DNA from: Bacteroidales bacterium
GTDB taxonomy: Bacteria; Bacteroidota; Bacteroidia; Bacteroidales; F082
Assembly (NCBI GenBank): GCA_015493525.1
Contig: WGCY01000022.1
Span: 1-48,880 of the forward strand
DNA length: 48,880 nucleotides
Reading direction: 5' to 3'
In this document: positions 1-48,880 of the stretch, one piece after another
How positions within the stretch are numbered: position 1 is the first letter of the stretch
Layout: every line of letters begins with the position of its first letter
Made by a program: the position numbers and the translations under genes
Notes under the pieces: generated by a model
Told to the model about the DNA's origin: nothing
Seen by the model: the letters and a program-made list of their open reading frames with translations, nothing else
Databases searched by the model: none

Positions 1-93
1 GCGAATAACCCCGCTTATCTCTTCGACCTGTTCATACTCGAAATGTGCCAATATGTACTCTGGTACATGAAGCTTAATTAATGATGTTTCCAT
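1..93 (-). CDS. 5' end of a transposase-like gene (ISAon1-type N-terminal region), cut by the window edge
   Basis: Reading leftward from an ATG at 93-91, an open frame runs off the left edge after 31 codons. It begins METSLIKLHVPEYILAHFEY and continues EQVEEISGVIR. This start resembles the short N-terminal-region proteins of ISAon1-type insertion sequences in Bacteroidota, which open with a few polar residues and then a leucine-rich stretch ending in an aromatic/acidic motif. In that group the DDE transposase is encoded by a second frame further downstream, which would lie outside this window. Immediately upstream of the ATG lies strong foldback DNA (112-186), as expected near an element end. 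The assignment rests on resemblance of about 30 residues only; another short protein is possible. Confidence 0.45.
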   Translation of the reverse strand, partial: METSLIKLHVPEYILAHFEYEQVEEISGVIR

Positions 94-111
94 TGCACAA
101 AGATAATCATA

Positions 112-186
112 GCACCTCAAAATAGGAATTAGCCGTTCGGGTAGCCAATTCCTATCATGCCAGCGGCAGACAAGTTTTTGAGGTGC
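112..186. repeat. Branched foldback sequence, possible insertion-sequence end
   Basis: An 11-bp inverted repeat (GCACCTCAAAA at 112-122, TTTTGAGGTGC at 176-186) encloses two smaller inverted repeats: TAGGAATT at 123-130 with AATTCCTA at 147-154, and TGCC at 158-161 with GGCA at 165-168. Folded as a single strand this gives a closing stem with two arms, a three-way-junction shape. It sits 18 bases upstream of the transposase-like start codon, so it may be part of the element's end or a translational control structure. The pairing is seen directly; the role is inferred. Confidence 0.6.
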
Positions 187-220
187 CAGGGTTTCAGAAA
201 CAGGTTATTATATGAATGTT

Positions 221-279
221 CCGTCAGGGACAAAATATTTCTAGAAAAAAGCAAAACAAACGCTAAGTCCCTTTAGGGA
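221..279. repeat. REP-like element with paired GGGAC/GTCCC half-sites
   Basis: GGGAC at 227-231 is complementary to GTCCC at 267-271. The right half also forms the 12-bp hyphenated palindrome TCCCTTTAGGGA (268-279). The left half CCGTCAGGGA, followed by an A/T-rich spacer with AAATATTT, and the right half together look like dispersed non-coding repeats common in Bacteroidota chromosomes. Only one copy is visible in this window, so its repeat nature is inferred from resemblance. Confidence 0.4.
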
Positions 280-659
280 TGATATCGGCCAGGGCTATGG
301 TGTATACTGTAGTTTAGTGTTTTATTTTTCTGTTTATCGGTAATTTCATTCAATGCTTAATTGTCAAATATACAACTAATTGCGGTATGCGCTATGAGCC
401 ATTGTTTGCATTTTGTTGCTTTTTATTCATTGTTTTCGATTTCTTTATTTTCTCTCTTCCCTAATTCTTTTGCATTTAACGGACTTATTATACTTTTTCC
501 TAATTTTTTTTCAAGGTCTTTTCTCGCATTTTTCCATCAGAAGCTTTTAGTTTCAACTGTACGATATTTTCGTACAGTTCAGTATAGCCCTCTTTAACAA
601 GTTTTTTTGCAACGAAAAATTTATTTTAAGAAAAAGGGCAAGGCTATCAAAATAGTTAC
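280..659. other. A+T-rich intergenic DNA with no recognised gene
   Basis: This 380-base stretch contains no frame that resembles a known protein. The plus-strand frame at 361-597 is low-complexity and hydrophobic and starts at TTG without a promoter match. A minus-strand frame ending at 500 reads like protein for about 35 codons but has no start codon. The 3' part (600-659) is very A/T-rich and leads into the regulator promoter. Confidence 0.6.
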
Positions 660-667
660 TATCTTTG
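660..667 (+). promoter_or_regulatory. -7 promoter box of the peroxide regulator gene
   Basis: TATCTTTG matches the Bacteroidota -7 consensus TAnnTTTG. It lies 46 bases before the ATG at 714, placing the likely transcript start near 672, upstream of the palindrome at 687-706. No clear -33 TTTG was found at the usual spacing. Confidence 0.6.
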
Positions 668-686
668 TGTAATTATTAAATAGAAA

Positions 687-706
687 TTATTCCTAATTAG
701 AAATAA
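687..706. promoter_or_regulatory. Operator-like 20-bp palindrome, candidate Fur/PerR box
   Basis: TTATTCCTAATTAGAAATAA is a palindrome centred between 696 and 697 with a single mismatched pair (692/701). It is A/T-rich like known PerR and Fur boxes and lies between the -7 box and the start of a Fur-family gene. Autoregulation by PerR-type proteins is well known; binding here is inferred from position and symmetry. Confidence 0.55.
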
Positions 707-713
707 CCCGGTT

Positions 714-1145
714 ATGAAATTAATGTCAGTAGAAACGAAGCTGAAAGCAGCGGGGATGAAAATCACACCGCAAAGGACGGCGGTGTTACAAGCTTTGATG
801 GACAACCCGCACCATCCCACTGCCGATGATTTGTTTAAAACCATTCGGAAAGTTTATCCCAACATTTCGGCAGGGACGGTTTACCATATCCTCAACACAC
901 TGGTTTCAAAAAAGGTAATCGGGAAAATAGAAACCGCTGATAATGTGGTCCGGTATGATGCCATTACGGAAAAGCATCATCATTTGTATCTTAATGACGA
1001 ACAGGAGATTGTGGACTTCTTTGATGAAGCATTGAGCGGGTTGATTATGGAATATCTCCAAAAAAACCACCAATTGGCCCATATTGACATTGAAGATGTT
1101 AAAATTCAGATTATCGGGAAAAGTAAACAATCACCAGGAGATTAA
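714..1145 (+). CDS. Fur-family transcriptional repressor, PerR-like
   Basis: The 143-residue protein has the Fur-family layout. An N-terminal winged helix (about residues 1-85) contains TPQRTAVLQAL and the recognition helix ISAGTVYHILNTLV; a short C-terminal dimerisation domain follows, starting near EKHHHLYL. The HHH cluster and nearby acidic residues fit the regulatory metal site of this family. Notably there is no cysteine at all, so the CxxC structural zinc site of classical Fur/PerR is missing. Translation may start at 714 or at the second ATG (723); no Shine-Dalgarno sequence separates them. It lies 31 bases before rubrerythrin and likely shares its transcript, which favours a peroxide-sensing (PerR) role over iron-uptake control. 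The assignment to the family is firm; the PerR subtype is inferred from the neighbour. Confidence 0.85.
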   Translation: MKLMSVETKLKAAGMKITPQRTAVLQALMDNPHHPTADDLFKTIRKVYPNISAGTVYHILNTLVSKKVIGKIETADNVVRYDAITEKHHHLYLNDEQEIVDFFDEALSGLIMEYLQKNHQLAHIDIEDVKIQIIGKSKQSPGD

Positions 1146-1176
1146 ATAGTAATTATTAACCTTAAAACAGTAAAAA

Positions 1177-1752
1177 ATGAAAAGTTTAAAAGGAACCAAG
1201 ACAGAACAAAACCTGTTAAAATCGTTTGCCGGCGAATCACAGGCAAGAATGCGTTACGACTACTTCTCCAAGCAGGCAAAAAAAGAGGGACTGGAACAAA
1301 TTTCAGCCATCTTTGCAGAGACAGCCCTCAATGAAAAAGAACATGCCAAACGCTTTTTTAAATTTTTGGAAGGGGGCCCGGTGGAAATTACGGCTACTTA
1401 TCCGGCCGGAATAATCGGCACAACATTAGAGAACCTGAAAGCTGCCGCCGAAGGCGAAAACGAAGAGTGGACAGAACTTTATCCGGAGTTTGCCCGCGTT
1501 GCCGAAGAAGAGGGCTTTAAAGAGATTGCCACCGCTTACCGGATGATTGCCAAAGTAGAAAAAGCGCATGAGGAACGCTACTCAACACTATACAACAACC
1601 TGGAGGAAGGACGTGTATTTGAGAGAGAGGGCGTTGTGATTTGGAAATGCCGCAATTGTGGTTACATCCACGAAGGGAAAAAAGCGCCCAAAGTGTGCCC
1701 GGCATGTCTGCATCCGCAATCATATTTTGAAATACAGGAAAAGAATTATTAA
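1177..1752 (+). CDS. rbr: Rubrerythrin
   Basis: This 191-residue cytoplasmic protein reduces hydrogen peroxide using electrons passed through a rubredoxin-type centre. The N-terminal ferritin-like four-helix domain (about residues 1-140) carries the diiron ligands in [22 protein letters not shown] and a later [10 protein letters not shown] motif. The C-terminal rubredoxin-like domain (about 150-191) has two CxxC knuckles, CRNCGY and CPACLHP, that bind one iron. Length and domain order are those of classical rubrerythrins of anaerobes. It is the second gene of a probable two-gene operon with the Fur-family regulator and is followed by a good terminator, so peroxide-dependent derepression is likely. 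The organism is therefore probably anaerobic or microaerophilic. Confidence 0.95.
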
Positions 1753-1770
1753 GCTTTATATGCTTCACAA

Positions 1771-1808
1771 AATACCGGTCTTGTTATCTCAGGGCCGGTA
1801 TTTTTTTT
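1771..1808 (+). terminator. Rho-independent terminator after rubrerythrin
   Basis: AATACCGG (1771-1778) pairs with CCGGTATT (1795-1802), and a run of eight T residues covers 1801-1808. It lies 18 bases after the rubrerythrin stop codon. Confidence 0.85.
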
Positions 1809-1820
1809 AAGCACTAACAT

Positions 1821-1919
1821 TTATTGTTCTCCCAGCCACTTTTTAAAATCTGCCATCTTAAGCTTGTTGATGATAATTTCCCGGTCGGTCGCAGGCCTCA
1901 CACGCAGCCGCAGCCTTTT
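1821..1919 (-). pseudogene. Possible decayed C-terminal gene fragment
   Basis: On the minus strand an open frame of about 32 codons ends in a stop at 1823-1821 and reads RLRVRPATDREIIINKLKMA then DFKKWLGEQ. It has the composition of an amphipathic helical C-terminus, but a stop codon lies immediately upstream and no start codon is available. It may be the tail of a gene whose remainder has been lost, perhaps when the neighbouring restriction island arrived. No family can be named, and chance coding-like sequence cannot be excluded. Confidence 0.25.
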
Positions 1920-2274
1920 TTAATTTTCTAAAAAGCAAAAACGTAATGCCTGTCTTTGAAAAATGGGGCTGGCAAACACAATAAAATCCTTTCTTAAAAC
2001 GGAGCCATAAGAAACAGGCAGGCGTTGCACCCATATTGAAAAGTTGTGCTTCATGCAAGAAAAGAAATCGAAATAATGAAAATTTTGTTAGCAAATAAGG
2101 GAAAATGCCACCGCACAAATAGCACATTTGCAATTACTTACGAATTGTTTATTTTCTTTAAGGTGTTCGTGAATGTTTCACATTTCGCACAAGCCAACGC
2201 CAAAACCCAAAATTGCAAAAGAGCTATTTTTACCCAACACGCCGGTGAAGTCGAAGAATCTAAAAATAATGCGT
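1920..2274. other. Intergenic DNA left of the restriction operon
   Basis: No convincing gene is seen. GCCTGTCTTT near 1947 and AAACAGGCAGGC near 2011 form an imperfect inverted pair. Near 2187-2227 the words CACAAGCCAA, AAAAC, TTGCAA and AGAGCTA occur in an order that recurs, with different spacing, to the right of the operon (about 9990-10050). Short frames on both strands have no protein-like character. Confidence 0.5.
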
Positions 2275-2335
2275 GATAATTATCTTGAAAAATGAGATAA
2301 AAAAGATTAATTTTATATTTTAGCAAATATTTTCG
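2275..2335 (+). promoter_or_regulatory. Candidate operator and promoter of the restriction operon
   Basis: GATAATTATC (2275-2284) is a perfect 10-bp palindrome. It overlaps the inverted pair TATCT (2281-2285) and AGATA (2295-2299). A -7-like box TATTTTCG (2328-2335, one mismatch to TAnnTTTG) lies 16 bases before the ATG of a small HTH protein. Such an arrangement suits autoregulation by that protein, as with controller proteins of restriction-modification systems; this is inferred. Confidence 0.4.
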
Positions 2336-2351
2336 AATTGAGTAAAGCAAA

Positions 2352-2540
2352 ATGAATAGAATTAAAGAAGTACTTGAAGAAAAAGGAATAAAACAAAAAT
2401 GGTTGGCTGAACAACTGGGTAAAAGTTACAATATGGTAAACGCTTATGTTCAGAACAGACAACAACCTAGGTTAGAAGTGCTTTATAAAATTGCGAAAAT
2501 ATTAGATGTCAAACCAAAAGATTTACTGAAAGAAGATTAA
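2352..2540 (+). CDS. Small XRE-family HTH regulator (controller-like)
   Basis: The 62-residue protein is essentially a single Cro/C1-type helix-turn-helix: KQKWLAEQLGKSYNMVNAYV spans helices 2 and 3, followed by QNRQQPRLEVLYKIAKILDV. It has no extra domain and probably binds DNA as a dimer. It is the first gene of the restriction operon and its stop overlaps the hsdR start (TAATG at 2538-2542), so the two are translationally coupled. By analogy with controller proteins it may limit nuclease expression, particularly after entry into a new host. Palindromic sequence just upstream (2275-2299) is a reasonable target. Fold assignment is strong; the controller role is inferred. Confidence 0.85.
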   Translation: MNRIKEVLEEKGIKQKWLAEQLGKSYNMVNAYVQNRQQPRLEVLYKIAKILDVKPKDLLKED

Positions 2541-5500
2541 TGATAAAAGAAAATACCATAGAAAAGAATTTCATTAAACAGTTGACGGAGCTGAAATACA
2601 AGTATCGTCCCGATATTGTTGACAGAAAAACTCTGGAACAAAATTTCAGGGAAAAGTTCGAAACTTTGAACAGGGTTCGCCTTACCGACAATGAATTTGC
2701 ACGATTGCGTGAAGAAATTATTACCCCTGATGTTTTTTCGGCTTCTAAAAAATTACGCGAAAGGCAATATTTTGAACGTGAAGACGGTACGCCTTTGCAT
2801 TATACTTTGGTGAACATTAAAAACTGGTGTAAAAACGAATACGAAGTTATCAATCAATTACGCATCAATACCGAAAACAGTTTTCAACGTTATGATGTAA
2901 TCATATTGATAAACGGCTTGCCAATCGTGCAAATTGAACTGAAAAAAGTGGATGTATCGCCCCGAAAAGCTATGCAGCAAATTGTGGATTATAAAAATGA
3001 CCCAGGCAACGGTTACACCAACACTTTATTGAGTTTTATGCAGTTGTTTATCGTCAGTAATCTTACCAATACATATTATTTTGCCAACAACAAAAATCAA
3101 CACTTTGCTTTTAACGCCGATGAACAGTTTTTACCGATTTATCAATTAGCCGATGAAAAAAACAAAAAAATCACACACCTGACAGACTTCACCGAAAAAT
3201 TTCTCTCAAAATGTACTTTGGGCGAAATGATTAGTAAATATATGGTTTTGGTGGAAAGCGAACAAAAGATACTTGTGATGCGTCCGTATCAAATTTATGC
3301 CGTAAAAGCCATTATCGACTGCATCACCCAAAACAGAGGCAACGGCTATATCTGGCATACTACGGGTAGCGGTAAAACCCTGACTTCGTTTAAAGCATCA
3401 ACTTTATTAAAAGATAATCCCGACATTGAAAAATGCTTGTTTGTGGTGGACAGAAAAGACCTTGACCGGCAAACGCGTGAGGAGTTTAACAAGTTTCAAG
3501 AAGGCAGTGTGGAAGAAAATACCAATACGGAAACTTTGGTCAGGCGACTGCTTTCTACCGACTATTCCGATAAAGTGATTGTAACCACTATTCAAAAACT
3601 CGGTTTGGCATTAGACCAAAACAGCAAGCAAAATAAGAAAAAAAACGAACGAGGGATTTCCACTTTTAAAGATAGACTGGCACCGCTCAAAGATAAGCGA
3701 ATGGTATTTATTTTTGATGAATGCCATCGCTCGCAGTTCGGAGACAATCACAAAGCGATTAAAGAGTTCTTTCCCAAAGCACAACTTTTCGGATTTACGG
3801 GTACACCTATTTTTGAAGAGAATGCAACCTATAAAATCAGAGAAGACCGTTTTGAAACATACAAAACAACGGAATCGGTTTTTGAAAAACTATTACATTC
3901 TTACACCATTACCCACGCCATAGATGATAAAAATGTATTGCGTTTTCATATTGATTATTACAAGGGAAAAGGTGAAGAAAATCCTAAACCCGGTGAACCG
4001 CTTGCACAACAGGCAGTAGTGGAAGCTATTTTGGATAAACACGACGCCGCAACCAACAGACGAAAATTTAATGCCATTCTCGCAACGGCGTCTATCAATG
4101 ATGCTATTGGTTTTTACCGTCTTTTTAAAGAAATTCAAAAGAAAAAAGCAGCAGAAAATCCTGATTTTAAACCGCTGAATATTGCTTGCGTATTTTCACC
4201 GCCTGCACAATTGATTGCCAAAGAAGGCGACAAACAAAGCCAAAAGAACGCCGCCGACATCAAGCAATTACAAGAAGATTTAATACAAGAACAAGAGGAC
4301 AACAAACAAGAACCGGAAGAAAAGAAAAAAGCTTTGGAAGAAATTATTGCCGATTACAACAAACAATACGGCACTAATCACAGTATCAACGAGTTTGATT
4401 TATATTATCAGGATGTTCAAAGCCGTATTAAAAACCAAAAATACAGCAATGCCGATTTTCCGCATAAAAAGAAAATCGATTTGACCATTGTGGTGGATAT
4501 GCTTTTGACGGGTTTTGATTCCAAGTACCTGAATACACTTTATGTGGATAAAAACCTGAAATATCACGGATTGATACAAGCATTTTCAAGAACAAACCGC
4601 ATATTGAACGACACCAAACCCTACGGCAATATTTTGGATTTCCGTTCGCAACAAGAAGACGTTAATCAAGCGGTTGTATTGTTTTCCGGTGAAGATAATG
4701 CCCATAAAGCACAAGAAATCTGGATGGTCGACCCCGCACCGGTGGTAATTGACAAATACAAAGAAGCCGTTGAAAAATTGGGCGTCTTTATGCAAGAACA
4801 CAATTTGGCTAATGAACCCGAAGCTGTGTATAATTTAAAAGGCGATACGGCAAAAATTGAATTTATCAAAAATTTCAAGGAAGTACAACGGCTTAGAACC
4901 CAACTCGACCAATACACCGATTTGAATGATGAGCAAAAAGAATTTATCGAAAAGATTTTACCAAACGATAAATTGTTGGAGTTTAGAAGTTCATACATTG
5001 AAACCGCCAAGCAACTTCGCGAAATTCAAATAAAACAAGGCGATGATGCACCAGCTGAGATTCAAGAATTGGATTTTGAATTTGTGTTATTCGCTTCGGC
5101 TATCATCGATTATGATTATATAATGAACCTGATTGCCGACAGCACACAAAAGAAGCCGTCGAAATACAAAATGACCAAAGAACAGATTATCGGTTTGCTG
5201 AAATCCAATTCCAACCTGATGGACGAAGAGGAAGACCTGACCGACTATATCAACAGTTTGGATTGGAGCCAAGGACAAAATGCCGATGATTTACGCAAGG
5301 GATATGAAGTTTTCAAAATAGAAAAATACAACAGAGAACTGGCTGAAATTGCTAACAAGCACGGCTTAAAAACAGCAGATTTAAAGGTTTTTGTAGAAAA
5401 CATTATCGACCGTATGATTTTTGACGGAGAAAAGCTTACCGACTTGCTCGAACCTTTGGATTTGGGTTGGAAAGCACGAAAAGCAAAAGAATTGGAATTA

Positions 5501-5575
5501 ATGGAAGATTTGGTTCCGCTGTTAAAAAAACTATCCGGTGGGCGTGAAATTTCAGGGCTGAAAGCGTATGAGTAG
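2540..5575 (+). CDS. hsdR: Type I restriction enzyme, R subunit
   Basis: At 1011 residues this has the size and layout of HsdR, the motor and nuclease subunit of type I restriction complexes. The N-terminal PD-(D/E)xK nuclease has D119 in RYDVIIL and the IELKK motif at about 132-136. The helicase core follows, with Walker A TGSGKT (275-280), DECH (393-396) and FTGTP (419-423), then a second RecA-like lobe including TIVVDMLLTGFDSKYLNTLY and QAFSRTNR. The C-terminal part is helical and probably contacts the methylase. HsdR translocates DNA using ATP and cuts unmethylated DNA far from the recognition site. All catalytic motifs are present, so the protein looks functional. The reading frame is clearly more A/T-rich than flanking housekeeping genes, suggesting transfer. 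Confidence 0.95.
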   Translation: MIKENTIEKNFIKQLTELKYKYRPDIVDRKTLEQNFREKFETLNRVRLTDNEFARLREEIITPDVFSASKKLRERQYFEREDGTPLHYTLVNIKNWCKNEYEVINQLRINTENSFQRYDVIILINGLPIVQIELKKVDVSPRKAMQQIVDYKNDPGNGYTNTLLSFMQLFIVSNLTNTYYFANNKNQHFAFNADEQFLPIYQLADEKNKKITHLTDFTEKFLSKCTLGEMISKYMVLVESEQKILVMRPYQIYAVKAIIDCITQNRGNGYIWHTTGSGKTLTSFKASTLLKDNPDIEKCLFVVDRKDLDRQTREEFNKFQEGSVEENTNTETLVRRLLSTDYSDKVIVTTIQKLGLALDQNSKQNKKKNERGISTFKDRLAPLKDKRMVFIFDECHRSQFGDNHKAIKEFFPKAQLFGFTGTPIFEENATYKIREDRFETYKTTESVFEKLLHSYTITHAIDDKNVLRFHIDYYKGKGEENPKPGEPLAQQAVVEAILDKHDAATNRRKFNAILATASINDAIGFYRLFKEIQKKKAAENPDFKPLNIACVFSPPAQLIAKEGDKQSQKNAADIKQLQEDLIQEQEDNKQEPEEKKKALEEIIADYNKQYGTNHSINEFDLYYQDVQSRIKNQKYSNADFPHKKKIDLTIVVDMLLTGFDSKYLNTLYVDKNLKYHGLIQAFSRTNRILNDTKPYGNILDFRSQQEDVNQAVVLFSGEDNAHKAQEIWMVDPAPVVIDKYKEAVEKLGVFMQEHNLANEPEAVYNLKGDTAKIEFIKNFKEVQRLRTQLDQYTDLNDEQKEFIEKILPNDKLLEFRSSYIETAKQLREIQIKQGDDAPAEIQELDFEFVLFASAIIDYDYIMNLIADSTQKKPSKYKMTKEQIIGLLKSNSNLMDEEEDLTDYINSLDWSQGQNADDLRKGYEVFKIEKYNRELAEIANKHGLKTADLKVFVENIIDRMIFDGEKLTDLLEPLDLGWKARKAKELELMEDLVPLLKKLSGGREISGLKAYE

Positions 5576-6425
5576 AATTATGAAAAACGAAATTGTAATA
5601 TATCAAACAGAAAAACTTAATCAACAAATTGAAGTAAGAATTGATGGAGATACTATTTGGTTGACGCAAGCACAAATTGTTGCCTTGTTTGATAGTAGTA
5701 AAGCCAACATTAGCGAGCATATCAAACATATATTTAAAACCGGTGAACTTACACGGGAAGCAACTGTTCGGAAATTCCGAACAGTTCGAAAAGAAGGAAA
5801 TCGAACCGTTACAAGAGAGCTTACTCATTATAATCTTGATATGATTATATCAATCGGATATCGAGTTAACTCAATTCGCGGCACCCAATTCCGTATTTGG
5901 GCTAATAAAATTCTGAAAGGCTACCTGTTAAAAGGCTATGCCATTAATAACCGGATGAACCGCATAGAAGACAATGTGCAAAAACTAACCGAAAAGGTAG
6001 AAACGATTGACCTGCAAATAAAAGCCAATTTACCGCCCAAACAAGGCATTTTCTACAACGGACAAGTATTTGATGCCTATTTGCTGATTGCCGATATTAT
6101 TAAATCCGCAAAAAAATCTATTCTTCTGATTGATAATTATGTGGATGAAACTGTATTGGCAATGCTCGATAAACGAAAGAAAAATGTTGCTGCAACTATT
6201 TACACCAAAAAGATAACAAAGCAGTTGCAAACCGATATTGAGAAACACAATGCACAATATCCTGAAATAGAACTTAAAAAACTAACCACCGCCCACGACC
6301 GTTTTTTGATTATTGACAGCAAAACCGTGTATCATTTTGGTGCTTCACTAAAAGATGCAGGAAAAAAATGGTTTGCCTTTTCAAAGTTGAATATAAATGC
6401 AAAGGATATTATTGAGAAATTATGA
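5568..6425 (+). CDS. RhuM-family protein fused to a PLD-like domain
   Basis: The 285-residue protein has two parts. Residues about 5-130 match the RhuM family: IVIYQ near the start, DTIWLTQAQIVALF, NISEHIKHIF, YNLDMIISIGYRVNS and RGTQFRIWANKILKGYLLKGY. The C-terminal part (about 160-285) begins GIFYNGQVFDAYLLIADIIKSA and contains SILLIDNYVD and HDRFLIID (H243), the look of a half phospholipase-D-like domain. RhuM proteins are often found in restriction and defence islands, but their activity is not established; the PLD-like part might be a nuclease if it dimerises. The start may be 5568 (overlapping hsdR by 8 bases) or, more like family members, the ATG at 5580. Its stop overlaps the hsdS start, so it is a fully integrated operon member. 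Confidence 0.8.
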   Translation: MSRIMKNEIVIYQTEKLNQQIEVRIDGDTIWLTQAQIVALFDSSKANISEHIKHIFKTGELTREATVRKFRTVRKEGNRTVTRELTHYNLDMIISIGYRVNSIRGTQFRIWANKILKGYLLKGYAINNRMNRIEDNVQKLTEKVETIDLQIKANLPPKQGIFYNGQVFDAYLLIADIIKSAKKSILLIDNYVDETVLAMLDKRKKNVAATIYTKKITKQLQTDIEKHNAQYPEIELKKLTTAHDRFLIIDSKTVYHFGASLKDAGKKWFAFSKLNINAKDIIEKL

Positions 6426-7654
6426 GTGATAAGCAAAAAAACAAACTGATACCGAAATTGCGTTTCCCTGAATTTATGGATAGCGGGGAGTGGGAAACGA
6501 AGAAATTGGGGGAGGTTGGTGTGTTTGTAGGAGGCGGAACACCTTCAACAAATGTTAATGAATATTGGGATGGAGATATACAATGGTACACTCCGACAGA
6601 AATAAAAAATGGAACATTAAAACCAAGTATTCGTACTATTACAAAAAAAGGATTAGAAAGTTCATCAGCAAAATTATTACCCAAAGGGGCAATATTAATT
6701 ACTACAAGAGCAACAATTGGTGATGCAGCAATTACAAATAAAGAATGTGCAACAAATCAAGGTTTTCAATCATTAATTGTTAAAAATACTGAATCAAATT
6801 TGTTTTGGTATTATTGGATTATTTTTAACAAGCGAGAGTTAGAAAGAAGGGCCTCTGGTTCAACTTTTAAAGAAATAGGAAAAAATGAAATTAGAACTAT
6901 CAAAACATTTTCACCTTCACCCCAAGAACAACAAAAAATCGCCGCCTTCCTTTCCAATCTCGATGAATTGATAGAAGCCCACAAGCAAAAACTGGAACGG
7001 CTCAAACGGCACAAAAAAGGACTGATGCAAAACCTTTTCCCCCAAGAAGGCGAAAAAGTACCCAAATTACGCTTTCCGGAGTTTAAGGATAGTGGGGAGT
7101 GGGTAGAGAAAGTCTTGTCCCAAGTTGCGAATTATGAAAATGGTAAAGCTCACGAAAAAAATATTGATGAAAATGGAGAATACATAGTAGTAAATTCAAA
7201 ATATATTTCATCTGATGGAGAAACAGTAAAATACAGCAATAAAGCTTTTTGTTTAGCAGAACAAGGTGATATATTAATGGTATTAAGTGATGTTCCTAAT
7301 GGAAAGGCTATTGCAAAATGTTTCTATATCCCAGCAAACAATAAATATACTGTAAACCAAAGAATATGTAAAATAAGTCCCAATGACTGCGATAATAAGT
7401 TTTTGTTTTATGTTTTAAATAGAAATAAATATTTTTTGGCGTATGATGATGGTGTAAAACAGACAAATCTTAAAAAAGATGATGTTTTAAATGCACCATT
7501 GTTATTACCCAAGAATATTAATGAACAACAAAAAATCGCTTCCTGTCTTTCATCCATAGATGAACTCATCACGGCAGAGGCAGAAAAAATAGAACAATTG
7601 GAAAAACATAAAAAAGGGTTGATGCAGGGTTTGTTTCCAACCGTCAATGAATAA
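6422..7654 (+). CDS. hsdS: Type I restriction specificity subunit
   Basis: HsdS chooses the bipartite DNA target for both methylation and cutting. The 410-residue protein has two target-recognition domains, each introduced by a KLRFPEF...DSGEW motif (about residues 14-28 and 216-230) and each followed by a helical conserved region, QQKIAAFLSNLDELIEAHKQ and QQKIASCLSSIDELITAEAE, ending in HKKGLMQ.LFP. The internal duplication is also visible in the DNA and is the classic substrate for exchange of recognition domains. Both halves are complete, so a single HsdS would recognise two half-sites. It starts inside the stop codon of the RhuM-PLD gene (ATGA) and ends 2 bases before the RAYT gene. Confidence 0.95.
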   Translation: MSDKQKNKLIPKLRFPEFMDSGEWETKKLGEVGVFVGGGTPSTNVNEYWDGDIQWYTPTEIKNGTLKPSIRTITKKGLESSSAKLLPKGAILITTRATIGDAAITNKECATNQGFQSLIVKNTESNLFWYYWIIFNKRELERRASGSTFKEIGKNEIRTIKTFSPSPQEQQKIAAFLSNLDELIEAHKQKLERLKRHKKGLMQNLFPQEGEKVPKLRFPEFKDSGEWVEKVLSQVANYENGKAHEKNIDENGEYIVVNSKYISSDGETVKYSNKAFCLAEQGDILMVLSDVPNGKAIAKCFYIPANNKYTVNQRICKISPNDCDNKFLFYVLNRNKYFLAYDDGVKQTNLKKDDVLNAPLLLPKNINEQQKIASCLSSIDELITAEAEKIEQLEKHKKGLMQGLFPTVNE

Positions 7655-7656
7655 AA

Positions 7657-8301
7657 ATGGATAAATATAAAAATAAATACCGAATAAAATCTACCCGCCT
7701 GCAACAATGGGATTACCGTTGGACAGGGGCATATTTTATTACCATTTGCACCAAAAACCGTATGCATTATTTTGGCAATATCGTTGAAACCAACAATATA
7801 GAACAACCACAAAAAATGAAATTGTCCCCCGTTGGGGTTATTGCCGATATATTATGGTACGAAATACCCAACCATGCCAAAAATGTGGAATTAGGGGCAT
7901 TTGTGGTGATGCCCAATCATGTGCACGGTATTATTATTATCAACCAAAACGGTGCGGATGAAACCGGTATGCCCGATGCATTATCCAACGCCACCAACGT
8001 ATCCAACGTAGAGACAGGGCATGCCCTGTCTCTACAGATGCAACCATCACAACCATCACAACCATCACCGGTCGGTAAAAATCGGTTTCAAAATATCGGT
8101 AAAAATTCTATTTCGTCCATTGTGGGTTCATATAAATCGGCCGTTACCAAACACGCACGGCGTTTGGGATATAATTTTGCATGGCAATCCCGTTTTTACG
8201 ACCATATTATTCGCGACGAAAAATCTTTTCTTAAAATATCTGATTATATTCAAAATAACCCCATAAATTGGGAAAATGATGAATTATATCTTGAGGAATA
8301 A
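7657..8301 (+). CDS. REP-associated tyrosine transposase (RAYT), Y1 HUH family
   Basis: The 214-residue protein begins KYRIKSTRLQQWDYRWTGAY FITIC in the manner of Bacteroidota RAYTs. It carries the HUH metal motif in VVMPNHVHGI (H88, H90), the helix NSISSIVGSYKSAVTKHA, FYDHIIRDEKSF, and a candidate catalytic tyrosine in DYIQNNPINW (Y197). Y1 enzymes nick and rejoin single-stranded DNA at hairpins; RAYTs act on REP palindromes. A variable linker (about residues 93-138) separates the two halves and is encoded in part by a perfect 28-bp palindrome (8008-8035) and a 9-bp tandem repeat. The gene lies 2 bases after hsdS and 3 bases before hsdM on the same strand, so it is transcribed with them. Whether it serves the restriction system or only uses its promoter is unknown. 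Confidence 0.9.
   Translation: MDKYKNKYRIKSTRLQQWDYRWTGAYFITICTKNRMHYFGNIVETNNIEQPQKMKLSPVGVIADILWYEIPNHAKNVELGAFVVMPNHVHGIIIINQNGADETGMPDALSNATNVSNVETGHALSLQMQPSQPSQPSPVGKNRFQNIGKNSISSIVGSYKSAVTKHARRLGYNFAWQSRFYDHIIRDEKSFLKISDYIQNNPINWENDELYLEE
8008..8035. repeat. Perfect 28-bp palindrome inside the RAYT gene
   Basis: The left arm GTAGAGACAGGGCA (8008-8021) is followed directly by its exact reverse complement TGCCCTGTCTCTAC (8022-8035), with no spacer. It encodes residues V118-L126 (VETGHALSL). Palindromes beginning GTAGAGAC and ending GTCTCTAC resemble REP sequences dispersed in many bacterial genomes. No second copy was seen in this window. Confidence 0.95.
8041..8067 (+). repeat. 9-bp tandem repeat, three copies, in the RAYT linker
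   Basis: CAACCATCA occurs three times head to tail and encodes QPS repeated three times. The length is a multiple of three, so copy-number change would keep the frame. It lies 5 bases after the 28-bp palindrome, within the variable linker. Confidence 0.9.
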
Positions 8302-8304
8302 ACC

Positions 8305-9918
8305 ATGACAAAAAGAGAACAACAAGAATTGGGTAAAACCCTTTGGAAAATAGCCGACCAACTGCGCGGGGCAATGAATGCGGATGATTTTCGCGATTAT
8401 ATGCTGTCGTTTTTGTTTTTACGATACCTGTCGGATAATTACGAAAAATCGGCACAAAAAGAACTGGGCAGGGATTACCCCAAATTAGACAAAGACGATA
8501 AACGTACACCGCTTGCTGTTTGGTATGAAGAAAACCCCGATGATGTGGTAGAATTTGAAAAACAAATGCGCCGTAAAGTGCATTATGTTATCCAACCGCA
8601 ACATTTGTGGAGCAATATTGGCGAAATGGCGCGCACCCAAAACGGTGAATTGTTGCAAACCTTAGAAGCAGGATTCAAATACATCGAAAACGAATCCTTT
8701 GAAAGTACCTTTCAGGGCTTATTCTCTGAAATCAATCTCAATTCCGAAAAACTGGGCAAGACCTACGAAGAACGCAATAAAAAACTCTGCAAAATCATCA
8801 CCGAAATAGCCAAAGGCATTGCAGAATTTTCCACCGATACTGATACTTTGGGCGATGCTTACGAGTATTTAATCGGTCAATTTGCCGCCGGTTCGGGCAA
8901 AAAAGCGGGTGAATTTTATACACCGCAACAAATTTCAACTATTCTTTCTGAAATCGTTACGCTCGATAGCCAAGACCCCACAACCGGAAAGAAAAACAAA
9001 CTGAATAAAGTGTTGGATTTTGCCTGTGGTTCGGGTTCATTGCTCTTGAATGTGCGAAAACGAATGAAAGAAAGCGGTGGAACGGTTGGAAAAATATACG
9101 GACAGGAAAAAAACATTACCACCTACAACCTTGCCCGTATGAATATGCTTTTACACGGGATGAAAGACACTGAATTTGAAATTTTTCACGGTGATACTCT
9201 GCTCAATCAATGGCCAATGCTTAACGAACCAAACCCTGCCAAAAAAGTGGAATTTGATGCAGTGGTAGCCAATCCGCCATTTAGCTTGCGTTGGGAACCC
9301 AATGAAACATTGGCAGAAGATTTCAGATTCAAAAGTTACGGACTGGCACCCAAATCAGCCGCCGATTTTGCTTTTCTCTTGCACGGCTTCCATTATCTCG
9401 CCGAAGACGGCACAATGGCAATTATTTTGCCACACGGTGTTTTGTTCCGTGGCGGAGCCGAGAAAAGAATCAGAGAAAAATTATTAAAAGACAATAATAT
9501 TGATGCTGTAATCGGTTTGCCGGCTAATTTGTTTTATTCAACAGGTATTCCGGTAAGTATTTTGGTGTTGAAAAAATGCAAAAAAGAAGATGATGTATTG
9601 TTTATCAATGCAAGTGAACATTTTGAAAAAGGCAAAAGACAGAATTTTCTGAGAGAAGAAGATATAGAGCGTATAGTAAATACATACAAAAATCGCCCTG
9701 TAAAGGTAGAGCGTTATGCTCGCAGAGTTTCAATGGCTGAAATTGAAAATAACGATTATAATTTGAATATTTCAAGATATGTTAGCACAGCGATGCCGGA
9801 AGAAAAAATTGACCTTGACGAAATCAATAAAGAACTGCTTGAAATAGAAAAGAAAATAAAAAGCAGCACAGAAAAACATAATGAATATTTAAAGGAGTTG
9901 GGATTAAAAACGATATAA
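8305..9918 (+). CDS. hsdM: Type I restriction-modification methylase, M subunit
   Basis: This 537-residue protein is the adenine-N6 methyltransferase subunit of the type I complex; two copies pair with HsdS to protect host DNA. A helical N-terminal domain (MTKREQQELGKTLWKIADQL onward) is followed by the catalytic core. The AdoMet-binding motif DFACGSGSLLLNVRKRM lies near residue 240, and the catalytic NPPF motif (VVANPPFSLRW) is at about 323. AGEFYTPQQISTIL is also typical of HsdM. The C-terminal helices probably bind HsdS. All key residues are present. It is the last gene of the operon; the arrangement with hsdR first and hsdM last is less common than R-M-S or M-S-R. Late translation of the protective methylase makes the upstream regulator's role interesting. 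Confidence 0.95.
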   Translation: MTKREQQELGKTLWKIADQLRGAMNADDFRDYMLSFLFLRYLSDNYEKSAQKELGRDYPKLDKDDKRTPLAVWYEENPDDVVEFEKQMRRKVHYVIQPQHLWSNIGEMARTQNGELLQTLEAGFKYIENESFESTFQGLFSEINLNSEKLGKTYEERNKKLCKIITEIAKGIAEFSTDTDTLGDAYEYLIGQFAAGSGKKAGEFYTPQQISTILSEIVTLDSQDPTTGKKNKLNKVLDFACGSGSLLLNVRKRMKESGGTVGKIYGQEKNITTYNLARMNMLLHGMKDTEFEIFHGDTLLNQWPMLNEPNPAKKVEFDAVVANPPFSLRWEPNETLAEDFRFKSYGLAPKSAADFAFLLHGFHYLAEDGTMAIILPHGVLFRGGAEKRIREKLLKDNNIDAVIGLPANLFYSTGIPVSILVLKKCKKEDDVLFINASEHFEKGKRQNFLREEDIERIVNTYKNRPVKVERYARRVSMAEIENNDYNLNISRYVSTAMPEEKIDLDEINKELLEIEKKIKSSTEKHNEYLKELGLKTI

Positions 9919-10248
9919 AGATGAAAAAGCCAACACTAAAAGCCATACATCCCGACCTTTGTCGGGACCAAATCGCACAATGCCAACCACACAAGCCAAA
10001 ACTTGGCAATAAGTATGTCTTTGCCAACGCTGAAAGAAAAGAGCTAACAAAATTTGAAATGAAAGATAATAGAATAATTAAGCACGAAAGCACAACATTG
10101 TATATAAGCAATGGCGAGCAAAGTGCTAAAAATGAAGTGAATATGTATAATTTAACAACGGTGCAAATATGAAAGTGCGTGCAATAAAATCCGCCACTGC
10201 TCATATACTTAACGATATCGCCCGGGTAAAAAATCATCACGAAAGCAG
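9919..10248. other. Non-coding DNA right of the restriction operon
   Basis: A short plus-strand frame (9921-10172) begins 2 bases after hsdM but has no protein-like character and contains a hairpin, so it is judged non-coding. The stretch holds the words CACAAGCCAAAAC, TTGGCAA and AAAGAGCTAAC in an order like that left of the operon (about 2187-2227). GCCAA (9998-10002) and TTGGC (10006-10010) form a small additional inverted pair. Confidence 0.5.
9950..9967. terminator. Hairpin downstream of hsdM
   Basis: TCCCGAC (9950-9956) and GTCGGGA (9961-9967) form a perfect 7-bp stem with a CTTT loop, 31 bases after the hsdM stop. There is no T-run after it, so it may protect the mRNA 3' end or be a REP-like repeat rather than a true intrinsic terminator. 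Confidence 0.5.
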
Positions 10249-10256
10249 TATCTTTG
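10249..10256 (+). promoter_or_regulatory. -7 promoter box of the alcohol dehydrogenase gene
   Basis: TATCTTTG matches TAnnTTTG exactly and lies 43 bases before the ATG at 10300. No good -33 element is seen. Confidence 0.55.
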
Positions 10257-10299
10257 TAAAAACAAAATGATTGCGTTTAAACAATAAAACAGTGCTACC

Positions 10300-11445
10300 A
10301 TGTCCATAGAAAATTTCATTGCTTATAATCCTGTCCGTCTGCACTTTGGCAAAGGGGTAACCGATACGCTTGGCGAAACTGTCCGGCAATACGGAAAAAA
10401 AGTTTTGCTGGTATATGGAAAAGGTTCGGTAAAAAAATACGGCTATTATGACAAAGTACTGGGTCAACTTGCCAGTGCCGGACTTAGCGTTCGCGAATAC
10501 CACGGTATAAAACCCAATCCTGTGGTGGAGGATGTGCGGAAAGCCATCGCGCTGGGAAAAGCTAACAAAGTAGAGGTTATCGTGGCCCTCGGAGGCGGCA
10601 GCGTTATTGACTCAGCAAAAATTATCAGCATCGGGATAGCCAATGAGGTGGATCCCTGGCAGTTTATGATGTGGCAAACCATGCCACAGAAAGCTGTTCC
10701 GCTGGTAAATGTGCTCACACTCGCAGCTACCGGCACGGAAATGAATGCAGCAGCCGTTTTGCAAAATCCTGAAACCGGGAAAAAGGTGGGTTTTGTTCAT
10801 CCTTTGCTTTTCCCAAAAGATGCATTTTTAGATCCTTCATTTACTGTTACCGTGCCCAAAGATTACACCGCCTATGGTATTGTGGATTTGATTGCCCATG
10901 CGCTGGAAGCCTATTTTGGTGGGGGTGAACCTTCGGTTGTCGACCGCATTACCCTCTCCATTATCAGGGATGCCATGGCCTGGGCATTGCCACTGCTCAA
11001 CGATTTAAAAAATGAAGAACTCCGTGCCAATATTATGTTGGATGCCACACTGGCACTCAATGGGTTAACAAGTTACGGAAAGACCGGTGGCGACTGGGGT
11101 GCCCATGCTTTGGGGCATGAACTTTCGATACTTTACGACATGCCCCACGGAGCTACGTTGAGTATTGTCTACCCTGCCTGGCTACGGTTACAGTCAGAAC
11201 GTCTTCCAAAGCGGATTCAGCAACTCGGTGAAGGATTGTTTGGTACTTCACGTGTGGAAACAACCATTAAAAAGCTGGAAGAATTTTTTACTTCCATCGG
11301 CTCTCCCGTTCGTCTTTCCGAAGCCGGTATCGATGCTTCCCGAAAAGAAGAAATCCTGAACCAAATGAACAAAAACCAGGCTTCGGGCATGGTACACGGC
11401 CTCAACGATGAAGACCGGAAACGGTTGGTGGAATGGATGGTTTAA
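10300..11445 (+). CDS. Iron-containing alcohol dehydrogenase, butanol-dehydrogenase type
   Basis: The 381-residue protein belongs to the iron-dependent (type III) alcohol dehydrogenases, which interconvert aldehydes and alcohols with NAD(P)H in the cytoplasm. The N-terminal Rossmann-like half has KVLLVYGKGSVKKYGYYDKV and the nucleotide motif ALGGGSVIDSAK. The helical C-terminal half contains metal-ligand histidines in DLIAHALEAYF, WGAHALGHELS and MPHGATLSIVYPAW, and a metal-site aspartate near YGIVDL. The family resemblance is closest to NADPH-dependent butanol dehydrogenases (BDH/YqhD), but the substrate cannot be read from sequence. The gene stands alone with its own promoter box and ends directly against the convergent amidohydrolase (stop codons at 11443-11445 and 11448-11446). 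Confidence 0.92.
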   Translation: MSIENFIAYNPVRLHFGKGVTDTLGETVRQYGKKVLLVYGKGSVKKYGYYDKVLGQLASAGLSVREYHGIKPNPVVEDVRKAIALGKANKVEVIVALGGGSVIDSAKIISIGIANEVDPWQFMMWQTMPQKAVPLVNVLTLAATGTEMNAAAVLQNPETGKKVGFVHPLLFPKDAFLDPSFTVTVPKDYTAYGIVDLIAHALEAYFGGGEPSVVDRITLSIIRDAMAWALPLLNDLKNEELRANIMLDATLALNGLTSYGKTGGDWGAHALGHELSILYDMPHGATLSIVYPAWLRLQSERLPKRIQQLGEGLFGTSRVETTIKKLEEFFTSIGSPVRLSEAGIDASRKEEILNQMNKNQASGMVHGLNDEDRKRLVEWMV

Positions 11446-12816
11446 TCAGCGTTTTCTTTTCAGAAAACGGCCTTTAATGAGATGGCCGGTCCAGGCTCCC
11501 TTTTCTACGGCAATTTTCCCGTCTGCAATGACATATTCAGGTGCCCCGGTGGTTTTAAACCCTTCGTAGATATCTGTGTCGCAGTGCATGTGATGCGTGT
11601 CCACAGAGATAACCTGCTCTTTTTCGGGGTTCCAGATAACCAAATCGGCATCGGAGCCGGGTTGCAACGCTCCTTTGCGGGGATAAAGCCCGAATATCTT
11701 GGCCGGCTGTGTGGAAGTCAGTTCCACAAAACGGTTCAGGCTGATTTTATTTTGTAATACACCGTAAGTATAGAGCAGCGAAAGCCGGTGTTCCACACTT
11801 CCCGCACCATTGGCAATTTTACGAAAATCGTGCAGGCCGTTTTTTTTCTGCTCAAACATAAAAGGACAATGATCGGTGCCCATGCTTTGGATGGTCCTGT
11901 CGGAAAGGGCTTTCCAAAGTGCGTGGTTGTCGGCTTTTTTCCGTAGCGGCGGGCTCAGCACAAAAGGAGCTGTTTGTTCAAACGTGCCCCGGTAGCGACT
12001 GTCGTCCAGCAACAGATAATGGGGGCAGCTTTCCGCAAATACTTTTTGTCCCCGTTGCTGTGCCTTACGGATAAATTTCAGGGATTCCGCAGCCGAAACA
12101 TGAACGATATAAAAAGGACAGTTGGCTTCGGCGGCAAAGCCGATGGCTTTCTCTACTGCCTCGGCTTCGAGGCGGGCAGGGCGCGACAGTGGATGATATT
12201 CGGGCGTGGTTTGTCCGTTTTTTGCAAAATCGTTGCGCAGGGTTTCAATCTCATCACCCGATTCGCAGTGTGCAGTAACCATTCCGCCAGCTTCGGCCAC
12301 TGCCTGAAAAACTTTTCTCAGGTCTTCATCTTCCAGGCCAATGCTTGTTTTGTAAGCCATATACACTTTAAACGATGGGATTCCCGCTTCCATGCAGGTT
12401 TTTATCTCTTCCGGCAAAGTATTGCGCCATTCCACTGGGGATAAGTGGAAAGTATAGTCTGTCAGGCAGTTATCTGCTTCAGCTTTCCGTTTTTCTAAAG
12501 CGGTGCACAAAGGTTCCCCTCTGCTTGGTGTAACAAAATCGATGAGGGTGGTGGTGCCGCCAAAAAGTGCCGCCCGGCTTCCCGTAAGGAAATCATCGGA
12601 TGAAAAACCGGCAGGGGTAGGCAAGTGCATGTGTACGTGCGGGTCGATGCCGCCGGGAAAAATGAGCATACCGGAAGCATCAATGGCTTTTTGTCCGGGT
12701 GTTGAGGGGATTCCCGAATTTTCTATCCGGGTAATTTTTCCTTCTTCAATCAAAATATCGGCGGCGAATGTATGCTCTGCCGTTACCAGGGTGCCGTTTT
12801 TGATGTGTATCTCCAT
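11446..12816 (-). CDS. Dihydropyrimidinase / D-hydantoinase family amidohydrolase
   Basis: The 456-residue cytoplasmic enzyme belongs to the cyclic amidohydrolases that open the ring of dihydropyrimidines or hydantoins. It shows the metal-binding GGIDPHVHMHLP, the lysine that is carbamylated to bridge two metals in SFKVYMAYK, further histidines in MVTAHCESGDE and FYIVHVSAAES, and the aspartate motif SMGTDHCPF. The C-terminal SDADLVIWNPEKE is also typical. Length matches the family (about 455-480). It starts 12 bases after the YgjV-like gene's stop and is probably co-transcribed with it. No other pyrimidine-degradation genes are adjacent, so hydantoin or another cyclic amide may be the real substrate. 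Confidence 0.9.
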   Translation of the reverse strand: MEIHIKNGTLVTAEHTFAADILIEEGKITRIENSGIPSTPGQKAIDASGMLIFPGGIDPHVHMHLPTPAGFSSDDFLTGSRAALFGGTTTLIDFVTPSRGEPLCTALEKRKAEADNCLTDYTFHLSPVEWRNTLPEEIKTCMEAGIPSFKVYMAYKTSIGLEDEDLRKVFQAVAEAGGMVTAHCESGDEIETLRNDFAKNGQTTPEYHPLSRPARLEAEAVEKAIGFAAEANCPFYIVHVSAAESLKFIRKAQQRGQKVFAESCPHYLLLDDSRYRGTFEQTAPFVLSPPLRKKADNHALWKALSDRTIQSMGTDHCPFMFEQKKNGLHDFRKIANGAGSVEHRLSLLYTYGVLQNKISLNRFVELTSTQPAKIFGLYPRKGALQPGSDADLVIWNPEKEQVISVDTHHMHCDTDIYEGFKTTGAPEYVIADGKIAVEKGAWTGHLIKGRFLKRKR

Positions 12817-12828
12817 GGTTTTTTTCGC

Positions 12829-13458
12829 TTAGTTTGCCATCAGGTTTTTGGAAAATTTACCTTCTTTGTCTTTGGTAAATCCCAGCTTTTTGAGGTATTG
12901 TTCATATTTTTTGCTGGATACGGGTGCTACTACCTTCTTGTAACCCTTTTCAACAAAGCGGGGGCGCAGGTGCTGGTAGATAAATTTACCGTTTTTCAAA
13001 TCACGATATTCCTTTGTAACATAGTCCAGTCCAACAAAGAGTGTGTTTTCCCCTTCGCGGTGGGCCAGAAAGACCCCTGCCACATTCAGGTTGCGCAAAA
13101 CAAAAAAACTGATGGTATTCATTTCGGGTTTATAGACAAAATCGGGGAAAAAATTCTGAATGTCCTGATCATGAAATTTCAAAAATTCCAGCAAATATTT
13201 GTTGTCGTTACGCACTTTCAGAATATCAAAGACTTCTTTTTTCCGGTAAATTTTAGTTAGATAGTAAATATCCACAAAAGCGATAAAACCATTGAGTACC
13301 GTTACCGGAATGGCATGAATCAGCAGGCCGTAAGTGGCAAAAGCTATGGCTCCCACCAGATTAATCCATCTGAATTTCACGATGGAACTCATGGTCATGG
13401 AAGTGGCAATAATAAGCGAAGCAAAATAGCCGAATAAACTTAAAGTATCTGTTTGCAT
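12829..13458 (-). CDS. YgjV-like membrane protein with a GNAT-like C-terminal domain
   Basis: The 209-residue protein has three hydrophobic segments in its first about 75 residues (LSLFGYFASLIIATSMTM, WINLVGAIAFATYGLLIH, VTVLNGFIAFVDIYYLTKIY), the pattern of the YgjV inner-membrane family. The soluble C-terminal half ends KKYEQYLKKLGFTKDKEG, which resembles the final strand-helix of GNAT acyltransferases; the middle contains FVLRNLNVAGVFLAHREGEN. It would therefore be a membrane-anchored acyltransferase-like protein, but no substrate is known. It lies 12 bases before the amidohydrolase and may share its transcript. Confidence 0.75.
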   Translation of the reverse strand: MQTDTLSLFGYFASLIIATSMTMSSIVKFRWINLVGAIAFATYGLLIHAIPVTVLNGFIAFVDIYYLTKIYRKKEVFDILKVRNDNKYLLEFLKFHDQDIQNFFPDFVYKPEMNTISFFVLRNLNVAGVFLAHREGENTLFVGLDYVTKEYRDLKNGKFIYQHLRPRFVEKGYKKVVAPVSSKKYEQYLKKLGFTKDKEGKFSKNLMAN

Positions 13459-13608
13459 GGTAAAATATTATCTCTATGAACTCCGGTAGTTCCCGGAAAA
13501 TGTTTTAATACGGTTATGCTGAAATGACTTTCTTTTGAAAAAACCACCATGCAAAAATAGGTAAAGGAAGGATATGATTGGGGGCAATTTTTTATGGTTT
13601 TACGAAAT

Positions 13609-13905
13609 TTAATCATCGATCTGTTCAAACAGATCATCCCATCCTGGATTCATTTGCCGGATAAGCTCCACTTTTTTCTTTCGGGAACCTGCCTTAATTT
13701 GTTTTTCCCTCGCAATGGCTTCTTCAATAAACGGGAAGTTTTCATAATAAACCAGTTTATGACAGTTATACCTATTTGTGAATGACTTGGAATATTTGCC
13801 TGTTTTGTGCTCGTAAACCCGATTTAGCAGGTTACTGGTAACTCCAGTATAAATAACTGTGTTATTTTTGTTTGCCATAAAATAGACAAAGCCCCCACGT
13901 TCCAT
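13609..13905 (-). CDS. GIY-YIG domain small nuclease-like protein
   Basis: The 98-residue protein is a single GIY-YIG domain: GGFVYFMANKNNTVIYTGVT gives the two short strands (here FVYFM and VIYTGVT), followed by LLNRVYEHKTGKYSKSFTNRY with the conserved arginine and histidine, and EAIAREKQIKAGSRKKKVELI with the conserved glutamate. Such stand-alone proteins of 80-100 residues (YhbQ/UPF0213-like) are very common in Bacteroidota, often in multiple copies, and their role is not settled; DNA repair or mobile-element functions are suggested for the family. An in-frame upstream ATG (13995) would add 30 residues unlike the family, so the start at 13905 is preferred. REP-like DNA lies just upstream. 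Confidence 0.88.
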   Translation of the reverse strand: MERGGFVYFMANKNNTVIYTGVTSNLLNRVYEHKTGKYSKSFTNRYNCHKLVYYENFPFIEEAIAREKQIKAGSRKKKVELIRQMNPGWDDLFEQIDD

Positions 13906-14029
13906 AATGAATTGTTTTATGGCAATAAAATTAGCAAAAAAAACGTCCCTATTGCGAAGCCTTGATAAAAATAGCAAATGGAAAAGCAATTCCACAAGTT
14001 TGGGTATTAAATGAGATAAATTTGAGGCT

Positions 14030-14118
14030 GAAGCAATCTGTCAAATATAAGTATGGCTTTTTCAAGAGATTGCTTCGCTCCTGCACACAAACCTTTCGCA
14101 CGATGCTCGCAATGGGGA
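14030..14118. repeat. REP-like foldback between the mutase and GIY-YIG genes
   Basis: GAAGCAATCT (14030-14039) is the exact reverse complement of AGATTGCTTC (14067-14076). The right arm continues as AGAGATTGCTTCGCTCC and, after about 25 bases, GCTCGCAATGGGGACG (near 14103-14118). This resembles the widespread bacterial repeat with ends AGATTGCTTC and CTCGCAATGACG, with an enlarged centre. It lies directly after the large mutase subunit stop (14123) and may act as a 3'-end structure. Confidence 0.6.
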
Positions 14119-14122
14119 CGGA

Positions 14123-16264
14123 TTACTTTCTTGCTGCCAGCAGCAGTTCCAGCATTTTTATTCCGGCTTCGGAAATGACTGTTCCCGGGCCAAAAATGGC
14201 TGCTACACCGGCATCGTACAGAAACTGATAATCCTGATGCGGAATTACGCCGCCCACAATAACCATAATATCTTCGCGTCCCAGTTTTTTCAGCTCTTCC
14301 ATGACTTGTGGTACCAGCGTTTTGTGTCCCGCGGCGAGGCTGGAAACGCCAAGAATGTGCACATCGTTTTCCACGGCCTGGCGGGCAGCTTCGGCGGGTG
14401 TCTGAAACAGCGGCCCGATATCCACATCAAACCCGATGTCGGCATAACCGGTGGCTACCACTTTTGCCCCGCGGTCGTGGCCATCCTGGCCCATTTTGGC
14501 AACCATGATGCGTGGCCGGCGGCCTTCTAATGCCGCAAACTTATCCGCCAGTTTTCTGGCCTTTTCAAAGTTACTGTCATCGCCGGCTTCCGAAGAATAA
14601 ACTCCTGAAATAGATTTTATCACTGCTTTGTACCTCCCAAAAACTTTTTCGCAAGCATACGAAATTTCTCCGAGACTGGCACGTTTTTTTGCCGCATCTA
14701 CTGCCAGTGCCAGCAGGTTTCCTTTGCCTGTTTCGCAGGCTTTTGTAATGGTGTCAAGGCTTTCCTGTACTTCGCCTTCGTTTCTTTCGGCACGTAATTT
14801 TTTCAATCGCGCCAGCTGGGCTTCGCGTACAGCGGCATTGTCCACCTCAAGTGTTTCCAGCGGGTCTTCTTTTGCCAACCGGTATTTGTTCACCCCGACA
14901 ATCACATCTTTTCGGGCGTCAATGCGTGCCTGTTTCCTTGCTGCTGCTTCTTCGATGCGCATTTTGGGCAGTCCGGTTTCAATGGCTTTGGCCATGCCGC
15001 CCATCTCTTCCACTTCCCGGATATGCTGCCAGGCTTTGTGTGCAATTTCATGTGTAAGGCTTTCCACATAATAGGAGCCGGCCCACGGATCGACCGTACG
15101 GCATATTTCCGTTTCCTGTTGAAGGTAAATCTGCGTGTTGCGGGCAATACGTGCCGAGAAATCGGTGGGCAGGGCAATGGCTTCATCCAGGGCATTGGTA
15201 TGTAACGATTGCGTATGTCCCAAAGCGGCACCCATGGCTTCGATGCAGGTACGTGCCACATTGTTGAACGGATCCTGTTCGGTCAGGCTCCATCCCGATG
15301 TTTGGGTATGGGTCCGCAATGCCATGGACTTGGGGTTCCTGGGGTTAAACTGTTTCACCAATTTTGCCCACAGCATACGGGCTGCCCTCAGTTTGGCAAT
15401 TTCCATAAAATGGTTCATGCCCAGTCCCCAGAAAAAAGAGAGCCGCGGGGCAAAGGTGTCAATTTTCATTCCAGCTTTCAGTCCGGTACGGATGTAATCC
15501 AGCCCGTCGGCAAGCGTGTAGGCCAGCTCCAGGTCGGCAGGGGCACCGGCTTCCTGGATGTGGTACCCGGAGATGGAAATACTGTTGAATTTGGGCATGT
15601 GTTTGGCCGTGTATTCAAAAATATCCGATATGATACGCATGGAAGGTTTGGGGGGATAAATGTAAGTGTTGCGAACCATGAATTCTTTGAGGATGTCGTT
15701 TTGGATGGTTCCGGCCAGCTCTTCGGGCCTGGCCCCCTGCTCCAGCGCAGTAACAATGTAAAAGGCCATCACCGGCAAAACGGCACCGTTCATGGTCATG
15801 GAGACCGATGTCTTGTTTAACGGAATTTCATCAAACAGGATTTTCATGTCAAGTACCGAGTCAATAGCCACGCCGGCCTTGCCTACATCGCCCACAACAC
15901 GTTCATGGTCAGAGTCGTAACCGCGATGGGTGGCGAGGTCGAAAGCGACCGACAGCCCTTTCTGTCCAGCAGCAAGGTTGCGGCGGTAAAAGGCGTTGGA
16001 TTCTTCGGCAGTGGAAAAACCGGCATACTGGCGAATGGTCCAGGGGCGGGTTACGTACATGGTGGAATAGGGGCCGCGAAGAAACGGAGGGATTCCGGCA
16101 GCAAAATCCAGGTGCTCCAGGCTTTCAAGGTCCTTTTGGGTGTAAAGGCTTTTGACTTTGATTTTTTCGGCGGGCATCCAATCCGGAACAGGCCGGCCTG
16201 TTTTTTCCTGCTGCGGTTGCCCGGATATTTGGTGAATATCTATGGAATGAAAATCTGGTTTCAT
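14123..16264 (-). CDS. mutB: Methylmalonyl-CoA mutase, large (catalytic) subunit
   Basis: This 713-residue protein carries out the adenosylcobalamin-dependent interconversion of succinyl-CoA and (R)-methylmalonyl-CoA. The N-terminal TIM-barrel domain contains [30 protein letters not shown], the substrate-binding start of the family, and [14 protein letters not shown]. The C-terminal cobalamin-binding domain has the DxHxxG signature in [15 protein letters not shown] (near residue 590), VSSLAAGH, and VIVGGVIP with the trailing FGPGT. Length and features are those of the active alpha subunit. The small subunit is encoded 122 bases upstream on the same strand. In Bacteroidota this pair serves propionate formation from succinate or propionate use. 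Confidence 0.97.
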
Positions 16265-16320
16265 GTTTGTTTTTCTTAAATTATTTCTTCCAAAGTAAGA
16301 CTTCCCGGGATTGCAAATCC

Positions 16321-16384
16321 CTTTGCCCTTTACATTCGGATTATTCCATAGGAATGCCTTCGGCTCAAATCCGAATGAGCAAAG
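16321..16384. repeat. Foldback between the two mutase genes
   Basis: CATTCGGATT (16333-16342) and AATCCGAATG (16368-16377) are exact inverted repeats. Outer arms CTTTGC (16321-16326) and GCAAAG (16379-16384) extend the pairing across a small internal loop. The structure starts 3 bases after the small-subunit stop on the minus strand. It could tune mRNA stability between the subunits or be a REP insertion. Confidence 0.65.
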
Positions 16385-16386
16385 GT

Positions 16387-18261
16387 TTAAAACCCACGGT
16401 TATTGTCAACGAGAAGCATTTTGTTAAATTTTTGCAATTCTTCCAGCAGGTTACTTCGTGCATGGATGAAATGTTCCATGCCGGCATCCCTCAACTTTTC
16501 GATGAGTGGCTCGGGATAACCGGCCAACACCACCATTGTTTCGTCTTTTAGTTTCTCAAAAATTGTCAGGGCAACGTCCTCATAAGTTTTGTCATCGCCG
16601 CAAAGCACCACTACCTCAGGTTTTTCTTTTTTGGCTGCGGCAACGCCTTCTCCTACGGTGGCAAATCCGGGATGGTCAATCATTTCATATCCGGCACAGC
16701 CGAAGAAGTTCTCCGCAAACTGTGCCCGTGCCCGGCGCATGGCCAAATCGCCAATTGTAAACAACCACACTTTTGGCCGCCGGTGCTTTTGCGCAAAGCG
16801 GTCGGTATCATAACGCAGTTTCTCAAAAGCCGCTGCCGCCCTGTAGATGCGCAAAGGTTTCACGTTCCCTGTTTGTGAAATTTTCTTCGGTTCAAAAACT
16901 TCCGGACTTAATTCACCCTCAAGATGTTCGGTTATGTTTGGAAATTGGTTGATGCCCAGAATGGATGCTTTTCGCCGGGAAATGGCGATGTCCTTTTTTT
17001 GTGCTTCTTTCTCTATCCGGTCCTGAACAAACCCTTTTTTAAAAGCTTCGGGATAACCGCCGAGGTCATCGGTTTTTAGAAACAACTCCCAGCTTTTTTC
17101 CATAAGGTTGGCGGTTAAATTCTCCACGTAATAGGAACCGGCTGCCGGGTCGGTAACTTTATCAAAATAAGACTCTTCCTTTAAGATGAGCTGTTGGTTG
17201 CGGGCAACCCTGGCGGCCATTTCTGTGGGTGTTTCATAAGCCATATCGAACGGTAGCACGTTAATTGTATCGGCTCCGCCGAGAATGGCCGACATGGTTT
17301 CGGTGGTGGTACGCAGCATGTTCACATAAGGGTCGTAAACGGTTTTGTTCCGATAAGAATTTTCGGCCATAACATAAGCAGCAGTCTTTTCTTCGGCTAC
17401 ACCGTAAGCTTTCAGGATTTGTGCCCACAGGTAGCGGAACGTTCTGAATTTGGCAATTTCCATAAAGTAATCCGAACCGACAGCTAGGCTAAACTGCATT
17501 CGTCCGGCAACCTCATCGGCAGGAAAACCCTTGTCTGTCAGCTGTTGCATGTAAAAACTTCCTGCGGCCAGCGTAAAAGCCATTTCGCTCACCGTGGTGC
17601 CCCCGGCATTATGGAAAATGGTGCCATCCACTGTGATGGTACGGAAAGCCGGAAGCCCGGAAGCCGCTTTCAGGCTTTGCGAGAGCGGGGCAAAAGGATT
17701 CTCCTCCTGAAACCGGCCGTGCAGTGAAAAACCGGCCAGTGGGTCATTGTGTACCGCGCCGGTTACTTTTTTGGGGTTCCACCCGCTTTTTCGGACAAAT
17801 TTTTGGAGGTTTTGTAACAAGCCGACCGGAGAAGCAACGTTAAAATGCAAGCTGATTTTTTCACCATCGATATTTTGTAACAGCTTTTCCAGAGCGTTGT
17901 CGTCAGGGGTAACCTGCCGGCCAAAATCAAAAGTCAGGGAATCGGTACCGTTTTCCAAGGCAGTCCGGATTTTTTTGTTGGCAGCTGCCAAATCTTTTAT
18001 CTCAAAAACCTGATGAATGCGCCATTTGTTTCCCCCGGCATTTTTCCCCCGGACAAACGGAAACTTCCCGGGCAACGGCTGCAGGTATTTTAAAGAAGCG
18101 ATATGTTCCTGTTGATAAAACGGCTGAACGTTAAATCCCTCGCTAAGGTGGCTGACCAGTTTTTGGTCATAGTCGGCTCCTTTAAGGTCCTGCAGGATTT
18201 TTTCTTTCCATTTTACCGGAGTTACCGGGGCAAATTCATTAAATAATTTTTCTTTTCCCAT
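16387..18261 (-). CDS. mutA: Methylmalonyl-CoA mutase, small subunit
   Basis: The 624-residue protein is the smaller partner of the heterodimeric mutase. The N-terminal barrel domain is diverged ([20 protein letters not shown] at the start), while [40 protein letters not shown] and [13 protein letters not shown] match the family. The C-terminal domain keeps the B12-domain fold but lacks the DxHxxG cobalamin ligand: the equivalent region reads [20 protein letters not shown]. It is therefore structural rather than catalytic. It is the first gene of the mutase operon, with a -7 box TATTTTTG reading leftward at 18296-18289, 27 bases before its ATG. No cobalamin riboswitch was recognised in the short leader. 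Confidence 0.95.
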
Positions 18262-18288
18262 GGGATATGGCCTTCTGTTTTTCTATAG

Positions 18289-18296
18289 CAAAAATA
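18289..18296 (-). promoter_or_regulatory. -7 promoter box of the methylmalonyl-CoA mutase operon
   Basis: On the minus strand TATTTTTG matches TAnnTTTG, 27 bases before the mutA ATG. The short leader leaves no room for a cobalamin riboswitch after this start point. Confidence 0.5.
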
Positions 18297-18364
18297 GTAT
18301 AAAAGCGGCTGCAAAAGGGGAGAAGTGTTATAAAATTCACAGACTTGGGGTAGGGCACGCTTCC

Positions 18365-18745
18365 TATGGTATTGGTACAGTATTTTCCATTCCTGTTGAA
18401 AAATGTGTACAATGGCGATGGGGCCAGGTAGGGTAAAACCATTCTCGTGCGGTATATCTGTCGGCCAATTATGTTTATGGTTCGGGATTTCCCATTGCCT
18501 ACACCGCGGAGCATAAGGTGGAGAGAGATTACCCGTACAGCCGTTTGGATGTGGGTGCTTCGTGGAAATTTTTGAACCGAAAACTAAAAGGGGAAGCAGG
18601 CTTGTCAGTCCTCAATGTTTTGAATACGCGAAACATAAAATTTGCCAACTTTGAAAGAATTCCGTTAAACCAGACCAGCTCCATAAACATTTATGCCGAA
18701 GCCATTCCTCTTACGCCCACGCTGTATTTGAAATTTAGTTTCTGA
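18365..18745 (+). pseudogene. C-terminal remnant of a TonB-dependent receptor
   Basis: The frame reads YGIGTVFSIPVEK and WRWGQ, is broken by a TAA at 18434-18436, and then continues in the same frame as NHSRAVYLSANYVYGSGFPI, YPYSRLDVGASWKFLNRKL, LNVLNTRNIKFANFERIP and finally LTPTLYLKFSF at the stop (18745). Beta-strand alternation, the YGSGFP motif and a terminal phenylalanine are typical of the last strands of outer-membrane TonB-dependent receptors. About 125 codons remain where a full gene has 700 or more, and there is no signal peptide or plug. The rest was evidently deleted and the mutase operon now lies where it would have been. The 3' end overlaps the convergent membrane-protein gene by 11 bases. 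Confidence 0.8.
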
Positions 18746-19748
18746 TGCGGTCCCAAACCCGTACCAGCACACTGGTTGCGGTAAGCAAAACCACAAAGCC
18801 GATAAAAAGCAGAAGGTAATCCAGTTTTTTTTGATAAAAAACGGCCAGATTTCCTGCCAGGATCATAAAGATGACATAAAATGCCGTAACATTTTTCCCA
18901 ATATATTCGAAGTATCCGGTGAGCCTGCTATCTACCCGCGACACGATGGCACGTGCACTCAAGAGCCACCAAAAAAGGTAGTTTGCACAAAACGTGAAAA
19001 ACAATATGCCATGATGGTAAAACAGGGTATGGTTAACGGATACACCATATCCAAAAGGAAGCGTAATAATTAACAGAAGCCCGGATAACGTACCGAGAAT
19101 AATTTTTATTGTATGGCTGTGTTTAAACTGGTCGGCAACAAAAAATTTCTTGAAAAGATAAAATGTATATCCGGCCAGCACATAAGCAAACCAAGGGATA
19201 AACGGAAACTGTGCGTTGGGATATTTTCCATAGAGAAAGGGAAGAACAACCGAAGTTGGCATCGCCTTTTCCACCGGAGGAATAATATATTGCAAAAGCA
19301 GAAAAACAATAATTAAAGTGAGATAAGCCAGCACATGGCCACGCAGTATCTTTATCAAAATAGCCATGGCAATAAGGCTTATTCCCGCCAGTATCAGGAT
19401 ATCGGTACCAAAAATAACAGGCAACACATTGCCCGTCATCTTTCCGGAGAAAATCGCAAACAACGTGTAGGCATTTCTTGCCATATTCAGCAAAACACCC
19501 AATAAAATCAATTTTAGGCCACGAATTACATCATACTTAAATGTGTGACCCTGATGGGCGATATAGTAACCCATGATAGCGAGGAACATGGGTGCCGCCG
19601 GAGGCCCTCCTATAAAAAGGGAGATTTTTCCCAACAACCCATCCAGAATGGGAGCTTTTGCAAAATACTCTACCAATACAAGCTGAACCATGGCAATAAG
19701 TGCCACCCCCTTTAAAAAGTCTGCTGTTCTGCTTCTGCCATTACTCAT
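18735..19748 (-). CDS. Multi-pass membrane protein, acyltransferase-like (DUF1624/HGSNAT type)
   Basis: The 337-residue protein has around ten hydrophobic segments. It opens NGRSRTADFLKGVALIAMVQ, similar to the R..xDxLKGxAI start of DUF1624/heparan-alpha-glucosaminide N-acetyltransferase-like and acyltransferase-3 proteins, followed by GGPPAAPMFLAIMGYYIAHQ. Such proteins move acyl groups onto sugars across the inner membrane. The substrate cannot be inferred. It lies 54 bases after the penicillin-acylase-family gene on the same strand and may be co-transcribed. Similar proteins can also be unrelated transporters, so the family call is moderate. Confidence 0.65.
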   Translation of the reverse strand: MSNGRSRTADFLKGVALIAMVQLVLVEYFAKAPILDGLLGKISLFIGGPPAAPMFLAIMGYYIAHQGHTFKYDVIRGLKLILLGVLLNMARNAYTLFAIFSGKMTGNVLPVIFGTDILILAGISLIAMAILIKILRGHVLAYLTLIIVFLLLQYIIPPVEKAMPTSVVLPFLYGKYPNAQFPFIPWFAYVLAGYTFYLFKKFFVADQFKHSHTIKIILGTLSGLLLIITLPFGYGVSVNHTLFYHHGILFFTFCANYLFWWLLSARAIVSRVDSRLTGYFEYIGKNVTAFYVIFMILAGNLAVFYQKKLDYLLLFIGFVVLLTATSVLVRVWDRIRN

Positions 19749-19802
19749 GGGAAAATTTTTAACAAAAATAGAGAATCTGTTCGTTTGTGGTTAAGTGTTT
19801 AT

Positions 19803-22190
19803 TTAATTTTTTGAAGATTCGGGTAGCAGAGTCAGTGTTTTCCCTTTTTTAATCTCTTTGCGCAGCATGATTTGCGTCCGGTATTTTCCGTGTACAAACA
19901 TCTCGGCCTGGTCGGCATAGTGTGGACTAAAGACATTGCCGGACTGTCCGGTGGGAATAATGGAAAGCGCATGGTCGGTATTGGCGAAATCTATCAGAAA
20001 GCGGAGTGCAGGCCCGCCGAGATCTGGATAAATCCCCTTGTGGTTATAAATGAAACCTTCTTTGTCAACCACTTCGTTGGCTCCCTGAGCGGCAAAAGGC
20101 CCCACATTAAATATTTTGCCAAAGGGTGGTTTTCGTCCAATGGGATGTACATGGGTCAATTGATGGACGCGTCCCCATTTCCAGGTGGACATATCGGTTC
20201 CCATATTGTGTTTGAGTGCTATGGTGGCCTCGGATAAAGCACGTGCAAAGATGTCGGAACGGGTTTCTACGGCTTTGGTTTTCACATTGTCCCACCACAC
20301 CGAATTTTTGTCGGTAAACAGGTGCTCAATGGAACCCCGAAGCATATAGGAGCCCATCAGCTTTTTGAAATCTTTTTGTCCCACTTCGTCCTGCATGGCA
20401 TCGCGCAAAACAAAATACAGCAGTTGTGTATAGATGACGGCTCCTGTGCTGGCGGTATCATAATTTCCATCCCAGTTTTGCAAAGCGTTCACAATTTCAG
20501 GGTCGCCTTTATAGCTGCCCATATTGGCCAAAATGAGTTTCACAAGACGTAAATCCCTGTTGGAATGAACGTCAAGTTGAATTTTTTCCATCTCTTTGAT
20601 TGTCCATTTGGGTTTTGAAAGCAACAGGGCTTTCACGCGGGCAGCCCGGTATCCATGAAAATAGTATCCCGGATAAACAATACCGTCAACCGCAGGAGGT
20701 GCATTGTTGGATGTGTTTAGGATTCCTCCGGGAGGGTTCTCCATCTGCGGGTTTTTTGCAAACGGATAGAAACCATGAATATCAGCTTTCCCACTGGCAC
20801 CATCCATGATGAGGCGGGGATTTGTCCCTGCCGGATGAATGGGGATTTTTCCCGAGCCCCAGACGGCAATATTGCCATCCGCATCGCCGTAGGCTACGTA
20901 CAATCCCACAAGGTCAACCAATGAGACCCCTTTTTTAAAACCGGCCATGTCGGTGGCATTGTTCATCTGATAAAGTGCCTCCATAGAGGTGGTGTTCAGG
21001 TACATGGGTGCCCACCAAAGGCTTACCGGTACAGCTGGTTTTTCTGTAATGTTTTGTATAACAGTGTTCAATACCGGCCCGTGAATGGTGTAACGGATGG
21101 TAAGCGGAACATCTTTCCCCCCTTTTACTTTGATGATTTCATGGTCGATACGGTAATTTAACCACGATGTATCATGTCGATACTGGTTAGGATTGTCCGG
21201 ATTTTGTTGCTCGGCATACAAATCCATGTTGTCATAGGGAAAAATGGTCAGCCCCCAGCCGTAGTAATTGTTGTGCCCTACCAAAGCAAACGGAATACCG
21301 GCAAGGTAATAACCGTACAGGTTAAAACCCGGATATTGGATATAGGCTTCATACCATACCGATGGTTGCGAATACCGGATGTGTGTGTCATTGGCCAGCA
21401 GCACTTTTCCCGATTTGGAATGTTCTCCGCTGACAACCCAGTTGTTGGAACCTTCCCAAATGGGAATGGGGACCAGCTTCTGTATTTTTTGTATATTATT
21501 GATGAGGGCAGCGAGCTGTGTGCTTTTTTGTGCATTTCCCATGTGGGCTATGGAAGCCGAATCGGCACCGAGGTCCTTCAAATAGTCATTGCCGTATTTT
21601 TCATAAATCCGGTACATCAAAGGATCTTCCGTTAACGCTGAAGTAAAGGAAAGCGACATATAATTCATGATACCGAAAACATCCTGTATTGTAAATTTTT
21701 CCGGTTTGAAGCCCATGAGCGTAAATTCGATGGGAAGGGTCCCTTTTTTGATAAAAGTGTTGATTCCGTCAACATAAGCCCGTACCTCTTCCTTAACCGG
21801 CTCATCTGCTTCTTTCATAAACCGTTTGGCACTGCGTTCAGCCATTTTGTTCAGGGTGAGTACCCGCATGTATTTGTCGGTTTTCACAAGGTCTTTTCCC
21901 AGAATTTCTGCCAGCCGGCCTTCCACCACACGCTTTATCATCACCATTTGGAAAAGCCGGTCCTGTGCATGTACGTAACCGAATGTAAAATAGGCATCCT
22001 GTGCATTTTGTGCATAGATGTGCGGAATGCCGTAAGCATCGTACACGACCGTAGTTTTGTCTTTCAGCCCTGGCAGGTGCAGTTTTCCAGAATAGTCGGG
22101 GGCAGTGCTTTTCAGCCAAAAGTAAACACCGGCAGCCAATGCGATGATGACAATGGCCACGATGAGCAAAATTCTTTTAAAGATTTTCAT
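19803..22190 (-). CDS. Penicillin acylase family protein (Ntn hydrolase)
   Basis: The 795-residue protein is a secreted or membrane-anchored N-terminal-nucleophile amidase. An N-terminal hydrophobic segment (ILLIVAIVIIALAAGVYFWL) serves as signal or anchor. The alpha-chain region contains VYDAYGIPHIYAQNAQDAYF and GYVHAQDRLFQM, followed by the autoprocessing site at EGSNNWVVSG, where the serine after glycine becomes the nucleophile of the beta chain. Later motifs LLANDTHIRYSQPSVWYE and NLYGYYLAGIPFALVGHNNY YGWG are typical. The family hydrolyses amides such as acyl-homoserine lactones, penicillins or acylated amino acids; the substrate here is unknown. A minus-strand -7 box lies at 22243-22236. 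Confidence 0.93.
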   Translation of the reverse strand: MKIFKRILLIVAIVIIALAAGVYFWLKSTAPDYSGKLHLPGLKDKTTVVYDAYGIPHIYAQNAQDAYFTFGYVHAQDRLFQMVMIKRVVEGRLAEILGKDLVKTDKYMRVLTLNKMAERSAKRFMKEADEPVKEEVRAYVDGINTFIKKGTLPIEFTLMGFKPEKFTIQDVFGIMNYMSLSFTSALTEDPLMYRIYEKYGNDYLKDLGADSASIAHMGNAQKSTQLAALINNIQKIQKLVPIPIWEGSNNWVVSGEHSKSGKVLLANDTHIRYSQPSVWYEAYIQYPGFNLYGYYLAGIPFALVGHNNYYGWGLTIFPYDNMDLYAEQQNPDNPNQYRHDTSWLNYRIDHEIIKVKGGKDVPLTIRYTIHGPVLNTVIQNITEKPAVPVSLWWAPMYLNTTSMEALYQMNNATDMAGFKKGVSLVDLVGLYVAYGDADGNIAVWGSGKIPIHPAGTNPRLIMDGASGKADIHGFYPFAKNPQMENPPGGILNTSNNAPPAVDGIVYPGYYFHGYRAARVKALLLSKPKWTIKEMEKIQLDVHSNRDLRLVKLILANMGSYKGDPEIVNALQNWDGNYDTASTGAVIYTQLLYFVLRDAMQDEVGQKDFKKLMGSYMLRGSIEHLFTDKNSVWWDNVKTKAVETRSDIFARALSEATIALKHNMGTDMSTWKWGRVHQLTHVHPIGRKPPFGKIFNVGPFAAQGANEVVDKEGFIYNHKGIYPDLGGPALRFLIDFANTDHALSIIPTGQSGNVFSPHYADQAEMFVHGKYRTQIMLRKEIKKGKTLTLLPESSKN

Positions 22191-22235
22191 GATCCTGTCT
22201 TTTTAAGGTTCTGTGTGTTTTGTTGTTTTGAATTT

Positions 22236-22243
22236 CAAATGTA
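22236..22243 (-). promoter_or_regulatory. -7 promoter box of the penicillin acylase gene
   Basis: TACATTTG on the minus strand matches TAnnTTTG, 45 bases before the ATG at 22190. It forms a divergent promoter region with the box at 22267-22274. Confidence 0.5.
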
Positions 22244-22266
22244 CATTCTTTTTGGAAAAGTTTCTC

Positions 22267-22274
22267 TAAGTTTG
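22267..22274 (+). promoter_or_regulatory. -7 promoter box of the S9 peptidase gene
   Basis: TAAGTTTG matches TAnnTTTG and lies 38 bases before the ATG at 22313. Confidence 0.5.
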
Positions 22275-22312
22275 CTTTTTTATTTTAACAACAACCTAAA
22301 AATTATAATTAC

Positions 22313-24457
22313 ATGAAGAGATTTGTTTCTATGGTGGCCATCTTTGTTTTTGCCACACAGTTTGCCCTGTTTGCCCAGCAGCAGCAAAAGATGATGACGG
22401 CATCGGATGCTTCCTGGCTGAATCCGGCATTGTTTCCCAAAAGAGTTCAACAGCTTCAATGGCTTGGAGAAAGTGATAATTACGTTTTGGCTCAAAAAGA
22501 TGCACTTTACAAAGCCGATGCTGCTCATGGGAAAAAAGTGCTGCTTTTCAATAAGACCACACTGAATACCGACCTGGCCAAATCGGGAATGGATACGGTG
22601 AGACGTTTGCCCCGGTTTACCTTTTTTGCTCCGGATCAGGCAGGATTTTCACTTAAGCATCGTTTTTATGTTTATAATTTTCAGAAGCACAGCATCACAA
22701 AAGTTAATCAGGTGCCGGATACGGCTGAAAACATTGCTTTTGAAAACAAAACCGACCTAGTGGCCTTCACGATAAAGAATAACCTGTACCTGGCCGAAAA
22801 GGGAAAAATAATACAAATCACCCATGACGAAAATCCGGGATATGTGAATGGCCAGATTGTTTCGCGCAACGAATTTGGTATTGACAAAGGTATTTTCTGG
22901 TCACCCAATGGGGATAAGCTGGCTTTTTATCACAAAGACCAGTCGAAAGTATTCGACTACCCGCTGGTGGACATCAACCATCGTATCGCCCAAGTAAAAA
23001 ATATTAAGTATCCCATGGCAGGCACCCATAGCGAGTATGTCAGCCTCGGCGTTTACGATATAAAAACGGGGAAAACAATTTTCCTGAAAACAAATCCCCA
23101 ATCGGAGCAATACCTCACTGCCGTTACCTGGGGGCCAGCCGGAAAATATATTTATATCGCCGTTCTCAACCGCGGGCAGGACCACATGTGGATGAACAAA
23201 TACGATGCCTCCACAGGTGCTTTGGTAAAAACACTGTTTGAGGAAACCAACCCAAAATATGTGGAGCCGCTTTTCCCGTTGTATTTCAATCCGTCCAACC
23301 CGAATGAGTTTATCTGGAACAGCCGCCGCGATGGCTGGAACCAGCTATATCTTTACAATACCGATGGCAAATTGCTGAAACAGTTGACCAAAGGAAAATG
23401 GGAAGTAACGCATGTGCTGGGATATTTTATGAAGAACAAGGTCTATTTTATCGCCACCAAAGAGAGTCCGCTGCAACAAAATCTGTATTCTGTGGACATG
23501 CGCAACGCGAAAGTAATACGGCTCAGCCCCGACCACGGAACCCACAGTGCCAAAGTGAGCAAAGATGGAAAGTATCTGCTGGATATTTTCAGCAGTACGG
23601 ATGTGTGCCGTGCTTACAAGTTGTTGAATTATCGGGGTAAAGTAGTCCGCACCATCCAACAGGACAAAGACCCGCTGGCCGGTTACAAATTGGGAAAGAT
23701 GTCCATTTTTACCCTGAAATCAAAAATTGATGATGCACCGCTATATTGCCGTATGATAAAACCGGTCAATTTCGACAGTACCAAAAAATATCCGGTCATC
23801 GTGTACGTTTACGGAGGCCCTCATGCCCAACTGATTACAGATACCTGGCTGGGTGGTGCCGGATTTATGCTGAACTACCTTGCCGAAAACGGTTATCTTA
23901 TTTTTACCCTGGACAACCACGGTTCCGAAAACCGCGGGCGTGATTTTGAACAGGTAATTTTCCGGCATCTGGGGACCAATGAAATAAAAGACCAGATGGT
24001 GGGTGTAAATTACCTAAAATCGTTGCCTTACGTGGATTCCACCCGCATGGGCGTGGATGGATGGAGCTTTGGCGGGTTTATGACCACATCGCTCATGGTG
24101 CGTACACCGGGCGTTTTCAAAGTGGGTGTTGCCGGAGGCCCGGTCATCGACTGGAAATATTACGAAGTGATGTACGGCGAGCGTTACATGGACACACCGC
24201 AGGAAAACCCCGAAGGATATAAAGAAGCCAGCCTGCTGAATTATGTCCACAACCTGAAAGGCCATTTACTCCTGATTCACGGGACCATGGACCCGGTGGT
24301 GATGTGGCAAAACAGCCTGTTGTTTTTGCAGAAAGCCATCCATGAAGACAAGCTGATGGACTATTTTGTTTATCCCGGACAGGAGCATGGTGTCAGGGGC
24401 AGGGACCGTTTGCAGTTGACGCGAAAAATAAAATCTTATTTTGATGAATGGTTGTAA
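22313..24457 (+). CDS. S9 family dipeptidyl-peptidase IV-like serine peptidase
   Basis: The 714-residue protein starts with a signal peptide (FVSMVAIFVFATQFALFAQQ), so it acts in the periplasm or at the surface. An N-terminal beta-propeller (about residues 40-450) includes GIFWSPNGDKLAFYHKDQS and RRDGWNQLYLYNTDGK. The C-terminal alpha/beta-hydrolase domain has the nucleophile motif GWSFGGF (serine near 585), an aspartate in HGTMDPVV and a histidine in GQEHGV. This is the layout of DPP-IV, which removes Xaa-Pro dipeptides from peptide N-termini. In the asaccharolytic and protein-using Bacteroidota such enzymes support peptide nutrition, consistent with the nearby leucyl aminopeptidase. The exact specificity is inferred. 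Confidence 0.93.
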   Translation: MKRFVSMVAIFVFATQFALFAQQQQKMMTASDASWLNPALFPKRVQQLQWLGESDNYVLAQKDALYKADAAHGKKVLLFNKTTLNTDLAKSGMDTVRRLPRFTFFAPDQAGFSLKHRFYVYNFQKHSITKVNQVPDTAENIAFENKTDLVAFTIKNNLYLAEKGKIIQITHDENPGYVNGQIVSRNEFGIDKGIFWSPNGDKLAFYHKDQSKVFDYPLVDINHRIAQVKNIKYPMAGTHSEYVSLGVYDIKTGKTIFLKTNPQSEQYLTAVTWGPAGKYIYIAVLNRGQDHMWMNKYDASTGALVKTLFEETNPKYVEPLFPLYFNPSNPNEFIWNSRRDGWNQLYLYNTDGKLLKQLTKGKWEVTHVLGYFMKNKVYFIATKESPLQQNLYSVDMRNAKVIRLSPDHGTHSAKVSKDGKYLLDIFSSTDVCRAYKLLNYRGKVVRTIQQDKDPLAGYKLGKMSIFTLKSKIDDAPLYCRMIKPVNFDSTKKYPVIVYVYGGPHAQLITDTWLGGAGFMLNYLAENGYLIFTLDNHGSENRGRDFEQVIFRHLGTNEIKDQMVGVNYLKSLPYVDSTRMGVDGWSFGGFMTTSLMVRTPGVFKVGVAGGPVIDWKYYEVMYGERYMDTPQENPEGYKEASLLNYVHNLKGHLLLIHGTMDPVVMWQNSLLFLQKAIHEDKLMDYFVYPGQEHGVRGRDRLQLTRKIKSYFDEWL

Positions 24458-24499
24458 TAACCTGAGTTGACAAAAAGATAGTTTTTGAAGGTCCATGCT

Positions 24500-24587
24500 A
24501 AGTGCGCAAAGGTTCCGCAAAGTTCGCAAATCATTTTGCTATAATGATTTAAGTTTTGCGTTCTCTGCGTTAAAGTTTTGCGCACTT
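24500..24587. repeat. Long imperfect hairpin between convergent peptidase genes
   Basis: AAGTGCGCAAA (24500-24510) pairs exactly with TTTGCGCACTT (24577-24587), and inside it AAATCATT (24528-24535) pairs with AATGATTT (24543-24550) around the loop TTGCTAT. Between them both arms carry GCAAA/TTTGCG words that also pair imperfectly, giving one rod-like structure of nearly 90 bases. The (T)TTTGCG word spacing resembles Bacteroidota REP-like repeats. It lies between two convergent genes and could terminate both. Confidence 0.75.
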
Positions 24588-24624
24588 GGCGTGATACCCT
24601 CTTCTTGAACAACCTCTTTTTTAG

Positions 24625-26061
24625 TTATTCAACTTTCGATTTGATGAAATTGTAAAACAGGCGTACACCAACGCCGGTACCGCCTTCGCCGCGGTATCCG
24701 CTTCTTTTGTCGAGGAATGCCGGAGCGGCAATATCGAGGTGGATATACGGATAGCTGGTGAAATGTTCCAGGAATTTTCCTGCGGTGATGGCACCGGCTT
24801 CCACACCGCCGATATTTTTCAAATCGGCAATTTTTGATTTCAGCGATTCTTTGTATTCATCCCAGAAAGGAAACTCCACAATGCGTTCGTGGGACAATGA
24901 GCCAACACGTTTGATTTGTTCAAATTCGTCATCGGCTTTGGCTTCCATGCCTACTATGGCCTGTGGGCCAATGGCGCGTGCGGCGGCACCCGTAAGCGTG
25001 GCGATGTCCACTACCAGCTCGGGGTTATACTCTTTGGCATAACTCAGCGCGTCGGCAAGAATCATGCGGCCCTCGGCATCGGTGTTCAGTACTTCCACAG
25101 TAGTGCCGTCGTGCATGGTAATCACATCACCGGGGGTGTAGGCGTTGCCATCAGGACGGTTGTCGGTTGCCGGCACCAGCCCAATGACATACATCGGCAA
25201 TTTGGCCCGGGCAATGGCATACATGGCTCCGGCCACGGCAGCACCACCGGCCATATCACATTTCATGGTATCCATAAAATTGGTAGGTTTCAGGCTTAAT
25301 CCGCCGGTATCGTAAACGACCCCTTTGCCCACAAAAACATAAGGTTTTTTATTTTGGGCATTTTTAGGTTTCCACTCAATGATGGTGAATGTGGGCGGGT
25401 CGATACTCCCGCGGTTTACGGCAAGCAGGCCGCCCATTTTGAGGCTTTCCAGCTTTTTCTTGTTAAAGACATCCACTTTGGCGTTGACTTCTTTGCCGAG
25501 GGCCTGCATCTCTTCGGCAAATTTTGTGGCATTCAGGTAAGCTACCGGTTCATTTACAAAATCGCGGGCAACAAATACGGCTTCTGTGAGGATGCGCAAT
25601 TCTTCCAGGTCTTCTTCCGAAATGTCATTGTCGTAAATATCCACCTGCTCCAGGGTGTTGTCTTTCTTTTTGTTCTTTTTTTTGTATTTGCCGAAAGTAT
25701 AATTTCCCAGCAGGAGGCCTTCCGTAAAAGCCAATACCTCTTCTTTGTCGGCGGTAACATTAAACACGACCGTGCGTTCAACACGTGCTTTGTTGAGCTG
25801 TAGCTGGGCTTCATCGCCCCGCATACGGTAAGCTTCATTGCGAATGGAACGTGTTCCGATAGTTTCGCCGAAAGCTACAATCAATACATTTTTATACCGG
25901 TTGACAACCACGACATTATGATCGCTTCTGTGTTGTCTTTTAATATAATTCAATTCATCATCTGTAAACCCGAGATGATGGAGGTCTTTGCCATCTCTCA
26001 CCAGGAAAATGGTGTCGGCTGCGGTTGGCTTACGCAATGCCTTTCTTAATAATGTGTCCAT
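24625..26061 (-). CDS. pepA: Leucyl aminopeptidase, M17 family
   Basis: The 478-residue cytoplasmic enzyme removes N-terminal residues from peptides using two metal ions. The conserved C-terminal catalytic domain shows VGKGVVYDTGGLSLKP, the KCDMAGGAAVAGAMYA metal segment and the signature NTDAEGRMILADALSYA near residue 325. The less conserved N-terminal domain (about 1-160) includes LLLGNYTFGKYKKKNKKKDN, typical of the family. It starts 24 bases after the Kdo transferase stop on the same strand and is probably co-transcribed. Together with the S9 peptidase across the hairpin it suggests peptide catabolism. Confidence 0.95.
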   Translation of the reverse strand: MDTLLRKALRKPTAADTIFLVRDGKDLHHLGFTDDELNYIKRQHRSDHNVVVVNRYKNVLIVAFGETIGTRSIRNEAYRMRGDEAQLQLNKARVERTVVFNVTADKEEVLAFTEGLLLGNYTFGKYKKKNKKKDNTLEQVDIYDNDISEEDLEELRILTEAVFVARDFVNEPVAYLNATKFAEEMQALGKEVNAKVDVFNKKKLESLKMGGLLAVNRGSIDPPTFTIIEWKPKNAQNKKPYVFVGKGVVYDTGGLSLKPTNFMDTMKCDMAGGAAVAGAMYAIARAKLPMYVIGLVPATDNRPDGNAYTPGDVITMHDGTTVEVLNTDAEGRMILADALSYAKEYNPELVVDIATLTGAAARAIGPQAIVGMEAKADDEFEQIKRVGSLSHERIVEFPFWDEYKESLKSKIADLKNIGGVEAGAITAGKFLEHFTSYPYIHLDIAAPAFLDKRSGYRGEGGTGVGVRLFYNFIKSKVE

Positions 26062-26084
26062 GTTTTTATTGTTTTGGTTGAAAA

Positions 26085-27356
26085 TTATAAGCTTTTTATT
26101 GGTTTTTCTTTTTGCTGTACCACAAGGTACTCCTTTATTTTTTCCATGGCTTTAAAAGTGGCCCCCGATTGTTGTTTCACATAATCGGCAGCTGCTTTCG
26201 ATGCCTGTTGATATTTTTTCTCGTTTTGCAGGAGCATATCGGCTGTTTGCCGAAAGCTTTTTTTATCGTTAATGGTAAAACCACCGCCGTTTTCCAACAA
26301 ATCGATGGCTTCGCGAAAACGTTGATGGTTGGGGCCAAAAATGACCGGAAGGCCATAAACTGCTGCTTCCGGCAGGTTATGAATGCCTGCACCAAAGCCC
26401 CCGCCCACATACGCCAACCTCCCGTACCGATACAAATAAGAAAGTAATCCTAAAGTGTCAATAATTAATACACGAGTGTCCGCGGGGACGGCTTTAGTAA
26501 TTTCAGAATATAAAACAGGATTGAATTCATTAAATTTATCCTGAATATCAGCAATGTGTTCAGCATCTGTTTTATGAGGCGCAAGGATAACTTTTATGGT
26601 TTTATCGTGGGAAAGAAAATCCGAAATAATCTCTTCATCGGGAGGCCAAGTGCTTCCGCATACAAGTAAATTATTACCGGTAGCAAAGTTTTTGATGGCC
26701 GGATATGAAACCTGTTCCCGGGCCACTTTTGCTACGCGGTCGAAACGGGTATCGCCCCCCACCTCATTATGAAAAACACGAATGCTGTTCAAAAGTTTCG
26801 AGGATGCCTCATCCTGTACCTGAAACCAGGTAACTTTCTGTAACTGGGTTCTGAACCATTTGGCACCATGCCGGAAGAAATACTGGTTTTGGCGAAAAAT
26901 AGCCGAAATAAAAAATAGTGGGATTTTATTCTTTGAAAGCTCTTGTATGTAGTTGTACCAGTATTCGTATTTGATAAAAACAGCCAGTTTGGGCTTGAAA
27001 ATATGAATAAAGTGCCGTGCGTTTTTGGGCTTGTCAATGGGAAGGTAAAAGACATAATCAGCTCCCGGATAATCTTTTCTCAACGTGTATCCCGATGGGG
27101 AAAAGAACGTTAGCAGAATTTTATAATGAGGAAAAGCTTCTTTAAAAGCTTCCATCACCGGGCGGCCCTGTTCAAATTCGCCGAGGCTGGCACAATGAAA
27201 CCAAATGATGTCCTCGTTTTCACCAGCAGCTTTTTCCATATGTAAAAACAACTTTCTTCGTCCATTTTTCCATTGGCGTACCTGTTCACTAAAAGGGGCC
27301 GCTATCCTAATGAGAAAAGTATAACCATAGATAAAGAAATTATAAATTATTCTCAT
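26085..27356 (-). CDS. waaA: 3-deoxy-D-manno-octulosonic acid (Kdo) transferase
   Basis: This 423-residue enzyme adds Kdo to lipid A precursors at the inner membrane, an essential step of lipopolysaccharide synthesis. The N-terminus is hydrophobic (NFFIYGYTFLIRIAAPF), followed by WFHCASLGEFEQGRPVMEAF with the catalytic glutamate, ILLTFFSPSGYTLRKDYPGADYVFYLPID, and the C-terminal nucleotide-sugar half with ACGSTW-like VCGSTWPPDEE, RLAYVGGGFGAGIHNLPEAAVYGLPVIFGPNH. All are GT30 family motifs and the length is normal. It leads the pair with the aminopeptidase. A minus-strand -7 box TATATTTG lies at 27412-27405, 48 bases before the start. Confidence 0.95.
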   Translation of the reverse strand: MRIIYNFFIYGYTFLIRIAAPFSEQVRQWKNGRRKLFLHMEKAAGENEDIIWFHCASLGEFEQGRPVMEAFKEAFPHYKILLTFFSPSGYTLRKDYPGADYVFYLPIDKPKNARHFIHIFKPKLAVFIKYEYWYNYIQELSKNKIPLFFISAIFRQNQYFFRHGAKWFRTQLQKVTWFQVQDEASSKLLNSIRVFHNEVGGDTRFDRVAKVAREQVSYPAIKNFATGNNLLVCGSTWPPDEEIISDFLSHDKTIKVILAPHKTDAEHIADIQDKFNEFNPVLYSEITKAVPADTRVLIIDTLGLLSYLYRYGRLAYVGGGFGAGIHNLPEAAVYGLPVIFGPNHQRFREAIDLLENGGGFTINDKKSFRQTADMLLQNEKKYQQASKAAADYVKQQSGATFKAMEKIKEYLVVQQKEKPIKSL

Positions 27357-27404
27357 TTTCGCTTATGCAAATACCCTGAATTTGTATTCTTCCCTAGAAT
27401 TTTG

Positions 27405-27412
27405 CAAATATA
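27405..27412 (-). promoter_or_regulatory. -7 promoter box of the Kdo transferase gene
   Basis: TATATTTG on the minus strand, 48 bases before the ATG at 27356, matches TAnnTTTG. Confidence 0.5.
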
Positions 27413-27498
27413 ATAAGAATAATATTTGTTTTAACAAAAACAAGGAATGTTATTTCCCTCAGAATATTTGTCTAAATTTACCTCATTATTTGAAATGT

Positions 27499-27506
27499 TA
27501 TATTTG
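27499..27506 (+). promoter_or_regulatory. -7 promoter box directly before the adaptor gene start
   Basis: TATATTTG matches TAnnTTTG and ends only 8 bases before the ATG at 27515, so the transcript would begin within a few bases of the start codon. Confidence 0.55.
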
Positions 27507-27514
27507 TAACGAAC

Positions 27515-28762
27515 ATGAAACAGAAAAAAAATTACTTCTACATCATTGGTGTTTTTCTTTTCATTGTACTGGTTTGGTATTTTTCCGGAACATCCGGTAC
27601 CGGAAAACAGGTGATAAAAGTAGCCGTTAAATCGGGAAAATTTGTCATTGGCGTTACCACAACCGGCGAACTGGAAGCACGAAGCAGCGAAAAAATCCAT
27701 GGCCCTAACCCTACTGCTTTGCGCAACGCCCGTATCTGGCAATACCGTATCGAAAAAATTGTCCCCGATGGTACGGTGGTGGATTCCGCCCAGTGGGTGG
27801 CCAACCTGGACCGTTCCGATCTGGAAAACAAAATCAAAGACCAGGAGCTGGAAGTGGAAAAGTTACGCACACAATATACTAAAACACAATTGGATACGGC
27901 AATGACCCTGCGGGATGCCCGTAATGCGTTAATCAATATGAAATATTCTCTGGAGGATAAGCAGATTATTGTAGACCAATCAATTTATGAGCCGCCTGCT
28001 ACCCGGCGACAGGTAAAGTTGGATTTGCAAAAGGCAGAACGGACTTATAAACAAACCAAAGACAACTATGTGCTGAAGAGTGAGAAGGCCATTGCCAACA
28101 TGAAAGAGGTGGAGGCCGGATTGAGTAAAGCCGACAGGAAACTGAGCGAATTGGAGAAACTCAAAAAAGAGTTTGTGGTCTATGCCCCCAAAGCCGGGAT
28201 GGTTATTTACAAACGAAACTGGGACGGTAAAAAACAGGGCGTGGGGGCGCAAATTTCCGCCTGGGACAATGTGGTGGCTATTTTGCCCGATTTGAGTGCC
28301 ATGAACAGCAAGACCTATGTCAATGAGATAGACATCAGCAAAGTGAAAAAAGGCCAGAAAGCCGTGGTAAGCACGGATGCATTCCCCGATAAGAAATTTC
28401 AGGGCGTGGTAACCGAGGTGGCCAATATGGGGCAACAAATGAAAAATTCCAATGCCAAAGTCTTTGAGGTTACCATCCAGCTTGCAGGCCACGATTCGGT
28501 ATTGCGCCCATCCATGACTACCAAAAATGAAATTATTACAGAAACTATTGATTCGGTACTGTTTGTGCCCATTGAGTGTGTCCACAACAACGATTCGCTC
28601 AGCTTTGTTTATATGGACCATCACAAACAGCAGGTTGTTCCGGGAAAAAGCAATGATGAGGATATTGTCATAAAATCGGGGCTGAAAAAGGAGGATGAAG
28701 TCTATCTGTCCCCCCCAAAAGGGGCGGAAGAATGGAATATGCATTTTCTGAAGAACAAATAA
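27515..28762 (+). CDS. HlyD-family periplasmic adaptor protein
   Basis: The 415-residue protein has one N-terminal membrane segment (YFYIIGVFLFIVLVWYF), then a beta-barrel/lipoyl region beginning VIKVAVKSGKFVIGVTTTGE, a long helical hairpin (about residues 105-215, QELEVEKLRTQYTKTQLDT and KADRKLSELEKLKKEF), the returning lipoyl strand VVYAPKAGMVIYKRNWDGKK and a membrane-proximal beta domain. This is the layout of membrane-fusion proteins of efflux pumps and type I export systems. No ABC or RND transporter gene is adjacent, so its partner is elsewhere. The genes that follow on the same strand are a secreted protein of unknown function and a TauE-type permease. Its -7 box is almost at the ATG. 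Confidence 0.9.
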   Translation: MKQKKNYFYIIGVFLFIVLVWYFSGTSGTGKQVIKVAVKSGKFVIGVTTTGELEARSSEKIHGPNPTALRNARIWQYRIEKIVPDGTVVDSAQWVANLDRSDLENKIKDQELEVEKLRTQYTKTQLDTAMTLRDARNALINMKYSLEDKQIIVDQSIYEPPATRRQVKLDLQKAERTYKQTKDNYVLKSEKAIANMKEVEAGLSKADRKLSELEKLKKEFVVYAPKAGMVIYKRNWDGKKQGVGAQISAWDNVVAILPDLSAMNSKTYVNEIDISKVKKGQKAVVSTDAFPDKKFQGVVTEVANMGQQMKNSNAKVFEVTIQLAGHDSVLRPSMTTKNEIITETIDSVLFVPIECVHNNDSLSFVYMDHHKQQVVPGKSNDEDIVIKSGLKKEDEVYLSPPKGAEEWNMHFLKNK

Positions 28763-28775
28763 AGAGAAGTATTAT

Positions 28776-28804
28776 GGAGCTTTGCCTGAAAAATATTCAG
28801 CTCC
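28776..28804 (+). terminator. Weak hairpin after the adaptor gene
   Basis: GGAGCT (28776-28781) and AGCTCC (28799-28804) pair around a 17-base loop, 13 bases after the stop codon. No T-run follows beyond TGTTTG, so termination is probably partial at best. Confidence 0.3.
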
Positions 28805-28852
28805 TGTTTGAAAAGTATTCAATTCATGGTATATACACGAAAAACTAAAATT

Positions 28853-29380
28853 ATGAAAAAATTTACACGCTCCCTGTTTCTTATTTTGCTTTTTGCCGGC
28901 CTGCAACTGGAAGCACAGCAATTCGTTATTTTAAAAGCCGGAAAAACCACCCAGATTAATGGTATCTCCACGAGCTACATTGCCGCTTTGAGGAAAACCA
29001 AAAAGGGCGAAGATTATTACAGGATTACGGTTTCCGTTACCAATACGGGAAATGATTTTCAGCAACTTTTTCAGGTTGCTTCCACAACCTATACCAAAAC
29101 CGACCAAAATGCATTGGCTTATTTTCAGTTCGTCAATGCTACCGGCAGGGGCCTTTCTGCCACCACGGGGAAACTTTATGCCGGGCCTTTGACCATCGAT
29201 GTGCCGTACAAGTGCAAAAAATGTCCGCCACCCACTGATAGCCATGCAGATAAATATAACCATTATTTTGCGACTTATGTTATCGGAATACAATTTCTTC
29301 ATGGGGCAACCATAACACATGCCTATGACATAAGGGTGCACAAAGGAGCAACTCCTATAGTACGGGCAATGATAAAATAA
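28853..29380 (+). CDS. Secreted protein of unknown function
   Basis: The 175-residue protein begins with a clear signal peptide (KKFTRSLFLILLFAGLQLEA, then QQF), so it is exported. The start at 28853 is preferred over an in-frame upstream ATG at 28808 because it places positive residues directly before the hydrophobic core. The mature part is rich in strand-forming residues (YRITVSVTNTGNDFQQLFQV) and has a CKKC pair (KCKKCPPPTDSHADKYNHYF) near residues 122-125 that could bind metal or form a disulfide. No family is recognised. It lies 90 bases after the adaptor gene and 3 bases before the TauE-type permease, so it is probably translated with the permease. Confidence 0.75.
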   Translation: MKKFTRSLFLILLFAGLQLEAQQFVILKAGKTTQINGISTSYIAALRKTKKGEDYYRITVSVTNTGNDFQQLFQVASTTYTKTDQNALAYFQFVNATGRGLSATTGKLYAGPLTIDVPYKCKKCPPPTDSHADKYNHYFATYVIGIQFLHGATITHAYDIRVHKGATPIVRAMIK

Positions 29381-29383
29381 GGT

Positions 29384-30175
29384 ATGGGTATTGTTGAACT
29401 TTTGGTGTTGGTGCTTTCGGGGGTATTGGTGGGTTTTATCAATACCCTGGCCGGTGGCGGGAGCATCATCTCGCTTTCGATATTGATTATGCTGGGACTT
29501 CCCGCAACAGTGGCCAACGGTACCAACCGCGTGGCTATTGCGCTGCAAAACATGGTGGCCGTTTCCAGTTTTAAACAACAAAAAGTACTGGAAATACGCA
29601 AAGCACTTTATCTTTCCATACCGGCTATCCTCGGTTCGCTTGTAGGGGCCTGGGTAGCCGTTGACATCAACGAAGCAGTGTTTGAAAAAGCCATCGGGGT
29701 CATCATGCTGGTGATGCTCATTTTTGTTTTGTTTAAACCACAGCAGTATATCTACGGGAGGGCTGAGGTAAGTGCAAAACCGATAAAATGGGCAACCTAT
29801 GTCGCCTTCTTCTTCATTGGCATTTATGCCGGTTTTATCCACATGGGCGTAGGCTACTTTTTGCTGGGCGGTATTGTCCTGGGGGCCGGGTACGATTTGG
29901 TGAAGGCCAATGCCATCAAGGTGTTGATAATTCTGGCTTATGCCCCTTTTACACTGGCCATTTTTTATTTTAACCATGAAATCAACTGGGTTTACGGACT
30001 GGTGATGGCTGTGGGCAATATGGCCGGTGCCTGGATTGCTTCCCGCATGGCGGTAAAAAAAGGTGTTAATTTTGTGAAATGGGTGATTGTGGTGGTAATA
30101 TTGATTACTTCTGCCCAGATGTTCGGCTTATATGATTTCAAAAGCCTTCTTTTTCCCCTTACCGGTCATCCGTAA
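29384..30175 (+). CDS. TauE/SafE-family membrane permease
   Basis: The 263-residue protein has about eight hydrophobic segments and the family's repeated motif: LVGFINTLAGGGSIISLSIL near the N-terminus and FIGIYAGFIHMGVGYFLLGG near the middle, each with the glycine-rich turn. The segment LGLPATVANGTNRVAI is characteristic. Family members export or import sulfite, sulfonates or other small organic anions; the substrate here is unknown. Only 3 bases separate it from the secreted protein upstream. Confidence 0.88.
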   Translation: MGIVELLVLVLSGVLVGFINTLAGGGSIISLSILIMLGLPATVANGTNRVAIALQNMVAVSSFKQQKVLEIRKALYLSIPAILGSLVGAWVAVDINEAVFEKAIGVIMLVMLIFVLFKPQQYIYGRAEVSAKPIKWATYVAFFFIGIYAGFIHMGVGYFLLGGIVLGAGYDLVKANAIKVLIILAYAPFTLAIFYFNHEINWVYGLVMAVGNMAGAWIASRMAVKKGVNFVKWVIVVVILITSAQMFGLYDFKSLLFPLTGHP

Positions 30176-30209
30176 AACCGGACAGTTTTTGATTTATGGG
30201 AAGAACCAT

Positions 30210-30217
30210 TATCTTTG
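30210..30217 (+). promoter_or_regulatory. -7 promoter box of the glucosaminidase gene, decides its start
   Basis: TATCTTTG matches TAnnTTTG. TTTTTG (30186-30191) lies 18 bases upstream as a possible -33 element. Because the transcript would begin near 30223, the open frame extending back to 30215 cannot be translated in full and the ATG at 30281 (or 30326) is the likely start. Confidence 0.6.
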
Positions 30218-30280
30218 CAATACAAAAACAGCTTCCAGCGATTGTTTTCTTTGTTCGTTTGTTGTAGTAATCCATTGTTT

Positions 30281-31123
30281 ATGCGTAAAAATGCCTTGTT
30301 TTATTTCTGCAGGAAGTATTTTAAAATGTTATTTGTCAATTTGTTGTTTATGGCCATTGGCTTTTCCGGTCCTGTGTCTGCACAAAACATCAATTTTGTC
30401 AAAATTGTCAAAAAGAAAATTTATCATCCGAACGATATTGTAGATATAAAGAATCCGCTGGTTGTTCCCTATGTTTATACCAACACAATTTCTTTAAATC
30501 ATCTGCCTGTTCCTGAAAAAAAACAAAAGTTTTTTGAGATGTTGCTGCCTTCGGTACTTGTGGCCAAAACAAACCTTGACATTCTTCGCAGGCATGTGGA
30601 GGCAATGGCTTTGAGAAAAAGCATGACAACTGCCGATACCAACTTTCTTTTTCCGTTAATGAAAGCGTACGGAACCGAAAATATTTTTGAATTAATCAAC
30701 CGGCTTCGGACATTTCCGGTAAGTATTGTTCTGGCGCAGGCTGCCATCGAAAGCGGCTGGGGGAGCTCCCGGTTTTTTCTGGAAGGGAACAATGTTTTTG
30801 GCATGTGGTCTTTTGATTCTACTGAAAACCGGATGCCGGCTTTATCCCATCGCAAGGGCACCAGGATATATTTGCAAAAATTCGGTAACCTGGAAGAGGC
30901 AATAAACGCTTACTACTTTATGCTGGACACGCGACAGATTTTTGCCCCGTTCCGTGCGGTACGGCTGAAAACCAATAACCCGTTTGTCATTATCGATTCC
31001 CTGAAGAAGTATTCTGAAAGAGGCGATGATTACGTTAACGATTTGTCCCGGATGATTAGGGTAAACCATCTGCAACGATATGATACATACAAGATTGCCC
31101 CTGCCTATATCTTAAAAAACTGA
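30281..31123 (+). CDS. Exported glucosaminidase (Bax-like / FlgJ-type peptidoglycan hydrolase)
   Basis: The 280-residue protein carries an N-terminal hydrophobic export signal (MLFVNLLFMAIGFSGPVSAQ, from the second candidate ATG at 30326). The catalytic domain, from about residue 130, shows FPVSIVLAQAAIESGWGSSR with the catalytic glutamate, FFLEGNNVFGMWSF, and NLEEAINAYYFMLDTR followed by YSERGDDYVNDLSRMIR. This is the pattern of the Bax subgroup of glucosaminidases, which cleave the glycan backbone of peptidoglycan. All key motifs are present. It stands alone, with its own promoter, facing the convergent MBL-fold gene 10 bases away. Confidence 0.88.
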   Translation: MRKNALFYFCRKYFKMLFVNLLFMAIGFSGPVSAQNINFVKIVKKKIYHPNDIVDIKNPLVVPYVYTNTISLNHLPVPEKKQKFFEMLLPSVLVAKTNLDILRRHVEAMALRKSMTTADTNFLFPLMKAYGTENIFELINRLRTFPVSIVLAQAAIESGWGSSRFFLEGNNVFGMWSFDSTENRMPALSHRKGTRIYLQKFGNLEEAINAYYFMLDTRQIFAPFRAVRLKTNNPFVIIDSLKKYSERGDDYVNDLSRMIRVNHLQRYDTYKIAPAYILKN

Positions 31124-31133
31124 TTTCCCGGCC

Positions 31134-31979
31134 TTACAAAAATTGGCTTAATTTCCCGGTTTCTTTTACACGGGCACCTTTGGGCGTATTTTCAAGGACA
31201 GCGGCTTCGTGATACAGGTCGTGTTCAAAAAACAGGATATAATTATTTTCCAAAGCCTCTTTGTAGAACCGCTCACGGTCTTTCAGCGTAAGCAAAGGGC
31301 GTGTGTCGTAAGCCATAATCCACGGCATGGGAATATGGGCTGCCGATGGCATGAGGTCGGCCATGAAAACCACCGTCTTATCATTGGTAACCCTTATGTG
31401 GGGAATCAGCTGGCCATCCGTGTGCCCCGAATACAACTTAAAGTCAATACCGGGGATGTATTCGCCTTCTTCTTCAATCATTTTAAGATGGCCGCTCTCC
31501 TCGATGGGCAATATGTTTTCTTTTAAGAAAGAGGCTTTTTCGCGCCGGTTCGGGTGGGTAGCCCATTCGTACTGTTTCCTGCTGACCCAGTAAGTGGCGT
31601 TGGGAAAGGTAAGCTCAAAACCCGATTTGTCAGCAGTGTATTTCACACTGCCCCCGCAATGGTCAAAATGCATGTGTGTTATCACCATGTCGGTAATGTC
31701 TTCGGGTTTTAACCCGGCTTTTTCCAGCGAAGATGCGAGTGTGGCTTCGCCGTTCAAATAATAATGTTTCAAAAACCGTTCATCCTGTTTGCTGCCGATG
31801 CCATTGTCAATCAGTACCTTCCGGTTACCATCTTCGACCAAAAGACAGCGCATGGCCCAGTTGGCCAGGTTATTCTCATCGGCAGGATACACCTTCGACC
31901 ACATCACTTTGGGGACGACACCAAACATGGCACCGCCGTCTAATTTTAAATTTCCTGTTTCTATGGGGGTAAGTTTCAT
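31134..31979 (-). CDS. MBL-fold metallo-hydrolase
   Basis: The 281-residue protein is a metallo-beta-lactamase-fold hydrolase, marked by HMHFDHCGG (two-metal site), a later histidine in LYSGHTDGQL and an aspartate in VVFMADLMPSA, and FEHDLYHEA near the end. The overall pattern (AMFGVVPKVMWSKVYPADEN then NGIGSK) resembles quorum-quenching lactonase-like and related hydrolases; the true substrate is unknown. The same frame stays open far upstream opposite adenine deaminase, but that is an antisense shadow; the ATG at 31979 gives a family-sized protein. Its -7 box (TAAATTTG, 32035-32028) and a 14-bp palindrome lie in the divergent spacer. Confidence 0.88.
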   Translation of the reverse strand: MKLTPIETGNLKLDGGAMFGVVPKVMWSKVYPADENNLANWAMRCLLVEDGNRKVLIDNGIGSKQDERFLKHYYLNGEATLASSLEKAGLKPEDITDMVITHMHFDHCGGSVKYTADKSGFELTFPNATYWVSRKQYEWATHPNRREKASFLKENILPIEESGHLKMIEEEGEYIPGIDFKLYSGHTDGQLIPHIRVTNDKTVVFMADLMPSAAHIPMPWIMAYDTRPLLTLKDRERFYKEALENNYILFFEHDLYHEAAVLENTPKGARVKETGKLSQFL

Positions 31980-32011
31980 GGGTATTGAATTTTGTTTCTT
32001 ATTGACCAAGT

Positions 32012-32025
32012 CCGGTTTAAACCGG
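32012..32025. promoter_or_regulatory. Perfect 14-bp palindrome in a divergent promoter region
   Basis: CCGGTTTAAACCGG is an exact palindrome in the 96-base spacer between the MBL-fold and adenine deaminase genes. It lies immediately after the minus-strand -7 box at 32035-32028, so it covers the predicted MBL transcript start, a typical repressor position. Confidence 0.45.
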
Positions 32026-32027
32026 CC

Positions 32028-32035
32028 CAAATTTA
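32028..32035 (-). promoter_or_regulatory. -7 promoter box of the MBL-fold gene
   Basis: TAAATTTG on the minus strand matches TAnnTTTG, 48 bases before the ATG at 31979. Confidence 0.5.
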
Positions 32036-32059
32036 CAATTTTTTGATAAATAATATTTG

Positions 32060-32067
32060 TATTTTTG
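32060..32067 (+). promoter_or_regulatory. -7 promoter box directly before adenine deaminase
   Basis: TATTTTTG matches TAnnTTTG and ends 8 bases before the ATG at 32076. It excludes use of in-frame codons further upstream (from 31992) and implies an almost leaderless transcript. Confidence 0.55.
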
Positions 32068-32075
32068 CCTGCATT

Positions 32076-33716
32076 ATGCAAAAAAAAGATTCTTTTACCA
32101 TAGCAGGAAATATTGTTGACCTGCACAACGAAAAAATTTTCAGGGGCCGTGTTTATGTTGAAGAGGGGATAATAAAATCCATCCGGCCCGATGATTCTGT
32201 TACAGAGGGGCAGACAATTCTTCCCGGGCTGATTGATGCCCATATTCATGTGGAGAGTTCCATGTTGATACCTTCGGAATTTGCGCGTTTGGCAACAGTC
32301 CACGGAACGGTTGCCACTGTGTCGGACCCACACGAGATTGCCAATGTGCTCGGTATCGATGGCATTCAGTTTATGATTCAAAACGGGAAAAAAGTTCCAT
32401 TTAAATTTTATTTCGGGGCTTCGGCCTGTGTTCCGGCCACTCCTTTTGAGACTTCCGGTGCTGCCCTTGGCGAGAAAGAGCTGGACTATCTGCTTTCGCT
32501 GGATGAGATAAAATACCTTTCGGAAATGATGAATTTTCCGGGTGTGATTAGCCGCGTTCCTTCCGAAATGAAAAAAATTGAAATTGCCAACAAATATCAC
32601 AAGCCTGTGGATGGCCATGCCCCGGGCGTAAAAGGTGAAGATGCACGCAAATATGCCACTGCCGGCGTCTGTACCGACCATGAGTGTTTTACCCTGGAAG
32701 AAGCTTTGGAGAAAATACGTTTTGGCATGAAAATCCAAATTCGCGAGGGAAGTGCGGCCAAAAATTTTGAAGCCCTCATCGACCTGATGAAAGACCATGC
32801 CGACAAAGTTCTGTTTTGCTCTGATGACCGCCATCCCAACGATTTGGCTGCCGGGCACATCAATGATTTGATAAAAAGGGCTGTTGCCAAAGGTTATGCT
32901 CCTATAAAGGTACTCAAAAGTGTGATAATCAACCCCATCGAACATTATAACCTGGAGGTGGGCATGTTGCGTGAAGGCGATCCGGCCGATATGATAGTGG
33001 TGGACAACCTGGAAAACTTTGCAGTAAAAGCCACTTTTATCAACGGACAAAAGGTAGCTGAAAACGGACATAGCCTGATTCCATCCGTGAAAGAAGAAAC
33101 ACCCAATAAATTTCTTGCCGGACCCCTGTCCCCTGAAGATATTTATATTGCAGACCAGGGGAAAAAGCTGAAAGTCATTGAATCGTATGATGGAGAATTG
33201 ATTACCGGAATATTAAATGTTGCCCCCAAAGTGGTGGATGGCAATGTGGTGAGCGATGTGCAAAATGATGTGTTGAAAATGGTTGTCCTGAACCGTTATG
33301 AGAAAGCAAAACCAGCCGTTGCTTTCATTAAAAATATCGGATTGAAAACGGGTGCTTTTGCCTCCAGTGTGGCACACGACAGCCATAACATAGTAGCTGT
33401 CGGTACGGATGACGAAGCCATTACGCAAGCGGTAAATGCCATTGTTGGCAGTAAAGGGGGCGTGGCAGTTGTGAAGGACGGAAAAGCAGAAGTCTTGCCG
33501 CTCCCTGTTGCCGGATTGATGTCCAACGCAGATGGCTATCAGGTGGCTGCACGTTATGAGGCCCTCGACAATATGTTGCATGAAATGGGGGCTACGCTAC
33601 GTGCACCGTTTATGACGCTTTCGTTTATGGCATTGCTTGTTATCCCCGACCTGAAACTGAGCGACAAAGGATTGTTTGACGGGCGCACCTTTCAGTTTAC
33701 CTCTCTTTTCGCTTAG
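32076..33716 (+). CDS. ade: Adenine deaminase
   Basis: The 546-residue cytoplasmic amidohydrolase converts adenine to hypoxanthine in purine salvage or use. It shows LPGLIDAHIHVESSMLIPSE with the first metal histidines, HAPGVKGEDARKYATAGVCT DHE, CSDDRHPNDL and AGHINDLIKRAVAKG, then KPAVAFIKNIGLKTGAFASS and VAHDSHNIVAVGTDDEA in the C-terminal part specific to this family. Length and motifs match bacterial Ade. It is divergent from the MBL-fold gene and ends in a compact hairpin containing its stop codon. Confidence 0.96.
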   Translation: MQKKDSFTIAGNIVDLHNEKIFRGRVYVEEGIIKSIRPDDSVTEGQTILPGLIDAHIHVESSMLIPSEFARLATVHGTVATVSDPHEIANVLGIDGIQFMIQNGKKVPFKFYFGASACVPATPFETSGAALGEKELDYLLSLDEIKYLSEMMNFPGVISRVPSEMKKIEIANKYHKPVDGHAPGVKGEDARKYATAGVCTDHECFTLEEALEKIRFGMKIQIREGSAAKNFEALIDLMKDHADKVLFCSDDRHPNDLAAGHINDLIKRAVAKGYAPIKVLKSVIINPIEHYNLEVGMLREGDPADMIVVDNLENFAVKATFINGQKVAENGHSLIPSVKEETPNKFLAGPLSPEDIYIADQGKKLKVIESYDGELITGILNVAPKVVDGNVVSDVQNDVLKMVVLNRYEKAKPAVAFIKNIGLKTGAFASSVAHDSHNIVAVGTDDEAITQAVNAIVGSKGGVAVVKDGKAEVLPLPVAGLMSNADGYQVAARYEALDNMLHEMGATLRAPFMTLSFMALLVIPDLKLSDKGLFDGRTFQFTSLFA

Positions 33717-33727
33717 CGAAATATTTT
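33707..33727 (+). terminator. Terminator overlapping the adenine deaminase stop codon
   Basis: TTTCGC (33707-33712) and GCGAAA (33716-33721) form a 6-bp stem with a TTA loop, followed by TATTTTTC. The TAG stop (33714-33716) lies in the hairpin. Confidence 0.5.
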
Positions 33728-33805
33728 TCTTCTTCATGCTGGTATATTCATTTGATATTTATACCGGATTGTGCATGTAAAGATGCTGTATTCAAGAAGT
33801 AATCT

Positions 33806-33841
33806 CTTCCGGTTTCGGACTTCCGGCTTTTGACTTCCGGC
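33806..33841. repeat. Short imperfect tandem repeat of CTTCCGG
   Basis: CTTCCGG occurs at 33806-33812, 33820-33826 and 33834-33840, exactly 14 bases apart each time, with similar spacers (TTTCGGA, CTTTTGA). It lies in the 285-base space between adenine deaminase and the ArsR-type gene and looks like a dispersed non-coding repeat; the space otherwise holds a run of alternating TA near 33939. Confidence 0.6.
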
Positions 33842-33977
33842 AATAATAATTACACAATACAGCAGTCTGCCACCAAATTTGCAGTAGTACCCAAAACTTT
33901 CTTATTTAGATACATTATAAAAACATGTAGGACCATGACATATATATATATTTATTTTTTTATAAAAACTTTACCTT

Positions 33978-33985
33978 TATTTTTG
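33978..33985 (+). promoter_or_regulatory. -7 promoter box of the ArsR-type regulator
   Basis: TATTTTTG matches TAnnTTTG and lies 16 bases before the ATG at 34002, behind a very A/T-rich upstream region. Confidence 0.5.
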
Positions 33986-34001
33986 CAGAAAATATCAGAT
34001 T

Positions 34002-34301
34002 ATGACACATTTTGAAATTAACATTGATAAACTGGAGATGGCAGCAGGGAAATTAAGGGCCATTTCTCATCCCATGCGGATTGCCATACTGGAGCTATTG
34101 GCACAGGACAAACAACTGAGTGTTACGGAAATCTACAAAACGCTGAACATAGAACAGGCCACCGCTTCTCATCATTTGAATATTCTGAAAAATAAGAATG
34201 TGTTGGTGTCCAAACGGGCCGGAAAAAAAATATTCTATTCCTTGCGCAGCAATACATTGATGGAGATTATTGAATGTATCAACCGCTGTAACGAAGAGTA
34301 A
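34002..34301 (+). CDS. ArsR-family winged-helix regulator
   Basis: The 99-residue protein is a compact winged helix: LRAISHPMRIAILELLAQDK opens the domain, SVTEIYKTLNIEQATASHHL NILKN contains the recognition helix, and VLVSKRAGKKIFYSLRSNTL is the wing. The metal-binding ELCVCDL motif of arsenic sensors is absent; the only cysteines are in the C-terminal IIECINRC, a C-x3-C pair that might sense metals or redox state. It has its own promoter and no adjacent co-directional gene, so its target is not evident. Confidence 0.88.
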   Translation: MTHFEINIDKLEMAAGKLRAISHPMRIAILELLAQDKQLSVTEIYKTLNIEQATASHHLNILKNKNVLVSKRAGKKIFYSLRSNTLMEIIECINRCNEE

Positions 34302-34325
34302 ACCAGTTATTTAAAAACTCAGGTT

Positions 34326-36113
34326 TTAAAACTTCCACTCTTCATTGATTTCCCAGTTGGCACGCAGTTTCATTATATTTCTAAAGTAAATCACTTTCTC
34401 GGGCATCTGTTTTCTCAGGTAATTGCCCGGGTCCCATTTTTTGTTTCCATTTCGATCGAAAATAATTTTGAAATGATATTTTCCCGGATTGATACGGGGA
34501 AAGTGCAACACTGTTTTTCCTGAAAAATAGCGTACGGCTACCCGTTTTTCCTGCCCGTTCAGAATCTCAAAGATATAATCTCCGGGCTGCCCGGGTTTTA
34601 GTGTAACGTTCAGCGAACTGTATTCTTTCAATGCTTTCGCGTGAAATGTCAGGATGATTTTTTTATTGAAAAAATGGTTCCAGTCTATTATGCCTGAATC
34701 CGGAATATATAGGTGATAAGTGCCCCCATCTTTCACTTTCATGGGAAAGTAAATTTGCCGGTGCAGGCTGTCGATAAATGAATAGGGGGGATTGTACAGG
34801 CTGTCTTTATTTTGTACCAGCAAAATGGAATCGGAGATAACTTTTTCCACAGGCTGGAGAAAAGTAAGCACAAGTTTTTGCCCCGGTTTTATGCTGCCTT
34901 TGATATTTGCCTTCCATGCCAGATATACTTTCTTCTTGTTCAACGTATCTTTTTTTCTTCTTTTTCTGACAAGTTTCTGTTTGGGGATTACCCTTAAATA
35001 AAGGCTGTCAAGTGTATCTTTTCCGTTGAGGGCCAAAAGGTTTAATGAATCGGGATGAGGAAGGCACAGGAACCACAGGAGTGTGTCGCGGCTTTTGTTC
35101 CACTCGCTGCGGTACCAATTGTTTTCGGGATGGTATTTTAGCGATTTTATTGAAATATTTTTTGCAGGAATGCTGAACACAAACCGAATCGTATTGGGAC
35201 GTATGAGGCCGGCTTTCATCAGCCGCTGCACCGAATCGGGTTCCTGAAAAAGGGAAAGTTGGTAAAAAGTGAGGTGCATATCGGCCAGGGAATCGGCAAT
35301 ATGCCAGAGAGAATCGGATACCATTTGCGTAGAATCCGGAGGCAGGTGGGCGGTGAGTGTGTCAAAAACGGCAGAATCAATATGGGGTTTGGGGCGGTAT
35401 TGCGGCTTGACAAGCGAGTCGAGAAAGGCAATTTTTTCATTGGGCTGGTCAAAAGTCAGGCTGTAGTTTTCATCTTTCAGGGCAAAGATTAAATAGGAAG
35501 TGTCCGCCAGCCCGGAAAACATAAAATGGCCCTGCTTGTCCGTTTTGCTTAAGTAATAGGGCTTTACAAGGAGTGGCATACTGTCCAGGGGGATGGTGTC
35601 GTTGTTGTTTTTATACAACATGACAAACACATCCCCGGCCGGTTTTAAATCTTCGGCGTTGACTACCTGTCCGCGCAGGCTCATGGAGTCGATACTGGTT
35701 CCGGTAGAAAATACATAAGTAAAATTGTGCAGTGGGTTGTTCTCGGTAATATCCTGGATGGCATCGCCAAAAAAGACGGTGTAAGTGGTATTGGGTTTTA
35801 AGGCTTCCTTGAAACGGATGGACAATGTTTTCCGTTTTAACCGAAAATCCGGCATTTCTGCCATGGGCGGTGAGACCAACAGTTGCTGTGAAATCTTTAC
35901 CAGGTGTACAAACTCATCAAAGGTGATGCTAAATTTATTTCCCGTAAAATGGGTACTGTGGTTTGCCGGTATGGCCTCTGTTACTTTGGGAGGTGTTATG
36001 TCCCTGGGGCCACCGGTGGGGGCTATGACGTTGGCACAATGGTTTAAGGCCAGCACTGTGAGCAAGATGGCCATCAGCAACAAGAACTTCCGAAAAAAAG
36101 GAAATGATTTCAT
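34326..36113 (-). CDS. Lipoprotein with N-terminal bacterial Ig-like (Big_5) domain
   Basis: The 595-residue protein starts with a lipoprotein signal: FLLLMAILLTVLALNHC, with the lipidated cysteine near residue 26, followed by ANVIAPTGGPRDITPPKVTE. An Ig-like domain of the Big_5 type (about residues 38-135) contains ITFDEFVHL and LKPNTTYTVFFGDAIQDITE NNPL. A carboxypeptidase-regulatory-like strand region follows (SLRGQVVNAEDLKPAGDVFV). The rest is beta-rich with no known enzyme motif, ending with IIFDRNGNKKWDPGNYL. Proteins with this exact opening are a common and conserved surface family in Bacteroidota, of unknown function. It is convergent with the ArsR-type gene and separated by 74 bases from the FKBP gene upstream. 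Confidence 0.85.
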   Translation of the reverse strand: MKSFPFFRKFLLLMAILLTVLALNHCANVIAPTGGPRDITPPKVTEAIPANHSTHFTGNKFSITFDEFVHLVKISQQLLVSPPMAEMPDFRLKRKTLSIRFKEALKPNTTYTVFFGDAIQDITENNPLHNFTYVFSTGTSIDSMSLRGQVVNAEDLKPAGDVFVMLYKNNNDTIPLDSMPLLVKPYYLSKTDKQGHFMFSGLADTSYLIFALKDENYSLTFDQPNEKIAFLDSLVKPQYRPKPHIDSAVFDTLTAHLPPDSTQMVSDSLWHIADSLADMHLTFYQLSLFQEPDSVQRLMKAGLIRPNTIRFVFSIPAKNISIKSLKYHPENNWYRSEWNKSRDTLLWFLCLPHPDSLNLLALNGKDTLDSLYLRVIPKQKLVRKRRKKDTLNKKKVYLAWKANIKGSIKPGQKLVLTFLQPVEKVISDSILLVQNKDSLYNPPYSFIDSLHRQIYFPMKVKDGGTYHLYIPDSGIIDWNHFFNKKIILTFHAKALKEYSSLNVTLKPGQPGDYIFEILNGQEKRVAVRYFSGKTVLHFPRINPGKYHFKIIFDRNGNKKWDPGNYLRKQMPEKVIYFRNIMKLRANWEINEEWKF

Positions 36114-36187
36114 CAGGACAAAGATGCAAAAAATAAATCATCGCCGGGTAAGGGCAACAGAAAAAGGGCGGGGCAGGCTGTGTTTGG

Positions 36188-36649
36188 TTATTTTGAGAAA
36201 GAATTCAGCGTAACATCAAAACCTAGCACCGCATTGGGGGGAATGGAACCGTATCCGCTTTCGCCGTATGCCAAAGCCGAGGGTACCAGTAGTTTGATTT
36301 TTCCGCCTTCGCCAATCAGCTGAAGGCCTTCCTGCCAGCCTGCAATCACGCCTGAAAGTTTGAACGTAACACCATTTCCACTGTCAAATGGTTTATCGTC
36401 AAGGAAATAGCCCTTGTAGTTTACATTTAAGCCGGAGCTGAGTGTGGGATGTTTTGCCGTGCCACTGTCCTGAATAACGTAATACAGTCCCGAACCGGTA
36501 AATTGTCCTTTCAGGTTGTGTGAGGAAACATAATTTAAGATGAGGTTATGGTCTGCTTCTGCCTGTTTTTTGGCATTGTTTACGGTACATCCGCCGAAAG
36601 TGAACAACAGCAACACCAAACCTGTCGCTGCCCCAAATAGTTTCTTCAT
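36188..36649 (-). CDS. FKBP-type peptidyl-prolyl isomerase lipoprotein
   Basis: The 153-residue protein has a lipoprotein signal ending FGGC (cysteine near 21), then a short helical linker and an FKBP domain (about residues 50-153): VNYKGYFLDDKPFDSGNGVT, FKLSGVIAGWQEGLQLIGEG and KIKLLVPSALAYGESGYGSI with PPNAVLGFDVTL. This enzyme family isomerises proline peptide bonds and helps fold exported proteins. All active-site positions visible in the family are present. It lies just downstream of the sirtuin gene on the same strand, separated by 49 bases from that gene's stop. Confidence 0.93.
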   Translation of the reverse strand: MKKLFGAATGLVLLLFTFGGCTVNNAKKQAEADHNLILNYVSSHNLKGQFTGSGLYYVIQDSGTAKHPTLSSGLNVNYKGYFLDDKPFDSGNGVTFKLSGVIAGWQEGLQLIGEGGKIKLLVPSALAYGESGYGSIPPNAVLGFDVTLNSFSK

Positions 36650-36698
36650 AGATTTTCTTTTAAAATTGTGTGCAAAAATAAGAAAAACAGGACATCGA

Positions 36699-37388
36699 TT
36701 ATTTTTCTTTCAGCAGTTGGTCAACCAGGCCGGGCAAAGCCACGGTGGCCTTTTTACGGATAATTTTCAGGTTTGAAACGCCTTGCACGGCAAACGCTTT
36801 CGGGTCAACATAATATTTGGGGATGTCCGTTTGTACAAAATGAATCAGTCCGGCTGCCGGATAAACGGCCATAGAAGTGCCGATAACAATAAAAATGCCG
36901 GCTGTTTTTGTCAGTTCGGTTGCTTTGTCCAGCATGGGAACGGCTTCGCCAAACCACACTATATGCGGCCTGAGCTGGGAACCTTTTTCGCATTTATCAC
37001 CAAGTTTCAGCTCCCAATGGTCAAGTTTATAAATCAGCTTCGGGTCAACGGTACTGCGGGCTTTTTTTAGTTCACCGTGCAGGTGCAGAACATTTGTGGA
37101 GCCGGCACGCTCGTGCAGGTCATCTACATTCTGGGTGATGATCTGTACGTCAAACTTCTTTTCGAGCCGTACAAGGGCGTGATGGCCGGCATTGGGTTCC
37201 ACTTCAAAAAGCTGTTTGCGCCGCTGGTTATAAAAATCCAGTACCATTTCGGGATTTCGTGCCCATGCTTCCGGTGAGGCCACTTCCTCGATGCGGTGGT
37301 TTCTCCACAAGCCGTTGCTGTCGCGAAAGGTACTGATACCACTTTCGGCACTCATGCCTGCACCGGTCAGAATAACAATGCGTTTCAT
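36699..37388 (-). CDS. Sir2-family NAD-dependent protein deacylase
   Basis: The 229-residue cytoplasmic enzyme removes acyl groups from lysine using NAD. It shows ILTGAGMSAESGISTFRDSN, the QNVDDLHERAGS motif, the catalytic HLHGE, and VWFGEAVPM, with IGTSMAVYPAAGLI for NAD binding. FYNQRR contains the Y-x-x-R pattern of class III (SIRT5-like) sirtuins, which prefer succinyl or malonyl groups. Only one cysteine is present, so the four-cysteine zinc site is missing. An upstream ATG (37439) would overlap the malate dehydrogenase terminator, so 37388 is preferred. It follows malate dehydrogenase on the same strand, beyond that terminator. Confidence 0.92.
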   Translation of the reverse strand: MKRIVILTGAGMSAESGISTFRDSNGLWRNHRIEEVASPEAWARNPEMVLDFYNQRRKQLFEVEPNAGHHALVRLEKKFDVQIITQNVDDLHERAGSTNVLHLHGELKKARSTVDPKLIYKLDHWELKLGDKCEKGSQLRPHIVWFGEAVPMLDKATELTKTAGIFIVIGTSMAVYPAAGLIHFVQTDIPKYYVDPKAFAVQGVSNLKIIRKKATVALPGLVDQLLKEK

Positions 37389-37414
37389 GGCTTTTTTTGT
37401 GGGGACAAGATACA

Positions 37415-37446
37415 AAAAAAGGTGCCCTGAAAGGAGCACCTTTTTT
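37415..37446. terminator. Bidirectional-looking terminator after malate dehydrogenase
   Basis: AAAAAAGGTGC (37415-37425) pairs exactly with GCACCTTTTTT (37436-37446). With A-run and T-run on opposite sides, it can end transcription from either strand; it lies 17 bases after the mdh stop on the minus strand. Confidence 0.85.
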
Positions 37447-37462
37447 CAGTAACAAAATTTAA

Positions 37463-38401
37463 TTAGAAAATTTTCATGTCGTCATAAACTTTCATCACAT
37501 CTTTTACATGTTGTGAAGATGTGTGGAGCAATGCCAGTTCTTCATCGGTCAGTTTAATTTCTATGATTTCTTCCACGCCATTGCGTCCCAGTTTGACAGG
37601 GGAACCAAGATAAACATCTTTTTCGCCCCATTGGCCATCCAGACGGACGCAGCAGGGGAAGATGTGTTTTTGGTTCTGGATAATGGATTCGGCCATTTGA
37701 GCGGCAGAAGCACCCGGGGCATACCATGCGGAGGTTCCCAGCAGGTTAACAATCTCGCCACCACCTTTTTTGGTACGTTGTACGATGGCATCCAGTTTTT
37801 CTTTGGAAATCAGCTCGGTAACAGGAATACCGGAAACGGTGGTGTAACGCGGTAACGGTACCATGGTGTCGCCATGTCCACCTAACAGCAGGGCCTGGAT
37901 ATCCATGGGCGAAACATTCAATTCGGAAGCTATGAAAGCACGGTAACGGGCAGTATCCAAAACGCCTGCCTGGCCAAACACTTTACTGGCATCTTTTCCG
38001 GAAGCCATATGGGCGGCATAAGTCATGACGTCCAGCGGGTTGGAAACAATGATAATGATGGCATCCGGTGAGGCGGCCATGACATTGTCTGTTACGGATT
38101 TTACAATTTTGGCATTGGTAGAAATGAGGTCATCACGCGACATGCCCGGTTTTCTCGGAATACCGGAAGTAATAACAACGACATCGGAGCCTTCGGTTTT
38201 TGAATAGTCATTGGTTGACCCCACAAGGCGTGTGTCGAAATGGTTAATGGCGGAGCTTTCCCATATATCAAGGGCTTTGCCTTCGGCAAGGCCTTCTTTA
38301 ATATCAACGATAACAACTTCGTCAAGGAAATTTTTTTGGGCTAAAACATCAGCACAGGTTGCACCAACGGCACCTGCACCTACTACGGTTACTTTTTTCA
38401 T
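37463..38401 (-). CDS. mdh: Malate dehydrogenase
   Basis: The 312-residue protein is an NAD-dependent malate dehydrogenase of the lactate-dehydrogenase-like group. The N-terminal VTVVGAGAVGATCADVLAQK binds the cofactor, VVVITSGIPRKPGMSRDDL holds the substrate arginine loop, IIIVSNPLDVMTYAA is typical, and LLLGGHGDTMVPLPRYTTVS carries the catalytic histidine. It links malate and oxaloacetate in the partial or full citric acid cycle. A minus-strand -7 box TATCTTTG lies at 38471-38464, 62 bases before the start. With malic enzymes and methylmalonyl-CoA mutase nearby it fits the C4-acid fermentation of Bacteroidota. Confidence 0.96.
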   Translation of the reverse strand: MKKVTVVGAGAVGATCADVLAQKNFLDEVVIVDIKEGLAEGKALDIWESSAINHFDTRLVGSTNDYSKTEGSDVVVITSGIPRKPGMSRDDLISTNAKIVKSVTDNVMAASPDAIIIIVSNPLDVMTYAAHMASGKDASKVFGQAGVLDTARYRAFIASELNVSPMDIQALLLGGHGDTMVPLPRYTTVSGIPVTELISKEKLDAIVQRTKKGGGEIVNLLGTSAWYAPGASAAQMAESIIQNQKHIFPCCVRLDGQWGEKDVYLGSPVKLGRNGVEEIIEIKLTDEELALLHTSSQHVKDVMKVYDDMKIF

Positions 38402-38463
38402 GGCTTTGATATTTTTAAGTTAAATAACTGAATATTTTTCATCTCCCAAAACTACAAATTTAT

Positions 38464-38471
38464 CAAAGATA
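38464..38471 (-). promoter_or_regulatory. -7 promoter box of malate dehydrogenase
   Basis: TATCTTTG on the minus strand matches TAnnTTTG, leaving a leader of about 58 bases before the mdh ATG. Confidence 0.55.
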
Positions 38472-38562
38472 ATTTTTCTTAAAAAATGATAAATCTCTGT
38501 TTGTCTGTGAATTTATATGGCATCTAAATTATTATATCAATAGGTTCCCGGAGCTGGCGAGG

Positions 38563-40476
38563 TTAGCTTTTTCCCATGAGGGCTTGTATCGTGGCCATAT
38601 TTTTCTCATTTAAGATATTTTTTCCGGAAGCAGTATAGAGATAGTCAATCTGCTGCTTATAATGTTCAACCACACGGTTTCGTACCATTTTCATGGTAGA
38701 ATTCAGCATGCGGTTTTCTTCCGAGAAGGGTTCGTTCATGATACCGACGGCAGCGGGAATCCAGCGGCCCGGAAACTGGTTTTCATACTTCCCGCCGGGC
38801 AAAAACTGGTTAATGTCTGTCCGGATTAACTCCAGCATAATCCTATCATAATCAGCTGTCTCGTTGGTCAGGTTCAATTCTTTCAGGGCAGCTTTCAGGG
38901 CCGGGATGTTGGGGTAAATAAGCCCGACGGTGTAGGCGTTCTGGTTGTTATAAAGCATACACTGCTCAATAAAACGTGATTGTTCCGTGAGGGCTTCTTC
39001 AATGCCTTCGGGGCTGTATTTTTCACCGTCATTTCCAATGAGCAGGCTTTTGAATCGTCCGAGCACATACAAAAAGCCATCTTTGTCCATATAGCCCATA
39101 TCGCCGGTGTGGAGCCATCCGTTTTTCAGTGTCTCTGCCGTGGCGGATTCGTTTTTCCAGTAGCCTTTCATCACATTCTCGCCCCGGATAACGATTTCGC
39201 CCTTTTGTCCTGAAGTAACCTCATCGCCTTTATCATCACATATCTTCAGTTCCATGTTTTTAACGAGGTAGCCGGAAGAGCCCAATTTGTGCAGGTCAGG
39301 CCCGTTGGATGAAATGACGGGAGAAGCCTCCGAAAGTCCGTAGCCCTGAAATATGGGAATGCCGATGGCATAGAAAAACCGTTGCAGGTCGATGTCGAGC
39401 AGTGCCCCGCCGCCCACAAAAAACTGTAACCTTCCGCCAAAGCCTTCCCTTATTTTGCTAAACAGGATTTTGTCGTAAAATTGTACCATGGGCTTGAGGG
39501 CTTTGCGCCATCCTTTCCCTTTGTCCCAGCCAATGCCATTGTAAGTGTAAGCCGTTTTTAATGCCTGGTTGAAAAGCTTTTCCGTGATTTTTCCTTTGGC
39601 CCGGATGCCGGCTTCAATGTTTTTACGAAAATTTTTTGAAAGGGCCGGAACGCTCAACAGGAAAGTGGGTTTTACCTCTTTTATGTTTTTGGGAATGTTG
39701 CGCAGCGTTTCCATCAGCGTTTTCCCGACTTCCACTACGGCCATGCTGGCCCCCTGCCTGATGAGGGTGTAAAGCCCCACGGTATGGGCAAAGGAATGGT
39801 CCCAGGGCAAAATCAGCAGCGTTACGAAGTCTTCGGTAACATTCATGAGTGTGTTGGCCTGTTCCACATTGGCCGTATAGTTTCTGTGCGACAGCATGAT
39901 GCCTTTGGGATCGGCAGTGGTTCCGGAAGTATAGCTGATATTGGCCAGGTCATCCGGTTTTACGGATTGCCATGTCCGGACAAGTTTTTCTTTTAGTTCG
40001 GGAAGAAGCTTTTTGCCATTTTCAAAAACATCGCGGTAGCTTTTTTCCATTTTGTTGAGCGTATTGGCACGGCCTATGATGATAAAAGTTCCTACTTTGG
40101 GGATGTCCTGCTGAATATTCCGGATTTTTTCTGCCTGTCGCTCGCTACAGATTACCCATTGGCATTCGGCATGTTTTATCCTGAATGACAGTTCGTTAGG
40201 CTCGTTAATCTTCACCGATAGCGGGATGTTTACAGCACCGAGATAAAGAATGGCAAGTTCGGAGATAAGCCATTGGCTGCTGCCTTCGGAAAGCAGGGCG
40301 ACACGGTCTCCTTTCTTCACACCAAGCGACATCAGCCCGGCGGCAAACCGGTAAACACGTTCTCTTATTTCGGTGAAACTAATGCCTTTATACTGCCCGT
40401 TTTCTTTTTCCCAAACCAGCACATTGTCAGGATATTTCGTTACGCTGCCTTCAAAAAGTTGTGGTATTGTCTTCAT
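38563..40476 (-). CDS. AMP-dependent long-chain acyl-CoA ligase
   Basis: The 637-residue enzyme activates fatty acids to acyl-CoA by way of an acyl-adenylate. The P-loop-like AMP-binding motif YTSGTTADPKGIMLSHRNYT lies near residue 185, followed by LPWDHSFAHTVGLYTLIRQG, the YGLSEASPVISSNG motif and the C-terminal hinge GWLHTGDMGYMDKDGFLYVL with GRFKSLLIGNDGEKYSPEGI. This is the long-chain (FadD15/FAA1-like) type. The start at 40476 (MKTIPQLFEGSVTKYPDN) fits the family better than an in-frame ATG at 40548. It stands 180 bases after the first malic enzyme gene, across a hairpin. Confidence 0.93.
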   Translation of the reverse strand: MKTIPQLFEGSVTKYPDNVLVWEKENGQYKGISFTEIRERVYRFAAGLMSLGVKKGDRVALLSEGSSQWLISELAILYLGAVNIPLSVKINEPNELSFRIKHAECQWVICSERQAEKIRNIQQDIPKVGTFIIIGRANTLNKMEKSYRDVFENGKKLLPELKEKLVRTWQSVKPDDLANISYTSGTTADPKGIMLSHRNYTANVEQANTLMNVTEDFVTLLILPWDHSFAHTVGLYTLIRQGASMAVVEVGKTLMETLRNIPKNIKEVKPTFLLSVPALSKNFRKNIEAGIRAKGKITEKLFNQALKTAYTYNGIGWDKGKGWRKALKPMVQFYDKILFSKIREGFGGRLQFFVGGGALLDIDLQRFFYAIGIPIFQGYGLSEASPVISSNGPDLHKLGSSGYLVKNMELKICDDKGDEVTSGQKGEIVIRGENVMKGYWKNESATAETLKNGWLHTGDMGYMDKDGFLYVLGRFKSLLIGNDGEKYSPEGIEEALTEQSRFIEQCMLYNNQNAYTVGLIYPNIPALKAALKELNLTNETADYDRIMLELIRTDINQFLPGGKYENQFPGRWIPAAVGIMNEPFSEENRMLNSTMKMVRNRVVEHYKQQIDYLYTASGKNILNEKNMATIQALMGKS

Positions 40477-40593
40477 TATATCAGATTCCAGTTGAAAAAA
40501 TAAAGGGCAAAATACTAAGATTTTTTGAAATAAGATTAAAAGGTACAAGCGGATGCTTGCACCATTTTAGATTTTTTGCCTATAAACCAGGCA

Positions 40594-40630
40594 GCCACGG
40601 ACACACAAAGAAAAATTGTGGGCCCGTGGC
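40594..40630. repeat. Imperfect hairpin downstream of the first malic enzyme gene
   Basis: GCCACGGACACACAA (40594-40608) pairs with TTGTGGGCCCGTGGC (40616-40630) with three mismatches around an A-rich loop. A second inverted pair, CAAGC (40546-40550) and GCTTG (40555-40559) extended by GGT/ACC, lies nearby. No T-run on the minus strand follows directly, so they may be REP-like or 3'-end structures. Confidence 0.5.
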
Positions 40631-40657
40631 TTCTTTTACCTGAAAAGCGGGCAGTTA

Positions 40658-42919
40658 TTATTGTTGCGCATCCATGACGGCAACCATAATCATGTTGACG
40701 ATTTCGTTCACACCGCTTCCCATCTGCAATACGTGAACCGGTTTGTTCATTCCGTTCAGTATGGGCCCGATAATTTCGAAACCGGCTGCTTTGTTGAGCA
40801 GTTTGTAAGCAATATTTGCCGAAGAAAGGTCGGGGAAAATAAGGGTGTTTACGCGTTTGCCAAGGATTTTGGAAAAGGAGAAACTCTCTTTCATTAATTC
40901 CTGATCAAGTGCTACGTTGGCCTGAATTTCACCATCGACCTTGAGCTCGGGATGCTCTTTATGAAGTCTGTTTACGGCATGGCGGACTTTAACGGTATCT
41001 TTTCCATCTACCGAACCAAAATTGGAGTAGGAGAGCATGGCGATATTGGGTTCCATTTTGAAGCGTTTGACAACTTCTGCCGTTTGCAAAGTTATCTCTA
41101 CAAGGTCCTCGGTCGAAGGCTGCTTGTTTACGGTACAATCGCTTAGGAACAGCGGCCCTTCTTTGGTCATAACAATGTAGATACCACTTACAATCTGTAC
41201 ATCAGGTTTCCTGCCGATGACGTGCAATGCCGGGCGAATGGTATCGGGATAGTTTCGTGTAAGCCCCGAAAGTACCACATCGGCCTCCCCATTTTCGAGC
41301 AGCATGGAGCTGAAATAGCTGTTCAGCTTCATATTTTCTTTGGCGGCAAGGTAGGTCATTCCACGGCGTTTTCGTTTTTCAAAGAGCTGATCGACATATT
41401 GGTCCATCCTCTTTTTGTTTTCTTTCGCCTTGGGATCGATGATGCGGATGTCTTCCAATTCCAGTTCATGGTCGGCAATAATCTTTTTGATTTTGTTTTC
41501 GTTCCCCATAAGGATTGGCTCGGCAAGTTCTTCATTTACAACAATTTCAGCAGCTTTCAGTATGTTGTAATGTTCTGCATCAGCCAGTAAAACACGTTTG
41601 GGATTGTTTCGGCAGACACTTTTCATTTGCCGTTTTAGCGGATTGGTAAGCCCCATCCGTTTGCGCAGGCTTTCTTTGTATTTTTCCCAGTTTTCGATGG
41701 GATGTTTGGCTACGCCTGATTCCATGGCGGCACGTGCTACAGCAGGGGCAACGGTTTCGATAAGGCGCGGGTCGGTAGGTTTGGGAATAAGATAATCTTT
41801 TCCATATTTCAGGTTGCTGATACCGAATGCAATGTTTACCTCTTCGGGAACCGGTTCTTTGGCGAGGCCTGCAAGGGCTTTGGCAGCTGCCAGCTTCATG
41901 GCCTCATTTATTTTGGTGGCCCTTACGTCCAGTGCACCACGGAAAATATACGGGAACCCGAGTACGTTGTTGATTTGGTTGGGATAGTCGGAACGTCCGG
42001 TAGCCATAATCACATCGCTGCGTGCAGCCATGGCATCATCGTAAGATATTTCGGGAACAGGGTTGGCCAAAGCAAAAACAATGGGGTTCGGGGCCATGGT
42101 TTTCAATATTGCCGGTTTTAACAAATCGGCAACAGAAAGCCCCAAAAACATATCGGCACCTTTCAACGCTTCTTCCATGGTATGAACAGGCAAATCCGTT
42201 GCAAATTGTTTTTTGATTTCATTTAAGTCTGTCCGGTCTTTATGAATTACCCCGTGGCTATCGACCATGATAACATTTTCGGGCCTGGCCCCCAGCTCGA
42301 TGTATAATCTTGTACAGGAGACTGCTGCTGCACCGGCACCACTCACCACAATTTTAATATCTTCAATTTTTTTCCCAATGACGTCGAGGGCATTCAGCAA
42401 CCCGGCAGAAGAGATAATGGCTGTGCCATGCTGGTCGTCGTGCATAAGCGGGATATCCAGTTCTTCTTTCAACCGGTCTTCGATATAAAAGCATTCGGGA
42501 GCTTTAATGTCTTCCAAGTTAATGCCTCCAAAGGTGGGGGCCATGGCTTTTACGACCTCTATCAGTTTGTCCGGGTCTTTTTCATTCAGCTCAATATCAA
42601 ACACATCCACGTCGGCAAAAATTTTAAACAATAAACCTTTGCCTTCCATAACCGGTTTGCCGGCTTCCGGGCCAATATCGCCCAGGCCAAGGACGGCTGT
42701 ACAGTTGGAGATAACCGCTACCAGGTTTCCTTTTGCGGTATATTTATAAACATCTTCGTTGTGCTTTTCAATAGCAAGACAGGGATCGGCAACGCCGGGT
42801 GTATAGGCTAAGGATAAATCACGTTGGGTTGAATAGGGTTTGGTGGGAATGACTTCAATCTTCCCGGGACGTCCCAATGCATGATAATTGAAAGCGTCTT
42901 TTCTAAATAATTTGTCCAT
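40658..42919 (-). CDS. maeB: NADP-type malic enzyme with phosphotransacetylase-like domain (copy 1)
   Basis: The 753-residue protein converts malate to pyruvate and CO2. The N-terminal malic enzyme domain (about residues 1-420) has [56 protein letters not shown] and a Rossmann motif [12 protein letters not shown]. The C-terminal half (about 430-753) resembles phosphate acetyltransferase ([20 protein letters not shown] and PEVQ-like [17 protein letters not shown]) and is regulatory in this class. It lies 123 bases from the second, very similar gene on the same strand. The pair appear to have arisen by duplication; both are complete. Confidence 0.96.
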
Positions 42920-43025
42920 TATTTTTTGATTTTATTTGAATTACAATATTACAACTATTCCTAATATGCGAGTCTAAAAAAGTGGAATAATTTCTTATCA
43001 GGAAGACGTTGGCTTTCATAAAAAA

Positions 43026-43053
43026 CCCCCTGTCTTTTTTTTCAGACAGGGGG
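43026..43053 (-). terminator. Rho-independent terminator of the second malic enzyme gene
   Basis: CCCCCTGTCT (43026-43035) pairs exactly with AGACAGGGGG (43044-43053). Reading on the minus strand the stem is followed by TTTTTT (43025-43020). It lies 25 bases after the stop at 43079, so the two malic enzyme genes are likely to be transcribed separately. Confidence 0.92.
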
Positions 43054-43078
43054 AAATCAAAAAATAATGGTAACCAAA

Positions 43079-45343
43079 TTAAAGTTGCTGTGCATCCATA
43101 ACAGCAATCATAATCATATTGACAATTTCGTTGACACTACTGCCCATTTGTAAAACATGGGCAGGTTTGTTCATGCCGTTTAACACCGGGCCGATGACTT
43201 CAAACCCGGAAGTCTGTTGTAGCAATTTGTAGGCAATGTTTGCAGCCTCCAGATTGGGAAAAATGAGGGTGTTTACCCTTTTGCCAAGCAACCTGGAAAG
43301 TGGAAAGCTCTCTTTCATCAACTCGCTGTTCAAGGCAATATTGGCTTGAATTTCGCCATCCACGCATGTATCGGGATGCTGCTTGTGGAGAATTTCAACG
43401 GCTTTTCGTATTTTGGCCGGGCCTTCTGCCGAAACAGAACCGAAGTTAGAATAAGAAAGCATGGCAATGTTGGGCTCCAGTTTGAAACTTTTCACCACCG
43501 AGGCTGTCTGCAACGTTATCTCCACAAGTTCTTCTGCCGTGGGGTTTTTGTTAACGGTGCAGTCGCTCAGGAACAAGGGGCCTTCTTTTGTCAGGACAAT
43601 ATACGTACCGCTGACCACATTAACCTCTTTTCTTTTGCCAATAACCTGTAAGGCAGGGCGGATAGCGGTAGGGTAATTTCGTGTCAGGCCCGATAACAGG
43701 GCGTCGGCAACGCCGTTTTCCACCAGCATGGCACTGTAGTAGGGCGATAATTTCAGTTTGTCTTTTGCCGTTTCCAGTGTCATTCCTTTGCGGAAGCGTT
43801 TTTCAAAAAGCTGTTGTGCATATTCCCGGCTCCTTTCTTTTTCTTCTTTGGATTTCATGTCAATGATTTCCACATCCTTCAGCTCCAGCTCATTTTTTTT
43901 GATAATTTGTTTGATCCTCTTTTTGTCGCCAAGCAATACCGGTATGGCCAGCTTTTCGTTGACGGCTATCTCGGCAGCTTTCAACATGGAGTAATGTTCG
44001 GCACTGGTCATCAGCACCCGTTTGGGATTGTGCTTGCAACTGGCTTTCATTCGGCGTTTTACAGGATTGGTAAGCCCCATTCGTTTGACGAGTTCTTCTT
44101 TGTATTTGTCCCAGTTTTTGACAGGTTGGCGTGCCACACCGGAATCCATGGCTGCTTTTGCCACGGCAGGGGCTATGGTTGTAATCAGGCGGGGGTCGGT
44201 CGCTTTGGGCAGGATATAATTTCTTCCGAATTTCAGGTTGTGCACGCTGTAAGCAATGTTTACCTCTTCCGGTACAGGTTCTTTGGCCAATGCGGCAATA
44301 GCTTTGGAAGCGGCAATTTTCATTTCATCGTTGATGGCAGTAGCTTTTACATCCAGGGCACCACGAAAAATATAAGGAAATCCCAGCAGGTTGTTGATTT
44401 GGTTGGGATAGTCAGAACGTCCGGTACCCATGATGACGTCGGGGCGGGTGCTCATGGCCTCTTCGTAAGAAATTTCCGGAATGGGATTGGCCATGGCAAA
44501 AACGATGGGATTGTCCGCCATGGTCAGCAGGTATTCTTTTTTCAATACGCCGCCGGCTGACAAACCGAGGAACATGTCGGCCCCTTTAATCCCTTCGGCA
44601 AGGGTATGAATGTTCCTGTCGGTGGCAAATTTTCGGTTTTCTTCCGAAAGGTCGGTTCTGTCCTTGGTGAGAATACCATTGATATCGGACATGACAATGT
44701 TCTCGGGTTTGACACCCAGCTTAATGTACATGGAGGTACAGGCACAGGCGGCGGCACCGGCACCGCTAACGAATAATTTAATTTTGTGGATGTCTTTACC
44801 GACAATTTCCAGCGCATTTAATAGTGCTGCACCGGTAATCATGGCTGTCCCGTGCTGGTCGTCGTGCATTACCGGGATGTCCAGCATATCTTTCAGCCTG
44901 CGTTCTATTTCAAAGCATTCCGGGGCTTTGATATCCTCCAGGTTGATTCCACCAAAAGTTGGCGCGATGGCTTTTACGGCAGCAATAAATTTATCGGGAT
45001 CTTTTTCATCCACTTCAATATCGAAGACATCGATATCGGAAAATACTTTAAACAAAAGTCCTTTTCCTTCCATGACCGGTTTGCCGGCCCCGGGACCGAT
45101 ATCGCCCAGCCCGAGAACTGCCGTTCCGTTGGAAATGACGGCCACCAGGTTGCCTTTTCCTGTATAACGGTATATGTCATCGTAATTTTCCTTGATGGCC
45201 ATACACGGGTCGGCAACCCCGGGCGTATAGGCCAGCGACAGGTCGCGTTGTGTGGAATAGGGTTTTGTGGGAACTACTTCGAGTTTTCCCGGCCGTCCCA
45301 AAGCATGATATTTGAAAGCATCTTTTCTAAATAACTTATCCAT
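43079..45343 (-). CDS. maeB: NADP-type malic enzyme with phosphotransacetylase-like domain (copy 2)
   Basis: The 754-residue protein has the same domains as its neighbour: [60 protein letters not shown] and [20 protein letters not shown] in the malic half, and PALQVIGKRKEVNVVSGTYI and DGEIQANIALNSELMKE in the phosphotransacetylase-like half. An upstream in-frame ATG (45370) lies inside the -7 box TACTTTTG (45375-45368, minus), so translation must begin at 45343, the position matching copy 1 ([10 protein letters not shown]). Paired malic enzymes can differ in NAD or NADP preference or in effector response; which applies here cannot be read from the sequence. Confidence 0.95.
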   Translation of the reverse strand: MDKLFRKDAFKYHALGRPGKLEVVPTKPYSTQRDLSLAYTPGVADPCMAIKENYDDIYRYTGKGNLVAVISNGTAVLGLGDIGPGAGKPVMEGKGLLFKVFSDIDVFDIEVDEKDPDKFIAAVKAIAPTFGGINLEDIKAPECFEIERRLKDMLDIPVMHDDQHGTAMITGAALLNALEIVGKDIHKIKLFVSGAGAAACACTSMYIKLGVKPENIVMSDINGILTKDRTDLSEENRKFATDRNIHTLAEGIKGADMFLGLSAGGVLKKEYLLTMADNPIVFAMANPIPEISYEEAMSTRPDVIMGTGRSDYPNQINNLLGFPYIFRGALDVKATAINDEMKIAASKAIAALAKEPVPEEVNIAYSVHNLKFGRNYILPKATDPRLITTIAPAVAKAAMDSGVARQPVKNWDKYKEELVKRMGLTNPVKRRMKASCKHNPKRVLMTSAEHYSMLKAAEIAVNEKLAIPVLLGDKKRIKQIIKKNELELKDVEIIDMKSKEEKERSREYAQQLFEKRFRKGMTLETAKDKLKLSPYYSAMLVENGVADALLSGLTRNYPTAIRPALQVIGKRKEVNVVSGTYIVLTKEGPLFLSDCTVNKNPTAEELVEITLQTASVVKSFKLEPNIAMLSYSNFGSVSAEGPAKIRKAVEILHKQHPDTCVDGEIQANIALNSELMKESFPLSRLLGKRVNTLIFPNLEAANIAYKLLQQTSGFEVIGPVLNGMNKPAHVLQMGSSVNEIVNMIMIAVMDAQQL

Positions 45344-45367
45344 TTTTTTGTTTTTTTTAACGGGCGG

Positions 45368-45375
45368 CAAAAGTA
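45368..45375 (-). promoter_or_regulatory. -7 promoter box of malic enzyme copy 2, decides its start
   Basis: TACTTTTG on the minus strand matches TAnnTTTG and overlaps the more upstream ATG (45370), leaving 45343 as the usable start. Confidence 0.55.
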
Positions 45376-45478
45376 CATTTCCTGTTCACAGGTTGTCCTG
45401 TAAAAACGAAGAAATTAGCTATTTAGAACCTATTTAGAATCTCACTTTACTCACCGGGGTCAATACACTTGGTTTTCA

Positions 45479-45486
45479 TATATTTG
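45479..45486 (+). promoter_or_regulatory. -7 promoter box directly before the MobB-like gene
   Basis: TATATTTG matches TAnnTTTG and ends 7 bases before the ATG at 45494, implying a leader of only a few bases. Confidence 0.55.
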
Positions 45487-45493
45487 CACCTGT

Positions 45494-46060
45494 ATGGATC
45501 AATTTAACCATCTGATTATTGTGGGCGGTACCGGCCGGAATATTGGAAAAACAACACTGGTTGAAAAACTGATTGAGAAATTTAGTCCGGCATACCCCAT
45601 CACTGCCGTAAAAATGGCCAATATCAAGCCTGGAAATGAACATTTTCACGGACACGATGTACGCTCTTTTCAGGACAAAATACTTATAACCAGGGAAAGC
45701 CGTATTGACGGCAACAAAGACAGTATGCGTTTTTTGAAAGCCGGTGCTGTTACTTCATGGTACGTTCAGACCGAAGATGCTTTTTTACCGGAGACGTTCC
45801 CTGAAATTGAAAAGCTGTTGAAGGAAGCCAAATGGAGCATTTGCGAATCGAACAGCCTGCGAAATTTCATTCGTCCCGCTTTGTTTATCATGGTAAAGGG
45901 AGAAGAAACCGGCCCGTCAAAAAAAGAGGTCCCCGTTTTGTTACAAAAAGCGGATGTGGTGGTTGAAGCCCTTCACAAAAAGGCTTTTGATGCACTGGTA
46001 AACCAGGTAGAAATCAAAAACGGGAAGTTTGTCCTTTCGGCTTCCCAAAGCCCTCTTTAG
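45494..46060 (+). CDS. P-loop NTPase, MobB-like
   Basis: The 188-residue cytoplasmic protein starts with a Walker A loop in IIVGGTGRNIGKTTLVEKLI and continues with PITAVKMANIKPGNEHFHGH, close to the start of MobB, a GTP-binding helper of molybdopterin guanine dinucleotide synthesis. The middle has GAVTSWYVQTEDAF and KWSICESNSLRNFIRPALFI, where CESNSL replaces the family's ExxG-like strand motif. No other molybdenum-cofactor genes are adjacent, so the true role may differ (SIMIBI-class GTPase of unknown target). It is convergent with the phosphatase gene 20 bases away. Confidence 0.7.
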   Translation: MDQFNHLIIVGGTGRNIGKTTLVEKLIEKFSPAYPITAVKMANIKPGNEHFHGHDVRSFQDKILITRESRIDGNKDSMRFLKAGAVTSWYVQTEDAFLPETFPEIEKLLKEAKWSICESNSLRNFIRPALFIMVKGEETGPSKKEVPVLLQKADVVVEALHKKAFDALVNQVEIKNGKFVLSASQSPL

Positions 46061-46080
46061 CACGTGCTGTTTCAATGGGT

Positions 46081-46794
46081 TCAGTCCGTTACCGGTTGAA
46101 CTTTGTACTCCATACTGTTGGTTTCCAGGGCCACCAGGTTGCCAAAACCGGGTTTGTTGTTCATGTAAATGCCGTTGTCCAAATCAATAAAATCGGGGGT
46201 TGGGTTGCGAATGGCCATATCAATAAATTCCAGGCTGACAGGTACATGGCCGTGAACGATGAACCGTTGGTTTATTTTCTGCCGGTCAACATGAAAATCT
46301 CTCGTCCACAGCATAGATACGGTATCGCTCAGGGGGTCAGCAAGATCAAAATTTAATCCGGCATGAACGGCAATGAATTTTTCTGTTTCCGCAAAATATT
46401 GCAGCGAAGCCATCCATTGGATGTATTTCTCCGGAATTCCGGAAGCACGGGTAGTCCCAAAATTTTCCATGGTTTGTTTTCCACCGAATATTTCCCATGC
46501 CTTTTGCCGCTGGGTCTTGGTTTTTATTCCTAAAAAAGTATTGTTGTTTTTGTCTGCTTCGTATGCTTTGACACAGGAATCTTCATGGTTTCCTTTGAGG
46601 GCTGTAATGTTGTAACCGTTTTTCTGTAAGTTCATTATGAAATCGAGGACCCCTTTGCTGTCCGGCCCGCGATCAATATAATCTCCAAGAAAAATCAGCA
46701 GGTCAGATTTGTCCGGTTTTATCTGCTGGTTCAGCATTGCCTCCAGTGTGGCGGCATAACCATGAATGTCAGGAATAATCCAGGTTTTTGGCAT
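46081..46794 (-). CDS. Serine/threonine protein phosphatase-like metallophosphoesterase
   Basis: The 237-residue protein has the full PPP-type motif set: WIIPDIHGYAATLEAML (DxH), IFLGDYIDRGPDSKGVLDFI (GDxxDRG), ITALKGNHEDSC (GNHE), later VHAGLNF and VHGHVPVS with metal-site histidines. Such bacterial enzymes dephosphorylate proteins or small molecules (ApaH- or PrpA-like). The length is typical for the bacterial PrpA/B group. It lies 120 bases after phosphoglycerate mutase on the same strand, beyond a terminator, so it is probably transcribed from its own promoter. Confidence 0.9.
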   Translation of the reverse strand: MPKTWIIPDIHGYAATLEAMLNQQIKPDKSDLLIFLGDYIDRGPDSKGVLDFIMNLQKNGYNITALKGNHEDSCVKAYEADKNNNTFLGIKTKTQRQKAWEIFGGKQTMENFGTTRASGIPEKYIQWMASLQYFAETEKFIAVHAGLNFDLADPLSDTVSMLWTRDFHVDRQKINQRFIVHGHVPVSLEFIDMAIRNPTPDFIDLDNGIYMNNKPGFGNLVALETNSMEYKVQPVTD

Positions 46795-46870
46795 AATAAG
46801 CAGTGTTTTATAAAGCAGGCAGTAGATTGTGTCCGGTTAAGTTTCAGCGTATTTTTTATGGAAAACAAAA

Positions 46871-46904
46871 GTTTTGCAACAGGATAACTGTCCCGTTGCA
46901 AAAC
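46871..46904 (-). terminator. Terminator of phosphoglycerate mutase
   Basis: GTTTTGCAAC (46871-46880) pairs exactly with GTTGCAAAAC (46895-46904). On the minus strand the stem is followed by TTTTGTTTTC. It lies 11 bases after the gene's stop. Confidence 0.8.
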
Positions 46905-46914
46905 CGGGAATTTA

Positions 46915-47661
46915 TTATTTTCCTTTGGCTTGGTTGGCTACTTTTTCCATTAGTTTTTTTACCTCTTCCGGGTCGCCGAGGAAATAGTCTTTTACAAAGT
47001 TCATGTCATCATCAAATTCAAACACGTAGGGGATTCCGGTAGGAATGTTAAATTTCAGGATTTCCTCTTTGCTCATGCCTTTCAGATGCATCACCAGTGC
47101 GCGCAGGCTGTTGCCGTGGGCAGCTACCAGCAAATCGCCCTGTTCTTTCAGCGAAGGTTTTATTTCACTTTCCCAGTAAGGCAGCATGCGTTCAATTACC
47201 TCTTTTAATGACTCTGTCAGTGGAAGTTCATCAGGCGTGAGGCTGGCATAGCGTGGATCAAAACGGGGGTTTCTTTCGTCGTCGTTGGTCAGGGGTTCGG
47301 GCGGAATATCAAAACTACGCCGCCACATCAAAACTTTCTCATCGCCGAATTTTTTGGCTGTTTCCGCCTTGTTCAACCCCTGAAGGTTGCCATAATGTTT
47401 TTCGTTGAGCCGCCAACTTTTCCGTTCTTCTATCCAAAGGCTGTCCATTTCTTCCAGCATAAGCCAGAGTGTTTTTATGGCACGGGTAAGGTAGGAAGTA
47501 TAGGCCAGGCGAAACTGAAACCCTTCTTTTTTAAGTGTCTGTCCTGCCTTTTTTGCTTCTTTGACCCCTTGTTCCGAAAGGGGGACATCGGTCCATCCCG
47601 TAAAGCGGTTTTCTTTGTTCCAAATGCTTTCTCCGTGCCGAACTAATACAAGTCGTTTCAT
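46915..47661 (-). CDS. gpmA: 2,3-bisphosphoglycerate-dependent phosphoglycerate mutase
   Basis: The 248-residue glycolytic enzyme interconverts 3- and 2-phosphoglycerate. It has the phosphohistidine motif [20 protein letters not shown], the TDVPLSEQG segment, [12 protein letters not shown], the long [20 protein letters not shown] and the second histidine in [20 protein letters not shown], with a C-terminal tail typical of the cofactor-dependent class. All catalytic residues are present and the length is standard. It is divergent from the polysaccharide deacetylase gene. Confidence 0.96.
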
Positions 47662-47706
47662 GATTTTAATTTTATCAGTTTATGTTATTTGTTTCCGTTA
47701 AGGCCG

Positions 47707-47714
47707 TATCTTTG
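47707..47714 (+). promoter_or_regulatory. -7 promoter box directly before the deacetylase gene
   Basis: TATCTTTG matches TAnnTTTG and ends 7 bases before the ATG at 47722, implying a leader of only a few bases. Confidence 0.6.
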
Positions 47715-47721
47715 ACATCAA

Positions 47722-48330
47722 ATGAAATTTCAAACCCCGGCATTTATTCATCGTCTTTTTCCGGAACTTCTTTGGAATGTGCCGGTTACAGATGATGTTA
47801 TCTATCTTACATTCGACGACGGGCCTCACCCGGATATCACGCCAAAAGTACTGAATATTCTTTCGCAATTCGATGCCAAAGCCTGCTTTTTTTGCGTGGG
47901 AAACAATGTGCATAAGTATCCGGCAACGTTTCACGAAGTGCTGGATGCCGGTCATTTGGTTGGTAACCACAGCTATCATCATATCAACGGCTGGCGCACG
48001 CCGGATGAAGTTTATTTCAGGGATGTCGATGCTTGCAACAAACTGGTACATGCACGTTATTTCAGGCCGCCTTACGGCAAAATAAGGCCTTCACAAATAA
48101 AATACCTGAAAAAACATTATCAGCTGGTGATGTGGTCGGTGGTATCGTATGATTATGATGCAGGTATTTCAAAAGAAGAGTGCCTCAACATAGCCATTGA
48201 TAAAACTACCCGCGGCAGTATTGTGGTTTTTCACGACAGTGTGAAGGCCGAAAAAAACCTGCTGTATGCCCTGCCCCGTTACCTCGAACATTACGCCAAA
48301 AGGGGATACCGGTTTGAAATTTGGGAATAA
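47722..48330 (+). CDS. Polysaccharide deacetylase family protein
   Basis: The 202-residue protein is a NodB-domain deacetylase: YLTFDDGPHPDITPKVLNIL holds the catalytic and metal aspartates, VGNHSYHHINGW the metal histidines, RYFRPPYGKIRP the arginine motif, and GSIVVFHDSVKA the final histidine. The enzymes remove N-acetyl groups from peptidoglycan or other amino-sugar polymers. No signal peptide is evident at the N-terminus, so it may be cytoplasmic or use another route. Short homologues of this form are widespread in Bacteroidota. It precedes recX by 61 bases on the same strand. Confidence 0.92.
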   Translation: MKFQTPAFIHRLFPELLWNVPVTDDVIYLTFDDGPHPDITPKVLNILSQFDAKACFFCVGNNVHKYPATFHEVLDAGHLVGNHSYHHINGWRTPDEVYFRDVDACNKLVHARYFRPPYGKIRPSQIKYLKKHYQLVMWSVVSYDYDAGISKEECLNIAIDKTTRGSIVVFHDSVKAEKNLLYALPRYLEHYAKRGYRFEIWE

Positions 48331-48391
48331 CCGGGGAATTGTTTCAGGATTTTTTTGTATTTTCGACTACGCAAACCACTAAATAAAAACC

Positions 48392-48844
48392 ATGACACCG
48401 CCACCCGAATACCTGCTGGAAAAAGCCCGCAATTATTGCGCTTATCAGGAGCGTAGCATTTACGATGTGAAAACGAAACTGACACAGTGGAAAGCCACCG
48501 AAGAGGCCCTCGAAGAGATTATCAAAACCCTCAAAGCGGAGAACTATATCAACGAGGAACGTTTTGTCAAAGCCTTTGTCCTTGGAAAATTACGGCATAA
48601 CAAGTGGGGCAGGAACAGAATTTATTATGCATTGAAACAAAAACGGGTTCCCGAACTTTTTATTGAGATAGGCCTGAATGAGATTGATGAGGAGGAGTAT
48701 ATCAATACCCTGAAAGCTGTTTTGTTTTCAAAAAAGGTGAATGCCAAAGATGAGTTTACCCGCCAAAACAAGCTGGTGCGTTACGCAACACAAAAAGGTT
48801 TTCAGCCTGAGTTGATATGGAAAGTGCTGCGCGGGGAAGCCTGA
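48392..48844 (+). CDS. recX: Regulatory protein RecX
   Basis: The 150-residue protein has the three-helix repeats of RecX: LEKARNYCAYQERSIYDVKT KL at the N-terminus, EIIKTLKAENYINEERFVKA FVLGKLRHNKWGRNRIYYAL in the middle, and KLVRYATQKGFQPELIWKVL at the end. RecX binds RecA filaments and limits recombination and SOS activity. Length and motifs are normal. recA is not in this window. A -7-like box TATTTTCG (48359-48366, one mismatch) lies 25 bases before the start, but it may also be read from the deacetylase promoter. Confidence 0.92.
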   Translation: MTPPPEYLLEKARNYCAYQERSIYDVKTKLTQWKATEEALEEIIKTLKAENYINEERFVKAFVLGKLRHNKWGRNRIYYALKQKRVPELFIEIGLNEIDEEEYINTLKAVLFSKKVNAKDEFTRQNKLVRYATQKGFQPELIWKVLRGEA

Positions 48845-48880
48845 ACCTGGCAGGGAAAAACTTTAAACAGTTTGAAACTA

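Follow-up and report, generated by a model that had tools for sequence, protein, structure and literature searches.

What is a transposase relative doing inside a restriction operon? RAYTs are HUH enzymes, kin of the IS200/IS605 transposases, and in the 48,880-nucleotide stretch of Bacteroidales DNA analysed here (contig WGCY01000022.1; hereafter the window) one of them lies between the hsdS and hsdM genes of a predicted type I restriction-modification (RM) system, with R, M and S subunits all encoded at one locus (Pfam). The ORF calls confirm the sequence-only reading that six genes, XRE, hsdR, RhuM-N/PLD-like, hsdS, RAYT and hsdM, are packed tightly across 2352-9918, and their spacing suggests a single transcription and translation unit. 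The features that the argument draws on are these:

2352..2540, + strand: XRE-type regulator, 62 aa (Pfam HTH_26, E 7e-13; HTH_3)
2540..5575, + strand: hsdR, 1011 aa (Pfam HSDR_N, SWI2_SNF2 and EcoR124_C); 1-nt overlap with the XRE gene
5568..6425, + strand: RhuM-N/PLD-like accessory protein, 285 aa (Pfam Virulence_RhuM, residues 65-144); 8-nt overlap with hsdR
6045-6422, + strand: PLD-like domain of that protein, residues ~160-285 (PLD fold of the C-terminal part)
6422..7654, + strand: hsdS, 410 aa, two specificity domains (Pfam Methylase_S, two stretches); 4-nt overlap with the RhuM-N/PLD-like gene
7657..8301, + strand: RAYT, 214 aa, with TnpAREP subclass 2.4 motifs; 2-nt gap from hsdS
7915..7926, + strand: HUH motif NHVH of the RAYT, residues 87-90, read from the sequence; N, H and H invariant in alignment A3
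8008..8035, no strand: REP, a perfect 28-bp double-foot palindrome (GTAG...CTAC) within the RAYT reading frame, read from the sequence
8245..8247, + strand: predicted catalytic Tyr197 of the RAYT, in YIQNNP, read from the sequence; invariant in alignment A3; Y motif as in the subclass descriptions of PMC6006769
8305..9918, + strand: hsdM, 537 aa (Pfam N6_Mtase, E 5e-107; HsdM_N); 3-nt gap from the RAYT

The operon is A/T-rich, as had been claimed, with a GC content of 36.9% against 44.8% for the remaining window, and the earlier hand counts of G+C (21/60 and 30/60) proved exact on recount. It is missing between the rubrerythrin and alcohol dehydrogenase genes in two genomes of the same genus (G005 and G003). 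Neither this absence nor the REP inside the RAYT is part of the sequence-only reading. Given this absence and its base composition, we conclude that the operon was horizontally acquired. Bins of other lineages carry its core proteins at 90-97% identity.

Among the relatives of the operon (the best 80 of 582 HsdM loci), 70 hsdS-hsdM slots were compared. An AAA_13 gene occupies 48 of them and a RAYT six, and the remainder hold GxxExxY, GIY-YIG, DarT/macro, KilA-N or other genes, or are empty. The AAA_13 gene and the RAYT never occur together (48, 6 and both 0; P 0.0006, uncorrected for relatedness). The close relative L033 carries the same operon with a different RAYT, its hsdS being 42% identical to that of the window; in L035, also close, with HsdM 96% and hsdS 66% identical to the window, a GxxExxY gene stands in place of the RAYT; and in the more distant L050 the slot is empty, leaving a clean hsdS-TAATG-hsdM junction. 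In L038 the slot holds a RAYT with a frameshift. Because the occupants vary among relatives, we regard the hsdS-hsdM slot as an accessory slot with turnover, of which the RAYT is no fixed part. As judged from these loci, slot contents change faster than core genes. The suggestion of a composite defence system made of RAYT, RhuM and type I complex is not borne out as a fixed arrangement: the gene set is unconserved and the slots differ between near relatives. Of the two findings named in advance as telling against the interpretation, the first, relatives lacking the RAYT at a clean junction, did turn up as far as gene content goes, the near relatives having another RAYT or a GxxExxY gene and the clean junction belonging to L050. 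The placement of a RAYT between hsdS and hsdM does recur among operon relatives, at the six slots counted above, and most relatives are without one.

The RhuM-N/PLD-like gene occupies the slot between hsdR and hsdS. Its Virulence_RhuM match (PF13310, Pfam) spans only profile positions 1-84 of 252, so that the window protein gives no full-length RhuM profile match. The proposal that it contains a PLD domain is backed by fold: in a comparison made with the AlphaFold model (mean pLDDT 58 overall, mostly 77-93 in the PLD-matching part), residues ~160-285 match PLD-fold chains such as MITD1, FAM83 and NucT. The canonical PLD motif, HxKx4D, is absent from the window protein, and the signature of its PLD-like domain is HxRx4D (HDRFLIID), invariant across 7 aligned relatives. 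ORF6N/PLD-like proteins in the same slot of L035 and L062 share the C-terminal domain (HDRFLIID...GASLKD..KKWFAFSK), whereas the N-terminus differs, being RhuM in the window protein and another one in L035; the DNA of L035 is 96% identical to that of the window C-terminus over window positions 6038-7103.

The window RAYT falls below both the Pfam cut-off (Y1_Tnp, 20.6 bits vs 23) and the NCBIfam cut-off (REP_Tyr_transpos, NF047646, 57.4 vs 80), and a profile built from five slot RAYTs matches the solved TnpAREP structure 4er8 (E 6e-8). The NHVH, WQ and YIQNNP motifs are all intact in it and correspond to the NH[IFV]H, WQ and YIxNNP that the subclass descriptions of PMC6006769 give for TnpAREP subclass 2.4. 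In those descriptions subclass 2.4 is known for a double-foot REP inserted in-gene and is abundant in Bacteroidetes, and the table of Quentin et al. 2018 (PMC6006769) equates it with Bertels group 4. The window RAYT appears to have the traits of this subclass, an assignment made by motifs and the in-gene REP. A pattern search allowing up to 3 mismatches recovered no second copy of its REP in the window or the draft genome. Amplification of the window REP is rejected, as it is single-copy in the draft genome, and the gene does not qualify as a REPtron (a REP-spreading RAYT), flanking REPs and further genome copies being absent.

How often do RAYTs keep such company? In the genomes sampled, far more often than would be expected. 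A type I gene is the direct neighbour of 28 of 221 phylum-sampled RAYTs, on the same strand in 28/28 cases. Two samples make up this figure (15/132 and 13/89, neighbours checked with Pfam); they consist of distinct RAYT genes from the top of match lists ordered by how similar each match is to the window RAYT, the 132 include the window (14/131 without it), and L204, with an HsdR-like cluster by phmmer, was left out of the count. RM RAYTs touch hsdS in 22/28 cases, 17 of them directly downstream of it, and a RAYT lies beside hsdS in 3/29 non-window hsdS loci sampled. The gap to the downstream gene has a median of 1 nt in RM RAYTs vs 68 nt in other RAYTs (p 0.0002). The recurrence, the shared strand and the tighter spacing uphold the impression that the RAYT is not like a random insertion. 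One further RAYT beside hsdS, G086:C13, stands among the matches listed, outside these counts.

The idea that RAYT neighbours might be otherwise random proved true of non-RM RAYTs as far as scanned. In the order sample, the scan took in 115 of their neighbours encoded on the same strand, each no more than 300 bp away and 80 aa or longer; among the families listed (the first 25 of 146 and the first 25 of 140), none in PADLOC or Pfam matched over two members. A general attraction of RAYTs to defence islands is rejected, no listed family matching over two of the 115. The RM-like neighbours of non-RM RAYTs were two type IIG enzymes. RAYT contexts beyond type I therefore include a place beside type IIG enzymes, and also one in a type III-like locus: one of 4 plasmid matches is a Bacillota plasmid with a type III-like RM operon carrying RhuM and a RAYT. 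An IMG/VR scan gave 2 RAYT loci, neither with a type I gene by the profiles used. One RAYT match lies in a phage record.

Control families were all scored by one distance rule to type I genes. Within 600 bp the rates were 27/221 for RAYT, 3/30 for GxxExxY, 1/30 for GIY-YIG and 0/30 for IVP (RAYT vs IVP plus GIY-YIG, p 0.014); within 300 bp RAYT fell to 21/221 with the control families unchanged (p 0.055). Since the GxxExxY rate is similar, with GIY-YIG at 1/30, the slot may simply be permissive. A local control gave an ambiguous result: 10/199 genes more than 1.5 kb from a RAYT had a type I neighbour vs 13/139 same-region RAYTs (p 0.13), the operons themselves filling those regions; with RM-adjacent regions excluded, 2/564 genes did. 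Beside hsdS in L438 is a GIY-YIG gene, and outside the 30 loci the matches listed include two cases of IVP adjoining a Methylase_S match (G038:C52, G081:C23).

On a tree of 211 RAYTs the RM RAYTs are scattered, the 33 RM rows requiring 27 changes, of which supported branches force at least 12, and from these scattered positions it follows that capture was repeated. Rows with less than 75% of core columns were dropped (124/137 kept in one tree, 211/227 in the other); the slot RAYTs L033, L037, L038, L058 and L069, found via the HsdM search, are RM by selection, and L340 entered without an RM label. Clustering of the RM label was not significant in the 124-RAYT tree (49/500 shuffles as low) and weak in the 211-RAYT tree (9/500), and a lasting RM-specific RAYT clade was found in neither. 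RAYTs thus very probably entered RM operons repeatedly, on the same strand and tightly packed.

All 28 RM RAYTs are in frame, an intactness not significantly better than that of non-RM RAYTs (p 0.14, for the 205 RAYTs spanning 480 nt or more, after removal of 16 that were shorter). An internal palindrome is present in 23/28, and the difference from non-RM RAYTs is likewise not significant (p 0.18). Among 14 RAYT pairs entered, 4 of which gave no value (stop in a row), dN/dS was 0.13-0.23 in six RM pairs and similar, 0.11-0.28, in non-RM or mixed pairs.

We propose that the window holds a type I RM operon that arrived by horizontal transfer and has accessory slots with changing occupants, the RhuM-N/PLD-like gene filling the hsdR-hsdS slot and a RAYT with subclass 2.4 traits the hsdS-hsdM slot. 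The RAYT would be translated along with the RM subunits and retained for a time as helpful there. Most likely it would act as an accessory nuclease on single-stranded or hairpin DNA, standing where most relatives have the AAA_13 gene, which we take as the PrrC-type model. Taken together, acquired operon, slot turnover, repeated RAYT capture and benefit-based retention as an accessory nuclease make up an account that we hold to be evenly poised between right and wrong. More tentatively, subclass-2.4-type RAYTs may be recurrent RM partners in general, with roughly at least 12 captures in Bacteroidota, each supplying a co-translated second-line single-strand or hairpin nuclease that replaces PrrC-like genes.

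The account most in competition with retention by benefit is that mobile RM operons tolerate small same-strand genes, and that landed RAYTs spread unhelpfully, the survivors being those that keep the downstream gene translated. Fast turnover of varied slot contents, the scatter of RM RAYTs on the tree, their unexceptional intactness and the GxxExxY and GIY-YIG genes that also adjoin type I genes are all consistent with it, and same strand and tight packing could come from the survival of harmless insertions. It sits less easily with IVP, also a scattered small gene, which was never beside type I genes in its 30 loci, and with non-RM RAYTs, which adjoin other defence or mobile families at most twice each among those scanned and listed. 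We consider it a substantial possibility, if short of an even one, and give a benefit of the RAYT to the RM system just a slight edge over plain hitchhiking.

An improbable alternative makes the RAYT a diversifier that nicks its own REP near hsdS, promoting recombination of the specificity gene or slot exchange. The frequent contact of RM RAYTs with hsdS would fit, but hsdS is usually mid-operon, and internal slots hence adjoin it regardless; the internal palindromes of RM RAYTs would fit too, but show no enrichment; and the strong hsdS divergence of near-identical operons (window vs L033) is seen also against L035, which has no slot RAYT. Movement of the operon by the RAYT and REPs as a composite element is disfavoured and very improbable: RAYTs have their IS200/IS605 kinship and the operon is an insertion, but the REP is single and inside the gene, and a composite transposon is rejected with no flanking copies in window or genome. 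Least credible of all is one ancient domestication, in which one RAYT lineage became associated with type I RM and has descended with it since, for despite two small RM-rich clusters (L015/L127/L128/L230 and L033/L241/L281) the gene orders around the RAYT differ and the changes counted on the trees refute a single origin as a general account.

Under the more tentative reading, in which RAYTs are recurrent functional partners of RM systems, domesticated transposases would, if it is true, have a host-serving role in defence. The host role of RAYTs is called still largely unknown in the passages of PMC6006769 that treat it, and their recurrent presence in RM operons, on the same strand and tightly packed, is a testable clue to their function. 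We found no published RAYT-RM operon link in the open-licence literature, and the words 'restriction' and 'hsd' are absent from the main text of PMC6006769. Since type I operons can have accessory slots that outpace the core genes, defence-gene surveys should read the whole slot.

Compared with known systems, the window RAYT shares with TnpAREP subclass 2.4, as described in PMC6006769, three motifs and a double-foot REP in the gene, and differs in lying inside a type I operon and in that a single copy of its REP was found in the draft genome. The sections of PMC3710099 on such loci already describe RM operons that carry RhuM and PrrC-like genes. With PrrC/RloC and RhuM (passages of PMC3710099 and PMC3874165) the window has in common that a type I operon encloses an accessory gene, whereas the window RAYT lacks ATPase and HEPN domains (Pfam) and the window RhuM protein is an N-terminal profile part joined to a PLD-like domain. 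With respect to a PrrC-like guarded effector, one kept inactive by the RM enzyme and set free upon anti-restriction, the feature seen here is the slot equivalence of RAYT and AAA_13 gene. In Campylobacter jejuni type I loci, rlo/mlo intervening ORFs lie on either side of hsdS, separating it from hsdR and from hsdM (Miller et al. 2005, cited in PMC5183652). The window occupant is a RAYT, of which the passage of PMC5183652 on these loci names none, and the layout is alike, with extra ORFs in both slots.

Six reading frames run in the same direction in a type I restriction-modification (RM) operon at window positions 2352-9918; the first four overlap by 1, 8 and 4 nt in turn, and 2 and 3 nt separate the last three. 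Its GC content is 36.9%, compared with 44.8% in the remaining window. The elements considered here are:

2352-9918, one direction: XRE regulator, HsdR, RhuM-N/PLD-like protein, HsdS, RAYT (a domesticated transposase-type HUH enzyme, TnpAREP) and HsdM
8008-8035, within the RAYT gene: perfect 28-bp double-foot palindrome, in frame, coded by the RAYT linker
9921-10172, plus strand: 83-aa ORF, 2 nt past hsdM, without a Pfam match, which may be chance
13618-13896, minus strand: stretch with a GIY-YIG domain, sharing 50% identity with its counterpart in the L062 slot; this type of stretch has five matches in the same genome

Judged by its surroundings and relatives, the operon is acquired. The genes perR, rubrerythrin and alcohol dehydrogenase occur in the window's order in two same-genus genomes, G005 (L378) and G003 (L376), where about 370 and 300 bp, respectively, separate the latter two; because these flanking genes adjoin without the operon, it is an insertion at the window site. 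Both flanks are not seen in the remaining same-genus rubrerythrin loci. The core proteins share 90-97% identity with their counterparts on contigs labeled Saprospiraceae (L033), Flavobacteriales (L035), Chitinophagales (L034) and Cloacimonadota (L036), all of them metagenome bins that may be mislabeled, and such identity across differently labeled lineages points to horizontal transfer.

We surveyed the space between hsdS and hsdM in the window and the best 80 HsdM loci, and this slot was readable in 70. An AAA_13 gene occupied 48 slots and a RAYT six (window, L033, L037, L038, L058 and L069), and none held both. Other occupants were RhuM, GxxExxY, GIY-YIG, DarT with a macro-domain gene, KilA-N, a YhcG-type nuclease and an IS200-type transposase; L050 and L075 were empty. 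The sequence-only reading had held that its view of the RAYT would fail if close relatives carried the operon without it at a clean junction and with unchanged function, and RAYT neighbors were otherwise random. In gene content, such relatives exist: L035, with an HsdM 96% identical to the window's, carries GxxExxY, and in the more distant L050 hsdS is joined directly to hsdM as TAATG. The L033 RAYT shares 41.5% identity with the window RAYT despite a 94% identical HsdM. These comparisons demonstrate that slot contents turn over. DarT-like genes stand beside macro-domain genes in the L047, L060 and L103 slots (Pfam was run on L047), and L438:611-3232 reads in one direction hsdM, a RhuM-like gene and fragment, a GIY-YIG gene and hsdS, with GIY-YIG in a slot of the same kind.

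The same reading's proposal that RAYT placement is non-random is supported, as 28 of 221 RAYTs directly adjoin a type I gene, all on the same strand: 15 of 132 distinct RAYTs from the order and close relatives, and 13 of 89 from the rest of the phylum. hsdS is touched by 22 of these 28 RM RAYTs and lies upstream in 17; the 51 same-strand neighbors of 27 RM RAYTs include Methylase_S (21), N6_Mtase (11) and HSDR_N (11). Every other neighbor cluster in the order sample has at most three members. Other clusters in the phylum sample reach seven, and several have the same locus sets on both sides, for which synteny in related genomes, which would give that pattern, is a candidate reading. Type IIG enzymes adjoin two further RAYTs. 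Viewed from hsdS, a RAYT lies alongside in 3 of 29 non-window loci (L340, L348 and L364), and we estimate that a random gene would do so in about 0.2% of cases at most, presuming some 3,000 genes per genome and given 226 Methylase_S matches across 80 genomes. A type I gene lies within 600 bp of 27/221 RAYTs, 3/30 GxxExxY, 1/30 GIY-YIG and 0/30 IVP genes, the controls being small samples of 30 each (RAYT versus pooled GIY-YIG and IVP, p=0.014); at 300 bp the RAYT count is 21/221 (p=0.055 against the same pool). Of 30 loci with a GxxExxY (PDDEXK_3) gene (L249-L278), 3 place it beside a type I gene, about as often as is seen for RAYTs.

In a phylogeny of 211 RAYTs, the 33 RM rows require 27 changes, against a mean of 31.1 after shuffling (a value this low arises in 9 of 500 shuffles). 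Supported branches alone make at least 12 changes necessary. At the level of phylogeny, this demonstrates that RM operons have captured RAYTs repeatedly. RM RAYTs are also, by their annotated spacing, same-strand and tightly packed: the median same-strand gap is 1 nt downstream (28 cases) versus 68 nt for others (104 cases; p=0.0002), and 17 nt upstream (25 cases) versus 89 nt (116 cases; p=0.001). A 4-nt overlap occurs in 8 of 28, and is also present among other RAYTs. All 28 are in frame, and the same holds for 159 of the 177 other RAYTs (p=0.14). Six RM RAYT pairs have dN/dS values of 0.13-0.23, with dS near saturation (0.85-1.63); four other pairs have 0.11-0.28. The L038 slot RAYT has a frame shift within a repeat-rich linker, and L036 is truncated by a contig end. 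Long short-unit repeats lie upstream of the L033 RAYT (7274-7520) and in the frame-shifted L038 linker (9510-9760), possibly reflecting on/off switching or assembly error. At L145:3679-6546, two same-strand RAYT genes separated by about 1.8 kb lie downstream of an HsdM-like match.

The window RAYT scores under the cut-offs of curated models. A profile built from five slot RAYTs matches a solved TnpAREP structure, and the window motifs NHVH, WQ and YIQNNP are those listed for TnpAREP subclass 2.4 in PMC6006769. Its palindrome was detected as a single copy in the draft genome. Inverted repeats with arms of at least 9 lie within 143 of 205 RAYT genes spanning at least 480 nt, as a raw count. A REP (a palindrome linked with RAYTs) inside the gene is not new, as it is a trait already known for subclass 2.4 (PMC6006769).

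Beyond Bacteroidota, a Monoglobus pectinilyticus (Bacillota) plasmid (NZ_OY725736.1; L390:215-11725), one case among four plasmid hits, carries in one direction a helicase, RhuM, an N6_N4 methylase, a RAYT whose end shares 8 nt with the following gene, a second N6_N4 methylase and a ResIII/RE_endonuc protein. From its domains the locus looks like a type III RM system. A second RAYT-like fragment lies further down (8342-8542), and by eye REP-like repeats can be seen both within the RAYT and in the gap that precedes it.

The RhuM-like proteins exchange N-terminal domains upstream of one PLD-like C-terminus. L035:3533-5429 holds two consecutive RhuM/ORF6N-type genes, and the second, to judge from its alignment, is a domain swap: its C-terminal domain is that of the window protein (96% DNA identity across window 6038-7103), joined to a different N-terminus.

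Our literature searches on the subject found no paper linking RAYTs to RM operons. The RAYT would be co-translated with the RM subunits, may act as a nuclease and might benefit the operon. Close behind comes hitchhiking, by which the RAYT would merely travel within the RM operon. We favor a benefit to the operon only slightly. The RAYT occupies the place where most relatives have an AAA_13 gene, and by analogy this suggests that it may act in a second line, much as PrrC does.
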